From: Clostridia bacterium
Lineage (GTDB): Bacteria; Bacillota; Clostridia; Oscillospirales; Acutalibacteraceae
Reading direction: 5' to 3'
Length of the DNA: 54,747 nt
Assembly: GCA_017440965.1 (NCBI GenBank)
Contig: JAFSGH010000045.1
Coordinates: 1 to 54,747, forward strand
This document shows positions 1 through 54,747 of this stretch, piece by piece (within the stretch, counting starts at the first letter, position 1; each line of letters opens with the position of its first letter). The notes beneath the pieces were generated by a model. That model did not search any database. It saw nothing but the letters and a program-made list of their open reading frames with translations, and was not told the origin of the DNA. A program made the position numbers and the translations under genes.

Positions 1-137
1 AAGCTTGAGAGATTTCGCACTCTGCGCAGTGCCACAAGAGGCTCTGCCTCTTGACACCGTGAGCTTTTGAAAAAGCTCAAGCAAAACTTTTCCCCGGCAC
101 TCCCGTGCCGACATCATTCCCCAACTTTCCGTGAAGA
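1..137. repeat. Hairpin array with 22-base box, left end
   Basis: This non-coding stretch is a chain of short perfect inverted repeats: 17-21/28-32 (5 bp), 35-42/46-53 (8 bp, 3-base loop), 61-68/71-78 (8 bp, 2-base loop) and 95-100/105-110 (6 bp, 4-base loop). Bases 3-9 can also pair with 76-82 to enclose the middle hairpins. The array ends in a 22-base box (116-137) that occurs again, exactly and inverted, at 54616-54637, where it also borders a hairpin array. It looks like one copy of an interspersed repeat family. No ORF or protein signal was seen here. Confidence 0.7.
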
Positions 138-178
138 ACCTAATCTTTGGACATTTTGGAAGGAATTTCCTATAATGC

Positions 179-221
179 AAAAAAAACACCGATGTAAGGA
201 GTTTGTAGCCTTACATCGGTG
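179..221 (-). terminator. Terminator of perR-rbr
   Basis: A perfect 13-bp stem (187-199 with 209-221) and a 9-base loop are followed on the minus strand by eight T residues (186-179). This is a textbook intrinsic terminator placed about 30 bases after the rubrerythrin stop codon. Confidence 0.93.
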
Positions 222-251
222 ATGCCTTTTATCTGAGATTAAATTTTTCGA

Positions 252-785
252 TCAATAGTTTTCTGCTCTTACTTCAAAGAAGCTCTGAGGATGAGCGCAT
301 ACGGGGCACATTCCGGGGGCCTTTTTGCCCATTACCAGATGACCGCAGTTGCGGCATTCCCACATTGTCTCCTCTGCCTTTGCGAATACCTCCTGCATCT
401 CAACATTTGAGAGAAGCTTTCTGTATCTTTCCTCGTGGCTCTTTTCGATCTTTGCGACCTCACGGAACTGATAAGCAAGCTTTGTGAAGCCCTCTTCCTC
501 AGCGTCCTTTGCAAAACGGTCATACATATCTGTCCACTCATAGTTTTCGCCGGCAGCGGCTGCTGCAAGATTCTGTGCAGTGTCACCAAGCTCACCGAGA
601 GCCTTGAACCACAGCTTTGCGTGCTCCTTCTCGTTTTCTGCTGTCTTAAGGAAGATAGCAGCGATCTGCTCATAGCCTTCCTTCTTAGCAACAGAGGCGA
701 AATAAGTATACTTGTTTCTTGCCTGACTTTCGCCTGCAAAAGCCTCCATTAAATTCTTTTCGGTTTTTGTTCCCTTAAGTTCCAT
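252..785 (-). CDS. rbr: Rubrerythrin
   Basis: This is a non-haem iron peroxidase that reduces hydrogen peroxide in the cytoplasm of anaerobes, using electrons from rubredoxin-type donors. The 177-residue protein has an N-terminal ferritin-like four-helix domain (about 1-135) with the Glu and ExxH ligands of a di-iron site (ESQARNKY near 18, ENEKEH near 50, EKSHEERY near 115). A C-terminal rubredoxin-like domain follows, with CRNC and CPVC knuckles at about 142-163. GGAGG lies a few bases before the ATG. It sits just downstream of perR, is probably co-transcribed with it, and is closed by a strong terminator. Peroxide-responsive control is inferred from the Per box ahead of perR. Confidence 0.96.
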
Positions 786-806
786 AATTGTTTTCCTCCG
801 TATATT

Positions 807-1175
807 TTAGTTTTTGTTTTTTCTGCAATCAGAGCATTTGCAATGTATCACAAGTTCATAATCCTCAACCTCACAGCCGATTTCAGCTGAAAGCCGGTTT
901 TTGAAATCAGAAAGGCTTATATCCTCTACCGCACCGCACAAGGTACATATTATGTGTTCATGGGGCATAGGGTTTCTGTCAAACCTGTCAGGCTGACCTG
1001 ACTGGCATATTCTTCTGACGAGTCCCTCTTCAACCATATTATTCAGGTTATTATATATTGTAGCACGAACAATAGAGGGATATTCCTTCTGTGCCATTAA
1101 AAATATTTCTTCTGCGGTAAAATGTCCGCAGTTTTCACGCATAACCTTTATTATGGCGGCTCTTTGCCTGGTCAT
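807..1175 (-). CDS. perR: Fur-family regulator, PerR type
   Basis: This is a metal-dependent peroxide-sensing repressor (122 residues from the chosen start). An N-terminal winged helix spans about 1-75 (ATIYNNL recognition region). The C-terminal metal domain has RFD, HEH, a CTLC pair and a CKCSDC pair. The Asp of RFD and the His before FTAEEIF correspond to the oxidation-prone PerR site (B. subtilis Asp85 and His37), which favours PerR over Fur or Zur. An in-frame TTG lies 18 bases upstream, but the ATG at 1175 has AGGAGGT six bases ahead of it and is preferred. The gene starts an operon with rubrerythrin and is probably autoregulated, because a Per box overlaps its own -10 element. Confidence 0.9.
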   Translation of the reverse strand: MTRQRAAIIKVMRENCGHFTAEEIFLMAQKEYPSIVRATIYNNLNNMVEEGLVRRICQSGQPDRFDRNPMPHEHIICTLCGAVEDISLSDFKNRLSAEIGCEVEDYELVIHCKCSDCRKNKN

Positions 1176-1198
1176 CCTGATACCTCCTGTCAAATACT

Positions 1199-1246
1199 TT
1201 TGAATTATTCTAAAGTTATTATAATCATTCTAAAGTAATTTGTCAA
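1199..1246 (-). promoter_or_regulatory. perR promoter with two Per boxes
   Basis: On the minus strand there is TTGACA (1246-1241), a 17-base spacer and a perfect TATAAT (1223-1218). The 15-base sequence at 1219-1233 matches the published Per box (TTATAATnATTATAA) at 14 of the 15 positions and covers the -10 element. A weaker copy of the same 7-1-7 dyad lies at 1199-1213, 20 bases further downstream on the same helix face. This arrangement is a classic autorepressed promoter. Confidence 0.88.
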
Positions 1247-1265
1247 GAGAAAAATTAAAATAATT

Positions 1266-2012
1266 CTAATTTTTATTTATATCATTAAAATAACTCAGCA
1301 ACCTGAACTCCTGCCCCAGAGCAGATTTAAGATAGGTCTCTGTAAGTCTGTTCAGAGCAATAAGCTGTTCCTCGGGAAGAGTAAAGGAAAATATTTTAGA
1401 AAAATCGGAAAAGCAGATATGACGCATAGCGGAGATCACCGAGGAATGAACCTCAGGACAGCCTCTTCCTCTTCCGCAGGCATTGCAGAAAAGCTCTCCC
1501 GTTCCCGCATTAAAATACATCGTATCGGTAAGAAATTCACCGCATTCACCGCAGGCGACCAACGAGGGCATAAAGCCTGCCGCAGAAATAAGCCTTAACT
1601 CAAAAACGGATTTTATAAGAAGGCTGTTCTTTTCGCCTTTACAAAGAAAATGAAGAGAATTCAGCAGAAGCCTCAGATAAAGCTCCTCATCATTCTTATC
1701 GGGAACGCATCTTGAAATGACCTCACAGAAATACTGTGCAAGCGTCAGCGTTTCCATACTGCTTCTAAGATCAAAAAACAGCTCCTTAAGCTCTGCCTCG
1801 GTTACATTATAGACATCGTTTTTCTCATAAAAGGAAAAGCTGCAGTATGCAAAAAGCCCCGTAGAGCTGTGCAGACGGCTCTTTGTACCTCTTGCACCCT
1901 TGGCAAATGCCCTTATTATTCCTCGGTCCCTTGTCAGCACCCATACTATACGGTCTGCCTCTCCTGTAACAGAGGTCCTTATCACGATACCGTCAACAGT
2001 AAATCTTTCCAT
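1266..2012 (-). CDS. recO: DNA repair protein RecO
   Basis: RecO is a recombination mediator that loads RecA on SSB-coated DNA in the RecFOR pathway. The 248-residue protein has the usual N-terminal OB fold (FTVDGIVIRTSVTGEADRIV at the start) and a helical part. A four-cysteine zinc finger lies at about 153-180 (CGEC and CNAC). The ATG overlaps the era stop codon (TAATG), so the two genes are translationally coupled, as in many Firmicutes. No convincing terminator follows; only A/T-rich sequence separates it from the perR promoter. Confidence 0.93.
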   Translation of the reverse strand: MERFTVDGIVIRTSVTGEADRIVWVLTRDRGIIRAFAKGARGTKSRLHSSTGLFAYCSFSFYEKNDVYNVTEAELKELFFDLRSSMETLTLAQYFCEVISRCVPDKNDEELYLRLLLNSLHFLCKGEKNSLLIKSVFELRLISAAGFMPSLVACGECGEFLTDTMYFNAGTGELFCNACGRGRGCPEVHSSVISAMRHICFSDFSKIFSFTLPEEQLIALNRLTETYLKSALGQEFRLLSYFNDINKN

Positions 2013-2905
2013 TAATCCAATCCGAAATTATGAATAAGTCCTTCTCTGTTACGCCAATCCTCTTTGACCTTTACCCAGCATTTGAGATTTACCTTACAGT
2101 CGAAGAATTTTTCCATATCCATACGGGCTCTTGTCGATATTCTTTTAAGCATTGCGCCGTTTTTACCGATAATTATACCCTTATGGCTCTCCTTTTCACA
2201 GTAGATAGTAGCTTCTATATCAAGAATGTCGCTGTCTGCTCTCTCCTTGAAGCGTTCTATTGCAACAGCCGTGCCGTGAGGGATCTCCTTATCGGTGAAT
2301 TTAAGTATCTTTTCTCTGATGTATTCCGCCGCGATAACCTTTTCAGGCTGATCTGTGAGAGTGTCATCGGGAAAAAGATGCTCTGAGGGAAAGCTTAATG
2401 CCATAAGCTCCGAAAGAAGCTCATTGAGACCGTTGCCGTCAAGAGCAGAAACGGGAACTATTGCCTTAAAATCGCAGAGCTTTGAGAATTCAAGAATCCT
2501 TGCAAGAAGCTCCTCTTTATTTTCAACTGTATCCACCTTATTTATGGCAAGAACTGCAGGGATATCCTGAGATTTTATTTTCTTGATAAGAGTAAGCTCC
2601 TCTTCACGGACCTCTCCCTTGGATTCAACGACCAAAAGGCAGGCATCAACATCGTGAATTCCCTCACCTACAGCCTTTACCATTTTCTCACCGAGCTTCG
2701 TCTTAGGCTTATGATAGCCGGGCGTATCGGTAAATACAAGCTGAGTCTCATCCTTTGTAAGCACGCCCATTATTCTTGTTCTTGTGGTCTGAGGCTTAGG
2801 AGAGACAATAGCGATCTTTTCCCCTAAAAGACGGTTAAGTATAGATGATTTTCCGACATTGGGACATCCGACAATAGCAATAAATGCGGTTTTTGATTCT
2901 GTCAT
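2012..2905 (-). CDS. era: GTPase Era
   Basis: Era is an essential GTPase that binds the 3' end of 16S rRNA during 30S maturation. The protein (297 residues from the chosen ATG) has G1 GCPNVGKS, the effector region with TTRT, G3 DTPG, G4 NKVD and G5 SAL. A C-terminal KH domain follows (IIIGKNGAMLKRI near 250). In-frame TTG and ATG codons lie further upstream, overlapping the end of ybeY. The ATG at 2905 has GAGGA eight bases ahead of it and begins just after the ybeY stop, so it is preferred. Its place between ybeY and recO is the standard Firmicute order. Confidence 0.95.
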   Translation of the reverse strand: MTESKTAFIAIVGCPNVGKSSILNRLLGEKIAIVSPKPQTTRTRIMGVLTKDETQLVFTDTPGYHKPKTKLGEKMVKAVGEGIHDVDACLLVVESKGEVREEELTLIKKIKSQDIPAVLAINKVDTVENKEELLARILEFSKLCDFKAIVPVSALDGNGLNELLSELMALSFPSEHLFPDDTLTDQPEKVIAAEYIREKILKFTDKEIPHGTAVAIERFKERADSDILDIEATIYCEKESHKGIIIGKNGAMLKRISTRARMDMEKFFDCKVNLKCWVKVKEDWRNREGLIHNFGLD

Positions 2906-2909
2906 ATTC

Positions 2910-3416
2910 TTATTCCTCATCAAGATAATAGCTGCCGTTTCTCTTAAGTCCCAGCTGAGTAAGTACAGTTTCTTCCTTCTCTCTCATTCTGACAGCCTCC
3001 ATTCCGCCGTCAACATGGTCATAGCCGAGAAGATGAAGCATTGAATGAACGGTAAGGAATGCCACCTCTCTGTCAAGAGAATGTCCGTATTCCTCAGCCT
3101 GCTCCATAGCCTTCTGCATAGAAATTACAATATCCCCGAGAAGAGCCGCATCCGTTGAGGGATTGCGGTCATATTCTCCGTTTTCACCCAGAGGGAAGGA
3201 AAGCACATCTGTCTCTCTGTCTATATTTCTGTACTGCGAATTCAGCTGTTTTATCTGCTCGTTATCAACAAAGCGGACACTGATCTCAGCAGAATCATTA
3301 AATTCTTCCATCAAAAGCACGGCATTACAGCAGCGTCTTATCAGCAGACGAACACCGGAAGGAACCTTGACGGTGCTCTGATCGTTTGTGATGATTACTT
3401 TAATTTTGTTTACCAT
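2910..3416 (-). CDS. ybeY: rRNA maturation endoribonuclease YbeY
   Basis: YbeY is a single-strand-specific zinc endoribonuclease used in 16S rRNA 3' maturation and ribosome quality control. It has 168 residues. The H3xH5xH zinc motif is clear (HSMLHLLGYDH near 125-135), as is the upstream LNSQYRNIDRETDVLSFP region typical of the family. A strong AGGAGA lies ahead of the ATG. It is flanked by phoH and era, a conserved neighbourhood. Confidence 0.95.
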   Translation of the reverse strand: MVNKIKVIITNDQSTVKVPSGVRLLIRRCCNAVLLMEEFNDSAEISVRFVDNEQIKQLNSQYRNIDRETDVLSFPLGENGEYDRNPSTDAALLGDIVISMQKAMEQAEEYGHSLDREVAFLTVHSMLHLLGYDHVDGGMEAVRMREKEETVLTQLGLKRNGSYYLDEE

Positions 3417-3446
3417 AATAATCTCCTTTCACACATTGATATACGG

Positions 3447-4403
3447 TCACTGTTTTTTCTCGCCCTTTTCATAGGCTTTGATTATATCCTGAACAAGTCG
3501 GTGGCGGACAACATCCTTTTCCGAGAACCGCACTGTTTCAATATCCTCAATTCCCTTAAGGATCTTTACAGCCTCCTTAAGTCCCGATTTTTTACCGTCG
3601 GGCAGGTCTATCTGTGTAACATCACCCGTTACCACTATCTTTGAATTAAATCCGAGTCTTGTAAGAAACATCTTCATCTGCTCAGGGGTGGTGTTCTGTG
3701 CTTCATCCAAGATTATGAAGCTGTCATCAAGGGTACGGCCTCGCATATAGGCTAAAGGCGCAACCTCAATGCTTCCCTTTTCGTGATATTTCTGAAAGCT
3801 GTCCGCTCCAAGCATATCAAAAAGTGCATCATATAAAGGTCTCAGATAGGGATCTACCTTCTGCTGAAGATCACCGGGAAGAAAGCCGAGCTTTTCTCCC
3901 GCTTCAACGGCAGGACGGGTGAGAATGATTCTGTTTATCTCCTTTGCCCTGAACGCCTTTACTGCCATTGCAACGGCAAGATAGGTCTTACCTGTTCCCG
4001 CAGGTCCCACACCGAAAACAATGGTATTCTTATTGATCATTTCAACATATTTTTTCTGTCCCAAGGTCTTGGGCTTTACGGGCTTTCCCGATGTTGTGAT
4101 GCAGATACAGTCCGATGCAATAGATGGAAGCTTATCGTCATTTCCCTCGTTTACAAGAGAAATGCAATATCTTACATTCTGCTCGGTAAGCTGTTCACCC
4201 TTGTTTATGAGCATTATAAGTCCCTGAAGAGCCTTTGATGCCTTTACGACATCAACATCCTCACCCGTGACCTTGATAACTCCGCCGCGGTTGATTATCT
4301 CTACATTATACTCATTTTCTATCATTCTGACATTTTCATCGAAGCTGCCGAAGAGACTCACGGCCTGCTCCATTCTGTCAATATTAATTATCTGTTCGTA
4401 CAT
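3447..4403 (-). CDS. phoH: PhoH-family ATPase
   Basis: This is a cytoplasmic P-loop ATPase of the PhoH/YbeZ family. Its partners in many bacteria are YbeY and Era, and a role in RNA metabolism is suspected but not settled. The 318-residue protein has an N-terminal KH-like region (about 1-75), Walker A GPAGTGKT near 135, and Walker B with FIILDEAQN near 230. The family block LTRPAVEAGEKLGFLPGD lies between them. GAGGT precedes the ATG by seven bases. It overlaps nothing and sits 30 bases ahead of ybeY. Confidence 0.93.
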   Translation of the reverse strand: MYEQIINIDRMEQAVSLFGSFDENVRMIENEYNVEIINRGGVIKVTGEDVDVVKASKALQGLIMLINKGEQLTEQNVRYCISLVNEGNDDKLPSIASDCICITTSGKPVKPKTLGQKKYVEMINKNTIVFGVGPAGTGKTYLAVAMAVKAFRAKEINRIILTRPAVEAGEKLGFLPGDLQQKVDPYLRPLYDALFDMLGADSFQKYHEKGSIEVAPLAYMRGRTLDDSFIILDEAQNTTPEQMKMFLTRLGFNSKIVVTGDVTQIDLPDGKKSGLKEAVKILKGIEDIETVRFSEKDVVRHRLVQDIIKAYEKGEKKQ

Positions 4404-4412
4404 ATTTTTACC

Positions 4413-4970
4413 TCAGCAAGTCAATGCATTGATGATGCCTGAATAAAGCTTATCGGGATCCTTCATAAAATTCTCACCTACAAGCTGAGCCTGAAGGTAA
4501 TCAGCCGCAAAAAGCTTTGTCTGCATCATTATCTCCCCGTTATCCTGAACGGTGAGAGTAACATAATATCCGCCTGCGGTCTTTTCTATTTTATAATCAA
4601 CATTTCCCTTGAGCCGTTCGCGGGCAACCACGGTAAATGCCACAGCCAGAGCCTTTTCTCTTGCTATAAGCGGAATATCCGTCTCAAGCTTATCGGCCAC
4701 GGAAATACCGTCGGGAGTTATTTCAAAATAGTCATCTCCGTCTCTTTCCGTGAGCGTTGCAAGTCCGTTTTCCTTAAGAGCATCAAGAGCGGGGTTTATC
4801 TCAAAGAAATTTACAAGCTCCGTATCCGTAAGTATCTTTATGAATGCACTACGGGAGACCGCTGCTTTTACATTTTTCAGTATATAGCATAAAAGAATTC
4901 TTACACCGAAGCGTGAGCGTATACCGCCGATGCCCACATCCTGCGTAAATGCATCATGTTCATTTGTCAT
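4413..4970 (-). CDS. DUF4364-like winged-helix protein
   Basis: This 185-residue soluble protein resembles the DUF4364 family of Clostridia. The N-terminal part (about 18-90) looks like a winged helix: RFGVRILLCYIL, then a helix-turn with LTDTELVNFFEI, then ALDALKENGLATLTERD. The rest is a beta-rich domain of unknown role. Family members are sometimes described as putative transcription regulators, but no target is evident here. It begins three bases after the lipoprotein gene and ends ten bases before phoH, so it belongs to the same transcript. Function is not known. Confidence 0.7.
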   Translation of the reverse strand: MTNEHDAFTQDVGIGGIRSRFGVRILLCYILKNVKAAVSRSAFIKILTDTELVNFFEINPALDALKENGLATLTERDGDDYFEITPDGISVADKLETDIPLIAREKALAVAFTVVARERLKGNVDYKIEKTAGGYYVTLTVQDNGEIMMQTKLFAADYLQAQLVGENFMKDPDKLYSGIINALTC

Positions 4971-4973
4971 AAA

Positions 4974-7088
4974 TCAACCTATCCTTAAATAATCATAGGG
5001 CAATACCGATACCTTACCGATAAGCACCGAATAATTGTTATAGTTTACATAAACCTTTATACCGCCCTCATATTCAGTGCAGTACACACCGCTTTCGTAT
5101 TCATAATGATCTGTCATACGAAGAAGCGAAAGATCTCCCAGCTCATGAAGAGCTCTTGTATAAAAATCAACTGCACCGCCTAAGGTCTGCTCATAGTATT
5201 TATCAGACTCAGAGGAAGCCGTCCAATGGTAATGCAACGCGGCACCGTATTCAACCGATTTAAGAAGCCGGAGAGTGGGTGCGGCATAGGTATTTGAAGC
5301 CTTGCCTGCATAAATGCAGGAGGAATGAATAACAGCGGGAATAAAAGGTACCGCCGTATAATCCGCAGTCTCGGGAATATTTGTCTCAAGCTGCGTATTG
5401 CGGACAAAATCGGCAAATCTGAGAATATTCATATTGACTGAGTCAAGCATAACACTGCCGTGCACTCTCAAAGCGGAAAGATTTTCGGAAAGCCTTTCCG
5501 AATATTTCTTATATGAAGGCTCTTCAGAGGAAAGATCCGCTTCACAGCTGATTTTACTGTCAAGCACTGCTATTCCTCGGCAGCCGTACTCATTTATAAC
5601 ATCAATTGCATCGGAAAACTGCTCCGACATTTTATCAAGGGATGAAAAATATCTTGTCTGAGTTTCATCACCGATATATGGAAACAGACCGTTATATATC
5701 AGCTCTTCCCTTTTTTCATTATTGATATCCCGAAGTGCACCCGTTATTCCCCTCACTGTCATAAGAGGAAGTCCTGCAAAAACATTAAGCTGCTGAGAGG
5801 AAGCGTAGGAATTCAGCTCCGAAAAGGCTTTTTTTCCGCCAAGCCCTGAAAGAGGTCTGAAGGAGCCCTGATTTTTTGCACTGATACCGCCGCTGAAAAA
5901 GCCCTCCAGAATCATATTTATTTCATTAACACCCTTACCTTTAAGCAAGCTTAATATATTTTCCGCCTGCTGAAAAGAAGTAACCGAAGTATCGGAGGAA
6001 CCGTCAGTACTGCCCGTGAGAGTTATAAATAAAGGATATTTTCCCGTCTGTGCCTTATTCGGCACAAGTCCTGCATTTACAAGGGCCTGTCTGACGGAGA
6101 CAGCCATTCCCATATAGTCGGCATTTTCATAAGAAAGCGCCTCGTAGGCAACAGCTATCTCACCGTCGAAGCTTTTATCACAAACGCTGATATTTCCCGC
6201 TTCACCGCTGACGGGAGTTATAATAAATTCGGGATATATACGGTTTATGTTGTTTTCATCCGCATTTGATCGGATAACTCTGATAAGTGCATTTTCCGCT
6301 CCCGAGATAACAGCGGCAGAAAGACCTGCTTCCCCGCTCTTTACACCGAAGGCTGCAACCGGAGAAGCGATACTCTCCTTATAATAATTCTTGCCGTAAA
6401 CGGAAAAGGTGATATCACGGACATCACTTTCCATTGCCGTCCTTAAAACAGCACCGGGTCCGTCAGGCACAAGAAAGTAATCCTCAAGAGCCTCAAGCCC
6501 TGAATTTTCTGAGGTATATCTCACTGCACCGAGATACGGCATAAAGCTGAGAGAGATTATTTTAATTCCCTCGCTGACAGTAATTTCTTTTGTATTTATT
6601 TTTACGGTAAGATAGCCGCTGTTCAATTCAAAGCTTACGGGAACAGATATCCTCGCTTCTCCGAGGGAAAGCTCATAAAAGGCATCGACCTCGTTTCCTG
6701 CGGTCTTATAAGAAAAGCCTGCAAGCGAGCCTGAGCTGTCAATAACAGAAAGCTTATTATTCTCAAGAACAGTCAGCGAAAAAACTGAAGCAAAAGAATT
6801 TTCAAAGGACGGAAGAGAATTCCATATTTTTCCCGACTGTCTGTCGTAAAATGAAACCGCACCTGTTTTCTTATCAAGATAAAGCTCTGCCGCCTCTGAG
6901 GAAAGAGCTCTTTCAGGCGCTCTTGTATCAATGCTCCTGACTGCACCGGAAACATCCGAGACAGCCGCTTTTGTGCCGATATCAAGCTTATTGATTTTAT
7001 TCGCTGCCGAGCAAGACGGCAAAATAAACAAGGCTGCAGTAAGCATCAATACGACTGCTGCAGATAATATATTTTTCTTCCTGAACAT
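4974..7088 (-). CDS. Large lipoprotein, DUF5696-like
   Basis: This is a 704-residue exported lipoprotein: a basic start (MFRKKN), a hydrophobic core, and a lipobox ending LPSC at about residue 26. The remainder alternates beta-rich sequence (about 60-330) with a region that looks like a TIM barrel. It resembles DUF5696 proteins, which are thought to have a glycosidase-like fold. I cannot point to catalytic residues with certainty. An in-frame ATG lies 39 bases upstream, but it falls upstream of the -10 box and has no ribosome site. The ATG at 7088 has GGGAG seven bases ahead of it. It is the first gene of the transcript that continues into phoH-ybeY-era-recO, an unusual companion for that set. 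Confidence 0.65.
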   Translation of the reverse strand: MFRKKNILSAAVVLMLTAALFILPSCSAANKINKLDIGTKAAVSDVSGAVRSIDTRAPERALSSEAAELYLDKKTGAVSFYDRQSGKIWNSLPSFENSFASVFSLTVLENNKLSVIDSSGSLAGFSYKTAGNEVDAFYELSLGEARISVPVSFELNSGYLTVKINTKEITVSEGIKIISLSFMPYLGAVRYTSENSGLEALEDYFLVPDGPGAVLRTAMESDVRDITFSVYGKNYYKESIASPVAAFGVKSGEAGLSAAVISGAENALIRVIRSNADENNINRIYPEFIITPVSGEAGNISVCDKSFDGEIAVAYEALSYENADYMGMAVSVRQALVNAGLVPNKAQTGKYPLFITLTGSTDGSSDTSVTSFQQAENILSLLKGKGVNEINMILEGFFSGGISAKNQGSFRPLSGLGGKKAFSELNSYASSQQLNVFAGLPLMTVRGITGALRDINNEKREELIYNGLFPYIGDETQTRYFSSLDKMSEQFSDAIDVINEYGCRGIAVLDSKISCEADLSSEEPSYKKYSERLSENLSALRVHGSVMLDSVNMNILRFADFVRNTQLETNIPETADYTAVPFIPAVIHSSCIYAGKASNTYAAPTLRLLKSVEYGAALHYHWTASSESDKYYEQTLGGAVDFYTRALHELGDLSLLRMTDHYEYESGVYCTEYEGGIKVYVNYNNYSVLIGKVSVLPYDYLRIG

Positions 7089-7117
7089 CTGTCTGCTCCC
7101 AAGTAATAGATAGTTGT

Positions 7118-7146
7118 ATTTTATCACAAAATCAAAAAAATATCAA
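7118..7146 (-). promoter_or_regulatory. Promoter of the lipoprotein-recO operon
   Basis: TTGATA (7146-7141), a 17-base spacer and TAAAAT (7123-7118) read on the minus strand about 30 bases before the chosen ATG. This places the transcription start near 7111 and rules out the upstream ATG at 7127 as a start codon. Confidence 0.8.
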
Positions 7147-7272
7147 CACGAATTTGAGCAAAATACAACGAAAAAACAAACAAAATAAACACTTAATAGA
7201 ATCACTTTTTTTCCATCAGGCTGACACTTTCACTCTGAACAAAACAAAGCGGTTTACAGACTTTGAGGCACA

Positions 7273-7306
7273 ATAAAACTGCCGGGTGTCCTTATGAACA
7301 CCCGGC
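7273..7306 (-). terminator. Terminator of the nucleoside uptake operon
   Basis: A 9-bp perfect GC-rich stem (7281-7289 with 7298-7306) with an 8-base loop is followed on the minus strand by AG and a T-rich run. It lies about 20 bases after the last permease gene. Confidence 0.85.
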
Positions 7307-7325
7307 TGACGCTGTACGGATAAAA

Positions 7326-8315
7326 TTATCTTTCTTCTCTGAAATATGAAACACCGAGAGAAGCGGGAGGCTGATGCTCTCTCTTCTTACGCATGCTTGT
7401 TATAATAAGAACAATAATGGTAACTATATAAGGAAGCATCTTGAAGAGCTCCTGCGTTTCGGCGCCGAGTCCCTGAATATAGTTATTTGCATTACAAAGA
7501 GCACCGAATATGAATGAGCCCACAATTGCTGACGAGGGCTTCCAGAGGGCAAATATAACAAGGGCAATTGCCATCCATCCTCTGTCACCGAATGCATTGT
7601 TTGACCATACGCCGTTTGCATAAGCCATAACATACTGAAGTCCGCCGAGACCTGCTATGGCACTGCCTATACAGGTCGCAACATACTTATATCTTATAAC
7701 ATTGATACCTGCAGCGTCTGCTGTTGCGGGATTTTCACCGACCGAGCGAAGATTAAGACCGACGCGTGTACGGTTGAGAACAAAGGCAACGACAACTGCA
7801 ATGATAATTGCAAGATATGTAAGAAAATCGTGAGAAAAGAATATCTCTCCTATTGCACCGAGATCATCCGCAAAGGGAAGCTTTACGGAAAAGAATGCAC
7901 TTGTCTTTGTAAGAGCGATAGAGGGCATATCTGTTTCGGTCAGCTTGATAAGAGAGCCGCCGAAAAAGTTTCCGAGACCGATACCGAAAGTGGTAAGTGC
8001 AAGACCTGTAACATTCTGATTTGCACGGAGCGTTACGGTAAGGAAGCTATAGATAAAGCCCATAAGCGTTGAGCCTAAAACTGCACATACAAAGGGAATG
8101 AGAACAGCAAGAACGCCGTTCATATTAGCGGCATCGTTACCGCAGGCATTTTCATAAAGGAAGGCACCGATAACACCGCTTATGGCACCGACATACATAA
8201 TACCGGGAATACCAAGGTTCAGGTGGCCTGATTTTTCCGTTACTATCTCACCCGTTGAACCGAAAAGAAGCGGAACACCAAGAAGAATGGCTCGGCAAAT
8301 AAACTGTACTATCAT
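7326..8315 (-). CDS. Nucleoside ABC transporter permease 2
   Basis: This is the second membrane subunit of a BMP-type (NupNOPQ-like) nucleoside importer of the RbsC/BPD_transp_2 fold. It has 329 residues with about eight or nine hydrophobic segments. It carries the family landmarks GEIVTEKSGHLNLGIPGIM near the N terminus and SVGENPATADAAGIN near 195, the cytoplasmic coupling loop. Its ATG overlaps the stop of the preceding permease by four bases (ATGA) and has AGGAGGT ahead of it. It is most like B. subtilis NupQ. Substrate specificity for purine nucleosides is inferred from xpt at the head of the operon. Confidence 0.9.
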   Translation of the reverse strand: MIVQFICRAILLGVPLLFGSTGEIVTEKSGHLNLGIPGIMYVGAISGVIGAFLYENACGNDAANMNGVLAVLIPFVCAVLGSTLMGFIYSFLTVTLRANQNVTGLALTTFGIGLGNFFGGSLIKLTETDMPSIALTKTSAFFSVKLPFADDLGAIGEIFFSHDFLTYLAIIIAVVVAFVLNRTRVGLNLRSVGENPATADAAGINVIRYKYVATCIGSAIAGLGGLQYVMAYANGVWSNNAFGDRGWMAIALVIFALWKPSSAIVGSFIFGALCNANNYIQGLGAETQELFKMLPYIVTIIVLIITSMRKKREHQPPASLGVSYFREER

Positions 8316-9427
8316 GCTTTTACCTCCTTCTTTCCGTGACGGAATTTAACGGAATATCTTATAAAGAATTCACAGCCGACAACGCAGAGAATAACAATAC
8401 CTACTACGATATCAGCAAACGAAGCGTTGAGCATACAGGTATCCGCAACCTTTGCGGCACCCATACGAAGAAAGCATATGACGCCTGTCATAAGCACCAT
8501 GATAAAGGGATTGAACTGACCGAGCCAGGATACCATAATTGCGGTAAAGCCCTGACCGCCTACAGTGTCGGTATTGATCGAATGGTCAGTACCTGCAACA
8601 AGAAGCATACCTGCAATACCGCAGACAGCACCTGATATTACCATAGTACGGATAATTACCTTCTTTACATTGATACCGATGTAACGGGCAGTATTCTGAC
8701 TTTCACCGACAACGGATATTTCGTAACCGTGCTTGCTGTACTTAAGATATACATACATAAGTACGGTAATAAGAGCAACAGTTATGATATTGACGAGGTA
8801 TCTGTTATTGCCGATAACGGGAAGATTACCCTCCGCTACAGGTTGGATAACATTGGAGCCGCCGCCTACGATATAAACATAATACGCAATTATCTGGGTT
8901 GCAATATAGTTCATCATAAGAGTAAAAAGCGTCTCATTTGTATTGAAAAGAGCCTTGAACACAGCGGGAATAAGTCCCCATACAGCACCTGTAACAACAC
9001 TTGCGACAATAACAACTACAAGTAATACGGGATATGAAAGAGTCTTTCCCAATTCTATCATACACACCATTGCGGCAAGACCGCCCATAAGAGCCTGTCC
9101 CTCTGCACCGCAGTTCCAGAATTTCATCTTAAAGGCGGGAGTAAGTGCAAGGGCAAGACAAAGAAGAATTGCTATCTCCTGAAGATATTTCCAGAGCATT
9201 ACCGTAGAGCCTGTTTCAATTCTTCCGAAAACTCCGCGGTACATAATTTCAAATGTATCAATGAGGCTTCTTTCCGTCAGCATCATTGAAAGACAGCCCA
9301 TAAGGAAAATTGATACGACGATGGTGCCTATACGGATCAGCCATGCCTTCCAGGAAGGCATATCGTCACGCTTTACGATGTGAACAAGAGGTTCACGGTG
9401 AGCCTTGACCTTTTTTGTATCAGCCAT
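8312..9427 (-). CDS. Nucleoside ABC transporter permease 1
   Basis: This is the first membrane subunit of the BMP-type nucleoside importer, resembling NupP. It has 371 residues, with a short basic cytoplasmic start and about ten hydrophobic segments. A loop with SVVGESQNTARYIGIN near 235 is the equivalent of the coupling helix. Two ATGs are possible. The one at 9427 is about eight bases from AAAGGAG and overlaps the end of the ATPase gene, whereas the first ATG abuts the ribosome site. The pair with the next permease forms the heterodimeric channel. Confidence 0.9.
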   Translation of the reverse strand: MADTKKVKAHREPLVHIVKRDDMPSWKAWLIRIGTIVVSIFLMGCLSMMLTERSLIDTFEIMYRGVFGRIETGSTVMLWKYLQEIAILLCLALALTPAFKMKFWNCGAEGQALMGGLAAMVCMIELGKTLSYPVLLVVVIVASVVTGAVWGLIPAVFKALFNTNETLFTLMMNYIATQIIAYYVYIVGGGSNVIQPVAEGNLPVIGNNRYLVNIITVALITVLMYVYLKYSKHGYEISVVGESQNTARYIGINVKKVIIRTMVISGAVCGIAGMLLVAGTDHSINTDTVGGQGFTAIMVSWLGQFNPFIMVLMTGVICFLRMGAAKVADTCMLNASFADIVVGIVILCVVGCEFFIRYSVKFRHGKKEVKA

Positions 9428-10964
9428 TGTCATTCTCCTTTCCGTCTGCCTTTGATTTTGTCATAAGAAGGCCTATTTCTTCCTTTGTGGTCATACGGGC
9501 ATCAACAATGCCCGTGATCTTACCTGAGCCTATGACCATAATTCTGTCGCAGAGCTCAACAAGAACATCAAGGTCCTCTCCGACAAAAATAATGGCAACA
9601 CCTTTTTCCTTCTGCTCATTGAGAAGGTTATAGATCATATATGAGGAATTGATATCAAGACCTCTTACGGGATATGCAACCATAAGAACGGTAGGCGAAG
9701 CGGCGATCTCTCTGCCCACAAGCACCTTCTGAACGTTACCGCCTGAAAGACGGCGCACGGGAGTAGTAGCACCGGGAGTCACGACCTCAAGATCGTGAAT
9801 TATCTTCATTGCAAGATCCTTGGGAGCCTTTCTCTGAAGGAACATTGAATGTCCCTTTGAGTAACTTCTGAGCATCATATTGTCAATGATATCCATATTT
9901 CCTACAAGTCCCATACCCAGTCTGTCCTCAGGCACGAATGAAAGACGGACACCCATTTCGCGTATTTGCACGGGAGTCTTGTCTCTGAGATTCTCTTTTT
10001 TATCCGTCTTGGGATCAATATAGAATATCTCACCTGATGAAAGATGCTGAAGACCTGCAATAGATTCCAGAAGCTCACGCTGTCCCGAGCCTGCAATACC
10101 TGCAATACCCAGTATCTCACCGCTTTTTGCAGTGAAGGAAACATTGTCAAGCACGGTAGCTCCCTGTCTGTCCATACAGGTGACACCGTTTACATAAAGA
10201 CGGTCTGTGCTGTTTTTAGGCTCGCTTCTTTCAATATTAAGCTCTATTTTCTTACCTACCATCATTTCGGTAAGCTCGCTCTCACTGGTCTCAGCAGTAT
10301 TAACTGTACCTACATACTCACCCTTTCTGAGAACAGATACTCTGTCCGAAAGAGAAAGAACCTCGTGAAGCTTATGAGTGATTATAATTATACACTTTCC
10401 GTCATCACGCATATTTCTGAGTATACTGAAGAGCTTTTCCGTCTCCTGAGGAGTAAGAACAGCCGTAGGCTCGTCAAGAATGAGAATATCGGCACCTCTG
10501 TAAAGCACCTTGATTATCTCAACAGTCTGCTTTTCGGAAACAGACATTGAATATATCTTCTTTTCAGCTGCAAGATCAAAGCCGTACTGCTCGCTGATCT
10601 TTCTTATCTCCCCTGTCGAGCGCTTAAGATCATATTTGCCGTTCTCAATACCGAGCACGATATTCTCAGCAGCAGTAAATACATCAACAAGCTTAAAATG
10701 CTGATGGATCATACCGATCTTATACTCAAAGGCATCCTTGGGAGAGGCAATAACAGCCTCCTTGCCGTCAACGAAGATCTGGCCCTCATCGGGAAAATAA
10801 ATACCCGAGATCATATTCATCAGCGTGGTCTTTCCGCTTCCGTTTTCTCCGAGAATGGAAAGAATCTCACCGCGGTACGCAGTAAGATTGACATTCTTAT
10901 TAGCGACAACTTTTCCGAAGCGCTTTGTGATATTCTTAAGTTCAATAGCCGGTTGTTTTGACAC
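9420..10964 (-). CDS. Nucleoside ABC transporter ATP-binding protein
   Basis: This is a fused double ATPase of the sugar/nucleoside (RbsA/NupO) type, 514 residues. The first half has Walker A GENGSGKT near 37 and LDEPTAVLTPQE, with a signature region SVSEKQ in place of a textbook LSGGQ. The second half has a degenerate nucleotide site (GIAGSGQRE) with LSGGNVQK, and YPVRGLD where most relatives have EPTRGLD. This asymmetry is normal for the family. A GTG start is chosen because GGGGG lies a few bases ahead of it; an in-frame TTG further up lies inside a hairpin arm. It energises the two permeases that follow. Confidence 0.9.
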   Translation of the reverse strand: MSKQPAIELKNITKRFGKVVANKNVNLTAYRGEILSILGENGSGKTTLMNMISGIYFPDEGQIFVDGKEAVIASPKDAFEYKIGMIHQHFKLVDVFTAAENIVLGIENGKYDLKRSTGEIRKISEQYGFDLAAEKKIYSMSVSEKQTVEIIKVLYRGADILILDEPTAVLTPQETEKLFSILRNMRDDGKCIIIITHKLHEVLSLSDRVSVLRKGEYVGTVNTAETSESELTEMMVGKKIELNIERSEPKNSTDRLYVNGVTCMDRQGATVLDNVSFTAKSGEILGIAGIAGSGQRELLESIAGLQHLSSGEIFYIDPKTDKKENLRDKTPVQIREMGVRLSFVPEDRLGMGLVGNMDIIDNMMLRSYSKGHSMFLQRKAPKDLAMKIIHDLEVVTPGATTPVRRLSGGNVQKVLVGREIAASPTVLMVAYPVRGLDINSSYMIYNLLNEQKEKGVAIIFVGEDLDVLVELCDRIMVIGSGKITGIVDARMTTKEEIGLLMTKSKADGKENDNG

Positions 10965-10991
10965 GTTGAACCCCCGTTCCTCTTTATTCTC

Positions 10992-11065
10992 AAGAAAAGG
11001 CTGCAACAAAAATTACAGCCTTTTCTTCAAAATCAGTCTAAGACGAGTTTCCCCGCCTTAGACTG
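10992..11065 (-). other. Paired intercistronic hairpins after bmp
   Basis: Two hairpins fill the gap between the binding-protein gene and the ATPase gene. 11034-11042 pairs with 11057-11065 (9 bp, perfect). 10992-11003 pairs with 11016-11027 (12 bp, perfect, 12-base loop). The second has a short T-rich 3' side but no long U-tract. Such structures often protect the abundant binding-protein mRNA or cause partial termination; that role is inferred. Confidence 0.6.
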
Positions 11066-11077
11066 TAAGATCAGAAA

Positions 11078-12319
11078 TTAATACTTTTCGTCAAGAAGAG
11101 TGATGCCGTCGATTCTGAGATCGAAATAGGGAGCAGCACGGAACTTGGACTCGTTGAATGCACCGTCAGCAATAGCCTCTGTATCGCCTGTGAAAGCTTC
11201 GTCAGTATCAACATCAGCAAGGTAAGAAGTAACTGCTTCGCCCTCTACTGTGAATGTAGATGTATCGAATACTTTGATGGAGCCGTCAAGGAGCTTGCCC
11301 TTAACCTCTTCAAGCTTAGCAACTGTGCCTTCAGCAGCAACAGCTGTGTTTACATCTGTAAGAACAACAGAGCCTGTGTCGATTGTACCTGTCCAGTCAA
11401 CAGCGATCTCCTCGCCCTTCTGTACGCATTCGATCATATACTTGAAGTAAGGAGTCCAGTTGATTCTGGAGGATACGATGAATGTGTTGGGACAAGCAGC
11501 AATTGTTGAGCCGTTGTAGGAAACGTTGGGAACACCTGCTGTTTCGCAAGCTGTGGGAGCGCCCATTGAGTCAGCGTGCTGGCTGATAAGTACGCAACCG
11601 CCGTTGATAAGAGCCTGAGCTGCTTCCTTTTCAAGCTGCTCGTCATACCATGAGCCTGTGAACTTAACGTCCATTGTAACTGTGGGGCAAACGCTCTTTG
11701 CGCCAAGATAGAAGGATGTATAACCGGAGATAACCTCAGCAAATGTGAAAGCACCTACGTAACCCATCTTAGCCTTGTCAGCAGTGATCTTGCCGTCAGC
11801 GATCATTTCGTTGAGCTTCATACCTGCAGCAACACCTGCAAGGAATCTGCCTTCGTAGATAGAAGCAAATGCGTTGTGGAAGTTCTTAAGACCTGCTGTG
11901 TGAGCCTGAGTACCTGTAGCGTGGCAGAACTCAACGTCTGTGTACTTCTTAGCAGCGTCAATAAGGAAGGATTCGTGACCGAAGGAGTCAGCGAAGATTA
12001 CGTTACAGCCGTCAACCTCAATAAGCTCAACAGCAGCATCGTAGCAGTCGTTTGACTCGGGGATCTGAGTCTTCTGAGCATATGCAATTCCTAATTCATC
12101 GCAAGCAGCCTTAGCAGCATCGATGAAGTTCTTGTCATATGTTGAGTTTTCGTCGTGAAGGAAGATAAAGCCTACTTTAACTTCTTTTAATTCACCGGCG
12201 GTAGTTGTTGTCTCACCGTTTGCAGCAGTTGTTTCTTCTGTATTGCCGCCGCAAGCAGCAAAAGCAACAACCATTGAAAGAGCGAGAACGAGAGCGAGTA
12301 CTTTGATTACTTTTTTCAC
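11078..12319 (-). CDS. BMP-family nucleoside-binding lipoprotein
   Basis: This is the extracellular substrate-binding protein of the importer, 413 residues, PF02608 (Bmp/PnrA/NupN) type. It has a basic start, a hydrophobic core and a lipobox ending AFAAC at about residue 22, followed by a Thr/Glu-rich linker. The mature domain begins VKVGFIFLHDENSTYD and contains GTQAHTAGLKN and the family block MGYVGAFTFAEVISGY. A TTG in frame lies 15 bases upstream, inside the ribosome site. The GTG at 12319 is preferred, with GGAGGA seven bases ahead. It lies directly downstream of xpt, which supports a purine nucleoside ligand. Confidence 0.92.
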   Translation of the reverse strand: MKKVIKVLALVLALSMVVAFAACGGNTEETTAANGETTTTAGELKEVKVGFIFLHDENSTYDKNFIDAAKAACDELGIAYAQKTQIPESNDCYDAAVELIEVDGCNVIFADSFGHESFLIDAAKKYTDVEFCHATGTQAHTAGLKNFHNAFASIYEGRFLAGVAAGMKLNEMIADGKITADKAKMGYVGAFTFAEVISGYTSFYLGAKSVCPTVTMDVKFTGSWYDEQLEKEAAQALINGGCVLISQHADSMGAPTACETAGVPNVSYNGSTIAACPNTFIVSSRINWTPYFKYMIECVQKGEEIAVDWTGTIDTGSVVLTDVNTAVAAEGTVAKLEEVKGKLLDGSIKVFDTSTFTVEGEAVTSYLADVDTDEAFTGDTEAIADGAFNESKFRAAPYFDLRIDGITLLDEKY

Positions 12320-12353
12320 TTTGGTTTCCTCCAATGTTTTTTATTATTCTTAA

Positions 12354-12932
12354 TCAACCGTCTTCTCTGAAGCTGATGGAATCATCAGTCATAGAATCAA
12401 CGATTGCTAAAGACTTGACATTGACTCCCGCATCACGGAGCTTCTTTCCTCCGTCCTGGAAGCCTTTTTCAATTGCAATTCCCACACCTGCAAGTGAAGC
12501 ACCAGCATCCTCTACTATCTTCTTAAGACCGAGAGCTGCCTGACCGTTTGCAAGAAAATCGTCTATAATAAGGATAGTATCATCTGAAGAGAGATACTTT
12601 CTTGAAACGGCTACAGTATAGCTTGTCCCCTTAGTAAAGGAAAAGACCTCAGCGGTATAACAGTCTGTGCCGATATTCTTGTGATGACCTTTTTTTGCAA
12701 ATACAACAGGCACATCAAAATACTGTGCCGCAAAACAGGCTATCGCAATTCCGGATGCTTCTACGGTGAGGATCTTTGTTATATTATATGATGAAAATAA
12801 TCTGTGGAATTCTTTTCCGAGCTCATTGAGAAGAGTTACATCAAGCTGATGATTGAGAAAGCTGTCTACCTTAAGGATGTTTCCGGGAAGCACAGTTCCG
12901 CAGGAAAGTATCTTTTCTTCAAGTAACTTCAT
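12354..12932 (-). CDS. xpt: Xanthine phosphoribosyltransferase
   Basis: This enzyme converts xanthine (often also other 6-oxopurines) and PRPP to XMP in purine salvage. It has 192 residues, the usual length for Xpt. The PRPP-binding loop is ILIIDDFLANGQAALG near 120-135, and the N terminus (MKLLEEKILSCGTVLPGNILKVDSFL region) is typical. A strong GGAGGGG precedes the ATG. It leads the operon with the nucleoside importer 35 bases downstream, a direct uptake-to-salvage link. No purine riboswitch could be recognised in its leader. Confidence 0.93.
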   Translation of the reverse strand: MKLLEEKILSCGTVLPGNILKVDSFLNHQLDVTLLNELGKEFHRLFSSYNITKILTVEASGIAIACFAAQYFDVPVVFAKKGHHKNIGTDCYTAEVFSFTKGTSYTVAVSRKYLSSDDTILIIDDFLANGQAALGLKKIVEDAGASLAGVGIAIEKGFQDGGKKLRDAGVNVKSLAIVDSMTDDSISFREDG

Positions 12933-12969
12933 AATAAACCCCTCCGATCAATAATCGAAAAACAATGAC

Positions 12970-12998
12970 AGTATACAGCAGAAAGCTATTTAAATCAA
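12970..12998 (-). promoter_or_regulatory. Promoter of xpt-nucleoside operon
   Basis: TTGATT (12998-12993), a 17-base spacer and TATACT (12975-12970) read on the minus strand. The start of transcription would be near 12963, giving a leader of about 30 bases. That is too short to hold a purine riboswitch. Confidence 0.8.
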
Positions 12999-13237
12999 GA
13001 AAATTTAAGCATATTTTTAACAATTCATAAACTTTTCTGCATTTTTGCCAATTTTCACCCTGTTTTAACAGTATTTAATTTGCAAAACAATCAAATTCTG
13101 TCTGCTTTTGTAGTGCAGAGCATAAAAATATTGCCTGCAGCCGTAAATTTTAAGTTAATTTTAAGTTTACACCCCGTTTTTAAAAATGTTACAAAATTGT
13201 AACATAAATATTGGTTAAAAATACAATTATTACAGTG
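12999..13237. promoter_or_regulatory. Divergent control region with tandem repeat and palindrome
   Basis: This A/T-rich gap lies between two divergent promoters. It holds an exact tandem 11-base direct repeat (AATTTTAAGTT twice, 13146-13167) and a 20-base palindrome (13186-13205, 9-bp arms TGTTACAA plus one flanking pair, 2-base centre). Eleven-base direct repeats are typical sites for OmpR/PhoB-type response regulators, and the palindrome suits a dimeric repressor or activator. Neither is assigned to a known regulator. Confidence 0.5.
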
Positions 13238-13266
13238 TTGACATTTATAAATGGCTAATTTAAAAT
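13238..13266 (+). promoter_or_regulatory. Promoter of dockerin protein gene
   Basis: A perfect TTGACA (13238-13243), a 17-base spacer and TAAAAT (13261-13266) lie about 60 bases before the ATG. This is one of the best sigma-A promoter matches in the window and suggests strong expression. Confidence 0.85.
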
Positions 13267-13328
13267 ATAACCATAATCAGTCGGTATGCCCGATAAAGGT
13301 TATAATTTTTTGAAAGGATGTTTTTCAG

Positions 13329-15509
13329 ATGAAAAAATCAAACAAAGTCATAGCACTTATCCTTGCTATGATGCTCGCATTCTCATCCTTACCGCTCATT
13401 GCCTCCGCAAGCGCAATCAAGGATGAAGTAAAGACTGTTGAAAGCCTCATTCAGCCTGAATCTCTCGCTGATCTCGTAAACTGGCTTTTAGCAAGTATCA
13501 ACAACAGAAAAGAAGAGATAACAGGTACTGTTCTCCGTCTTGTTTTCATGTTCATGAATGATGAATCTCTTAAAGCAAAGATCGGCGAAACAGATCTTAT
13601 GACTGCAACCGATGAACAGCTTGCAAAGATTCTTGTTGACTGGCTCAATGCAAATCTTCCCGAATGGACAAAGGATCTTCCTCAGGATATCCTTGATACA
13701 GTAAAGGTTCTTACACTCGGCAGAATCAGCATCAACCTCAAAACAGTAGACGGTGTTGTTTCCTCTCTTTATTCATTAGCAAACACAAATCTTTTCGGTG
13801 ACATCTCCGATCTTAAGGAAGATGCTCTTAAGAATGTTTCCGTAAGCAAGAGCGGCAACCTCGGTGTTGTTCATGCTCTCTTACAGTTCCTTGCAGATAA
13901 CCCTCAGTTCTTCCAGAAGACTCTCAAGGGCGAGCTCAATCTCGGCGGACTTAACGATATAGTTAAGAGCTTCTTTGATATCAATGCTGAAATCAAAAAG
14001 TTTATAAGCCCCGAAGCTATCAAGGCTATGCTTATTGATGCAGTCGAGCTTGACAGCGGTGCTCCCGATTATATGATCGGTGACGTTGAAGAGGACGGTG
14101 TTATCTCTTCCGGTGACGCAAGACTTATTCTCCGTTACGCCGTTGGTCTTGAGCCTGACCTCACAGCAAAGCAGATCGCTGCTGCAGAATGTGACGGCAA
14201 CACAGAAGCTATCAACTCCGGTGATGCTCGTATGGCTCTCCGTGTAGCAGTTAAGCTTGAAGAATTCCCTGAAATTACTATTGACTACAGCAAATTCACA
14301 GCTGATGAGATCCTTGCAGCAGCTTTCCTTAAGCTCCTCACAGGCAAATCTGCAATTGATCAGGCTGAAGCAAATGCAGTAATGCAGCTCAGCATTTATC
14401 AGTTCCTTGAAACATATGCAGGCGATATCTACGCAAACCTTCTCCTTGATCTCCTTAACAATGATGCAAGAACTGCTCTCACAGACCTTGCAAATAAGGA
14501 TACAACAGGCACGATCAAGAAGGTACTCAATCTTGAATACGAATTCAAGGAAGATACATTTGATGCTTACCTCGGTGCAGGTAAGGGCAATATGGTAGCT
14601 CAGCTCAACAACGCAGTTATCACTCTCCTTCAGGTAGTTCTTACCAAAGAAACATTTGATTCACTCGCACTTGAAACAGGCGACAATTCAAAGCTTAACG
14701 GCAACCTTACAAAGACCTTCCGTTTCGTTCTTCCTCTTATCAAGGATATTCCCGGTCTCGGCGTTGACCTTTCAGGCTTCACAACCACAGAGGTTCAGAA
14801 TAAGTCAGCAGAGGAGCTTGCAGTAGCAGTTCTCAAGCTCTTCTTCAAGGGCTGGTTCAAGCTTGATGATGCTAAGATGGCAGAAGTAAACAAGGCAAAG
14901 ACACTTGAGCAGCTTGCAGTTTATGCTGCTTACTATGCAGTATCCAACAAGGAATGGGTTCCCATGACAATCACAGCTGCAGATAAGGCTAAAAACATTG
15001 AAACACTTTCTGATGAAGCTTGCCTTGATCTCGTATTTGAAATAGGCATGGAAACAGCAGCAAAGGCACTTGATTATAATAAGGGAACAACTTATTATAC
15101 TCTTCCCGCAGGCTCAGAAAGCTGGACAGGCGCTGATTATCTTGATGATATCGTAGACTGGGCTCTCAACTTCATCAAGGGACTTCCCGCAGTAGCTGAT
15201 ACTCTTTCAATCGAAAGAGGTGTTACAGACGGTAACGGCGGCTTCTACAAGATCAATGTTATCCTCGATTCACTCTTTGATCTCTCATTCATCAAGGGCT
15301 GCGGTAAGGACGGCTTCACAGTTGATGTTGAAACAATGCTTATGGATAAGTTCCTCGGCAATCTCCTCGACTTTGATATTGAAGCTTCCGTTGCAATTCT
15401 TGCAGAAAATGAAGACGCTTCCATCTTCAATCAGAAGATCAATGAAGCTGCTATCAATCTTGTTGACGATCTTCTTACAGGTCTCTTTGAGGTTCCCGCA
15501 GTTGCATAA
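13329..15509 (+). CDS. Secreted protein with internal dockerin
   Basis: This 726-residue exported protein has a clear signal peptide (MKKSNK, hydrophobic core, cleavage likely after SASA near 29). Residues about 250-312 form a type I dockerin-like module: two copies ending GDARLILRYAVGLE and GDARMALRVAVKLE. The first has an EF-hand-like loop (GDVEEDGVISSGD). The second loop is less regular. On either side are long helical regions rich in Leu, Asp and Asn (about 30-245 and 320-726) with no domain I recognise and no catalytic motif. Dockerins bind cohesins on scaffoldins, so the protein may dock to a cell-surface complex. A dockerin in the middle rather than at an end is uncommon. It has its own promoter and terminator. 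Confidence 0.75.
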   Translation: MKKSNKVIALILAMMLAFSSLPLIASASAIKDEVKTVESLIQPESLADLVNWLLASINNRKEEITGTVLRLVFMFMNDESLKAKIGETDLMTATDEQLAKILVDWLNANLPEWTKDLPQDILDTVKVLTLGRISINLKTVDGVVSSLYSLANTNLFGDISDLKEDALKNVSVSKSGNLGVVHALLQFLADNPQFFQKTLKGELNLGGLNDIVKSFFDINAEIKKFISPEAIKAMLIDAVELDSGAPDYMIGDVEEDGVISSGDARLILRYAVGLEPDLTAKQIAAAECDGNTEAINSGDARMALRVAVKLEEFPEITIDYSKFTADEILAAAFLKLLTGKSAIDQAEANAVMQLSIYQFLETYAGDIYANLLLDLLNNDARTALTDLANKDTTGTIKKVLNLEYEFKEDTFDAYLGAGKGNMVAQLNNAVITLLQVVLTKETFDSLALETGDNSKLNGNLTKTFRFVLPLIKDIPGLGVDLSGFTTTEVQNKSAEELAVAVLKLFFKGWFKLDDAKMAEVNKAKTLEQLAVYAAYYAVSNKEWVPMTITAADKAKNIETLSDEACLDLVFEIGMETAAKALDYNKGTTYYTLPAGSESWTGADYLDDIVDWALNFIKGLPAVADTLSIERGVTDGNGGFYKINVILDSLFDLSFIKGCGKDGFTVDVETMLMDKFLGNLLDFDIEASVAILAENEDASIFNQKINEAAINLVDDLLTGLFEVPAVA

Positions 15510-15529
15510 TCAGAAAAAACATCTTTTCG

Positions 15530-15560
15530 GAGCAGTGGTTAACCCCACTGCTCTTTTTTT
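15530..15560 (+). terminator. Terminator of dockerin protein gene
   Basis: A perfect 9-bp stem (15530-15538 with 15545-15553), a 6-base loop and seven T residues lie 20 bases after the stop codon. Confidence 0.93.
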
Positions 15561-15686
15561 GCATTATAGAAATCACTTCCTGAAGGACAATGATCATATG
15601 GCCCTACGAATGAAAGCAAGCCTTTCTCGCAGACTGACTATTCGAACACAATCGCTGATGTGTATGACGAAGCCGTTTTTTTGCAC
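15561..15686. other. Unassigned intergenic stretch
   Basis: This is the remainder of a gap of about 330 bases between two convergent genes. I see no gene, promoter or structure here beyond the flanking terminators. Confidence 0.5.
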
Positions 15687-15729
15687 AAAAAAAATCGCCT
15701 GATACATAGCCGATTCAAAGTGTATCAGG
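15687..15729 (-). terminator. Second tandem terminator after lyase gene
   Basis: An 8-bp perfect stem (15698-15705 with 15722-15729) is followed on the minus strand by CGA and eight T residues (15694-15687). Its stem sequence (CCTGATAC/GTATCAGG) is nearly the same as that of the terminator at 15763-15810, so the two appear to be duplicated copies. Confidence 0.75.
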
Positions 15730-15762
15730 GGAAATAATTTTCATACAAAACCTGAAGCTTAC

Positions 15763-15810
15763 AAAAAAAACTCCCCCGATACTGCCTCAAAAAAAGGTCC
15801 GTATCAGGGG
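15763..15810 (-). terminator. First tandem terminator after lyase gene
   Basis: A 10-bp stem with one G-T pair (15773-15782 with 15801-15810) is followed on the minus strand by AG and eight T residues (15770-15763). It ends the sialic acid lyase-like gene. Confidence 0.85.
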
Positions 15811-15843
15811 AATTTATTTTTGTATTATTTTTTTCCTTATTGA

Positions 15844-16770
15844 TCAGCCTACCCAGGTTTTTACTGCGTTTTCAACAAGCTCTGCTGCCTTATCAACGAT
15901 GATTTCATCGCCCTCCATAAGGTTAAGCAGAGGCTCTCTTACACCGCCGAGCTCAAGGCCTGCTCTCTTTTTAAGCACAGCCTTTGCGATCGCGTACATA
16001 TTACCTTTACCTGAGCACAAGGTATAGATGATCTCATTAATATCATCCTGAAGCTTACCGGCATTGGCAAAGTCTCCTGCCTCAAGAAGACTGTTCAGCT
16101 TTACAAAAAGCTCGGGCATAACTGCATATGTACCGCCGATGCCGCCGTCAGCACCGATAAGTCTTCCGCCTACAAACTGCTCGTCGGGACCGTTGAATAC
16201 AACTATTTCACGGTTATTGAGCTTTGCCTGTCTCTTGAACATCTGAATGTCCTGAATGGGCATTGATGAATTCTTTACACCGATGACCTTGGGATTCTTA
16301 AGCATCTCATCAAACAATGCAAGAGTGAGCGAAACTCCCGCAAGCTGAGGAATGTTATAAATAACATAATCGGTATTGGGAGCAGCGGCAGAAATATCGT
16401 TCCAATACTTTGCAATTGCTCTTTCGGGAAGCTTGAAATAAATAGGCGGGATAGTTGCAATAGCATCAACACCGAGAGCCTCTGCGTGGCGTGCAAGCTC
16501 ACAGCTTTCTCTTGTATTATTGCAGGCAACATGTGCGATTATTGCAATTCTGCCCTTATTTGCCTCCATAACGGCTTCAAGGGTTTTCTTTCTCTCTTCA
16601 ACGGTAAGATAGATGCATTCACCTGAGGAGCCGCCTACATAAAGTCCGTTGACGCCCTTTTCAATAAGGAATTCTACAAGCTGCTTTGTGCCTTCAGCCG
16701 AGAAATCGCCGTTTTCATCATAGCAGGCATAAAATGCCGGGAATATACCATAGTATTTTTTCAGACTCAT
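15844..16770 (-). CDS. N-acetylneuraminate lyase-like aldolase
   Basis: This is a class I aldolase of the DapA/NanA superfamily, about 308 residues. The Schiff-base lysine is in VIGVKNSS near 165 and the catalytic Tyr is in YNIPQLAGV near 135. GLYVGGSSGE near 45 and YNIP-LAGV match N-acetylneuraminate lyases better than dihydrodipicolinate synthases, which usually have GTTGE. It probably splits N-acetylneuraminate to pyruvate and N-acetylmannosamine, but other 2-keto acid aldolases of this family cannot be excluded. The second ATG is preferred over one 18 bases upstream because only it has a purine-rich site ahead. No sialidase, transporter or nanE/nanK gene lies nearby, so it is a stand-alone unit. 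Confidence 0.75.
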   Translation of the reverse strand: MSLKKYYGIFPAFYACYDENGDFSAEGTKQLVEFLIEKGVNGLYVGGSSGECIYLTVEERKKTLEAVMEANKGRIAIIAHVACNNTRESCELARHAEALGVDAIATIPPIYFKLPERAIAKYWNDISAAAPNTDYVIYNIPQLAGVSLTLALFDEMLKNPKVIGVKNSSMPIQDIQMFKRQAKLNNREIVVFNGPDEQFVGGRLIGADGGIGGTYAVMPELFVKLNSLLEAGDFANAGKLQDDINEIIYTLCSGKGNMYAIAKAVLKKRAGLELGGVREPLLNLMEGDEIIVDKAAELVENAVKTWVG

Positions 16771-16892
16771 ATTGATTTCTTCTTTCATTACAAAAGTATT
16801 TTATTAACAAAAATATTATAAGCGATTTTTTTTCTTTTTGCAAGAATATAATGTTAACTTTTCCGGATTTTGAAAAATTTACATAAAATATA

Positions 16893-16934
16893 ACGGAAAA
16901 CCAAAGACCGTCGGAGCTGTTCTCTGACGGTCTT
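16893..16934 (-). terminator. Terminator of proS
   Basis: A 13-bp stem with one G-T pair (16904-16916 with 16922-16934) and a 5-base loop is followed on the minus strand by TGGTTTT. It lies just after the proS stop. Confidence 0.8.
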
Positions 16935-16946
16935 AAATAAACTATA

Positions 16947-18386
16947 TTAATATGCGTTGCCCCATACTACCATATTGACAGCCTTTTTGCCGCAGCATAC
17001 GCAGGTATCGGAAAGGTTTTCCTGCTCAAAGGGAATACATCTTGAGCCTACGCCCGTAAGCTCCTTGACCTTATCCTCGCATTCCTCGCTTCCGCACCAC
17101 ATAGCCTTTACGAAGCCGTCTCCGTTAGCTTCAAGAGAAGCCTTGATCTCATCGATAGAAGTACATCTGTAGGTCTTCTTTTCGATATTCTGAAGAGCTT
17201 TTTCATAAAGAGCATTGCCAAGCTCCTCAAGAAGTCTTGCAACTTCTGTCTCAAGATCATCAAGAGAAACAAAGTATTTCTCTCTGTTATCACGGCGTAC
17301 AAGCACGCACTGATTATTTTCAATATCCTTAGGACCTATCTCAAGACGAAGCGGAACACCCTTCATTTCATATTCCGCAAACTTCCATCCGGGAGAATTA
17401 TCGGAATTATCGCACTTTACTCTGTAAGAGGAAGCAAGTCTCTGTCTTATCTCCTCTGCCTTTTCCTTAACGCCGGGCTTATGAGCGGCAACGGGAATGA
17501 TAACGACCTGAGTGGGAGCGACCTTGGGAGGAAGCACAAGTCCGTTATTATCACCGTGAGACATAATAACAGCACCGATAAGTCTTGTTGTAGTACCCCA
17601 GGAGGTCTGATGAACATACTGCTGCTTATTCTCTTTATCCGTGTAAGTCATATTAAAGGCTCTTGCAAAGCCGTCGCCGAAGTAATGAGATGTGCCTGCC
17701 TGAAGTGCCTTACCGTCGTGCATAAGAGCTTCAATTGCATATGTAGCCTCAGCACCTGCAAACTTGTCGCTCTCGGTCTTTCTGCCCTTGATAACGGGCA
17801 TATTGAGAACATCCTTGCAGAAATCCGCATAGAGGTTAAGCATACGCTCTGTCTCTTCAATAGCCTCTTCAGCAGTTGCGTGAACAGTATGTCCCTCCTG
17901 CCAGAGGAATTCTCTTGAACGAAGGAAGGGTCTTGTGGTCTTTTCCCATCTTACTACATTACACCACTGATTATAGAGCTTGGGAAGATCTCTGTAGGAA
18001 TGAACGATATTAGCATAATGCTCACAGAAAAGTGTCTCGGAGGTGGGACGGACGCAAAGACGCTCCTGTAAAGGCTCACTGCCGCCGTGAGTTACCCATG
18101 CAACCTCGGGAGCAAAGCCCTCAACATGATCCTTTTCCTTCTGCAAAAGTGATTCGGGGATGAACAGAGGCATATAAATATTCTCGTGTCCCGTCTCCTT
18201 GAATCTTTCATCCATCTGCTTCTGAAGAAGCTCCCATATAGCATAGCCGTAGGGACGGATTATCATACAGCCCTTGACGCTTGAATAGTCAACAAGGTCT
18301 GCCTTTTTAACAACATCAGTATACCATTTGCCGAAATCCTCTTCCATAGAGGTTATAGCTTCGACCATTTTTTTGTTATCTGCCAT
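16947..18386 (-). CDS. proS: Prolyl-tRNA synthetase, archaeal/eukaryal type
   Basis: This enzyme charges tRNA-Pro with proline. The 479-residue length and lack of the large editing insertion mark it as the short archaeal/eukaryal-like (type 3) ProRS. Class II motifs are visible: motif 2 region [20 protein letters not shown] near 150-170 and motif 3 near 255-300. An anticodon-binding domain starts near 285 ([12 protein letters not shown]). A C-terminal zinc-like domain has CGSEECEDK and CVCCGKK. It begins 13 bases after the HAD gene, so they share a transcript. No T-box leader lies upstream. Confidence 0.94.
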
Positions 18387-18399
18387 AAATAATATCCTT

Positions 18400-19035
18400 T
18401 CAATCTCCGATTTTTATTCCGTTCTCCCGAAGTCTCTCACGAAGAACTCTTATATCCTCATTCATTGCATTATATGTAAAAGCTCTCATACCGCTTTCGT
18501 TACTTGCATTTACATTATCAATACTGTCATCAACAAAAAGACATTCGGCGGGATCAAGGGAAAATCTGCGGAAAAATGTATTATATATCTCTTTATCGGG
18601 TTTTAATAAACCGTAATCACAGCTTGGGAAAAATCCGTCAAAGCCGTAAAATACGGGATGAAGTCTTACAAGAAAATGAAAATTCAATCCGATGTTACTG
18701 AGAAGATAGATCTTATATCCGTTTTTCTTAAGCTCCTCTATGACCTTTTCGATGCCGTCATTATAAGGCATAAAGCGGTATTCAAAATCATATCCTGCAA
18801 CAAGGGAATAAAAAACCTCTCTCAGCTTTTCGGGTAATGTCTTCAGCGTATCATAAAAGAGCACATCTCTGAAGCCGAAGCCCTTGTCACCGTCCGCCCA
18901 TAAGGGAGAATCAAAGATGCTTTCTCTGAAAAGTGCCTTCTCGCTGTCTGTGAGAGAAAATCTATCAAGCATTCCGTCAACATCATATTTCATTATGACA
19001 TTGCCGAAATCAAACACAATATTCTTTATCTCCAT
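18400..19035 (-). CDS. HAD-family phosphatase
   Basis: This 211-residue cytoplasmic HAD-superfamily hydrolase (subfamily IA) resembles YihX-type sugar phosphatases. Motif I is DFGNV near 9-13, where the second Asp of DxD is Gly as in YihX-like proteins. Motif II is LLSNIG near 104, motif III has Lys in [10 protein letters not shown] near 143, and motif IV is LFVDDSIDN near 165. A helical cap lies between 15 and 85. The substrate is unknown. The ATG has no Shine-Dalgarno sequence and sits six bases after the U-tract of a terminator-like hairpin, so it may be translated from a leaderless or read-through transcript. proS follows 13 bases later. Confidence 0.8.
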
Positions 19036-19040
19036 AAATC

Positions 19041-19067
19041 AAAAAAGAGGGGCGCCGTTGCGCCCCT
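19041..19067 (-). terminator. Terminator of ftsZ, abutting the next gene
   Basis: An 8-bp perfect stem (19048-19055 with 19060-19067), a 4-base loop and a CTTTTTT run read on the minus strand. The U-tract ends six bases before the ATG of the HAD phosphatase gene. Confidence 0.88.
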
Positions 19068-19106
19068 GTTTGTCATTGAACTTTTTATTCCTGCAAGGGG
19101 TAACTA

Positions 19107-20204
19107 TCAGTTCTTGTTCTTGAAGATATTGAAGATATCCATAATGCTTTCATCGTCAACACCGGTCTCGGGCTGAGCGGGTTCAGCGGGCTTCTCTTCA
19201 ACGGGCTCTGCAGCCTTCTTTTCGGAAACGGGAGTATTTACATTTCCGTCCTTACCGAAGCCTGTAGCAATAACGGTAACAACCATCTCATCATCAAGTG
19301 CGGGATCGGTGGAAACACCGAAAATGATATTTGCATCAAGATCAGCGGCATCCTTAACGATGGTAGCTGCAACATCAACATCATCAAGAGTTATATCTGT
19401 TGAAGCGGAAATAAGAATAATAACACCCTTTGCACCCTGAATGGTGGTCTCAAGAAGAGGACTGGAGATAGCAGCATTTGCAGCATTCTCAGCCTTATCC
19501 TTGCCGCTTGCTCTGCCCACACCCATATGTGCGTGGCCTGCATCCTTCATTACTGAAGTAACATCAGCAAAGTCAAGATTGATGATTCCGGGGATCTTTA
19601 TAAGCTCTGCAATGCTCTTTACGCCCTGACGAAGAACATCATCAGCAATTGAGAAAGCATTGAGGAAGGTGATCTTCTGATCGGAAACGAGCTTGAGTCT
19701 TTCATTGGGAATAACTATAAGGCTGTCTACATGCTGAGCAAGCTCTGCAATACCTGCCTCTGCCTGCTGCATACGGCGGCGTCCCTCAAACTCGAAGGGC
19801 TTTGTTACGATACCGACTGTGAGTATACCCTTATCCTTTGCAAGCTGAGCGATAACGGGAGCAGCACCTGTGCCTGTTCCGCCGCCCATACCTGCGGTAA
19901 TAAATACCATATCTGTTCCTGCCAGAACCTCATTGATAGCTTCCATGCTCTCCTCGGCAGCCTTCTTGCCTACCTCGGGCTTTGCGCCTGCACCCTGACC
20001 GGAAGTAACCTTTTCACCGATCTGGATCTTTGTAGTTGCCTTGGAATTTATAAGAACCTGCTTATCGGTATTAACAGCAATAAATTCAACACCCTGAACA
20101 TTAGATTCAACCATGCGGTTAACGGCATTTCCTCCGCCTCCGCCTACTCCTACGACTTTTATCTGAGTAACAAGATCGTATTCGTTTGACATTTCAAATC
20201 CCAT
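19107..20204 (-). CDS. ftsZ: Cell division protein FtsZ
   Basis: FtsZ is the tubulin-like GTPase that forms the cytokinetic ring. It has 365 residues. The GTP site is plain: [14 protein letters not shown] near 20, the tubulin signature GGGTGTG near 110, and the T7 region with DFADV near 208. A short acidic linker (about 325-350) leads to a C-terminal peptide ending [10 protein letters not shown], which differs from the usual DIPxFLR tail that binds FtsA. The first ATG is chosen, with GGAGG nine bases ahead; a second in-frame ATG is too far from it. It has its own promoter region and is the last gene of the division cluster. Confidence 0.97.
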
Positions 20205-20247
20205 ATTTTATATCCTCCAATACTATTTTACGCAATAATCTTTTTTT

Positions 20248-20281
20248 ATACTATCATATTTATTCTTAAAATTCAAGACAA
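20248..20281 (-). promoter_or_regulatory. ftsZ promoter region, two overlapping candidates
   Basis: Two offset pairs with 17-base spacers are present on the minus strand: TTGAAT (20276-20271) with TAGTAT (20253-20248), and TTGTCT (20281-20276) with TATGAT (20258-20253). Either would start ftsZ mRNA near 20241-20246, independent of the upstream division genes. Confidence 0.6.
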
Positions 20282-20338
20282 ATATATAAAAAATATTACA
20301 AATTGTTACAGCAGGCATTTTCTGCCCTTTTTTTATTC

Positions 20339-21433
20339 TCAGCCGACGCTTACAGCCGTTGTCTCTTCAGCCGCCGAGGTTATCTCTTCTATACCGGAGG
20401 TGCTCTCTTCCGGTACAGCTGTAGCTTCCTCTCCGAAGACTGCATTGTTATCGTTTTTCTGTCTCACATAAGCTGTCTTGCCGTTGGTTATATCTATTAA
20501 GATAGCGTGCCTGGAATCGGAATTCACAGTCTCCTCGATGACTTTTTTGCCGAAGGCAAACTTCTCTGCGGCTCCTGCAAGAGTGCCGAGACGGACCTCT
20601 ATCCTGTGATCTATCATAACAACTATGCTCGATATACTTGTAAGATCATATTCACTGATGCCCGTGATCTTGTTTTCCTCAAAAGCGGCTGTAAGCCTTG
20701 TAAAATCAGCCGTGCTGATATCCCCTTCAAAGCTTACCGTCTTTCCCGCCTCGGGAGAATTGACATTTACACCCTTTATAAGTGCCGCAGTTCCCACATT
20801 TGCCGCATCAGTATCAAGTATCTTGCAGGAATTATTCATAAGAATATATCCCTCTCCCGTATCAACGGCAAGCGTGGCTTTCGCATCCTCAAGGCTTACC
20901 ACCACCTTATCGGGCCATCTTCTTTTGATCTCTGCTTTTTCAATATAAGGCAGAAGCATCTCAATTTTTGCTTCCATAGCATTGGTGTTTATAAGCACCA
21001 TACTGTCTCCCTCTGAAAGTCCTGCGGCGGACAGCACCGAGGCGGAGGAATATTTCTCAGTTCCCGTGACCTCAACGGTGTTTATTTTAAGCACCACCAC
21101 ACAAAGAACTCCCACGAGTGCTACAGCTATAACAAAAAGCATCGCAATGATAATATTGTTCTGAAGCTTTTTTTCTTTTTTTCTCTGCTTTACGCTTGAA
21201 CGCACGCGGTCGTTTCTGCTTTGTCCCGCACTTTCACGGCTACGGCTGTCTTTAGCTTTTGAGGCTCTTTCAGAGCTTCTTTCACGGGCATTCTGTCTTT
21301 GTCCGTCCTTTTTTTGGGAGCTCTCTCTGACACCCGCGCGTTCCTGCGCCATACGGGCTCTCTCTTCACCCGAAAAACGGCTCTCCTTCATACCGAGAAT
21401 ATCATTTTCAGTCTGATTTTTCCGATCCATCAT
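20339..21433 (-). CDS. ftsQ: Cell division protein FtsQ/DivIB
   Basis: This is a bitopic division protein that joins FtsL and FtsB/DivIC at the septum. It has 364 residues. A long, strongly basic cytoplasmic part (about 1-85, rich in Arg, Ser and Lys) precedes one membrane helix (IIIAMLFVIAVALVGVLCVV near 92-115). A POTRA domain follows (INTVEVTGTEKYSSASVL), then a beta domain, then a Thr/Glu-rich tail. AAGG lies about seven bases before the ATG, and the first codons overlap the 3' end of murA by 26 bases. The long charged N terminus is typical of Firmicute DivIB. Confidence 0.85.
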   Translation of the reverse strand: MMDRKNQTENDILGMKESRFSGEERARMAQERAGVRESSQKKDGQRQNARERSSERASKAKDSRSRESAGQSRNDRVRSSVKQRKKEKKLQNNIIIAMLFVIAVALVGVLCVVVLKINTVEVTGTEKYSSASVLSAAGLSEGDSMVLINTNAMEAKIEMLLPYIEKAEIKRRWPDKVVVSLEDAKATLAVDTGEGYILMNNSCKILDTDAANVGTAALIKGVNVNSPEAGKTVSFEGDISTADFTRLTAAFEENKITGISEYDLTSISSIVVMIDHRIEVRLGTLAGAAEKFAFGKKVIEETVNSDSRHAILIDITNGKTAYVRQKNDNNAVFGEEATAVPEESTSGIEEITSAAEETTAVSVG

Positions 21434-22688
21434 TATCAATCCTTCTTATTTTCCCCGATAAAGCCGCAAGCGTCTTTTCGGGACTTTCATAACCCCGTTC
21501 TATATGCTTTATATCAGTGATGACTGTCTCCCCCTCAGAAGCAAGCCCTGCGACTATAAGTGCCGCTCCGCCTCTGAGATCCGTTGTTCTGACTCTTGCG
21601 CCGTGGAGCACAGGGACACCCTCAATAACCGCCATACGCCCGTCTGCTCTTATTTTTGCACCGAATCTTATCAATTCACCGATATATTTGAATCTGTTTT
21701 CAAAAATCGTTTCTATAATTACGGAAGTTCCCTTTGCCTTGGTAAGCATCGCCCCTATAGGTGCCTGAATATCCGTAGGAAATCCGGGATACGGCATCGT
21801 CCGTATCATCTTGACGCTTTTAAGAAGCTTGGGAGCCTCAATATTTACACTCCTGCAATCCGTTCTGATCTTACAGCCTGCTTCCTCAAACAGGTCGATC
21901 ATAGGTCCTATATGAGCAGGAATAATATTTACAAGCCTTACATTTCCGCCGGTTGCGGCAGCAGCCGCCATATAAGTCGCCGCGGCAATTCTGTCCGTTA
22001 TCACCGAATGAGACGAACCGTTAAGCCTTTTTACGCCTTCAATGACCACTGTTCCCTGCCCGGCACCCGATATCTTTGCGCCGCAGCCGTTGAGAAAATC
22101 CGCAAGATCGCTTATCTCAGGCTCTCTTGCCGCATTTATCACCGTTGTAGTGCCCTTTGCCGTGCTTGCGGCAATTATAATATTTTCCGTTGCACCGACA
22201 CTGGGAAAGGACAAAGAAACAGTAGCTCCCTTAAGTCCGTCAGGTGCGGTGCATTCGATATTTCCGTATTCCTCGCTGACAACTGCACCGAGCTTTCTCA
22301 TAGCATCAAGATGAAGATCTATAGGTCTAAGCCCTATCTCACAGCCTCCTGGAGTCGAGAGCCTTACTCTTTTATTTCTGGCAAGTATCGCTCCGAGAAA
22401 AATTACCGAGGAGCGCATCTCACGCATAAGAGGCTCAGGTATCTCAGTGCCCGATGCACTGTCGGCACATACCGTGACTCTGTGACCGCTTCTTGAGACA
22501 ACGCATCCGAGATGCATTAATATATTCGCGGTCGCATCCACATCAAGAAGCTCAGGGCAGTTATATATATCGCTTTTGCCTTCACAAAGAAGCGTTGCGG
22601 CAAGAATGGGAAGCGCGCTGTTTTTTGCACCCTGCACACCGCATTCGCCGTAAAGCCTGTTACCGCCCTCTATAATATACTCACTCAT
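21408..22688 (-). CDS. murA: UDP-GlcNAc 1-carboxyvinyltransferase MurA
   Basis: MurA transfers enolpyruvate from PEP to UDP-GlcNAc, the first committed step of peptidoglycan synthesis. It has 426 residues and the EPT fold. The catalytic cysteine is present in TPGGCEIGLRPID near 115, so fosfomycin sensitivity would be expected. VQGAKNSALP near the N terminus (Lys22 region) and FPTDIQAP near 305 are conserved. Its end overlaps ftsQ, which suggests coupled translation. Confidence 0.96.
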   Translation of the reverse strand: MSEYIIEGGNRLYGECGVQGAKNSALPILAATLLCEGKSDIYNCPELLDVDATANILMHLGCVVSRSGHRVTVCADSASGTEIPEPLMREMRSSVIFLGAILARNKRVRLSTPGGCEIGLRPIDLHLDAMRKLGAVVSEEYGNIECTAPDGLKGATVSLSFPSVGATENIIIAASTAKGTTTVINAAREPEISDLADFLNGCGAKISGAGQGTVVIEGVKRLNGSSHSVITDRIAAATYMAAAAATGGNVRLVNIIPAHIGPMIDLFEEAGCKIRTDCRSVNIEAPKLLKSVKMIRTMPYPGFPTDIQAPIGAMLTKAKGTSVIIETIFENRFKYIGELIRFGAKIRADGRMAVIEGVPVLHGARVRTTDLRGGAALIVAGLASEGETVITDIKHIERGYESPEKTLAALSGKIRRIDNDGSEKSD

Positions 22689-22787
22689 AACAACACCCTT
22701 CCGCAGTGAAACTTACTGTTTCATTTTATGAAAGCGGAGTTGTCCCTGTTACCGGGTATATATTTTATGCATGATGCACGGGAAATA

Positions 22788-23906
22788 TTACCCGACTGCA
22801 AGCTTCATAATAACATCTGCTATATGCCTGCAGGCATCCGTTATTGCAAGAAGCCTTGCATTTTTACCCATTTCAATATATTTTTCTCTGTTTCCGGCAA
22901 GATCGTTTATTACTGCGATCACCTTTTGAGCATCAAGCTCCTTCTGCTCGCAGACAATAGCAGCATTTCTGTTAACAAGCGTCATAGCATTGTGATACTG
23001 ATGGTTTTCGGAGGCATAGGGATAAGGCACAAGAAATGATGCCTTTCCGAGAGCCTCTATTTCAGCAATGGAGCTTGCTCCCGCTCTGCTTATGACAAGA
23101 TCTGCAGCTGCCATATATTTTGCCATATCGTATATGTATTCACTCACAAAGAGATCATTGCTTTTTTCAGGATCAGCGCCCATTTCAGAAAGCCTTGAAG
23201 GCATATCCTTGCCGTTTCTTCCGTAGCCGTGCACAAAAACGATGTCTTTTCCGTAAAATTCCTTTATAACATCGCACATAACTGAGTTTATAGCGGCGGC
23301 ACCGAGGCTTCCGCCCGTTGAAAGGATAACCGTCTTATCCTCAGCTATACCGAGAGAGCGTCTTGCAGATAAATATTCCTCCGTAAGTATCTCTGCTCTT
23401 ACGGGAAGCCCCGTTACCACAGGCTTATTCTTACATCTGAGATGCTTTTCCGCATCCGAGGTTGTGAGAAGCACCTTATCCACATATTTTGAAAGTGCAA
23501 TATTGGTTTTTCCGGGAAATGCATTCTGCTCGTGAATGCAGGTCTTTATCCCCATCTTATGAGCCGTTCTTATAACGGGACCGCTGACATAGCCGCCGAA
23601 GCCTATAGCTATATCAGGCTTGAATTCATTGATTATTTTTTTGCACTGAGAAGTGACAAACAGCAGCTTCAATAAGGTTCTGAGATTAAAAACTATATCC
23701 CGAGGAGAGAAGGAACGCTGAAAGCCGCTGATATTTATTGTTCTGAAGTGAAATCCTGCCTTCGGAACGAGACTTGCCTCAATTTTGTCCTTAGTGCCCA
23801 CAAACATGATTTCAGCATCGGGATATCGGTTTTTTATCTCCCTTGCAACTGCAAGAGCGGGATTCACATGTCCGCCCGTGCCGCCCGCAGCAAAAAGAAA
23901 TCTCAT
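22788..23906 (-). CDS. murG: Lipid II synthase MurG
   Basis: This GT28 glycosyltransferase adds GlcNAc to lipid I to form lipid II on the inner face of the membrane. It has 372 residues. FAAGGTGGHVNPALAVA near the N terminus is the acceptor G-loop. GGSLGAAAIN near 190 is the second G-loop. The UDP-GlcNAc motif VISRAGASSIAEIEALGK lies near 270. It begins nine bases after ftsW, and a 100-base gap with no clear feature separates it from murA. Confidence 0.96.
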   Translation of the reverse strand: MRFLFAAGGTGGHVNPALAVAREIKNRYPDAEIMFVGTKDKIEASLVPKAGFHFRTINISGFQRSFSPRDIVFNLRTLLKLLFVTSQCKKIINEFKPDIAIGFGGYVSGPVIRTAHKMGIKTCIHEQNAFPGKTNIALSKYVDKVLLTTSDAEKHLRCKNKPVVTGLPVRAEILTEEYLSARRSLGIAEDKTVILSTGGSLGAAAINSVMCDVIKEFYGKDIVFVHGYGRNGKDMPSRLSEMGADPEKSNDLFVSEYIYDMAKYMAAADLVISRAGASSIAEIEALGKASFLVPYPYASENHQYHNAMTLVNRNAAIVCEQKELDAQKVIAVINDLAGNREKYIEMGKNARLLAITDACRHIADVIMKLAVG

Positions 23907-23915
23907 ACTTTCACC

Positions 23916-25181
23916 TCACACCTTTTTTATCCTTGAGCTTCTTGAAATGCTCAGCAGAATTCCCATCTCAACAAGGTTTACAATAAGTGCCGTTCTGCCG
24001 TAGCTGAAAAACGGCAGTGTGATACCCGTGTTCGGTATAAAGTCTGTTGCAACACCGATATTGAGAAATACCTGCATTGCAAGCTTGAAGGTGATACCGA
24101 AGGCAACAAGTGCGCCGTATCTTGAGGGGCAGTTGATTCCGATAACCGTACCTCTCCAGATTATAAGAGCAAAGAGAAGAATGACCGCAAAGCCGCCTAT
24201 GAAGCCCAGCTCCTCAACGATGATAGAAAATATCATATCGTTCTGAGGCTCGGGAACATAATTATATTTCTGAATGGACTGTCCGAGGCCTCTGCCGAAA
24301 AATCCGCCCGAGCCGATAGCATAAAGAGCCTGATTTGTCTGCCAGTCCGCTCCGAGAGGATCCTCATTATCCCCTACAAAGGAAACAAGACGCTGTATCA
24401 TATAAGGCTTGATAAGACCTGCAGAGAAAGCGATCACACCGACTAAACAAACACCGATGATTCCGACACCGAACCATGTAAGTCTTACTTCACCTACATA
24501 AAGCATACATACGGCAATGCCCATCATAATGATAGCACCCGAAAGATGAGAGCCTACAAGAACAAGACCGACATAAAGAAGAATTACAGCGGCACAGCCG
24601 CAGACTGCCTTAGCCGAGTCATTCAGAACAGGCTTATTAAAAAAGCCGTTGACAGCATCGGGAACTGCTCCCTTAAGAGGCTTCTTACTGACAACAAGAT
24701 GGTGATAGCGGTGAAGAATATAAGCGAGCGTCAGTATAAGAGCAAGCTTTGCCACGTCTGAGGGCTGAAAACGGATTCCGCCTATTGATATCCATCTTTT
24801 AATGGAGCTGTTATTATCACCTGAGCCGACAAACAAAACGGCAACAAGAAGGATCACCGAAACTGCAGAACCGCAGAGGGCACCAAGCTCCATAAACATC
24901 TTATGGTTTACCTTACTTACAAGAAGCATCAGAAATGTACCTACAAGCACACCCACGAGCTGATTCTTGAAGTAATAAGAAGGCTCATAACCCTCACTGT
25001 AGGCATCGGGATAGCTCGCCGAATAGAGCATAAGCAGACCGAACACAACAGTCACGGCAAGAAGAGCAAAAAGTCTTGTATCAAACGAGCCTCTTGCCCA
25101 TAAGCCGCCTCTTGAGCTGATAAATCCGCCTGCAAAAGTCTTTCCTCTTGCAGAGGAAGCACCGTTATTTTCTGAAGCCAT
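23916..25181 (-). CDS. ftsW: SEDS glycosyltransferase FtsW
   Basis: This septal peptidoglycan polymerase works with the class B PBP encoded in the same cluster. It has 421 residues. A cytoplasmic start of about 35 residues precedes ten predicted membrane helices. SEDS landmarks are RWISIGGIRFQPSDVAKLA near 130, the GRGLGQSIQKYNYVPEPQND block near 300, and the C-terminal NIGVATDFIPNTGITLPFFSYG region near 375. No murD gene lies between it and mraY, unlike most dcw clusters. Confidence 0.95.
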   Translation of the reverse strand: MASENNGASSARGKTFAGGFISSRGGLWARGSFDTRLFALLAVTVVFGLLMLYSASYPDAYSEGYEPSYYFKNQLVGVLVGTFLMLLVSKVNHKMFMELGALCGSAVSVILLVAVLFVGSGDNNSSIKRWISIGGIRFQPSDVAKLALILTLAYILHRYHHLVVSKKPLKGAVPDAVNGFFNKPVLNDSAKAVCGCAAVILLYVGLVLVGSHLSGAIIMMGIAVCMLYVGEVRLTWFGVGIIGVCLVGVIAFSAGLIKPYMIQRLVSFVGDNEDPLGADWQTNQALYAIGSGGFFGRGLGQSIQKYNYVPEPQNDMIFSIIVEELGFIGGFAVILLFALIIWRGTVIGINCPSRYGALVAFGITFKLAMQVFLNIGVATDFIPNTGITLPFFSYGRTALIVNLVEMGILLSISRSSRIKKV

Positions 25182-25261
25182 ATATACACCTTAAGCCTGC
25201 AGGAATATATGCAGGCGATTTTCCTTTCTTAAGAAATTTCCGAGTTGTAAAGCATTTTACT

Positions 25262-26293
25262 TTACTGTAATCTGCCAAACCAGGACAATGCAACAGCCGC
25301 CGCAGAGCCTATCAAAGTGACAAGTGAAAATACTTTACAAATCTTTTTCTCTCCCCAACCGCTCATCTCATAATGGTGGTGTATGGGAGCCATCTTGAAT
25401 AATCTCTTTCCGTTATGAGTTTTAACATATGCGATCTGAAGGATATCAGAACCAAACTCTGCAACATAGATAACACCTATAAGCACTATAAGCCAAGGCG
25501 CATCAAGGGAAAAAGCGAAGGAGCAGACCATTCCGCCAAGGAAGAATGAGCCCATATCTCCCATAATTACCTTAGAGGGATTCCAGTTCCACATAAGAAA
25601 TCCTATAATAGCACCGAAGAGGGATGCGGCTATAACGGATACTCCCGCAAAGCTCATAATAACGGAGCATACAGCAAAGGCAATACAGCCTACTGCTGTA
25701 ACGCTTGAGCACAGTCCGTCCACGCCGTCCGTAAAGTTCACGGCATTTACAGTACAGTATATAGCAATAAAGCCGAGTGCCCAGAAGATCACGGTGTTTT
25801 CCCAAATGCCGATATAGGGAATAAAAATAAAATTCACACCGCATTTATATAATGTAAATAAATATACAGTAATAACAAGACATTGAAGAACAGTCTTCTG
25901 AATTTCCGTAAGACCTAAATTTCTCTTTTTGACTACCTTGATATAGTCATCAATGAAGCCGATGAAAGAAAAAGCCAATGCCATAAGTATACCGCTGAAT
26001 GTTTTAATATAAACAACATTATCGGGTCTTGAGCTTCCTTCAAGAAGAATATTTCCGCCAAGTATCTTATCAGTGATAAGCACCACAGCCACGGATACAA
26101 TAAAGCCTGCGACTATAAGAATACCGCCCATTGTGGGAGTTCCCTGCTTTTTCTTGTGCCAGCTGGGACCTATATCAAGTATCGTCTGACCGAATTTAAG
26201 CTTATGAAGCCAGGGAATCACCGCAAAGCCGAGCACAAAAGACACGGCAAAACCTACAAGTACACTTAAAAGTAACGCAAGCCATAATTCCAT
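25262..26293 (-). CDS. mraY: Phospho-MurNAc-pentapeptide transferase MraY
   Basis: MraY forms lipid I by transferring phospho-MurNAc-pentapeptide to undecaprenyl phosphate. It has 343 residues and about ten membrane helices. The active-site aspartates are in FIGFIDDYIKV near 108-118. NFTDGVDGL near 185 and MGDMGSFFLGG near 240 are conserved. The MAPIHHHYE loop near 310 is the family signature. An 80-base gap with a GCCTGC hairpin but no U-tract precedes ftsW. Confidence 0.97.
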   Translation of the reverse strand: MELWLALLLSVLVGFAVSFVLGFAVIPWLHKLKFGQTILDIGPSWHKKKQGTPTMGGILIVAGFIVSVAVVLITDKILGGNILLEGSSRPDNVVYIKTFSGILMALAFSFIGFIDDYIKVVKKRNLGLTEIQKTVLQCLVITVYLFTLYKCGVNFIFIPYIGIWENTVIFWALGFIAIYCTVNAVNFTDGVDGLCSSVTAVGCIAFAVCSVIMSFAGVSVIAASLFGAIIGFLMWNWNPSKVIMGDMGSFFLGGMVCSFAFSLDAPWLIVLIGVIYVAEFGSDILQIAYVKTHNGKRLFKMAPIHHHYEMSGWGEKKICKVFSLVTLIGSAAAVALSWFGRLQ

Positions 26294-26308
26294 TTTCTAT
26301 CTGTCCTT

Positions 26309-27736
26309 TCAAAAAACACCGAGTATTTTTTTAACCAGCTTTTCATCGCTGAAGAATTTTCGTTCAGCTCCCTCAAGCTGATATTCCTCATGGCCCTTTC
26401 CGGCAATAAGCACAGTATCGGAAGAGGAAGCCTCACTCAGGGCATATTCAACAGCCGTTTTTCTGTCGGGGATCATTTCATAAGAATATCCCTTGGGCAC
26501 ACCTGCCGAAATGTCATTCATTATCAATTCGGGAGCTTCATTTCTCGGATTATCCGAGGTAATTATAAGCCTGTCAGCAAGAGACGATGCCGCCGCACCC
26601 ATCTTCGGCCGTTTTTCTTTATCTCTGTTACCGCCGCAGCCAAAAACACATATAAGCCTTCCTCTTGTACGGCTCTTAAGAGCACGAAGCACCTCATAAA
26701 GAGCCTCGGGAGTATGAGCGAAATCGATATATACCGTCTTCTTTTCCGAGGAGATCCTCTGTAGCCTTCCCTTTACAGAAGGTAGATCTCTCAGCGCATT
26801 CTGAGCTTCATCGGGAGAAATCCCGAGCACATCCGCACAGGAAAGAGCCGCAAGCGTATTATAAGCGGAGAGCTCTCCTATTCCGTCACACTGAAAACGG
26901 TATACACCGTCATTTTTCAGAAGAATATACGAAAGACCGTCATCAGTGAATCTGAGATTTTTTGCCATATAATCGGCATATTTTCCTTTCAGAGAATAAG
27001 TGTATGTCTTCCCTTTTGAGGCAGCCTCAAAAAGCTCCGAATACATATCATCTGCATTGATAACGGTCCTGTCCGAAAGTCCCGCAAGGATCGCCTTTGC
27101 CTCTGCATATTTCCGGACGCTTTTGTGATAATCGAGATGATCGCTTCCCACATTGGTAAAAACTCCCGCTTCAAAGCGTATAGGCTCCGCTCTTTTCTGA
27201 GAAAGAGCCTGAGAGGATATTTCCGCAATGCAGTATTCGGTACCGACTTCTGAAAGCTTATCAAGCTCCCTGAAAAGAATCTCAGGCAAGGGAGTGGTAT
27301 ACCCCGTTTCGCTTTCATAACCGTCACATCTGCTGCCGAGAGTACCTATTACGGAGCATTTTCTTTTGCAATGGGCAAAAATTGCTCTCAGATACTCGGC
27401 AGTTGTTGTCTTTCCGTTTGTGCCGGTTATTCCTATCATTTTCATTTTGTTCTGAGGATGCCCGTAAAAAGCACTGCACAAAAAGCTCAGAGCTCTTCTT
27501 GCATCCCCGACTCTTATGACCTTATCCCCCTCTGACACACTGTCGGAAATAACAGCCGCCGCACCCGAGGACAACGCCTTTCCAATTAATTCATTACCGT
27601 CAAAATCCTTACCTCTGACCGCAACGAACAGACTTCCCTTTTTTACTTTTTCCGCTTTCTCGGTAACGGATACGATATCGGCAGTGCCGACCGTATTTTC
27701 CGCACCGATCTCATTTAATAACAGTTGAAGATTCAA
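26309..27736 (-). CDS. murE: UDP-MurNAc-L-Ala-D-Glu:meso-DAP ligase MurE
   Basis: This ATP-dependent ligase adds the third stem-peptide residue. It has 475 residues in three domains. The P-loop is GITGTNGKTTTAEYL near 108. The DNPR motif near 395 is the signature of meso-diaminopimelate-adding enzymes, so the cell wall is predicted to be of the DAP type. The start codon is TTG, supported by GGAGGT six bases ahead and no nearer ATG. mraY follows 15 bases later, where many relatives have murF first. Confidence 0.94.
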   Translation of the reverse strand: MNLQLLLNEIGAENTVGTADIVSVTEKAEKVKKGSLFVAVRGKDFDGNELIGKALSSGAAAVISDSVSEGDKVIRVGDARRALSFLCSAFYGHPQNKMKMIGITGTNGKTTTAEYLRAIFAHCKRKCSVIGTLGSRCDGYESETGYTTPLPEILFRELDKLSEVGTEYCIAEISSQALSQKRAEPIRFEAGVFTNVGSDHLDYHKSVRKYAEAKAILAGLSDRTVINADDMYSELFEAASKGKTYTYSLKGKYADYMAKNLRFTDDGLSYILLKNDGVYRFQCDGIGELSAYNTLAALSCADVLGISPDEAQNALRDLPSVKGRLQRISSEKKTVYIDFAHTPEALYEVLRALKSRTRGRLICVFGCGGNRDKEKRPKMGAAASSLADRLIITSDNPRNEAPELIMNDISAGVPKGYSYEMIPDRKTAVEYALSEASSSDTVLIAGKGHEEYQLEGAERKFFSDEKLVKKILGVF

Positions 27737-27789
27737 AACAATACCTCCGAAAAGCTTTAGTATTATTCTTCCTCTTTCTTCCGCATCCT

Positions 27790-30033
27790 TTAGTCTGAAA
27801 TACCGCTGGTCTTGAAGTAGACCGTAATTACACTGCCCATTTCAAGCTCAGTACCCTCACGGTACTCCTGCTTATAAGCTACCACCGAGCTTGTGCTGAA
27901 TGCACTGCCCGATATTTTGATATTGAATCCCCTGCTTACGGCAAGCTGATTTGCCTGAGCCACGGTAAGCCCCTCAAAATTCGGAACTACTGCTGTCTCT
28001 TCAGGGAGATTTTCCTGAGTATAAAGAACTATCACACCGTTTTTGGGAGTAGTTCTGCCTGCCTCGGGAGACTGAGCAATTATCTCATCTCCGTCACCGA
28101 CTATTCTGTAGGTATGCTTTGTTCTGCCAAGCTCAGCCTTTGCAGCCGTAAGCGAAAGACCTACAAGGTCGGGAGCAGGCGAAGAAAGCTTTGCAAGCTC
28201 CTCATCGGTATATGAAGGCTCTATTCCGAGATACGGAAGCACCTTTTCAAATACCTCTCCTGCAACGGGAGCGGCGATGTCACCGCCCGAATATCTTGCT
28301 CCGCCGGGAGCATCGATTACGATTACAACGGTCACCTCGGGATCATCGCAGGGAGCAAAGCCCGCAAAGGATGCGATATACTTTTTCTCCTCTACACCGG
28401 TCTTTTCACTGGTACCGGTCTTTCCCGCAACATGGTAGCCTGACACATAAGCATTTGAGCCCGTGCCTCTCTTTACGACCTCCTCCATATAGGAAGCAAC
28501 GGTTGAAGCCGTAGTCTCGGAAACCACCTGTCTTTTTACTAAAGGCTCGGTCTCACTTATGGTATTTCCCGAATCATCCACAGTTTTCTCCACAATAAAA
28601 GGCTTCATAAGCTTTCCGTCGTTGCCTATTGCACTGACGGCAGTTGCGACCTGCATGGGAGTCACCTGATTTGACTGTCCGAAAGAAACACTGACAAGGT
28701 TAGAATTTGTAAAGGACACCTCAGGCGAATGATATGTAACACCTGCAACGGGAGTGCCTTCACCGGGGAGATCTATACCCGTTTTTTCGGTAAAGCCGAA
28801 GGCATCAAAATACTTATAGAATAATGAGATACCCATCCTCTGTCCCACATATACGGAGAAGGTATTACAGGAATTGACAAGAAGTGTAAGAGGTGTTTCA
28901 ACGCCGTGGCCTATGGGATTATAGTCCTTTACGTGTCTGTCGCCGACGGTTATCGTACCGTGGCAGGTGTAAGAGGTATTTTCGTTAATTACACCCTCTT
29001 CAAGAGCACCTGCAACAAGAAATACCTTATAAACAGAGCCGGGATAGTAAAAGTCCGCAACAGCCTTATTCTTCCACTGGGAGAATCTTGCATCGGAGAT
29101 CACTTTGTTCTTTTCCTCTTCATCCGTGATCTCTGCGATCATATCAAGAGTCTTCTGATCGGAGATGGTAAAGGGATCGTTGGGATCGTAGTCGGGAACA
29201 TTGCACATTCCCAGCACCGCTCCCGTTTTTGTATTCATTACCACACCGTAAACATTTTCAGCCGCATTATCCTGAAGCGCTGTAATGCAGGCGTTTCTCA
29301 ATATAGTCTGAATTTCATTATCAAGCGTCAGGACAAAGTTTTCACCGTTTACGGGATCGTACATTATCTTATTTCCGCTTTCAAGCTCATAAGAAAGACC
29401 GTCCTGAAGCGTAAACACCTTTCCGTCAACACCCGTAAGCTTGTCATCATAAAAATATTCAAGTCCGTAAAGACCGTAACCGTCATCACCGGTAAAGCCG
29501 ATAACAGTGGAGCAGAGAGTTCCGCCGGGATAATATCTCTTTGTATCGGGATCGTTAAAAATAACATTTGTTATCTTCTTTTCCCTTGCATATGCCATAA
29601 TGGCAGTCTTTTCGTTATATTCGACCTCACTTTTTATCTTAAGATATCTGTATGAGCCCTTGCTCACGATATCCTGTCTGAGCTTATCCTCATCCGCACC
29701 GAGGATATCAACGAGACCTCTTACTACATCCTCACGGTTATCGTCCGTTATTTTTGAGGGATTTATATAAACAAGCCATACGGATGCGGTCTGCGCAAGC
29801 ACATTCATATTACTGTCATAGACCGTTCCTCTTGAGGAAGCAATAGTTGAATCGCTGTACTGCTGCTCTTCTGCTATGCGTCTGTATTCCTCACCCTTGA
29901 TTATTGTAAGATAACCCAGTCTTCCCACAAGAGCTATCAGCAGCAAAAAGGCAAAAACACATAAAAGCACCACACCTCTTTTGGCTGAAAGGGATGTTCT
30001 TTTCATATCATCTTTATTAACTGACAAGTGCAT
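27790..30033 (-). CDS. Class B PBP with PASTA domains (FtsI/SpoVD-like)
   Basis: This D,D-transpeptidase crosslinks septal or sporulation peptidoglycan. It has 747 residues: a short cytoplasmic start, one membrane helix (VVLLCVFAFLLLIALVGRLG), a dimerisation domain, and a transpeptidase domain. The SxxK motif is GSVYKVF near 340, SxN is NSCNTF near 390, and KTG is AGKTGTSEK near 545. Two C-terminal PASTA domains (about 610-680 and 685-745) are typical of SpoVD and Gram-positive PBP2x. An in-frame TTG exists 33 bases upstream, but the ATG at 30033 has GGGAG close by. A terminator-like hairpin lies just upstream, so its level may be set separately. Confidence 0.93.
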   Translation of the reverse strand: MHLSVNKDDMKRTSLSAKRGVVLLCVFAFLLLIALVGRLGYLTIIKGEEYRRIAEEQQYSDSTIASSRGTVYDSNMNVLAQTASVWLVYINPSKITDDNREDVVRGLVDILGADEDKLRQDIVSKGSYRYLKIKSEVEYNEKTAIMAYAREKKITNVIFNDPDTKRYYPGGTLCSTVIGFTGDDGYGLYGLEYFYDDKLTGVDGKVFTLQDGLSYELESGNKIMYDPVNGENFVLTLDNEIQTILRNACITALQDNAAENVYGVVMNTKTGAVLGMCNVPDYDPNDPFTISDQKTLDMIAEITDEEEKNKVISDARFSQWKNKAVADFYYPGSVYKVFLVAGALEEGVINENTSYTCHGTITVGDRHVKDYNPIGHGVETPLTLLVNSCNTFSVYVGQRMGISLFYKYFDAFGFTEKTGIDLPGEGTPVAGVTYHSPEVSFTNSNLVSVSFGQSNQVTPMQVATAVSAIGNDGKLMKPFIVEKTVDDSGNTISETEPLVKRQVVSETTASTVASYMEEVVKRGTGSNAYVSGYHVAGKTGTSEKTGVEEKKYIASFAGFAPCDDPEVTVVIVIDAPGGARYSGGDIAAPVAGEVFEKVLPYLGIEPSYTDEELAKLSSPAPDLVGLSLTAAKAELGRTKHTYRIVGDGDEIIAQSPEAGRTTPKNGVIVLYTQENLPEETAVVPNFEGLTVAQANQLAVSRGFNIKISGSAFSTSSVVAYKQEYREGTELEMGSVITVYFKTSGISD

Positions 30034-30064
30034 TCTCTCCCGTAATTTTTTTCTTTTAAATACC

Positions 30065-30087
30065 AAAAAGGGCGAAGACCTCGCCCT
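30065..30087 (-). terminator. Hairpin with T-run inside the dcw operon
   Basis: A 7-bp stem (30069-30075 with 30081-30087), a 5-base loop and TTTT read on the minus strand, in the 160-base gap between the ftsL-like gene and the PBP gene. No full promoter is visible between it and the PBP start, so it may act as a partial terminator or RNA-processing site. Confidence 0.6.
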
Positions 30088-30192
30088 GCCGCTTTTACCG
30101 TTTTATATGTGCGGTCAAAAACTAAAGTGACATACAATGAACTTTTCCTGCTGTTTTTATATATGCAAAAGCAAGTCAGAAGTATGCATATT

Positions 30193-30663
30193 TTAACCGC
30201 CGAATGCCGATGAAGAGTAAAGCACGGAATCCGCACCCGACAGATCAACACATTCTATCTGATAGTTTTCAACCTTTGTCATACCGAGCACATCGGTAGC
30301 ATAGGTATCGATGATCGCAATTCCCGTTATACCGTTAAGCTCTGCCGTAAGACGGATATTTTCAGACTCTGCTATCTCAAGCTGAGCTTCAACCTTCTGT
30401 ATCTCACGCATAAGCTCATAATTTTCCGCACCTGCCGATATCTGCATGGATATTATTGCAAATACCGTAAGAACAAAGCAAAGCAGCCCTACGGACTTTT
30501 TAAGACCTCTCAGCTCCTGTGCTCTTAACTGCTCCTTTGTGCGGAGCTTTACCTTTTTCAGCGGCTGAGCCGTTGTCTCCTTTTCTTTTCTCTGAGGAGC
30601 CGCCGATGAATGTGTTTCAAATACTTCAAAATCAAATGTCTGTGAATACTGAGCCATCTTCAT
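30193..30663 (-). CDS. ftsL: FtsL-like division protein
   Basis: This is a small bitopic septum protein of 156 residues. It has a charged cytoplasmic start of about 65 residues with QRKEKE and many Lys. One membrane helix (VGLLCFVLTVFAIISMQIS near 67-85) is followed by a short coiled coil (about 92-120). Sequence alone does not separate FtsL from FtsB/DivIC, but the position between rsmH and a class B PBP is the usual ftsL slot. AAGGAG lies four bases before the ATG; a second ATG two codons later is also possible. Confidence 0.8.
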   Translation of the reverse strand: MKMAQYSQTFDFEVFETHSSAAPQRKEKETTAQPLKKVKLRTKEQLRAQELRGLKKSVGLLCFVLTVFAIISMQISAGAENYELMREIQKVEAQLEIAESENIRLTAELNGITGIAIIDTYATDVLGMTKVENYQIECVDLSGADSVLYSSSAFGG

Positions 30664-30782
30664 ATATCTCCTTATATGATCTTATTATCCTTATTTTATC
30701 CGATACATCTTCTGAGTACCGTCTGCACTTAAAGTCTCTTGTGCACCTGATCACATCCTGCATCTTCGCAGTCTGTACTATA

Positions 30783-31709
30783 TTACAATTTTATAACACT
30801 TCTGAGTCTCGCGCTTCTGCTTCTGGAATTCAATTCAAGCTCCTGTTCAGAGGGAGAGAGTGATTTAAAGGGCAACCTTCCCTTGGGGGTATTTCCGCAT
30901 ACGCATACGGGGAAATCCTTAGGACAGGTGCATCCCTCTGTAAAGCTTCTGAACATATTTTTCACCGCTCTGTCCTCAAGCGAGTGGAAGGTTATTATTG
31001 AAAGCACACCCTCGGGGTTCAGAAGGCTGAACATCTTTTCAATGGAAGAAGGCAGGATGCTTATTTCCTGGTTTACCGATATCCTGAGTGCCTGAAAAGA
31101 GCGGCGAGCCGGGTGTCCGCCTTCCCTTCTTGCCCGTGCAGGTATAGCATCCTTTATTGCTTCAACAAGCTGAAATGTAGTTTCAAAGGGCTGTTCCTTT
31201 CTTCTTGCCACAATAAGCCTTGCTATGCTTTTGGCAAACTTCTCTTCACCGTAGCAAAGAAGTATTCTTGCAAGCTCCTTCTCATCATATGTATTCACAA
31301 TATCGGCAGCGCTTATTCCCTGCTTGCTCATACGCATATCAAGCGGTGCATCACTGTGAAAGGAAAATCCTCTTTCGGGAGTGTCAAGCTGATGGGAGCT
31401 TACTCCGAGATCTGCAAGAATGCCGTCAAAGCCGTCAATTGCGTTTTCCTCTGCGATCTCATCAATATCCTTAAAATTCCTATTAATAATTAATACATTA
31501 TTATTGTCGGCAAATTTTTTCCTGAGATTAGCAATTGCCTCAGGATCCTGATCTATCATCACAAGCCTTCCCTTTTCGGAAAGCCTTTCAAGAATTGCAC
31601 CGGAATGACCTCCGCCGCCTGCCGTACAGTCAGCATATATTCCGTCAGGCTTTATATTCAGTGAATCGATAGTCTCATTAAAAAGAACGGGGATATGCTT
31701 AAATTCCAT
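30783..31709 (-). CDS. rsmH: 16S rRNA m4C1402 methyltransferase RsmH
   Basis: RsmH methylates N4 of C1402 in the ribosomal P site. It has 308 residues with a class I SAM fold. The SAM site is DCTAGGGGHS near 28. Conserved blocks are DLGVSSHQLD near 100, PLDMRM near 120, and RRSFQALRI near 205. FHSLEDR near 245 completes the set. It follows mraZ after 15 bases, the normal order for a dcw cluster. Confidence 0.97.
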   Translation of the reverse strand: MEFKHIPVLFNETIDSLNIKPDGIYADCTAGGGGHSGAILERLSEKGRLVMIDQDPEAIANLRKKFADNNNVLIINRNFKDIDEIAEENAIDGFDGILADLGVSSHQLDTPERGFSFHSDAPLDMRMSKQGISAADIVNTYDEKELARILLCYGEEKFAKSIARLIVARRKEQPFETTFQLVEAIKDAIPARARREGGHPARRSFQALRISVNQEISILPSSIEKMFSLLNPEGVLSIITFHSLEDRAVKNMFRSFTEGCTCPKDFPVCVCGNTPKGRLPFKSLSPSEQELELNSRSRSARLRSVIKL

Positions 31710-31724
31710 ATTGTGTACCCCCGA

Positions 31725-32153
31725 TCAATAACGAACAGGAATGAAAGCATCGTCATCATCCTCAGTCTCCTGCTGAAGATATCTTTCCTCATTCCATATT
31801 TCAAGTCTTCTGCCGGTTCCTAAAAGATACACCGTGCTTCCGAGATTCGCATAGTCAATAAATTCCGAAGGGATGGTAAATCTTCCCTGCTTGTCAAGAG
31901 AGCATCTTCTTGCCTTTTTCGCAAGCTTTCTTGCATTTTTAAGCCCCTCGGGAGTATCCGATTTTTCATTGATCTCATCAAGCATCTCATCAAAAGTCTC
32001 AGTCTGATAGATAAAAAGACATTTGCCGGGAGCTCTGAAAAGAACAAACTCAGGAGAGAGGAATTTTCTGAAATCTGACGGTATTATGATTCTGTTACCG
32101 TTTTCAAGCGTATGTTTTGACGAACCCAAAAAAGCATTACGCAAATTACTCAT
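31725..32153 (-). CDS. mraZ: Transcription regulator MraZ
   Basis: MraZ is an AbrB-like (SpoVT) ring-forming repressor of the dcw cluster, 142 residues. It has two copies of the DxxxR motif: GNRIIIPSDF near 20 and QGRFTIPSEF near 93. The listed ATG abuts AAAGGAG with no spacer. A TTG three codons later has nine bases of spacing and may be the real start; the protein would still keep the conserved FLGSSKHTL. It leads the division operon and probably represses it through the four GGAGT boxes in the leader. Confidence 0.93.
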   Translation of the reverse strand: MSNLRNAFLGSSKHTLENGNRIIIPSDFRKFLSPEFVLFRAPGKCLFIYQTETFDEMLDEINEKSDTPEGLKNARKLAKKARRCSLDKQGRFTIPSEFIDYANLGSTVYLLGTGRRLEIWNEERYLQQETEDDDDAFIPVRY

Positions 32154-32164
32154 CTCCTTTCATT

Positions 32165-32200
32165 ACTCCATTTCACTCCCGGAGCACTCCATTTCACTCC
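32165..32200 (-). promoter_or_regulatory. MraZ operator: four GGAGT(G) boxes
   Basis: Four copies of GGAGT occur on the minus strand, seen as ACTCC at 32165, 32175, 32186 and 32196 on the given strand. Spacings are 10, 11 and 10 bases. They lie between the predicted transcription start and mraZ, the position of known MraZ boxes, and the helical phasing suits an oligomeric repressor. Confidence 0.85.
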
Positions 32201-32213
32201 AAGATTTGTTTAT

Positions 32214-32242
32214 ATTATAAACGTATTAATATAAAAAATCAA
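32214..32242 (-). promoter_or_regulatory. mraZ (dcw cluster) promoter
   Basis: TTGATT (32242-32237), a 17-base spacer and a perfect TATAAT (32219-32214) read on the minus strand. Transcription would start near 32207, just before the MraZ boxes. Confidence 0.9.
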
Positions 32243-32321
32243 GCATTTTTCACATATTTTTCCGACTTTTTTAATATTTTTTTACCAAAAGATTTTTTGT
32301 GAATTTTTCGACAAAAATGTG

Positions 32322-32351
32322 TTGATTTTTCACTTAAAATTGCCATAATAT
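32322..32351 (+). promoter_or_regulatory. Promoter of small lipoprotein gene
   Basis: TTGATT (32322-32327), an 18-base spacer and TAATAT (32346-32351) lie about 60 bases before the ATG, divergent from the mraZ promoter. Confidence 0.65.
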
Positions 32352-32414
32352 GGTATCACTGTCATCAATAAACACCGACAGTTCAATTTTTACAGTTAAG
32401 GAGAAAACAGAAAA

Positions 32415-32756
32415 ATGAAAAAGCTTATTACAACAGCATTATCCCTGATCCTTCTTTCAGGCATGCTATCTTCCTGCGGTGACAAAGCAACAGGAAACAC
32501 GGACAACACAGAGGAAAATAACATATCAGCCGCCGCCGAGGCTACTGACAGCGAAAGCGCGGCAAATGTAAATTCCCTGCAGGAGACCTCCGGCGCAACA
32601 CAGGTGAACGCTACGGACGATGAAGCCTCAGAGGAAGGCACTGCCGCCGCAAGCGTCACCGAGGCAGAGGAAATAACGGTAAATGCCGCACCGTCAGACA
32701 CAGCAGAAGCCGGAGCACAGACCGACAAAGAGCAGACCTCTCAGTATTTCGGATAA
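32415..32756 (+). CDS. Small acidic lipoprotein, unknown function
   Basis: This 113-residue protein has a lipoprotein signal (MKKLITTALSLILLSGMLSS, then Cys near 21). The remainder is low-complexity and rich in Ala, Glu, Thr, Asp and Ser, with no hydrophobic core and no domain I can name. It is likely disordered and displayed outside the membrane. It has a fair promoter and stands alone between the division cluster and the pyrimidine operon. The signal peptide and ribosome site (AAGGAG) make it a real gene. Function is not known. Confidence 0.7.
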   Translation: MKKLITTALSLILLSGMLSSCGDKATGNTDNTEENNISAAAEATDSESAANVNSLQETSGATQVNATDDEASEEGTAAASVTEAEEITVNAAPSDTAEAGAQTDKEQTSQYFG

Positions 32757-32857
32757 AGGCCCCCGACTTCTGATTACATCTTTTAAACAAAAAGTCAGCT
32801 TAAAAATTGACATAAACTGTATAGACATAAAAAAAGTAATTATTATATAAAATCAAG

Positions 32858-32886
32858 TTGACAAAATCTCTTTCCCGTGATAAACT
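32858..32886 (+). promoter_or_regulatory. Promoter of pyrimidine operon
   Basis: A perfect TTGACA (32858-32863), a 17-base spacer and TAAACT (32881-32886) are present. The start would be near 32893, leaving a leader of about 120 bases before pyrC. Confidence 0.85.
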
Positions 32887-32890
32887 ATTC

Positions 32891-32975
32891 GCAGTTAAAG
32901 AAACTGTCCTGAACTGCCGACAGAACACAGAAATTTGCTGCGAAAATGCTTCAGGTGTTTTCGCTGTTGTTTTGT
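32891..32975 (+). promoter_or_regulatory. pyr operon leader with alternative hairpins
   Basis: 32891-32896 can pair with 32912-32917, and 32904-32908 with 32919-32923; the two pairings exclude each other. Further on, 32940-32946 pairs with 32958-32964 (GCGAAAA/TTTTCGC), followed by a T-rich stretch. The layout resembles a transcription attenuator, but the stems are short and no PyrR-binding consensus is evident, so the assignment is tentative. Confidence 0.35.
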
Positions 32976-33012
32976 AATGAAGGCATCGGGATTTTTTTGA
33001 AAGGATAGAATT

Positions 33013-34239
33013 ATGACAGGATCAATGAAAGCTCAGTTAATAGGTTTATCCGCGATGCCCGGTTTTGAAACCGGTGTCGGTACCTTATTCTCTGTTCTCG
33101 GCATTGATGAGAAGCTCAATGATTGCAAATATAGTGTTTTTCCCGGTTTTTGCGATGTGCATGTGCATTTTCGTGAGCCGGGTTTTTCTTATAAAGAGGA
33201 CATAAAAAGCGGCAGTCTTTCAGCTTCCGCAGGCGGCTATACGGCAGTATGCACCATGCCGAATCTCTCCCCCGTTCCCGATACGGCGGAGAATCTTAAG
33301 ATACAGACGGATGCAATAAAAGAAAAAGCGGTCATTGCCGTTTATCCGTATGCCTCCATCACAAAAGGACAAAAGGGCACGGAGCTTTCCGATATGGCCT
33401 CCTTATCCCCCGACTGCATAGCATTTTCCGATGACGGCAGAGGCGTACAGTCCGACGATATGATGAGAAGGGCAATGCTCGAAGCAAAGAGGCTGGGCAA
33501 AATAATAGCAGCTCACTGTGAGGTCAATGACCTGCTTGAGGGCGGCTATATTCATAAGGGCGAATACGCAAAGGCTCACGGACACAGAGGGATATGCTCC
33601 GAAAGTGAGTATCTTCAGATAAAAAGAGACCTTGAGCTCGTAAGAGAAACAGGCTGTAAATACCACGTGTGCCACATCTCCGCAAAGGAGAGCGTAGAGC
33701 TTATAAGACAGGCAAAAAAAGAAGGTCTGGATGTAAGCTGTGAAACAGGTCCCCACTATCTTGTAATGAACGATTCCTTCCTTCAGGAGGACGGCCGCTT
33801 CAAGATGAATCCCCCGCTTCGCGCGGAGGAGGACAGACTCGCACTCATTGAAGGAATAAAGGACGGAACTATCGATATGATAGCCACCGACCACGCACCT
33901 CACTCGGCAGAGGAAAAGTCAAAAGGACTTGAAGGCAGTGCCTTCGGTATAGTAGGACTTGAAACTGCATTTTCGGTAATGTATACGCATCTTGTAAAAA
34001 ACGGTGTCATCACCCTCGAAAGACTTATTGAGCTTATGGCAATAAATCCGAGAAAGCGTTTTTCGATCCCCTTCGATAACAGCTTTACGGTATGGGAGCT
34101 TGATAAGGAATATACCGTAGATCCCGAAAGCTTCCTTTCAATGGGCAGAGCAACACCCTTCGCGGGAGAAAAGCTCCTCGGAAAATGCCTGCTCACGGTA
34201 TATAACAACAAAATCGTATATAATCACATTGACATATAA
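33013..34239 (+). CDS. pyrC: Dihydroorotase
   Basis: This zinc amidohydrolase interconverts carbamoyl-aspartate and dihydroorotate (step 3 of UMP synthesis). It has 408 residues of the multifunctional/type I class. Metal ligands are in DVHVHFREPG near 50-60, and later in the AHCE, CHIS and IATDHAPHS blocks. The stretch before the barrel is short for the class. GAAAGGATAG precedes the ATG. It is the first gene of a seven-gene pyrimidine operon, with carB starting 12 bases later. Confidence 0.94.
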   Translation: MTGSMKAQLIGLSAMPGFETGVGTLFSVLGIDEKLNDCKYSVFPGFCDVHVHFREPGFSYKEDIKSGSLSASAGGYTAVCTMPNLSPVPDTAENLKIQTDAIKEKAVIAVYPYASITKGQKGTELSDMASLSPDCIAFSDDGRGVQSDDMMRRAMLEAKRLGKIIAAHCEVNDLLEGGYIHKGEYAKAHGHRGICSESEYLQIKRDLELVRETGCKYHVCHISAKESVELIRQAKKEGLDVSCETGPHYLVMNDSFLQEDGRFKMNPPLRAEEDRLALIEGIKDGTIDMIATDHAPHSAEEKSKGLEGSAFGIVGLETAFSVMYTHLVKNGVITLERLIELMAINPRKRFSIPFDNSFTVWELDKEYTVDPESFLSMGRATPFAGEKLLGKCLLTVYNNKIVYNHIDI

Positions 34240-34251
34240 GGAGAGAAAGTT

Positions 34252-37200
34252 ATGGCTAAAAGAAAAGACATCAAAAAGATTATGATCATAGGCTCAGGCC
34301 CCATCGTCATCGGTCAGGCTGCCGAATTCGACTATGCGGGCACTCAGGCCTGCCTTGCTCTCAAGGAAGAAGGCTACGAGGTAGTTCTCTGCAACTCCAA
34401 CCCCGCAACCATTATGACCGACACGACAATTGCAGATAAGGTCTATATGGAGCCTCTTACTCTTGAATACATAGCAAAGATACTCCGTTACGAGCGTCCC
34501 GATGCTATCGTTCCCGGCATCGGCGGTCAGACAGGACTTAATCTTGCAATGCAGCTTGAAAAGAAGGGCGTTCTCAAGGAATGCGGCGTTGAGCTTCTCG
34601 GAACAAGCAGCGAAAGCATCGAAAGAGCTGAGGACAGAGAGCTTTTCAAGGAGCTTTGCCAGTCGATCGGCGAGCCCACCATCCCCTCTGAAATAACCTA
34701 CTCTCTTGAAGAAGCAAAGGAAGCAGCCGAAAGAATAGGCTATCCCGTTGTTCTTCGTCCCGCCTTCACTCTCGGCGGAACGGGCGGCGGCTTTGCATAT
34801 AACGAGGAGGATCTTATCGACATCGGAACAAACGCATTCAAGCTCTCCCCCGTTCATCAGGTCCTTATAGAAAAGAGCGTAAAGGGCTACAAGGAAATCG
34901 AATTTGAGGTTATGCGTGACGGAAGCGACCACGCGATCACCATCTGCGGCATGGAAAATATCGATCCCGTCGGCGTTCACACAGGTGACTCTCTTGTTGT
35001 TGCTCCCATTCTCACTCTCAGCGAGCATGATCACAAGATGCTCAATGACAGTGCTATAAAAATCATCCGTGAGCTTAAGATAGAAGGCGGCTGTAATGTT
35101 CAGTTTGCTCTCAATCCCGATTCAAGCGAATACTACCTCATCGAGGTAAACCCCAGAGTTTCCCGTTCCTCCGCACTTGCTTCAAAGGCAAGCGGATATC
35201 CCATAGCAAGAGTTACCGCAAAGATCGCCGTGGGAATGACTCTTGAGGAAATTGAAATTGCAAACACAACAGCGGCATTCGAGCCCAGACTCGACTATAT
35301 AGTAGCAAAGTTCCCCCGCTTCCCCTTCGACAAATTTGCAGGTGCTCCCAATACCCTCGGCACTCAGATGAAGGCTACGGGCGAGGTAATGGGCATAGGA
35401 ACAACTCTTGAAGAGTGCCTTCTTAAATCCGTGCGCTCCCTTGAAACAGGCGTCTGTCACTTCCATCTTGCAAAATTTGACAGTATGTCAACAGAGGGAA
35501 TATATGACTACATCAGGGAATTCAAGGATGACAATATCTTTGCCGTAGCAGAGCTTTTCAGAAGAGGCGAAACGGTAGTTAGCCTTCATAAGGCAACAGC
35601 CATCACGGCATATTTCCTTGAATCAATAAAGAAAATCGTTGATTTTGAAGCCCGCATCAAGGAAAACAAGGGCGATTTTGAAACACTGAAGGAAGCAAAA
35701 AAGATCGGCTTCTCCGATAAGATCATTGCAAGATTCTGGGGCATTCCCGAAACAGAGGTTTATGCAATGAGAAAGGCACACAACCTCTTCCCCGTATTCA
35801 AAATGGTAGACACCTGCCATACAAACGCATATATCCCCTATTTCTACTCCTCCTATTACGATGAAAATGCTTCAAGACTCACAGACAAGAAAAAGATTGT
35901 CGTTCTCGGCGCAGGTCCCATCCGTATCGGTCAGGGCGTTGAATTCGACTATTCCACCGTTCACGCCGTAACCACCATCAAAAAGTCAGGCTATGAAGCA
36001 ATTATCATAAACAACAACCCCGAAACAGTTTCAACCGACTACACAACAGCAGACAAGCTCTACTTTGAGCCTCTTACAACAGAGGATGTTATGAACATCC
36101 TTGAGTTTGAAAAGCCCGAAGGCGTTATCGCCTCTCTCGGCGGTCAGACAGCCATCAATCTTGCAGAGCCCTTAAGAGAAAGAGGCATCAAGATAATCGG
36201 CACAGACTGCGATGCTATCGAAAAGGCAGAAAACAGAGACAGCTTTGAAAAGATACTCAAGGAGCTCAACATTCCCCAGCCCAAGGGCAAGGCTGTTACA
36301 AAGATCGAGGACGGCGTTGCCGCTGCTGCGGAAATCGGCTATCCCGTGCTTGTGCGTCCCTCCTTCGTTCTCGGCGGAAGAGCTATGCAGATAGTTGCAA
36401 ACGAGGAGCAGCTCAGACACTATCTTAAGACAGCAGTTGAGATCGATGAGGACAAGCCCGTTCTTGTTGATAAATACATTCAGGGTAAAGAGGTCGAGGT
36501 CGATGCAATCTGCGACGGTATCGATGTATTCGTTCCCGGCATTATGGAGCTTATCGAAAGAACAGGTATCCATTCAGGTGACTCAATAAGCGTTTATCCC
36601 ACCTTCTCCGTTTCCGACAAGGTCAAGGGCACAATACTTCAGTATGCAAAGAAGCTCGGTCTCGGAATCGGCATCGTAGGTCTTTATAACATTCAGTTCA
36701 TCGTTGATGACAACGACGATGTGTATATCATCGAGGTAAATCCCCGTTCCTCCCGTACAGTTCCCTTCCTTTCAAAGGCTACAGGCTACTCACTTGCAGA
36801 TATCGCAACTGAAGTAATTATGGGCAAGACTCTCAAGGAGCAGGGCATATTCAGTATCTATCCCGACGAAAAGAAGAGATGGTATGTAAAGGTTCCCGTA
36901 TTCTCCTTCTCAAAGATAAGAGGTCTTGACGCCTACCTTTCTCCCGAAATGAAGTCTACAGGCGAAGCCATCGGTTATGACGATAAGCTCAACCGTGCTC
37001 TTTACAAGGCTCTGCAGGCAGGCGGAACAAAGCTTCAGAACTACGGCACCGTATTTGCTACCATTGCGGATAAGGACAAGGAGGAGGCACTTCCTCTTAT
37101 CAGACGCTTCTATAATCTCGGCTTCAATATTGAAGCAACAGAGGGTACTGCAAACTTCCTTAAGGCTCACGGCATAAGAACTCACGTTCACAAGAAGATA

Positions 37201-37425
37201 AGCGAGGGCAGCACCGAGATAATAGATGCTATCCGTCAGGGACACATCGCTTACGTTATCAATACAAGAGACATCGGCTCATCAGGTCCTATGAGCGACG
37301 GCCACGAGATAAGAAGATATGCAACAGACAACAACATCACACTCTTCACTGCTCTTGACACAGTAAGAGTTCTCCTCGATGTACTTGAAGAGACAACACT
37401 TTGCATATCCACTATAGATGCTTAA
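34252..37425 (+). CDS. carB: Carbamoyl-phosphate synthase large subunit
   Basis: CarB makes carbamoyl phosphate from bicarbonate, ammonia and two ATP. It has 1057 residues with the usual duplicated halves: each begins with an IxxxGxGPIxIGQ motif (near 13 and 557), followed by ATP-grasp domains. A C-terminal MGS-like regulatory domain spans about 935-1057. It normally needs CarA to deliver ammonia from glutamine, but no carA gene lies in this operon or anywhere in the window. Base composition and codon use match its neighbours. Confidence 0.97.
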   Translation: MAKRKDIKKIMIIGSGPIVIGQAAEFDYAGTQACLALKEEGYEVVLCNSNPATIMTDTTIADKVYMEPLTLEYIAKILRYERPDAIVPGIGGQTGLNLAMQLEKKGVLKECGVELLGTSSESIERAEDRELFKELCQSIGEPTIPSEITYSLEEAKEAAERIGYPVVLRPAFTLGGTGGGFAYNEEDLIDIGTNAFKLSPVHQVLIEKSVKGYKEIEFEVMRDGSDHAITICGMENIDPVGVHTGDSLVVAPILTLSEHDHKMLNDSAIKIIRELKIEGGCNVQFALNPDSSEYYLIEVNPRVSRSSALASKASGYPIARVTAKIAVGMTLEEIEIANTTAAFEPRLDYIVAKFPRFPFDKFAGAPNTLGTQMKATGEVMGIGTTLEECLLKSVRSLETGVCHFHLAKFDSMSTEGIYDYIREFKDDNIFAVAELFRRGETVVSLHKATAITAYFLESIKKIVDFEARIKENKGDFETLKEAKKIGFSDKIIARFWGIPETEVYAMRKAHNLFPVFKMVDTCHTNAYIPYFYSSYYDENASRLTDKKKIVVLGAGPIRIGQGVEFDYSTVHAVTTIKKSGYEAIIINNNPETVSTDYTTADKLYFEPLTTEDVMNILEFEKPEGVIASLGGQTAINLAEPLRERGIKIIGTDCDAIEKAENRDSFEKILKELNIPQPKGKAVTKIEDGVAAAAEIGYPVLVRPSFVLGGRAMQIVANEEQLRHYLKTAVEIDEDKPVLVDKYIQGKEVEVDAICDGIDVFVPGIMELIERTGIHSGDSISVYPTFSVSDKVKGTILQYAKKLGLGIGIVGLYNIQFIVDDNDDVYIIEVNPRSSRTVPFLSKATGYSLADIATEVIMGKTLKEQGIFSIYPDEKKRWYVKVPVFSFSKIRGLDAYLSPEMKSTGEAIGYDDKLNRALYKALQAGGTKLQNYGTVFATIADKDKEEALPLIRRFYNLGFNIEATEGTANFLKAHGIRTHVHKKISEGSTEIIDAIRQGHIAYVINTRDIGSSGPMSDGHEIRRYATDNNITLFTALDTVRVLLDVLEETTLCISTIDA

Positions 37426-37439
37426 AAGGTGAAACACCG

Positions 37440-38177
37440 ATGAAACAGAGCTTATTCACAATAAAAGAAAACCGCCCTCTCACAAAAGACGTATACCTTA
37501 TGCGTCTTGAGGGCGATACCTCAGATATAACCGCCCCCGGTCAGTTTGTAAACATAAAGCTCAGCGGTCTTTATCTCAGACGCCCCATCTCGGTAAATGA
37601 TGTTGAGGGAAATATACTTACGATAATTTATAAAGTCGTAGGCAAGGGCACCCAGCAGATGAAGGATATGAAGGAGGGAGTCCTTGATATTCTCACAGGT
37701 CTCGGAAACGGCTATGACACCTCACTTTCAGGCGAGAATGTGCTTTTAGTCGGCGGCGGCGTAGGAGTACCCCCTCTTTATATGCTTGCAAAAAAGCTGA
37801 TTTCAGAGGGCAAAAAGGTCAGCGTTATCCTCGGCTTCAATACAGAAAGCGAGGTATTCTTTGAAAAAGAGTTTGCTTCTCTCGGCTGTGATGTGACAGT
37901 TACCACCGTAGACGGAAGCTCAGGCGTAAAGGGCTTTGTAACAAATGCCCTCGGAAATTATCCCGATGCTTCATATTTCTATACCTGCGGTCCCGAGCCT
38001 ATGCTCAAGGCGCTTTATAACGCAACAGCTATAGAAGGACAGTTCAGCTTTGAAGAAAGAATGGGCTGCGGCTTCGGAGCCTGTATGGGTTGCTCCTGTA
38101 AAACTCTTTACGGAAACAAACGAATCTGTAAGGACGGTCCCGTTCTTAAGAAGGAGGAGATAATATGGGCAGATTAA
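37440..38177 (+). CDS. pyrK: Dihydroorotate dehydrogenase electron-transfer subunit
   Basis: PyrK passes electrons from dihydroorotate dehydrogenase B to NAD+ through FAD and a [2Fe-2S] cluster. It has 245 residues. FAD-binding RRPISVND is near 50, and the NAD-binding GGGVGVPPL is near 107. The four cluster cysteines are in GCGFGACMGCSCK and in RICKDG near 215-235. An earlier ATG overlaps carB, but this ATG has AAAGGTG ahead and follows the carB stop, so it is preferred. The gene overlaps pyrD by 13 bases. Confidence 0.93.
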   Translation: MKQSLFTIKENRPLTKDVYLMRLEGDTSDITAPGQFVNIKLSGLYLRRPISVNDVEGNILTIIYKVVGKGTQQMKDMKEGVLDILTGLGNGYDTSLSGENVLLVGGGVGVPPLYMLAKKLISEGKKVSVILGFNTESEVFFEKEFASLGCDVTVTTVDGSSGVKGFVTNALGNYPDASYFYTCGPEPMLKALYNATAIEGQFSFEERMGCGFGACMGCSCKTLYGNKRICKDGPVLKKEEIIWAD

Positions 38178-39076
38178 GTGTTGATCTTTGCGGAATTACC
38201 CTTGATAACCCCGTTATCCCCGCAAGCGGAACCTTCGGCTACGGCTATGAATTTGCAGAGCTTTACGATATAAATGTTCTCGGCACCTTCTCATTCAAGG
38301 GAACAACAAGAGAGCCCCGCTTCGGCAATCCCACTCCGAGAATTGCAGAATGCACCGCAGGTATGATAAATGCCGTAGGTCTGCAGAATCCCGGCGTTGA
38401 AAAGGTAATAAGCGAAGAATTACCTAAGATGAGAAAGGTATTCAACAAAAAAGTAATGGCAAATGTCAGCGGCTTTTCTGTTGAGGATTATGCCTATACC
38501 TGCGAAAGGCTTGACAAATGCGAAGAGGTAGGTTGGCTTGAGGTCAACGTCAGCTGTCCCAATGTTCACGGCGGCGGAATGAGCTTCGGCACATCCCCCG
38601 AAGCAGCCAAAGAAGTCACAAAGGCAGTAAAGGCTGTGACAACAAAGCCCATCATCATAAAGCTTTCCCCCAATGTTACCGATATCGTAAGCATAGCAAA
38701 GGCCTGCGAGGATGCGGGAGCAGACGGAATAAGCCTTATAAACACACTTCTCGGAATGAGAATAGACCTTAAGACAAAAAAGCCCGTTATCGCGAATAAA
38801 ATGGGCGGCTTTTCGGGAAGTGCCATCTTCCCCGTAGCAGTAAGAATGGTCTATCAGGTAGCAAATGCCGTTAATATCCCCGTTGTGGGCATGGGCGGTG
38901 TTTCAAGCGCAGAAGATGTTATCGAAATGATGCTTGCAGGTGCTACGGCTGTTGAGATCGGTGCTCAGAATCTCATTGATCCCTTCTCATCAAGAGATAT
39001 CATCAACGCACTTCCCGAGGTAATGGATAAATACAGAATAAATACATTGAGTGAAATAATAGGAGGAGCAAAATAA
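38165..39076 (+). CDS. pyrD: Dihydroorotate dehydrogenase B catalytic subunit
   Basis: This FMN enzyme oxidises dihydroorotate to orotate (step 4), class 1B, working with PyrK. It has 303 residues. The catalytic cysteine lies in [11 protein letters not shown] near 130. IIKLSPN near 160, NTLLGM near 190 and [11 protein letters not shown] near 240 form the FMN site. AGGAGGAG precedes the ATG within the end of pyrK. pyrF starts within its stop codon (TAATG). Confidence 0.95.
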
Positions 39077-39774
39077 TGGGTAAGGATGTAATTGTTGCCT
39101 GCGATTTTCCCACAAAAGAAAAGGTTATGAATTTCCTTGATCTCTTCAAGGAGGAAAAGCCCTTTGTAAAGATCGGAATGGAGCTGTTCTACGGAGCAGG
39201 CCCCGAGATAGTAAAAGAAATCAAGGCAAGAGGTCATAAGATATTCCTTGATCTCAAGCTTCACGATATTCCAAACACCGTAAAAAGCGCAATGGCTGTT
39301 TTATCAGGTCTTGATGTTGATATGACAAATCTTCACGCATCAGGCACGGTAAGAATGATGGAGGCAGCTCTTGAAGGACTTACCCGTCCCGACGGAACAA
39401 GACCTATTCTTATTGCCGTAACACAGCTTACCTCCACCGATCAGGAGGCTATGGAAAACGACCTTCTTATAAAAGAGCCTATCGACAAGGTAGTTATGCA
39501 CTATGCAGAAAATGCAAAGAAGGCAGGTCTTGACGGTGTTGTATGCTCTCCCCTTGAGGCAGAAAAGGTTCACACGGTATGCGGCAAGGATTTCGTAACA
39601 GTAACTCCCGGCGTGCGCTTTGCTGACGGAGATATCGGAGATCAGAAGAGAGTTATGACTCCCGCTCAGGCAAAGCTTATAGGCTCCGACTATATAGTTG
39701 TAGGCAGACCTATCACAGCCGCCGAGGATCCCGTAGCAGCTTACCGCCGCTGCGTAAATGAATTTGTAGATTGA
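39076..39774 (+). CDS. pyrF: Orotidine 5'-phosphate decarboxylase
   Basis: PyrF converts OMP to UMP, the last step of the pathway. It has 232 residues and a TIM barrel. The catalytic Asp-Lys-Asp array is in [12 protein letters not shown] near 58-69, and the phosphate-gripping GVRFADGD and VVGRPIT regions lie near 175-215. It starts in the pyrD stop codon and is followed by pyrE after 13 bases. Confidence 0.95.
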
Positions 39775-39787
39775 GAGGTAATATAAA

Positions 39788-40444
39788 ATGGAAGGCTATA
39801 AGAGAGAATTTATACAGTTTCTTGAAGGTGCAGGCGTTCTTAAATTCGGTGATTTCACCGCAAAGAGCGGAAGAAAGATACCCTATTTCATAAACGCAGG
39901 CGATATAAAGACCGGCGATCAGATATCAAAGCTCGGTGAATTCTACGCAAAGGCTTACTTTGAAAAGGTAGGCAACAAAAAGACAGTTCTCTACGGTCCC
40001 GCATATAAGGGTATTCCGATCGCTGTTTCCGTTGCAGTTGCTCTTTCAAAGGAAGGACTTGATGTTCCCTTCTTCTTTAACAGAAAGGAAGAAAAAGATC
40101 ACGGCGAGGGCGGAGTTTTTGTAGGATACAAGCCAACTGAAGGCGAAGAGATCGTTATCGTTGAGGATGTTATCACCGCAGGCACCGCTATCAGAGAGAG
40201 CATGTCCATCCTTTCCTCTCTTAAGGGCACAAAGGTTGCCGCAACCTTCGTCATGGTTGACAGAAAGGAAAAGGGACAGACAGAAAAATCAGCAATGGCA
40301 GAGGTGGGAGAGAAATTCGGCTTCCCCGTATATTCCGTTGTTGATGTATATGATATTATCGAATATCTTGAGGAAAATCCCGCAAACCAAGAAAATGTTG
40401 ACCGCATAAAGGCTTATCTTGAAATAAACGGAGCAAAGGCATAA
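39788..40444 (+). CDS. pyrE: Orotate phosphoribosyltransferase
   Basis: PyrE forms OMP from orotate and PRPP (step 5). It has 218 residues. The PRPP loop is [16 protein letters not shown] near 118-133. The orotate-binding N terminus ([17 protein letters not shown]) and [14 protein letters not shown] near 97 are conserved. GAGAGGTAATATAAA precedes the ATG. It is next to pyrF and pyrB in the operon. Confidence 0.95.
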
Positions 40445-40461
40445 GGAAAGGAGACAGCACA

Positions 40462-41547
40462 ATGAGAAGTCTCATCAGCATTTTTGATCTCTCCGTGCCC
40501 GAAATCGACGGACTTATAAAAACTGCGGAGGATATCATAGAAAATCCCGATAAATATGCAGAAAAATGCAAGAGAAAAAAGCTTGCAACCCTCTTCTATG
40601 AGCCTTCGACAAGAACAAGGCTCAGCTTTGAGGCCGCAATGCTTGAATTGGGCGGCTCGGTACTCGGCTTTTCAGAGGCTAACAGCTCTTCTGCCGCAAA
40701 GGGCGAAAGCGTTGCCGATACGGCAAAGGTAATAAGCTGTTATGCAGATATAATCGCCATGCGCCATCCTAAGGAGGGTGCTCCTCAGGTTGCAGCCGAA
40801 AATGCGGATATTCCCGTTATCAATGCAGGTGACGGCGGTCACAATCATCCCACACAGACACTTACTGACCTTCTCACGATACACCGTGAAAAAGGAAGAC
40901 TCGGCGGTTTTACAATAGGCTTTTGCGGAGATCTGCGTTACGGAAGGACCGTGCATTCCCTTATTGAAGCACTTTCCCGATATGAGAATATAAATGTTAT
41001 CCTCATCTCCCCCACGGAGCTTCGCCTGCCCTCAAACTTAAAGAAGAAATACCTTACAGAGGGCAGCTACAGAGAAACAAAGAGCCTTGAGGAGGCACTT
41101 CCCGAGCTTGACATTCTTTATATGACAAGAATTCAGCAGGAAAGATTCTCTGATTTTGACGAATATCTCAAGCTCAAGGATTCCTACTGCCTCAACACGG
41201 AAAAGCTCAACGCGGCAAAGAAGGAGCTTACTATAATGCATCCTCTTCCCCGTGTAAACGAGATCAGCGTAGGCGTTGACAAGGATCCCAGAGCCTGCTA
41301 CTTCAAGCAGGCACTCAACGGAAAATACATAAGAATGGCACTCATTCTGAAATTGCTCGAGGAAGCTGAGAATGACAGAGAATATCACCCTGCCGCAGAC
41401 TTTATCATCGACAATTTGCTCACCTGTGATAACAGCAAATGTATCACCTCGATAGAGCAGGAGATTCAGCATAAATTCCGTCTCACGGATGCCGAAAACG
41501 GTGTCTACAGATGCGTTTACTGCGAAAGACAAAGCAAGAAAAATTAA
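40462..41547 (+). CDS. pyrB: Aspartate carbamoyltransferase with fused zinc ribbon
   Basis: This enzyme carbamoylates aspartate (step 2). It has 361 residues, about 50 more than a plain PyrB. The catalytic domain is intact: [13 protein letters not shown] near 48-60, RHPKEGAP near 103, [14 protein letters not shown] near 125, and HPLPRVNEI near 260. The extra C terminus has Cys322-x4-Cys327, then 23 residues, then Cys351-x2-Cys354. This is the same spacing as the zinc site of the E. coli PyrI regulatory chain. It looks like a PyrI-type zinc domain fused to the catalytic chain without the nucleotide-binding part. It is the last gene of the operon, and no terminator is evident after it. Confidence 0.93.
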
Positions 41548-41568
41548 CTTAATACCCTTAACTGTGCC

Positions 41569-41597
41569 TTGACTTAAGTATTATTTTATGTTAAAAT
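41569..41597 (+). promoter_or_regulatory. Promoter of purine operon
   Basis: TTGACT (41569-41574), a 17-base spacer and TAAAAT (41592-41597) are present, with a start near 41604 just before the ZTP aptamer. Confidence 0.85.
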
Positions 41598-41610
41598 CAA
41601 CATAAAGAAA

Positions 41611-41686
41611 TTCCCCTGCTACTGACGGATTTTTGTGGAGCACCACAGTGGAGCAGGGAAAAAAGATCAAGCCGACCGTCTGGGCA
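41611..41686 (+). promoter_or_regulatory. ZTP riboswitch (pfl motif)
   Basis: The leader matches the ZTP/ZMP-sensing pfl RNA. P1 pairs 41614-41620 with 41652-41658, enclosing the conserved ACTGACGGA segment. The inner hairpin pairs 41635-41638 with 41643-41646 and is followed by GTGGAGC. The 3' domain ends in CCGTCTGGGC (41676-41685), one base from the family consensus CCGCCUGGGC. The last bases also form the foot of the terminator stem, so ligand binding would block termination and turn the operon on when ZMP/ZTP accumulates. Confidence 0.88.
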
Positions 41687-41721
41687 CATTTACCTGAAGT
41701 AAGTGTGCCCTTTTGTTTTTT
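41682..41721 (+). terminator. Riboswitch-controlled terminator
   Basis: A 12-bp stem with one G-T pair (41682-41693 with 41699-41710), a 5-base loop and a T-rich tract are present. Its 5' arm reuses the GGGC of the ZTP aptamer, making aptamer folding and termination mutually exclusive. Confidence 0.9.
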
Positions 41722-41740
41722 GTTTCAAGGAGGTAATAAA

Positions 41741-42229
41741 ATGAAAAAAATCGGCATCGTAATGGGAAGCGACAGCGATCTCCCTATCATCAAAAAGGCT
41801 ACCGACACATTAAAAGAGCTGGATATACCCTTTGAGGTGCATATCTATTCCGCACACCGTACTCCCGAGGAAGCACGCGATTTCGCTTCCAATGCAAGAG
41901 AAAACGGCTTCGGAGCAATAATCGCGGCAGCAGGAATGGCAGCCCACCTTGCAGGCGCAATTGCTGCAAATACTACTCTTCCCGTTATAGGCATTCCCTG
42001 TAAGTCCTCCGTGCTTGACGGAATGGATGCTCTTCTTTCAACAGTAATGATGCCTTCCGGAATTCCCGTTGCAACAGTAGCAATTAACGGCGGTGCAAAC
42101 GCCGCTCTCTTAGCTGCTCAGATGCTTGCAATAGAGGACAAGGAACTTGCGAAAAAGCTTGACGGAAAAAGAAAAGCTGCTGCAAAGGTAGTTCTCGAAA
42201 AAGACAAAAATGTTCTTTCTCAGCTTTAA
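41741..42229 (+). CDS. purE: N5-carboxyaminoimidazole ribonucleotide mutase PurE
   Basis: PurE acts at the AIR-to-CAIR step of purine synthesis. It has 162 residues. GSDSDLP near 10, YSAHRTPE near 38, the GMAAHLAG loop near 66 and MPSGIPVATVAI near 105 are conserved. The longer open frame upstream runs through the riboswitch and is not real; this ATG has AAGGAGGT. No purK is near, so whether it uses N5-CAIR (class I) or CO2 directly cannot be settled from context. Confidence 0.94.
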   Translation: MKKIGIVMGSDSDLPIIKKATDTLKELDIPFEVHIYSAHRTPEEARDFASNARENGFGAIIAAAGMAAHLAGAIAANTTLPVIGIPCKSSVLDGMDALLSTVMMPSGIPVATVAINGGANAALLAAQMLAIEDKELAKKLDGKRKAAAKVVLEKDKNVLSQL

Positions 42230-42264
42230 TTAAAAAAATCACGCAGAAAAAAGGAGGAAGAAAT

Positions 42265-43689
42265 ATGGGCGGATTTTTCGGTGCCGCTTGCAAAAGCGAT
42301 GCAATGAGTGATGTTTTCTTCGGAACAGACTATCATTCACATCTGGGCACAAAAAGTGCAGGCATGGCGGCATATGACAAAAAAATCGGTTTACAGAGAG
42401 TTATTCACAATATAAGAAACTCTCCTTTCAGAACAAAATTTGAGGATATATTCGATGAGATGGAAGGCTCCTCGGCAATCGGCTGTATCAATGACAGCGA
42501 GCCTCAGCCTCTTCTTATCCGTTCAAACCTCGGCACATATGCGATCTGCATTATCGGAATAATAAACAATGCAGATGCTCTCATAAAACAGTATCTTACA
42601 TTCTCAAGCGGTCACTTCGGAGCTATGACGGGCGGTGCTGTGAATTCCACAGAACTTGTAGCAGCTCTTATAAATCAGAAAAGTAATTTCGTTGAAGGCA
42701 TTACCTTCGCTCAGAATTCAATAGAGGGCACCGCAAATATCCTTATTCTCAAGGACGACGGAGCTATCATTGCGGCAAGAGATAAGATGGGAAGAATTCC
42801 CGTTATTCTCGGTAAAAGCGAGGACGGCTACTGTGCCGCCTTTGAGTCCTTTGCTTATAAAAAGCTCGGATATTCTGACTTCAGAGAATTAGGTCCCGGT
42901 GAGATAGTTGAAATCACTCCCGAAAAGGTCACAACACTCAGCGCGCCGAGAAAGGAAATGAGGATATGCTCATTCCTCTGGACCTATTACGGCTATTCCA
43001 CCTCCACCTATGAAGGAATAAATGTTGAGATGATGCGCTATAAAAACGGTGAGATACTTGCAAGAAACGATAAAGAGAACGATCTTTGCAAGGATATAGA
43101 CTATGTAGGCGGCGTTCCCGATTCAGGCACACCTCACGCAATCGGCTATGCAAATAAAAGCCATATCCCCTTTGCAAGACCGTTTATAAAATATACTCCT
43201 ACCTGGCCCAGAAGCTTTACCCCCTCAAACCAGAAGGAAAGAAACCGTATAGCAAAAATGAAGCAGATCCCCGTGCACGATCTTATAGAGGAAAAGAATC
43301 TGCTTTTTGTTGACGATTCGATAGTAAGAGGAACTCAGCTTCGTGAGACCGTTGATTTCCTTTATGATAACGGAGCAAAATCCGTTCATATGCGTTCAGC
43401 CTGTCCCCCTATTATGTACGGCTGTAAATTCCTTAATTTCTCAAGAGCCACAAACGATATGGAGCTTATAACAAGAACTACCATATTCGAGCTTGAGGGA
43501 GAAGAGGGCTTCAAATATCTTGAAGAATACGCCGATCCTACAACCGAAAGAGGAAAAAAATTAAGACAGACCATCAGCACCAAACTTCACTTTGCCTCTC
43601 TGGAATTCCAGACGCTTGAAGGACTTATTGAAGCTATAGGTATTCCGGCAGATAAGTTATGCACATACTGTTGGAACGGAAAAGAATAA
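42265..43689 (+). CDS. PurF-like amidophosphoribosyltransferase lacking glutaminase site
   Basis: This protein is homologous to PurF, which makes phosphoribosylamine from PRPP and ammonia. It has 474 residues. The PRPP loop is intact (LLFVDDSIVRGTQLRE near 350). Cysteines likely to hold a [4Fe-4S] cluster are present: ICSF near 232, YGCKF near 389, and CTYC near the C terminus. The N-terminal glutaminase-like domain is altered: the nucleophile Cys1 of CGVFG is Gly (MGGFFG), the HNGN oxyanion segment reads IIGI, and the TRYxT arginine segment is missing. It should not hydrolyse glutamine. Its place between purE and purM supports a role in step 1 with free ammonia or another donor, but a regulatory role is possible. 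Confidence 0.85.
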   Translation: MGGFFGAACKSDAMSDVFFGTDYHSHLGTKSAGMAAYDKKIGLQRVIHNIRNSPFRTKFEDIFDEMEGSSAIGCINDSEPQPLLIRSNLGTYAICIIGIINNADALIKQYLTFSSGHFGAMTGGAVNSTELVAALINQKSNFVEGITFAQNSIEGTANILILKDDGAIIAARDKMGRIPVILGKSEDGYCAAFESFAYKKLGYSDFRELGPGEIVEITPEKVTTLSAPRKEMRICSFLWTYYGYSTSTYEGINVEMMRYKNGEILARNDKENDLCKDIDYVGGVPDSGTPHAIGYANKSHIPFARPFIKYTPTWPRSFTPSNQKERNRIAKMKQIPVHDLIEEKNLLFVDDSIVRGTQLRETVDFLYDNGAKSVHMRSACPPIMYGCKFLNFSRATNDMELITRTTIFELEGEEGFKYLEEYADPTTERGKKLRQTISTKLHFASLEFQTLEGLIEAIGIPADKLCTYCWNGKE

Positions 43690-43708
43690 AGAAACAGGAG
43701 AAAATAAA

Positions 43709-44761
43709 ATGGATCACAAGAATTCCTTTTCTGCAAGCTATGCAGCTGCAGGTGTAGATATCACTGCCGGTTACAAATCGGTTGAGCTTATGAAAAAGCA
43801 CGTAGCAAGAACCCGTAACGAGGGCTGTATTGACGAGGTAGGCGGCTTCGGCGGCTGCTTCGATCTCAGCTGTATCGCAGGTATGGAGCATCCCGTTACC
43901 GTTTCGGGAACTGACGGCTGCGGCACAAAGGTAAAATTAGCTATTCTTATGGATAAGCACGACACCATCGGCATTGATGCAGTTGCAATGTGCGTAAATG
44001 ACATCATCTGCGTAGGCGCAAAGCCCTTATTCTTCCTTGATTATATCGCCTGCGGCAAGAATGTTCCCGAAAAAATTGCCGAAATCGTCGGCGGTGTTGC
44101 AGAGGGCTGTGTTCAGTCAGGTGCCGCACTTATCGGCGGAGAAACGGCTGAGCATCCCGGACTTATGCCCGAGGAGGATTATGACCTCGCAGGCTTCGCA
44201 GTAGGTGTTGTAGACAAGCCTAAGATGATAGACAACAGCAAAATGGCTGCAGGAGATGTTGTTATCGCTCTTCCTTCAACGGGTATTCATTCCAACGGCT
44301 TCAGCCTCTGCCGTAAGGTATTTGATATCGACAACAACAATCCCGAGCTTTATGTTCCCAGAGAAGAGCTTGGCGGAAAGAGCATTGCCGAGGCACTTCT
44401 CGTTCCCACAAAGATTTATGTAAAGCCCGTTCTCGCACTTATCGAAAAGGTAAATGTTAAGGGCATTTCCCATATTACCGGCGGCGGCTTCTATGAAAAT
44501 ATACCGCGTTCTATCCCCGACGGTCTTTGCGCAAAGATCGACAAAGCCGCTGTAAAGGTGCTTCCCATCTTTGATGTAATTGCAAAATGGGGCAACATTC
44601 CCGAAAGAGATATGTATAACACATATAATATGGGTGTCGGCATGAGCATTGTTGTACCTGCTGATGAAGTTGAGACTTCCCTTTCGGTTCTCAAGGAAAA
44701 CGGCATCGACGCCTATGTTATCGGTGAGATCATCGAGGGCGAAGAGAAGGTGCTTTTATAA
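43709..44761 (+). CDS. purM: AIR synthetase PurM
   Basis: PurM (phosphoribosylformylglycinamidine cyclo-ligase) closes the imidazole ring to form AIR. It has 350 residues. GTDGCGTKVKLA near 70, AMCVNDI near 92, and the GGETAEHPGLM block near 145 are conserved. GISHITGGGFYENIPR near 253 completes the set. purN begins in its stop codon (TAATG). Confidence 0.95.
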   Translation: MDHKNSFSASYAAAGVDITAGYKSVELMKKHVARTRNEGCIDEVGGFGGCFDLSCIAGMEHPVTVSGTDGCGTKVKLAILMDKHDTIGIDAVAMCVNDIICVGAKPLFFLDYIACGKNVPEKIAEIVGGVAEGCVQSGAALIGGETAEHPGLMPEEDYDLAGFAVGVVDKPKMIDNSKMAAGDVVIALPSTGIHSNGFSLCRKVFDIDNNNPELYVPREELGGKSIAEALLVPTKIYVKPVLALIEKVNVKGISHITGGGFYENIPRSIPDGLCAKIDKAAVKVLPIFDVIAKWGNIPERDMYNTYNMGVGMSIVVPADEVETSLSVLKENGIDAYVIGEIIEGEEKVLL

Positions 44762-45387
44762 TGAGTAAGAGAATTGCAGTTCTTGTATCAGGAGGCGGAA
44801 CAAATCTTCAGGCTCTTATTGATGCAGAAAAAAGAGGAGAGCTCGGTAACGGTAAAATAACCTGCGTTATTTCATCAAAAAAGGATGCCTATGCCCTCCT
44901 GAGAGCAGAAGAAAACGGAATAAAAACAAGAACGCTCATAAGAAAGGACTATGCCGATATTTCTTCATACAGCATAGCAATGAGAGATATTCTTCTTGAA
45001 GAAAAAGCAGACTTAATAGTATATGCAGGCTTTATGACAATACTTGACGAAAATGTCTGTGATACCTTCAGAAATAAAATGATAAATGTGCATCCCGCAC
45101 TTATCCCCTCCTTCTGCGGCAAAGGCTATTACGGACTTCACGTTCACGAGGAGGCACTGAAAAAGGGTGTCAAGGTCTCAGGAGCTACGGTACATTTCGT
45201 AACGGCTGAATGCGATGCAGGTCCCATAATCCTCCAGAAGGCAGTTGAGGTTATGGAGGATGACACACCCGAAGCATTACAGAAAAGAATAATGGAGCAG
45301 GCAGAGTGGAAGATACTTCCGAAGGCCGTTCAGCTTTTCTGCGATGACAGAATTACAGTAGAAAACAATAAAACCTATATAAAATAA
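44761..45387 (+). CDS. purN: GAR transformylase PurN
   Basis: PurN formylates GAR using 10-formyl-THF (step 3). It has 208 residues. Catalytic Asn and His are in INVHPALIPSF near 114, and the catalytic Asp in AECDAGPI near 153. LVSGGGTNLQALIDA at the N terminus is typical. The active-site neighbour CGKGYYGLHVHE replaces the more common PGLDAHE form, a variant seen in some Clostridia. It starts within the purM stop. Confidence 0.95.
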   Translation: MSKRIAVLVSGGGTNLQALIDAEKRGELGNGKITCVISSKKDAYALLRAEENGIKTRTLIRKDYADISSYSIAMRDILLEEKADLIVYAGFMTILDENVCDTFRNKMINVHPALIPSFCGKGYYGLHVHEEALKKGVKVSGATVHFVTAECDAGPIILQKAVEVMEDDTPEALQKRIMEQAEWKILPKAVQLFCDDRITVENNKTYIK

Positions 45388-45402
45388 CGGAGGATCTTTC
45401 AA

Positions 45403-46119
45403 ATGGAAATAAAGACACTTGAAAATGAGCTTAATTCACTCCCTTATCACGGAAGAGGAATAATCATCGGAAAGAGCGCTGACGGCAAGAAGGCTGTTAC
45501 CGCATATTTTATTATGGGCAGAAGCGTCAACAGCCGTAACAGAGTTTTTGTTGCCGAAGGAGAGGCAATGAGAACAAAGGCATTTGACGAATCAAAAATG
45601 ACCGATCCCCATCTTATAATTTATTATCCCGTAAGAGTTTTAGGTAATAAAACCATCGTTACAAACGGTGATCAGACAGATACCATATATGAGCTTATGG
45701 ATAAGCAGATGACCTTTGAGCAGGCTCTTCGCACCCGTGAATTCGAGGATGATGCACCCAATTACACACCCCGTATTTCAGGAATCATTCACCACGAAAA
45801 GGGCGAGATGAACTTTGCTATGTCCATTCTCAAGTCAGCAGACGGAGACGGAAGCTCCTGTCAGAGATATACATTTGCTTATAATGATCCTCTTGCAGGT
45901 AAGGCAAAGTTTATCCATACATATAAATGTGACGGAAATCCCCTTCCCAGCTTTGAAGGAGAGCCCAAAACACTTGAGCTTCCCGACACAGACATTGACA
46001 CACTTACTGACATCATCTGGACAAACCTCAATGAGGACAACAAGGTATCTCTTTTCGTAAGATATATTGACCTTGTCAGCGGAGAGACAGAAACCAGAAT
46101 AGTAAATAAAAACGTATAA
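45403..46119 (+). CDS. IMP cyclohydrolase, PurO-like
   Basis: This 238-residue protein resembles PurO (PF07826), the archaeal IMP cyclohydrolase that closes FAICAR to IMP. Shared features are GRGIIIGKSADGKKAVTAYF, RSVNSRNRVF and TNGDQTDTIYE near 88. SGIIHHEKGEMNFAMSIL lies near 126. It sits immediately before AICAR transformylase, so together the two replace bifunctional PurH. The N-terminal domain of ordinary PurH (MGS-like fold) is absent from the window. Confidence in the family is good; catalytic activity is inferred. Confidence 0.85.
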   Translation: MEIKTLENELNSLPYHGRGIIIGKSADGKKAVTAYFIMGRSVNSRNRVFVAEGEAMRTKAFDESKMTDPHLIIYYPVRVLGNKTIVTNGDQTDTIYELMDKQMTFEQALRTREFEDDAPNYTPRISGIIHHEKGEMNFAMSILKSADGDGSSCQRYTFAYNDPLAGKAKFIHTYKCDGNPLPSFEGEPKTLELPDTDIDTLTDIIWTNLNEDNKVSLFVRYIDLVSGETETRIVNKNV

Positions 46120-46130
46120 GGAGATCTGAA

Positions 46131-47315
46131 ATGAAAGAGTTTGAACTTAAATACGGCTGCAACCCCAATCAGAAGCCTTCAAAAATTTTTATGGATAACG
46201 GAAACGACCTTCCTATTGAAATTTTAAGCGGCAGACCCGGATATATCAATTTCCTTGATGCCTTCAATTCCTGGCAGCTTGTAAAGGAGCTCAAGGAGGC
46301 AACCGGTCTTCCTGCGGTAACATCCTTCAAGCATGTAAGCCCCACATCCGCCGCTGTCGGAATAAAGCTTTCCGATACTCTCAAAAAGGCCTGCTTTGTT
46401 GATGATATTGAAGGCCTTGATGAAAGTCCCCTTGCCTGTGCATACGCAAGAGCAAGAGGCACAGACAGAATGTGCTCCTTCGGTGACTGGGTAGCTCTTT
46501 CCGATGTCTGCGATGTTACAACTGCTCTTCTTATAAAGAGAGAGGTTTCCGACGGTGTTATCGCTCCCGGCTATGAGCCCGAAGCACTTGAGATATTAAG
46601 ATCCAAGAGAAAGGGCAACTACAATATAGTAAAGATCGATCCCGACTATGTACCCGAGGAAATCGAAAGAAAGCATGTTTTCGGTATCACCTTCGAGCAG
46701 GGCAGAAACAATTATAAGATAGATGCATCTCTTCTTAATAATATCGTAACTGCAAATAAGGATATTCCCGAGGCAGCCGCAAGAGATCTTGTTATTTCTC
46801 TTATTACTCTTAAATATACACAGTCAAATTCCGTCTGCTATGCTTTTGACGGTCAGGCAATAGGTGTAGGTGCAGGTCAGCAGTCAAGAATTCACTGCAC
46901 ACGTCTTGCAGGCACGAAGGCCGACACATGGTTTTTGCGTCAGCACGAAAAGGTACTGAACCTCCCCTTCAAACCTGAGATCGGCAGACCTGACCGCGAT
47001 AACGTAATTGACGGCTATATCAATAAAAATGAAGAGGATGTCTGTGCAGACGGCAACTGGCAGAAATACTTTACCTCTCAGCCCGAGCCCTTTACCGAAG
47101 AAGAAATGAGAGCCTTCCTTGACTCCCGCGACGGTGTTGCTTTAGGCTCCGATGCCTTCTTCCCCTTCTCAGATAACATTGAAAGAGCAAAAAAGAGCGG
47201 TGTAAAGTATGTAGTACAGCCCGGTGGCTCCATCCGTGACGATCTTGTTATCGAATGTGCCGACAAATACGGTATGGCTATGGCATTCACCGGAATGCGT
47301 TTATTCCACCATTAA
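46131..47315 (+). CDS. AICAR transformylase (stand-alone)
   Basis: This 394-residue protein corresponds to the AICAR formyltransferase half of PurH (PF01808) without the IMP cyclohydrolase domain. It formylates AICAR with 10-formyl-THF (step 9). LKYGCNPNQKPS at the start, the catalytic Lys-His in SFKHVSPTSAAV near 66, and RARGTDRMCSFGDW near 107 are conserved. DGVIAPGYEPEA near 140 and NSVCYAFDGQAIGVGAGQQS near 238 complete the set. It is 12 bases after the PurO-like gene. Its substrate AICAR is the ribonucleotide (ZMP) sensed by the operon's riboswitch. Confidence 0.92.
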   Translation: MKEFELKYGCNPNQKPSKIFMDNGNDLPIEILSGRPGYINFLDAFNSWQLVKELKEATGLPAVTSFKHVSPTSAAVGIKLSDTLKKACFVDDIEGLDESPLACAYARARGTDRMCSFGDWVALSDVCDVTTALLIKREVSDGVIAPGYEPEALEILRSKRKGNYNIVKIDPDYVPEEIERKHVFGITFEQGRNNYKIDASLLNNIVTANKDIPEAAARDLVISLITLKYTQSNSVCYAFDGQAIGVGAGQQSRIHCTRLAGTKADTWFLRQHEKVLNLPFKPEIGRPDRDNVIDGYINKNEEDVCADGNWQKYFTSQPEPFTEEEMRAFLDSRDGVALGSDAFFPFSDNIERAKKSGVKYVVQPGGSIRDDLVIECADKYGMAMAFTGMRLFHH

Positions 47316-47331
47316 TTAACGGAGATCAAAA

Positions 47332-48594
47332 ATGAAAATAATGGTTGTAGGCGGTGGCGGAAGAGAACACGCCATCATAAAAAAAATCAAAGAGAATCCC
47401 GATGTGACCGAGATTTTTGCACTTCCCGGAAACGGCGGTATTGCAAAGGATGCTACCTGCATCAATATAGGAGCTACCGATATTAAGGCTATAGCTGAAT
47501 TTGCCAAGGAAAACGGCATCGATTATGCTGTTGTTGCTCCCGATGATCCTCTGGTGCTCGGCTGTGTTGACGAGCTTCAGGCACTGGGCATTCCATGCTT
47601 TGGTCCCAATGCTGCTGCGGCAATAATCGAGGGAAGCAAGGTATTTTCCAAAAACCTTATGAAAAAATACAATATCCCCACAGCAAAATATGAGGTCTTC
47701 AGCGATATGGAGAAGGCACTCGCCTATCTTGACACAGCTCCCATTCCCACAGTTATCAAGGCTGACGGACTTGCTCTCGGCAAGGGTGTTATCATTGCCT
47801 TTACTCTTGAAGAGGCAAAGGCAGCGGTAAGATCTATGATGCTTGATAAGGCATTCGGAAAAAGCGGTGACAATATAGTTATCGAGGAATTCCTTGAGGG
47901 TCCCGAGGTATCCGTGCTTGCCTTTACCGACGGAAAAACCGTTGCTCCTATGGTATCTTCTATGGATCACAAGAGAGCAGGCGACGGTGATACCGGTCTT
48001 AATACAGGCGGTATGGGCACAATTGCCCCCAATCCCTACTATACAGAGGATGTTGCAAAGAGATGCATGGAGGAGATATTCCTTCCCACCATCAAGGCCA
48101 TGAATAATGAAGGCAGAACCTTCAAGGGCTGTCTTTATTTCGGACTTATGATAACCAAGGACGGTCCTAAGGTCATCGAATATAACTGCCGCTTCGGTGA
48201 TCCCGAGACTCAGGTAGTGCTTCCCCTTCTTGAAAGCGACCTTCTCACAATAATGAAGGCTGTCACGGAAGAAAAGCTTTCCGAAACAGAGGTTAAATTC
48301 TCTGACAAAAGTGCCTGCTGTGTAATTACAGCATCAAAGGGCTACCCTTCAGCATATGAAAAAGGCTTCCCTATCACATTTACGGATGAAGCACTTGAGG
48401 CTACCTTTGTAGCAGGTGCTAAGCAGGAAAACGGAAGGCTTGTTACCTGGGGCGGTAGAGTTACAGGCACGACTGCTGTTGCTGATTCTCTTGAAGAAGC
48501 AATAAAGGAGGCTTACCGTCTTTCCGACGGTGTATGCTTTGAAGGTGCTTACCGCAGATCAGATATCGGCAAGAGAGCCCTTCAGGCTAAATGA
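47332..48594 (+). CDS. purD: GAR synthetase PurD
   Basis: PurD joins glycine to phosphoribosylamine (step 2) with ATP. It has 420 residues and an ATP-grasp fold. VVGGGGREHAI at the N terminus, IKADGLALGKGV near 143, and the DHKRAGDGDTGLNTGGMG block near 208 are conserved. YNCRFGDPETQ near 285 is the metal-binding end of the grasp. It directly follows AICAR transformylase. Confidence 0.96.
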   Translation: MKIMVVGGGGREHAIIKKIKENPDVTEIFALPGNGGIAKDATCINIGATDIKAIAEFAKENGIDYAVVAPDDPLVLGCVDELQALGIPCFGPNAAAAIIEGSKVFSKNLMKKYNIPTAKYEVFSDMEKALAYLDTAPIPTVIKADGLALGKGVIIAFTLEEAKAAVRSMMLDKAFGKSGDNIVIEEFLEGPEVSVLAFTDGKTVAPMVSSMDHKRAGDGDTGLNTGGMGTIAPNPYYTEDVAKRCMEEIFLPTIKAMNNEGRTFKGCLYFGLMITKDGPKVIEYNCRFGDPETQVVLPLLESDLLTIMKAVTEEKLSETEVKFSDKSACCVITASKGYPSAYEKGFPITFTDEALEATFVAGAKQENGRLVTWGGRVTGTTAVADSLEEAIKEAYRLSDGVCFEGAYRRSDIGKRALQAK

Positions 48595-48612
48595 TAATGG
48601 AGGAAGTAATTT

Positions 48613-51600
48613 ATGGTTTATCGTATATTTGTAGAAAAGAAGGCGGGACTTGATAACGAAGCAAAGGGACTTCTGGGTGAAGCAAAAAACCTGCTCGGTA
48701 TTGAAAGCTTAGAGGATATCCGTCTTTTTAACCGCTACGATGCAGAAAATATATCAGAGGAATTATTTGATTACGCTGTAAAAACTGTTTTCTCAGAGCC
48801 TCAGCTTGATAATGCTACCGACTCTGTTGAGATCGGTAATGCATATGTTTTTGCAGTTGAAGCTCTCCCCGGTCAGTTCGATCAGAGAGCAGACTCTGCG
48901 GCACAGTGTATTCAGATCATCTCTCAGGGCGAGCGTCCTCTTATCCGCACGGCAAAGGTATATGCACTTTTCGGAAATCTCAGCGAAAAGGATATCGAGG
49001 CCTTCAAGCATCACGTTATAAATGCAGTTGAAAGCCGTGAGGCAGCTCTCGAAAAGCCCGAAACACTCACTATAAACTATGCCGCTCCCGAAAAGGTCGA
49101 CACAGTAACAGGCTTTATCGCAATGGATGAAAAGGCTCTTTCCGAGCTTCTTGACGAAAAGGGACTTGCTATGGACCTTGACGATCTCAAGTTCCTGCAG
49201 GCATACTTCAGAGATACAGAGCGCAGAGATCCCACAATTACAGAGATCCGTGTTGTTGACACCTATTGGTCTGACCATTGCCGTCACACTACCTTCTCTA
49301 CACATATTGACAATGTCCGCATTGACGATCCCGCTGTTGCCGAGGCTTATAAGCGTTATCTTGCCGCAAGAACTGAGGTATACGGCGAGGAAAAGGCGGC
49401 AAAGCGCCCTCAGACTCTTATGGATATTGCCACCATCGGCACAAAAACTCTCAAAAAGCGCGGTCTTCTTCCCGAGCTTGACGAGAGTGAAGAGATCAAT
49501 GCCTGCTCAATTCATGTTACGGCTACCGTAAACGGTGAGGATCAGGACTGGCTTTTGATGTTCAAGAACGAAACTCACAACCATCCCACAGAAATTGAGC
49601 CCTTCGGCGGTGCAGCTACCTGTATCGGCGGATGTATCCGAGATCCTCTTTCAGGCCGTGCCTATGTTCATCAGGCTATGCGTGTAACAGGTGCAGGCGA
49701 CCCCAGAAAAACTATTGCAGAAACCCTATCGGGAAAGCTTCCTCAGAGAAAGATATGTCAGACAGCTGCGGCAGGCTATTCCTCCTACGGTAATCAGATA
49801 GGTCTTGCAACAGGACATGTTGCAGAGATATACCACGAGGGCTTTGTTGCAAAGCGTCTTGAGTGCGGTGCCGTTGTTGCCGCCGCTCCCGCTTATAATG
49901 TACGCCGTGAGCGTCCCGAGCCCGGTGACATAATCGTGCTTCTCGGCGGACGCACGGGCCGTGACGGTATCGGCGGTGCTACAGGCTCATCAAAGAGCCA
50001 TAATATGAAATCTCTTACCACTATGGCATCAGAGGTTCAGAAGGGTAACGCACCCGAGGAAAGAAAGATACAGAGACTTTTCAGAAATTCCGAGGTCACC
50101 CGTCTTATAAAGCGCTGTAATGACTTTGGTGCAGGCGGTGTATCCGTTGCTATCGGTGAGCTTGCTCCCGGTCTTCAGATCGACCTTGATGCAGTTCGTA
50201 AAAAGTATGAAGGTCTTGACGGCACGGAAATTGCTATTTCCGAATCTCAGGAGCGTATGGCTGTTGTCGTAGCCGCTGAGGATGCTGATAAATTTATAGA
50301 ATATGCCGAAAAGGAAAACCTTGAAGCCTACCGCGTTGCAGTCGTAACAAAGGAAGAGCGTATGGTTATGAAATGGAAGGGCAATGTAATTGCCGACCTC
50401 AGCCGCGAATTCCTTGACACAAACGGTGCTGTGAAACACGCCGATGTTGCTGTAACAAAGAAGGATCTTTCCGTTTTAAGTAAGGCTATATTCGGCTCAT
50501 TGAAGGAAATGGCTTCCGATCTTCGTACAGCAAGCAGAAGAGGTCTTGTTGAACGCTTTGACTCAACTATCGGTGCCGGCAGTATCACAATGCCCTACGG
50601 CGGAAAGCGTCAGCGTACACCCGCTCAGTCTATGGCTGCAGTATTACCCGTTCTTCCCGGTCAGGAAACAGATGCCGCAAGCGTATTCAGCTGGGGCTGT
50701 GATCCCGATCACCTTTCCGTTGATCCCTATACAGGTGCACACGCATCAATATATAATTCTGTGGCAAAGCTTGTTGCCGCAGGCTGCGATTACAAAAAAG
50801 CATATCTTACTCTTCAGGAGTTCTTTGAAAAGCTCAAGACAGAGCCCGAGCGTTGGGGCAAGCCCTTTGCCGCTCTCTTAGGTGCTCTTGATGCTCAGCT
50901 TGAATTAGGCGCTGCCGCAATCGGCGGTAAGGACTCAATGTCAGGAAGCTTCCTTGACAAGGATGTTCCTCCCACGCTTATCTCCTTTGCTATTGCTCCC
51001 ATTAAAAAGCAGGATGTTATCACTCCCGAATTCAAAAATGCAGGAGATCCCGTATATGTATTCGGCTCCAAGGATGAAAGCGCCGAAAGCCTTAAATCTA
51101 CCTGGGAAGCATTCCACGAGCTTTGCAGATCCGGCAAGGTAAAGGCATCCTGGGCAGTTGAACACGGCATTGCTGAAGCTGTTATGAATATGTCCTTCGG
51201 TAACAATATCGGCTTTACCGCTTCAAAGGATCTTAAGGAAAACTGGCATCTCGGTATGTGGGGCTTCATTGTTGCCGAGCTTACAGAGGATGTAGATATT
51301 CCCGGTGTAATGAAGATAGGTACTACATCTGAAGATGCAGTTATCGATCTTATAGGCGATAAGGCTGATATCGATGAGCTTTATAAACTGAACTGTGCTA
51401 CACTTGAGGATGTATATCCCACCAAGGCAAAAGCCGATAAGAGCGTAATTCCCACCTACTCCTATGAAGGAAAGTGCAGTGCTTCTCCCAAGAATAAGGT
51501 TGCCCGTCCCAAGGTGCTTATCCCCGTATTCCCCGGCACAAACTGCGAATACGATTCAGCAAGAGCAGTTGAAAAGGCAGGCGGCGAAGCAGAGATATTT

Positions 51601-52302
51601 GTAATCAGAAACCTTACCGCAGAGGATGTAGCAAAGAGCGTTGAAAGCTTCTCGGCAAAAGTCAGAGAAAGCCAGATAATCTTCATCCCCGGAGGCTTCT
51701 CAGGCGGTGACGAGCCCGACGGCTCAGCAAAGTTCATTACGGCATTTTTCCGTAATCCCAAGGTAAAGGAAGCTGTGACCGATCTTCTTGACAACCGTGA
51801 CGGTCTTATGTGCGGTATCTGTAACGGCTTCCAGGCTCTTATCAAGCTCGGTCTTGTTCCCTACGGAAAGATCATTGATACTGATGAAGCCTGCCCCACT
51901 CTTACCTTCAATAATATTAACCGTCATCAGAGCAGAATAGTTCACACCCGCATCGCATCCGTAAAATCTCCCTGGCTCAACCTTATGAATGTGGGCGATA
52001 TAGTTAATGTTCCTATTTCTCACGGTGAAGGTAAATTCCTTGCTTCTAAGGAGCTTATAGAAAAGCTGGCAGAAAACGGACAGATCGCAACTCAGTATGT
52101 TGATCTTGAAGGCAATGCAACAAGCGATATCGACTTTAACCCCAACGGCTCAATTTGTGCGGTTGAAGGTATCACCTCCCCCGACGGCAGAGTCTTCGGC
52201 AAGATGGGACATTCGGAAAGAATCGGCGACGGTCTTTATAAGAATGTACCCGGTGAATATGATATAAAGATGTTCAAGGCTGCAATCGAGTATTTTAAAT
52301 AA
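48613..52302 (+). CDS. purL: FGAM synthase PurL, single chain
   Basis: This enzyme converts FGAR to FGAM using glutamine and ATP (step 4). It has 1229 residues and is the one-chain form common in Clostridia, not the PurSQL type. An N-terminal PurS-like part precedes the linker with [13 protein letters not shown] near 217 and the two AIRS-type halves ([20 protein letters not shown] near 317). The C-terminal glutamine amidotransferase has [10 protein letters not shown] near 976, the catalytic Cys in GICNGFQA near 1073, and His-Glu in SHGEGKF near 1136. Unlike the PurF-like protein of this operon, its glutaminase site is intact. Confidence 0.96.
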
Positions 52303-52355
52303 TTACAAGGAAAAGACATCCTTGCATTTTCCTACAAAATAAGGAGGAAATTATT

Positions 52356-54032
52356 ATGGAATATAAGTCAGATATAGAAATTGCCCAGAGCTGTAATATG
52401 CTTCACATAAGAGAGGTTGCGGCTGCTGCCGATGTTGACGAAAAATATATTGAGCAGTACGGCAATTATAAGGCAAAAATTGATCCTGCACTTATCAGAG
52501 AATCAGACAAAAAGGACGGTAAGCTCATTCTTGTTACCGCCATCACTCCCACTCCGGCAGGAGAAGGCAAAACAACCACTACAATAGGACTTGCAGACGG
52601 ACTTAAAAGAATCGGCAAGAATGTAACGGTTGCTCTTCGCGAGCCCTCCCTCGGCCCCGTTTTCGGTGTCAAGGGCGGTGCCGCAGGCGGCGGCTATGCT
52701 CAGGTCGTTCCTATGGAGGATATAAACCTTCACTTTACGGGAGATTTCCACGCAATAGGTGCGGCAAACAACCTTCTTGCCGCAATGCTTGATAACCACA
52801 TTCAGCAGGGCAATTCTCTCGGAATCGATGTAAGAAAGATCACCTGGAAGCGCTGTGTCGATATGAATGACAGACAGCTTCGCTTTATCGTTGACGGTAT
52901 GGGCGGCAAGGCAAACGGTGTCCCCAGAGAGGACGGCTTCGATATCACTGTTGCAAGTGAAATTATGGCAGTGCTGTGCCTTTCAAACTCAATTACAGAG
53001 CTTAAGGAAAAGCTTTCAAATATCATCGTCGGCTACACATATGACGATAAGCCCGTAACCTGCGGACAGCTTAATGCAGCAGGTGCAATGACTGCCCTTC
53101 TCAAGGATGCAATAAAGCCTAACCTTGTTCAGACTCTTGAAGGCACTCCCGCCTTTGTTCACGGCGGTCCCTTTGCAAATATTGCTCACGGCTGTAACTC
53201 AATTATGGCAACAAAGGTTGCTCTTAAGATGGGTGACTACACCGTAACAGAGGCAGGCTTCGGTGCTGACCTCGGTGCGGAAAAATTCCTCGACATCAAG
53301 TGCCGTATGGCAGGTCTTACCCCCGATGCGGTTGTAGTTGTTGCAACCGTAAGAGCGCTTAAGATGCACGGCGGTCTCCCCAAAACTGCACTTAATACAG
53401 AGGATCTCACTGCTCTCGAAAAGGGTATTCCAAATCTCTTAAGACACGTTTCCAATATCAAAAATGTTTACAAGCTCCCCTGCGTTGTTGCAGTTAACCG
53501 CTTCCCCACAGATACTGATAATGAAATTGATTTCATTATTGCAAAGTGCAAGGAGCTGGGTGTAAATACCGTGCTTTCAACCGTATGGGCAGAAGGCGGC
53601 AAGGGCGGAGAAGAGCTTGCTAAAGAGGTTGTTCGTCTTTGCGAAGAGGAGCAGGGTGATTTCACCTTCTCATATGATCTTGATATGAGCATCGAAGAAA
53701 AGATCAAAGCTATCGTAACAAAGGTTTACGGCGGTGACGGTATCAATATTTTACCCGCCGCAAAGAAGCAGATCGAACAGCTCACAGCTCTCGGCTTCGG
53801 AAATCTTCCCATCTGCGTTGCAAAAACACAGTATTCATTCTCTGACGATCCCACAAAGCTCGGTGCGCCCGAAGGCTTTACGGTAACTGTCAAGAATGTA
53901 AAAGTATCCGCAGGTGCAGGCTTCATCGTTGTTCTTACAGGTGACATCCTCACTATGCCCGGACTTCCGAAGGTCCCCGCAGCAGAAAAGATCGATGTTG
54001 ACGAAAACGGCAAAATAACAGGACTCTTTTAA
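52356..54032 (+). CDS. fhs: Formate-tetrahydrofolate ligase
   Basis: Fhs makes 10-formyl-THF from formate, THF and ATP. It has 558 residues, the usual length. The P-loop is [11 protein letters not shown] near 67-77. [18 protein letters not shown] near 97 and [18 protein letters not shown] near 127 are conserved. The product feeds PurN and AICAR transformylase of the same operon, so its place here makes metabolic sense. AAGGAGG precedes the ATG. A 53-base gap from purL has no strong hairpin, so it should be on the same transcript. Confidence 0.97.
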
Positions 54033-54037
54033 TCAAA

Positions 54038-54072
54038 AAGGCTGAGCTCCTCCTGAGTTCAGCCTGATTTCT
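54038..54072 (+). terminator. Likely terminator of the purine operon
   Basis: An 11-bp stem with one G-T pair (AGGCTGAGCTC with GAGTTCAGCCT) and a 5-base loop is followed by a weak T-rich end. It lies a few bases after the fhs stop codon. The short U-tract lowers confidence. Confidence 0.65.
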
Positions 54073-54213
54073 TGCATAATATTTTCAACATATCCGGCGT
54101 AATGCCGCGGTAATTTTTTCAAATGATACCTCTCAGAAAAAGCGTAGCGCTTGTTACATAATAGCAAGTAAAAGTAAGCATAAATGCTATTTATCATAAG
54201 GAGATGCATAAAT

Positions 54214-54543
54214 ATGGCAAAGCTTGAAAGAAGACTCAGCGGTGATTTTAATCAGATCCTCCAAAAGATAGAAAACGGAATTCTCAGCGGCAGTGTGTCC
54301 GCCACACTTGAGGATTCATCATATTTTCGCAGCGGTGAAGCAAAATGTGCCGTAAGGGTATTTGAAAGATATTCATATTTCGGAGGAAACCGCGTCAGCC
54401 TCAGCGTTACTCTTTTTCAGGAAAGCCTCAATGCTCCCGTATATCTTTCCGCTATCACTGCAGGCGGCAGTCAGGCAATGTTCTTCAAGATGAATACCGT
54501 AGGTGAGGAAGCCTTCCTGCAAAAGCTTGATGAACTGCTGTAA
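54214..54543 (+). CDS. Small DUF6054-like protein
   Basis: This 109-residue cytoplasmic protein without signal peptide resembles DUF6054 proteins of Clostridia. Recognisable stretches are ERRLSGDFNQILQKIENGI near the start, SATLEDSS near 30, CAVRVFERYSYFGGNRVSLS near 45, and a C-terminal helix. The fold looks alpha plus beta. The open frame begins ten codons earlier, but the ATG at 54214 has AAGGAG ten bases ahead. It has no clear partner here. Function is not known. Confidence 0.7.
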   Translation: MAKLERRLSGDFNQILQKIENGILSGSVSATLEDSSYFRSGEAKCAVRVFERYSYFGGNRVSLSVTLFQESLNAPVYLSAITAGGSQAMFFKMNTVGEEAFLQKLDELL

Positions 54544-54615
54544 GCCGATCGCAACTGCATTTTCAGATAAATCCTTCTGATATTAATGCCTTTCAAAAAG
54601 AAGATTTTTTTTCCC

Positions 54616-54727
54616 TCTTCACGGAAAGTTGGGGAATCATATTACTCACTTTAATCATTTTGTGCTTCGCACTTGGGAACCCCCGGCGAGGGTTCCCAAC
54701 GAAAAACAGTCCACCGGACTGTTTTTC
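54616..54727. repeat. Hairpin array with 22-base box, right end
   Basis: A 22-base box (54616-54637) is the exact reverse complement of 116-137. It is followed by three hairpins: 54662-54665/54669-54672 (4 bp), 54673-54682/54690-54699 (10 bp) and 54701-54712/54716-54727 (12 bp, 3-base loop, with A-run and T-run ends). As at the left end, the box lies on the inner side and the hairpins point outward. No coding potential was seen. Confidence 0.7.
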
Positions 54728-54747
54728 TCCCCTCCTGCGCTATTGCA

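Follow-up and report, generated by a model that had tools for sequence, protein, structure and literature searches.

The window, a stretch of 54,747 nucleotides from contig JAFSGH010000045.1 of a Clostridia bacterium genome (GCA_017440965.1, referred to below as G000), carries on its forward strand a purine biosynthesis cluster headed by a ZMP/ZTP riboswitch. The riboswitch (RF01750, 41608–41692) scores 62.7 bits against an Rfam gathering threshold of 39 and lies ahead of purE (41741–42229), which matches TIGR01162 and PF00731 over their cut-offs and has its ATG start within a longer ORF. Between purE and purM lies an ORF encoding a PurF homologue of 474 amino acids that lacks a glutaminase (42265–43689). 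It is followed on the same strand by purM (43709–44761; TIGR00878), purN (44761–45387; TIGR00639), a PurO-like IMP cyclohydrolase (45403–46119; PF07826), a stand-alone AICAR transformylase (46131–47315; NF005492), purD (47332–48594; TIGR00877) and a large purL (48613–52302; TIGR01857), each identified by a profile match over its cut-off. Over 45403–47315, IMP synthesis is divided between a PurO cyclohydrolase of archaeal type and the stand-alone AICAR transformylase, in place of the bifunctional PurH. When read for glutaminase motifs, PurL proved to keep its own glutaminase, with the CGICNGFQ cysteine and the SHGEG motif. An earlier note on this DNA had described a complete-looking purine operon. 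The description holds for purE, the PurF-like gene, purM, purN, the cyclohydrolase, the transformylase, purD and purL but not for purC, which is absent from the operon; a different contig carries a purC-like gene, whose 145 bits fall short of the family cut-off of 190. Also on the forward strand, a full-length carB (34252–37425), encoding the carbamoyl-phosphate synthetase large subunit and identified by TIGR01369 over cut-off and by its Pfam domains, sits in a pyrimidine cluster between pyrC and pyrK without an adjoining carA.

The PurF-like protein was identified from its ORF, a profile match, a structure-database match and residue alignment. The ATG start has a Shine-Dalgarno-like AAGGAGG just upstream. 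Against the purF profile TIGR01134 the protein scores 166 bits and does not reach the curated cut-off of 350, and its best solved relatives are the Bacillus subtilis PurF structures, with 1ao0 at an E-value of 2.4e-37. The Pfam family GATase_7 (PF13537) matches at 26.9 bits (cut-off 25), over residues 76–189 only. The former glutaminase domain covers about residues 1–228 (42265–42948), and the phosphoribosyltransferase (PRTase) domain, which holds the Fe-S cysteines, about residues 229–474 (42949–43686), with the PRPP loop DDSIVRGT at residues 350–357 (43312–43335).

Residues lost and retained in the PurF-like protein

In a common alignment with Escherichia coli PurF, the catalytic residues of the glutaminase domain are replaced or deleted. 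Cys1 corresponds to Gly2 of the window protein, Arg26 to Leu27, Asp29 to Lys30, Asn101 to Ile97 and Asp127 to Ser128, and Arg73, Tyr74 and Thr76 fall in a gap; Gly102 is kept as Gly98. Arg73, Asn101 and Asp127 are glutamine-pocket positions of PurF. The PRPP loop reads DDSIVRGTQ, and C235, C387, C466 and C469 align with the four Fe-S cysteines of the B. subtilis enzyme. The earlier note had read from the letters that the N-terminal Cys had become Gly, that the Arg segment (TRYxT) was missing, that the HNGN and DSE sites were lost and that the PRPP loop and the likely iron-sulfur cysteines were kept, and the alignment agrees with it on all of these points.

The same pattern recurs throughout the relatives. 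Residues were counted in 151 distinct frames collected without a start filter, using the anchors D-Y-HSHLG and DDSIVRG, and compared with 42 canonical rows. Because Arg26 and the PRPP loop are tied to these anchors, they were counted instead in 130 distinct relatives chosen by BLAST and the start motif M-G/S-G, a filter that favours the Cys1 result and a set that omits 17 relatives and 5 rows called canonical. In the unfiltered count, the Cys1 position is Gly in 148 relatives, Ser in 2 and a gap at a contig edge in 1, while it is Cys in 42/42 canonical rows. Arg73, Tyr74 and Thr76 are deleted in 151/151, Asn101 is replaced by Ile, Val, Thr or Leu in 151/151, and Asp127 is replaced in 150/151, the window included. 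The four Fe-S cysteines are present in all 151. In the start-filtered set, Arg26 is Leu in 130/130, and the PRPP loop retains D, D, S, V, R, G and T in 130/130 and I (Ile369) in 128/130. Asp366, Asp367, Arg371, Gly372 and Thr373, together with Arg332 of the catalytic loop, are likewise found in 130/130, and the last Thr of the PRPP loop is replaced by Gln (Gln358 in window numbering) in every one of these relatives. The catalytic loop itself is family-specific, reading KYTPTWPRSF where the canonical enzyme reads KNRYVGRTF, with Y310, T311, P312, W314 and S317 as its distinctive residues. Based on these alignments, the window protein is homologous to PurF, with the glutaminase pocket lost and the PRTase site and the four Fe-S cysteines kept.

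A sequencing error at the N terminus, which the earlier note had named as a possible source of the pattern, or a wrongly placed start does not explain these losses, because the 151 distinct frames collected without a start filter show them as well. The ribosome-binding site is good, and no Cys is correctly placed among the 34 in-frame codons upstream of the window ATG.

Although it has been emptied of catalytic residues, the N-terminal domain is under strong purifying selection and shows no decay. Comparison of the window with its sister species gives a dN/dS of 0.021 in the N-domain against 0.048 in the PRTase domain (NG86, at a dS near 1.4, which is close to saturation). When identity in the N-domain is divided by that in the PRTase domain, the ratio is 0.907 for the PurF-like family and 0.921 for canonical PurF. 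D22, H24, L27, H48, F55 and R56 are invariant in the PurF-like family and different in canonical PurF, and Y23 and D77 are also invariant or nearly so where canonical PurF has other residues. In a quick tree with SH-aLRT support only and the long-branched E. coli sequence as outgroup, a fully supported branch (100%) separates 22 relatives from the 42 canonical rows that remained after a GlmS-like neighbour (from locus L081) had been removed. The stem of the PurF-like clade is long, at 4.38 changes per column. The sequences indicate that the PurF-like form is a large, old family and not a one-off.

Compared with canonical PurF (EC 2.4.2.14; B. subtilis 1ao0/1gph and the E. coli 1ecb group), the family shows both shared and differing features. 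The two-domain layout, the PRPP loop, Lys326, Arg332 and Tyr258 (E. coli numbers), Fe-S cysteines of the B. subtilis type and the setting in a purine operon are common to both. In contrast, the family is without the catalytic glutaminase residues, its catalytic loop is remodelled, it forms a separate long-branch clade, and the window protein scores less than half of the 350 bits set for the canonical model.

Distribution, gene neighbourhood and genomes without canonical PurF

In a class sample of 293 genomes that includes G000, the PurF-like form was found in 85, of which 58 also carry canonical PurF, 26 do not, and the last is the window's own genome, also without it. Canonical PurF alone occurs in 172 genomes and neither form in 36, with four partial canonical matches below cut-off scored as canonical. 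In a phylum sample, 18/299 genomes carry the PurF-like form, G000 among them. The samples hold one genome per species. Their genomes are related, which means that these counts are not independent, and the incompleteness of metagenome-assembled genomes (MAGs) applies to them. A scan of GTDB gave at least 597 matches. The best 80 of these are mostly MAGs with titles such as Clostridia bacterium or Oscillospiraceae bacterium, many of them naming animal gut samples, and the named strains among the 80 include Evtepia gabavorous, Criibacterium bergeronii, Levyella massiliensis, Flavonifractor sp. An112 and Adlercreutzia equolifaciens. One locus, that from Adlercreutzia, lies outside the phylum.

Gene neighbourhoods were compared in the 80 closest loci from GTDB and 40 chosen loci, a selection that leans to close relatives. 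A purine gene lies on the same strand within four ORFs of the PurF-like gene in 90/119 distinct loci, and none was seen beside it in the other 29. Many close relatives have the order purE, purC, PurF-like gene, purM, purN, and purC was confirmed directly upstream of the PurF-like gene in G331, G363 and G211. A canonical purF directly adjoins the PurF-like gene on the same strand in 14 listed loci, or in 7/119 by a stricter motif count; in L099, the neighbour first taken for a canonical purF resembles an AsnB-type protein. Among the neighbours in the compared loci, no unexplained gene recurred as a possible partner. Neighbour clusters c2, c3 and c8 look like frames antisense to other genes, and cluster c4 is a formate/nitrite transporter. 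A gene of this transporter family lies between purM and purN in eight loci (L107, L140, L153, L157, L163, L167, L172 and L177; one member was scanned), where it could perhaps supply formate for formyl-folate. In L081, from genome G020, which is without canonical PurF and without a CarA match, a GlmS-like gene stands directly before the PurF-like gene.

No canonical PurF over the TIGR01134 cut-off was found in 49 genomes that carry the PurF-like form. Within the window's family, 23/23 members chosen as apparently PurF-like-only gave no purF match over cut-off, 14 of these genomes being at least 90% complete. Across the class, the same was true of 26/27 members chosen likewise; the exception, G139, has a canonical PurF that appears in the search as two fragments, and it was counted as having both forms. 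The earlier note had proposed searching the rest of the genome for a canonical PurF, and the search of G000 gave none. G000 is 86% complete, but incompleteness does not account for the result, as its sister species G366 (97% complete) and G211, a single contig of 1.67 Mb that is 99% complete, also carry the PurF-like form only. A hidden second PurF of glutaminase type was considered from matches to profile positions 1–221 in PurF-like-only genomes, and the two that were read (L200 and L204) are GlmS by NCBIfam. In G000 and G366 the search with the purF model gives no second match, and the same search picks up GlmS in some relatives.

The enzymes that act around the first step are present in these genomes. 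PurM is over cut-off in 48/48 tested PurF-like-only genomes and in G139. PurD is over cut-off in 44/48, or 45/49 when G139 is included; three of the misses are in genomes that are 72 to 91% complete and without a purD-sized match, and the fourth is a partial gene.

Carbamoyl-phosphate synthetase without CarA

CarA is the glutaminase subunit of the first enzyme of pyrimidine synthesis. A CarA search of the window's genome gave no match, and CarA over cut-off is absent in 15/28 tested PurF-like-only genomes (the window and 14/27 others), 5 of the 15 having weak partial matches. Within the class sample, CarA occurs in 11/26 PurF-like-only genomes (G171 and ten others), 55/58 genomes with both PurF forms, 130/172 with canonical PurF only and 4/36 with neither. 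The Fisher p-values for the PurF-like-only genomes, which are not corrected for kinship, are 2.6e-7 against those with both forms and 9.6e-4 against those with canonical PurF only. Contrasts are also seen within genera. G009 has both PurF forms and CarA, whereas G042 has the PurF-like form only and is without CarA; similarly, G167 has both forms and CarA, whereas G132, G218 and G279 have the PurF-like form only and are without CarA. The loss of CarA is no clean marker, however, because 11/26 PurF-like-only genomes keep it and 42/172 canonical-only genomes are without it.

CarB was seen in 18/21 CarA-less PurF-like-only genomes, a count in which the G366 copy is cut by the end of the locus and which leaves out G020 (CarB in two pieces), G085 and G211. 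A quick tree built from 34 CarB rows places the CarA-less ones in two clades, one of 13 rows and one of 7, each with 100% SH-aLRT support. The 13-row clade holds the window and is nested in a clade that also contains four relatives with CarA, which makes a loss of CarA in this lineage probable. In the 7-row clade, carB lies close to the PurF-like gene. G132 and G167 have it directly upstream, G279 has it upstream at a distance of about 1.3 kb, and in G191 and G201 it stands one ORF away from the PurF-like gene and on the opposite strand. Such proximity outside a purine cluster was seen in 3/20 loci of one set and 2/8 of another, in families f10 and f51 only. Canonical purF, in turn, stands beside carA-carB in G195, G037, G167 and G178, four loci that were picked for close listed coordinates; of 10 carA loci that were fetched, canonical purF adjoins in 4 and not in the other 6. 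The single-contig genome G167 holds both arrangements, with purF, carA and carB together in one place and a second carB together with the PurF-like gene in another.

A predicted ammonia-dependent first step

The loss of the pocket, the conservation of the PRTase site, the status of the protein as sole PurF in 49 genomes, the operon context and the absence of CarA are read from sequence, and the chemistry, the ammonia source and the role of the N-terminal domain proposed here are inferred. In the window organism, the PurF-like protein is likely to carry out the first step of purine synthesis, making phosphoribosylamine from PRPP and free ammonia. PRPP would bind in an ordinary PurF phosphoribosyltransferase site and react with free cellular NH3 to give 5-phosphoribosylamine, the substrate for PurD, and nitrogen from glutamine would not be accepted. 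The former glutaminase domain would be retained as a conserved structural, gating or regulatory domain. The ammonia reading draws independent support from CarA, which is missing in 15/28 of the tested PurF-like-only genomes. The retention of CarB without CarA makes it probable that free ammonia also feeds carbamoyl-phosphate synthetase in some of these organisms. On the other side, the window PurL and the GlmS of the two relatives that were read keep their glutaminases, so that glutamine is used elsewhere in metabolism.

There are precedents or comparable systems for parts of this proposal. Replacement of Cys1 in E. coli PurF abolishes activity with glutamine, but the enzyme can still use ammonia (Mei and Zalkin, 1989, as cited in PMC3261824), and the same is predicted for the PurF-like family, which would be a permanent, natural version of that state. 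The E. coli protein is a laboratory mutant, whereas in the natural family the loss extends to the entire pocket and the domain has continued to evolve. Yeast PPAT is described as using ambient NH3 (PMC12017579). In Methanocorpusculum labreanum, the PurF homologue Mlab_0150 has Ser at the active-site Cys and in this resembles the PurF-like family, but it is described as the product of a fairly recent duplication in a single archaeon, which possesses a normal PurF as well (PMC3261824). Carbamoyl-phosphate synthetase I is, like the proposed enzyme, an ammonia-only member of a glutamine-using enzyme family; the analogy is one of working and not of kinship, as it is an unrelated urea-cycle enzyme that needs N-acetylglutamate (PMC6022934). 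A search of the open-licence literature found no paper on a glutaminase-less PurF family or on a CarA-less CarB in Clostridia.

Besides free ammonia, which is now the best supported of its suggestions, the earlier note had offered another donor protein or a regulatory or differently acting paralogue. A separate glutaminase might dock on the N-terminal domain and hand over ammonia, as in CarA-CarB or PurQ-PurL. This domain is too well conserved for a mere scaffold and therefore leaves room for a partner, its residues D22, Y23, H24, H48, R56 and D77 are family-specific, and in L081 a GlmS-like gene directly precedes the PurF-like gene. No donor candidate emerges among the recurring neighbours, however, the second TIGR01134 matches read in two PurF-like-only genomes are both GlmS and not of PurF type, and CarA, an obvious type of donor, is itself missing in more than half of the genomes tested for it, all of which makes a docking glutaminase unlikely.

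That the protein is instead a regulatory or structural partner of canonical PurF would fit the loci in which the two genes directly adjoin on the same strand, but it is highly improbable given the 49 genomes in which the PurF-like form occurs without canonical PurF over cut-off, and given the conservation of the PRPP site. The altered catalytic loop could point to a nucleophile other than NH3, and hence to another PRPP-dependent reaction. The family-specific loop residues, the Gln in place of the last PRPP-loop Thr and the 29/119 loci with no purine gene seen beside the PurF-like gene agree with such a change. Against it, in most of the close relatives compared the gene occupies the purF position, after purE or purC and before purM, and genomes with PurD and PurM would otherwise have nothing to fill step 1; a different reaction is thus quite improbable. 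The ammonia-dependent reaction remains the preferred reading.

A broader version of the ammonia reading is evenly balanced between being right and wrong. It holds that a set of anaerobic gut bacteria runs both purine and pyrimidine entry on free ammonia, that the second carB and the PurF-like gene form an 'ammonia module' that can be kept beside a purF-carA-carB 'glutamine module', as in G167, and that the glutamine enzymes have been lost from relatives within the genus.

In standard teaching, glutamine is required for the committed step of purine synthesis. If the ammonia reading is true, nucleotide synthesis in many gut Clostridia would depend directly on the surrounding ammonia, and the PurF-like enzyme should resist glutamine analogues. 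Annotation pipelines or metabolic models that require canonical PurF would call these gut bacteria purine auxotrophs or insert a glutamine reaction in its place. The family also provides a natural case of an enzyme in which one of two active sites has been lost while the emptied domain stays under strong selection.
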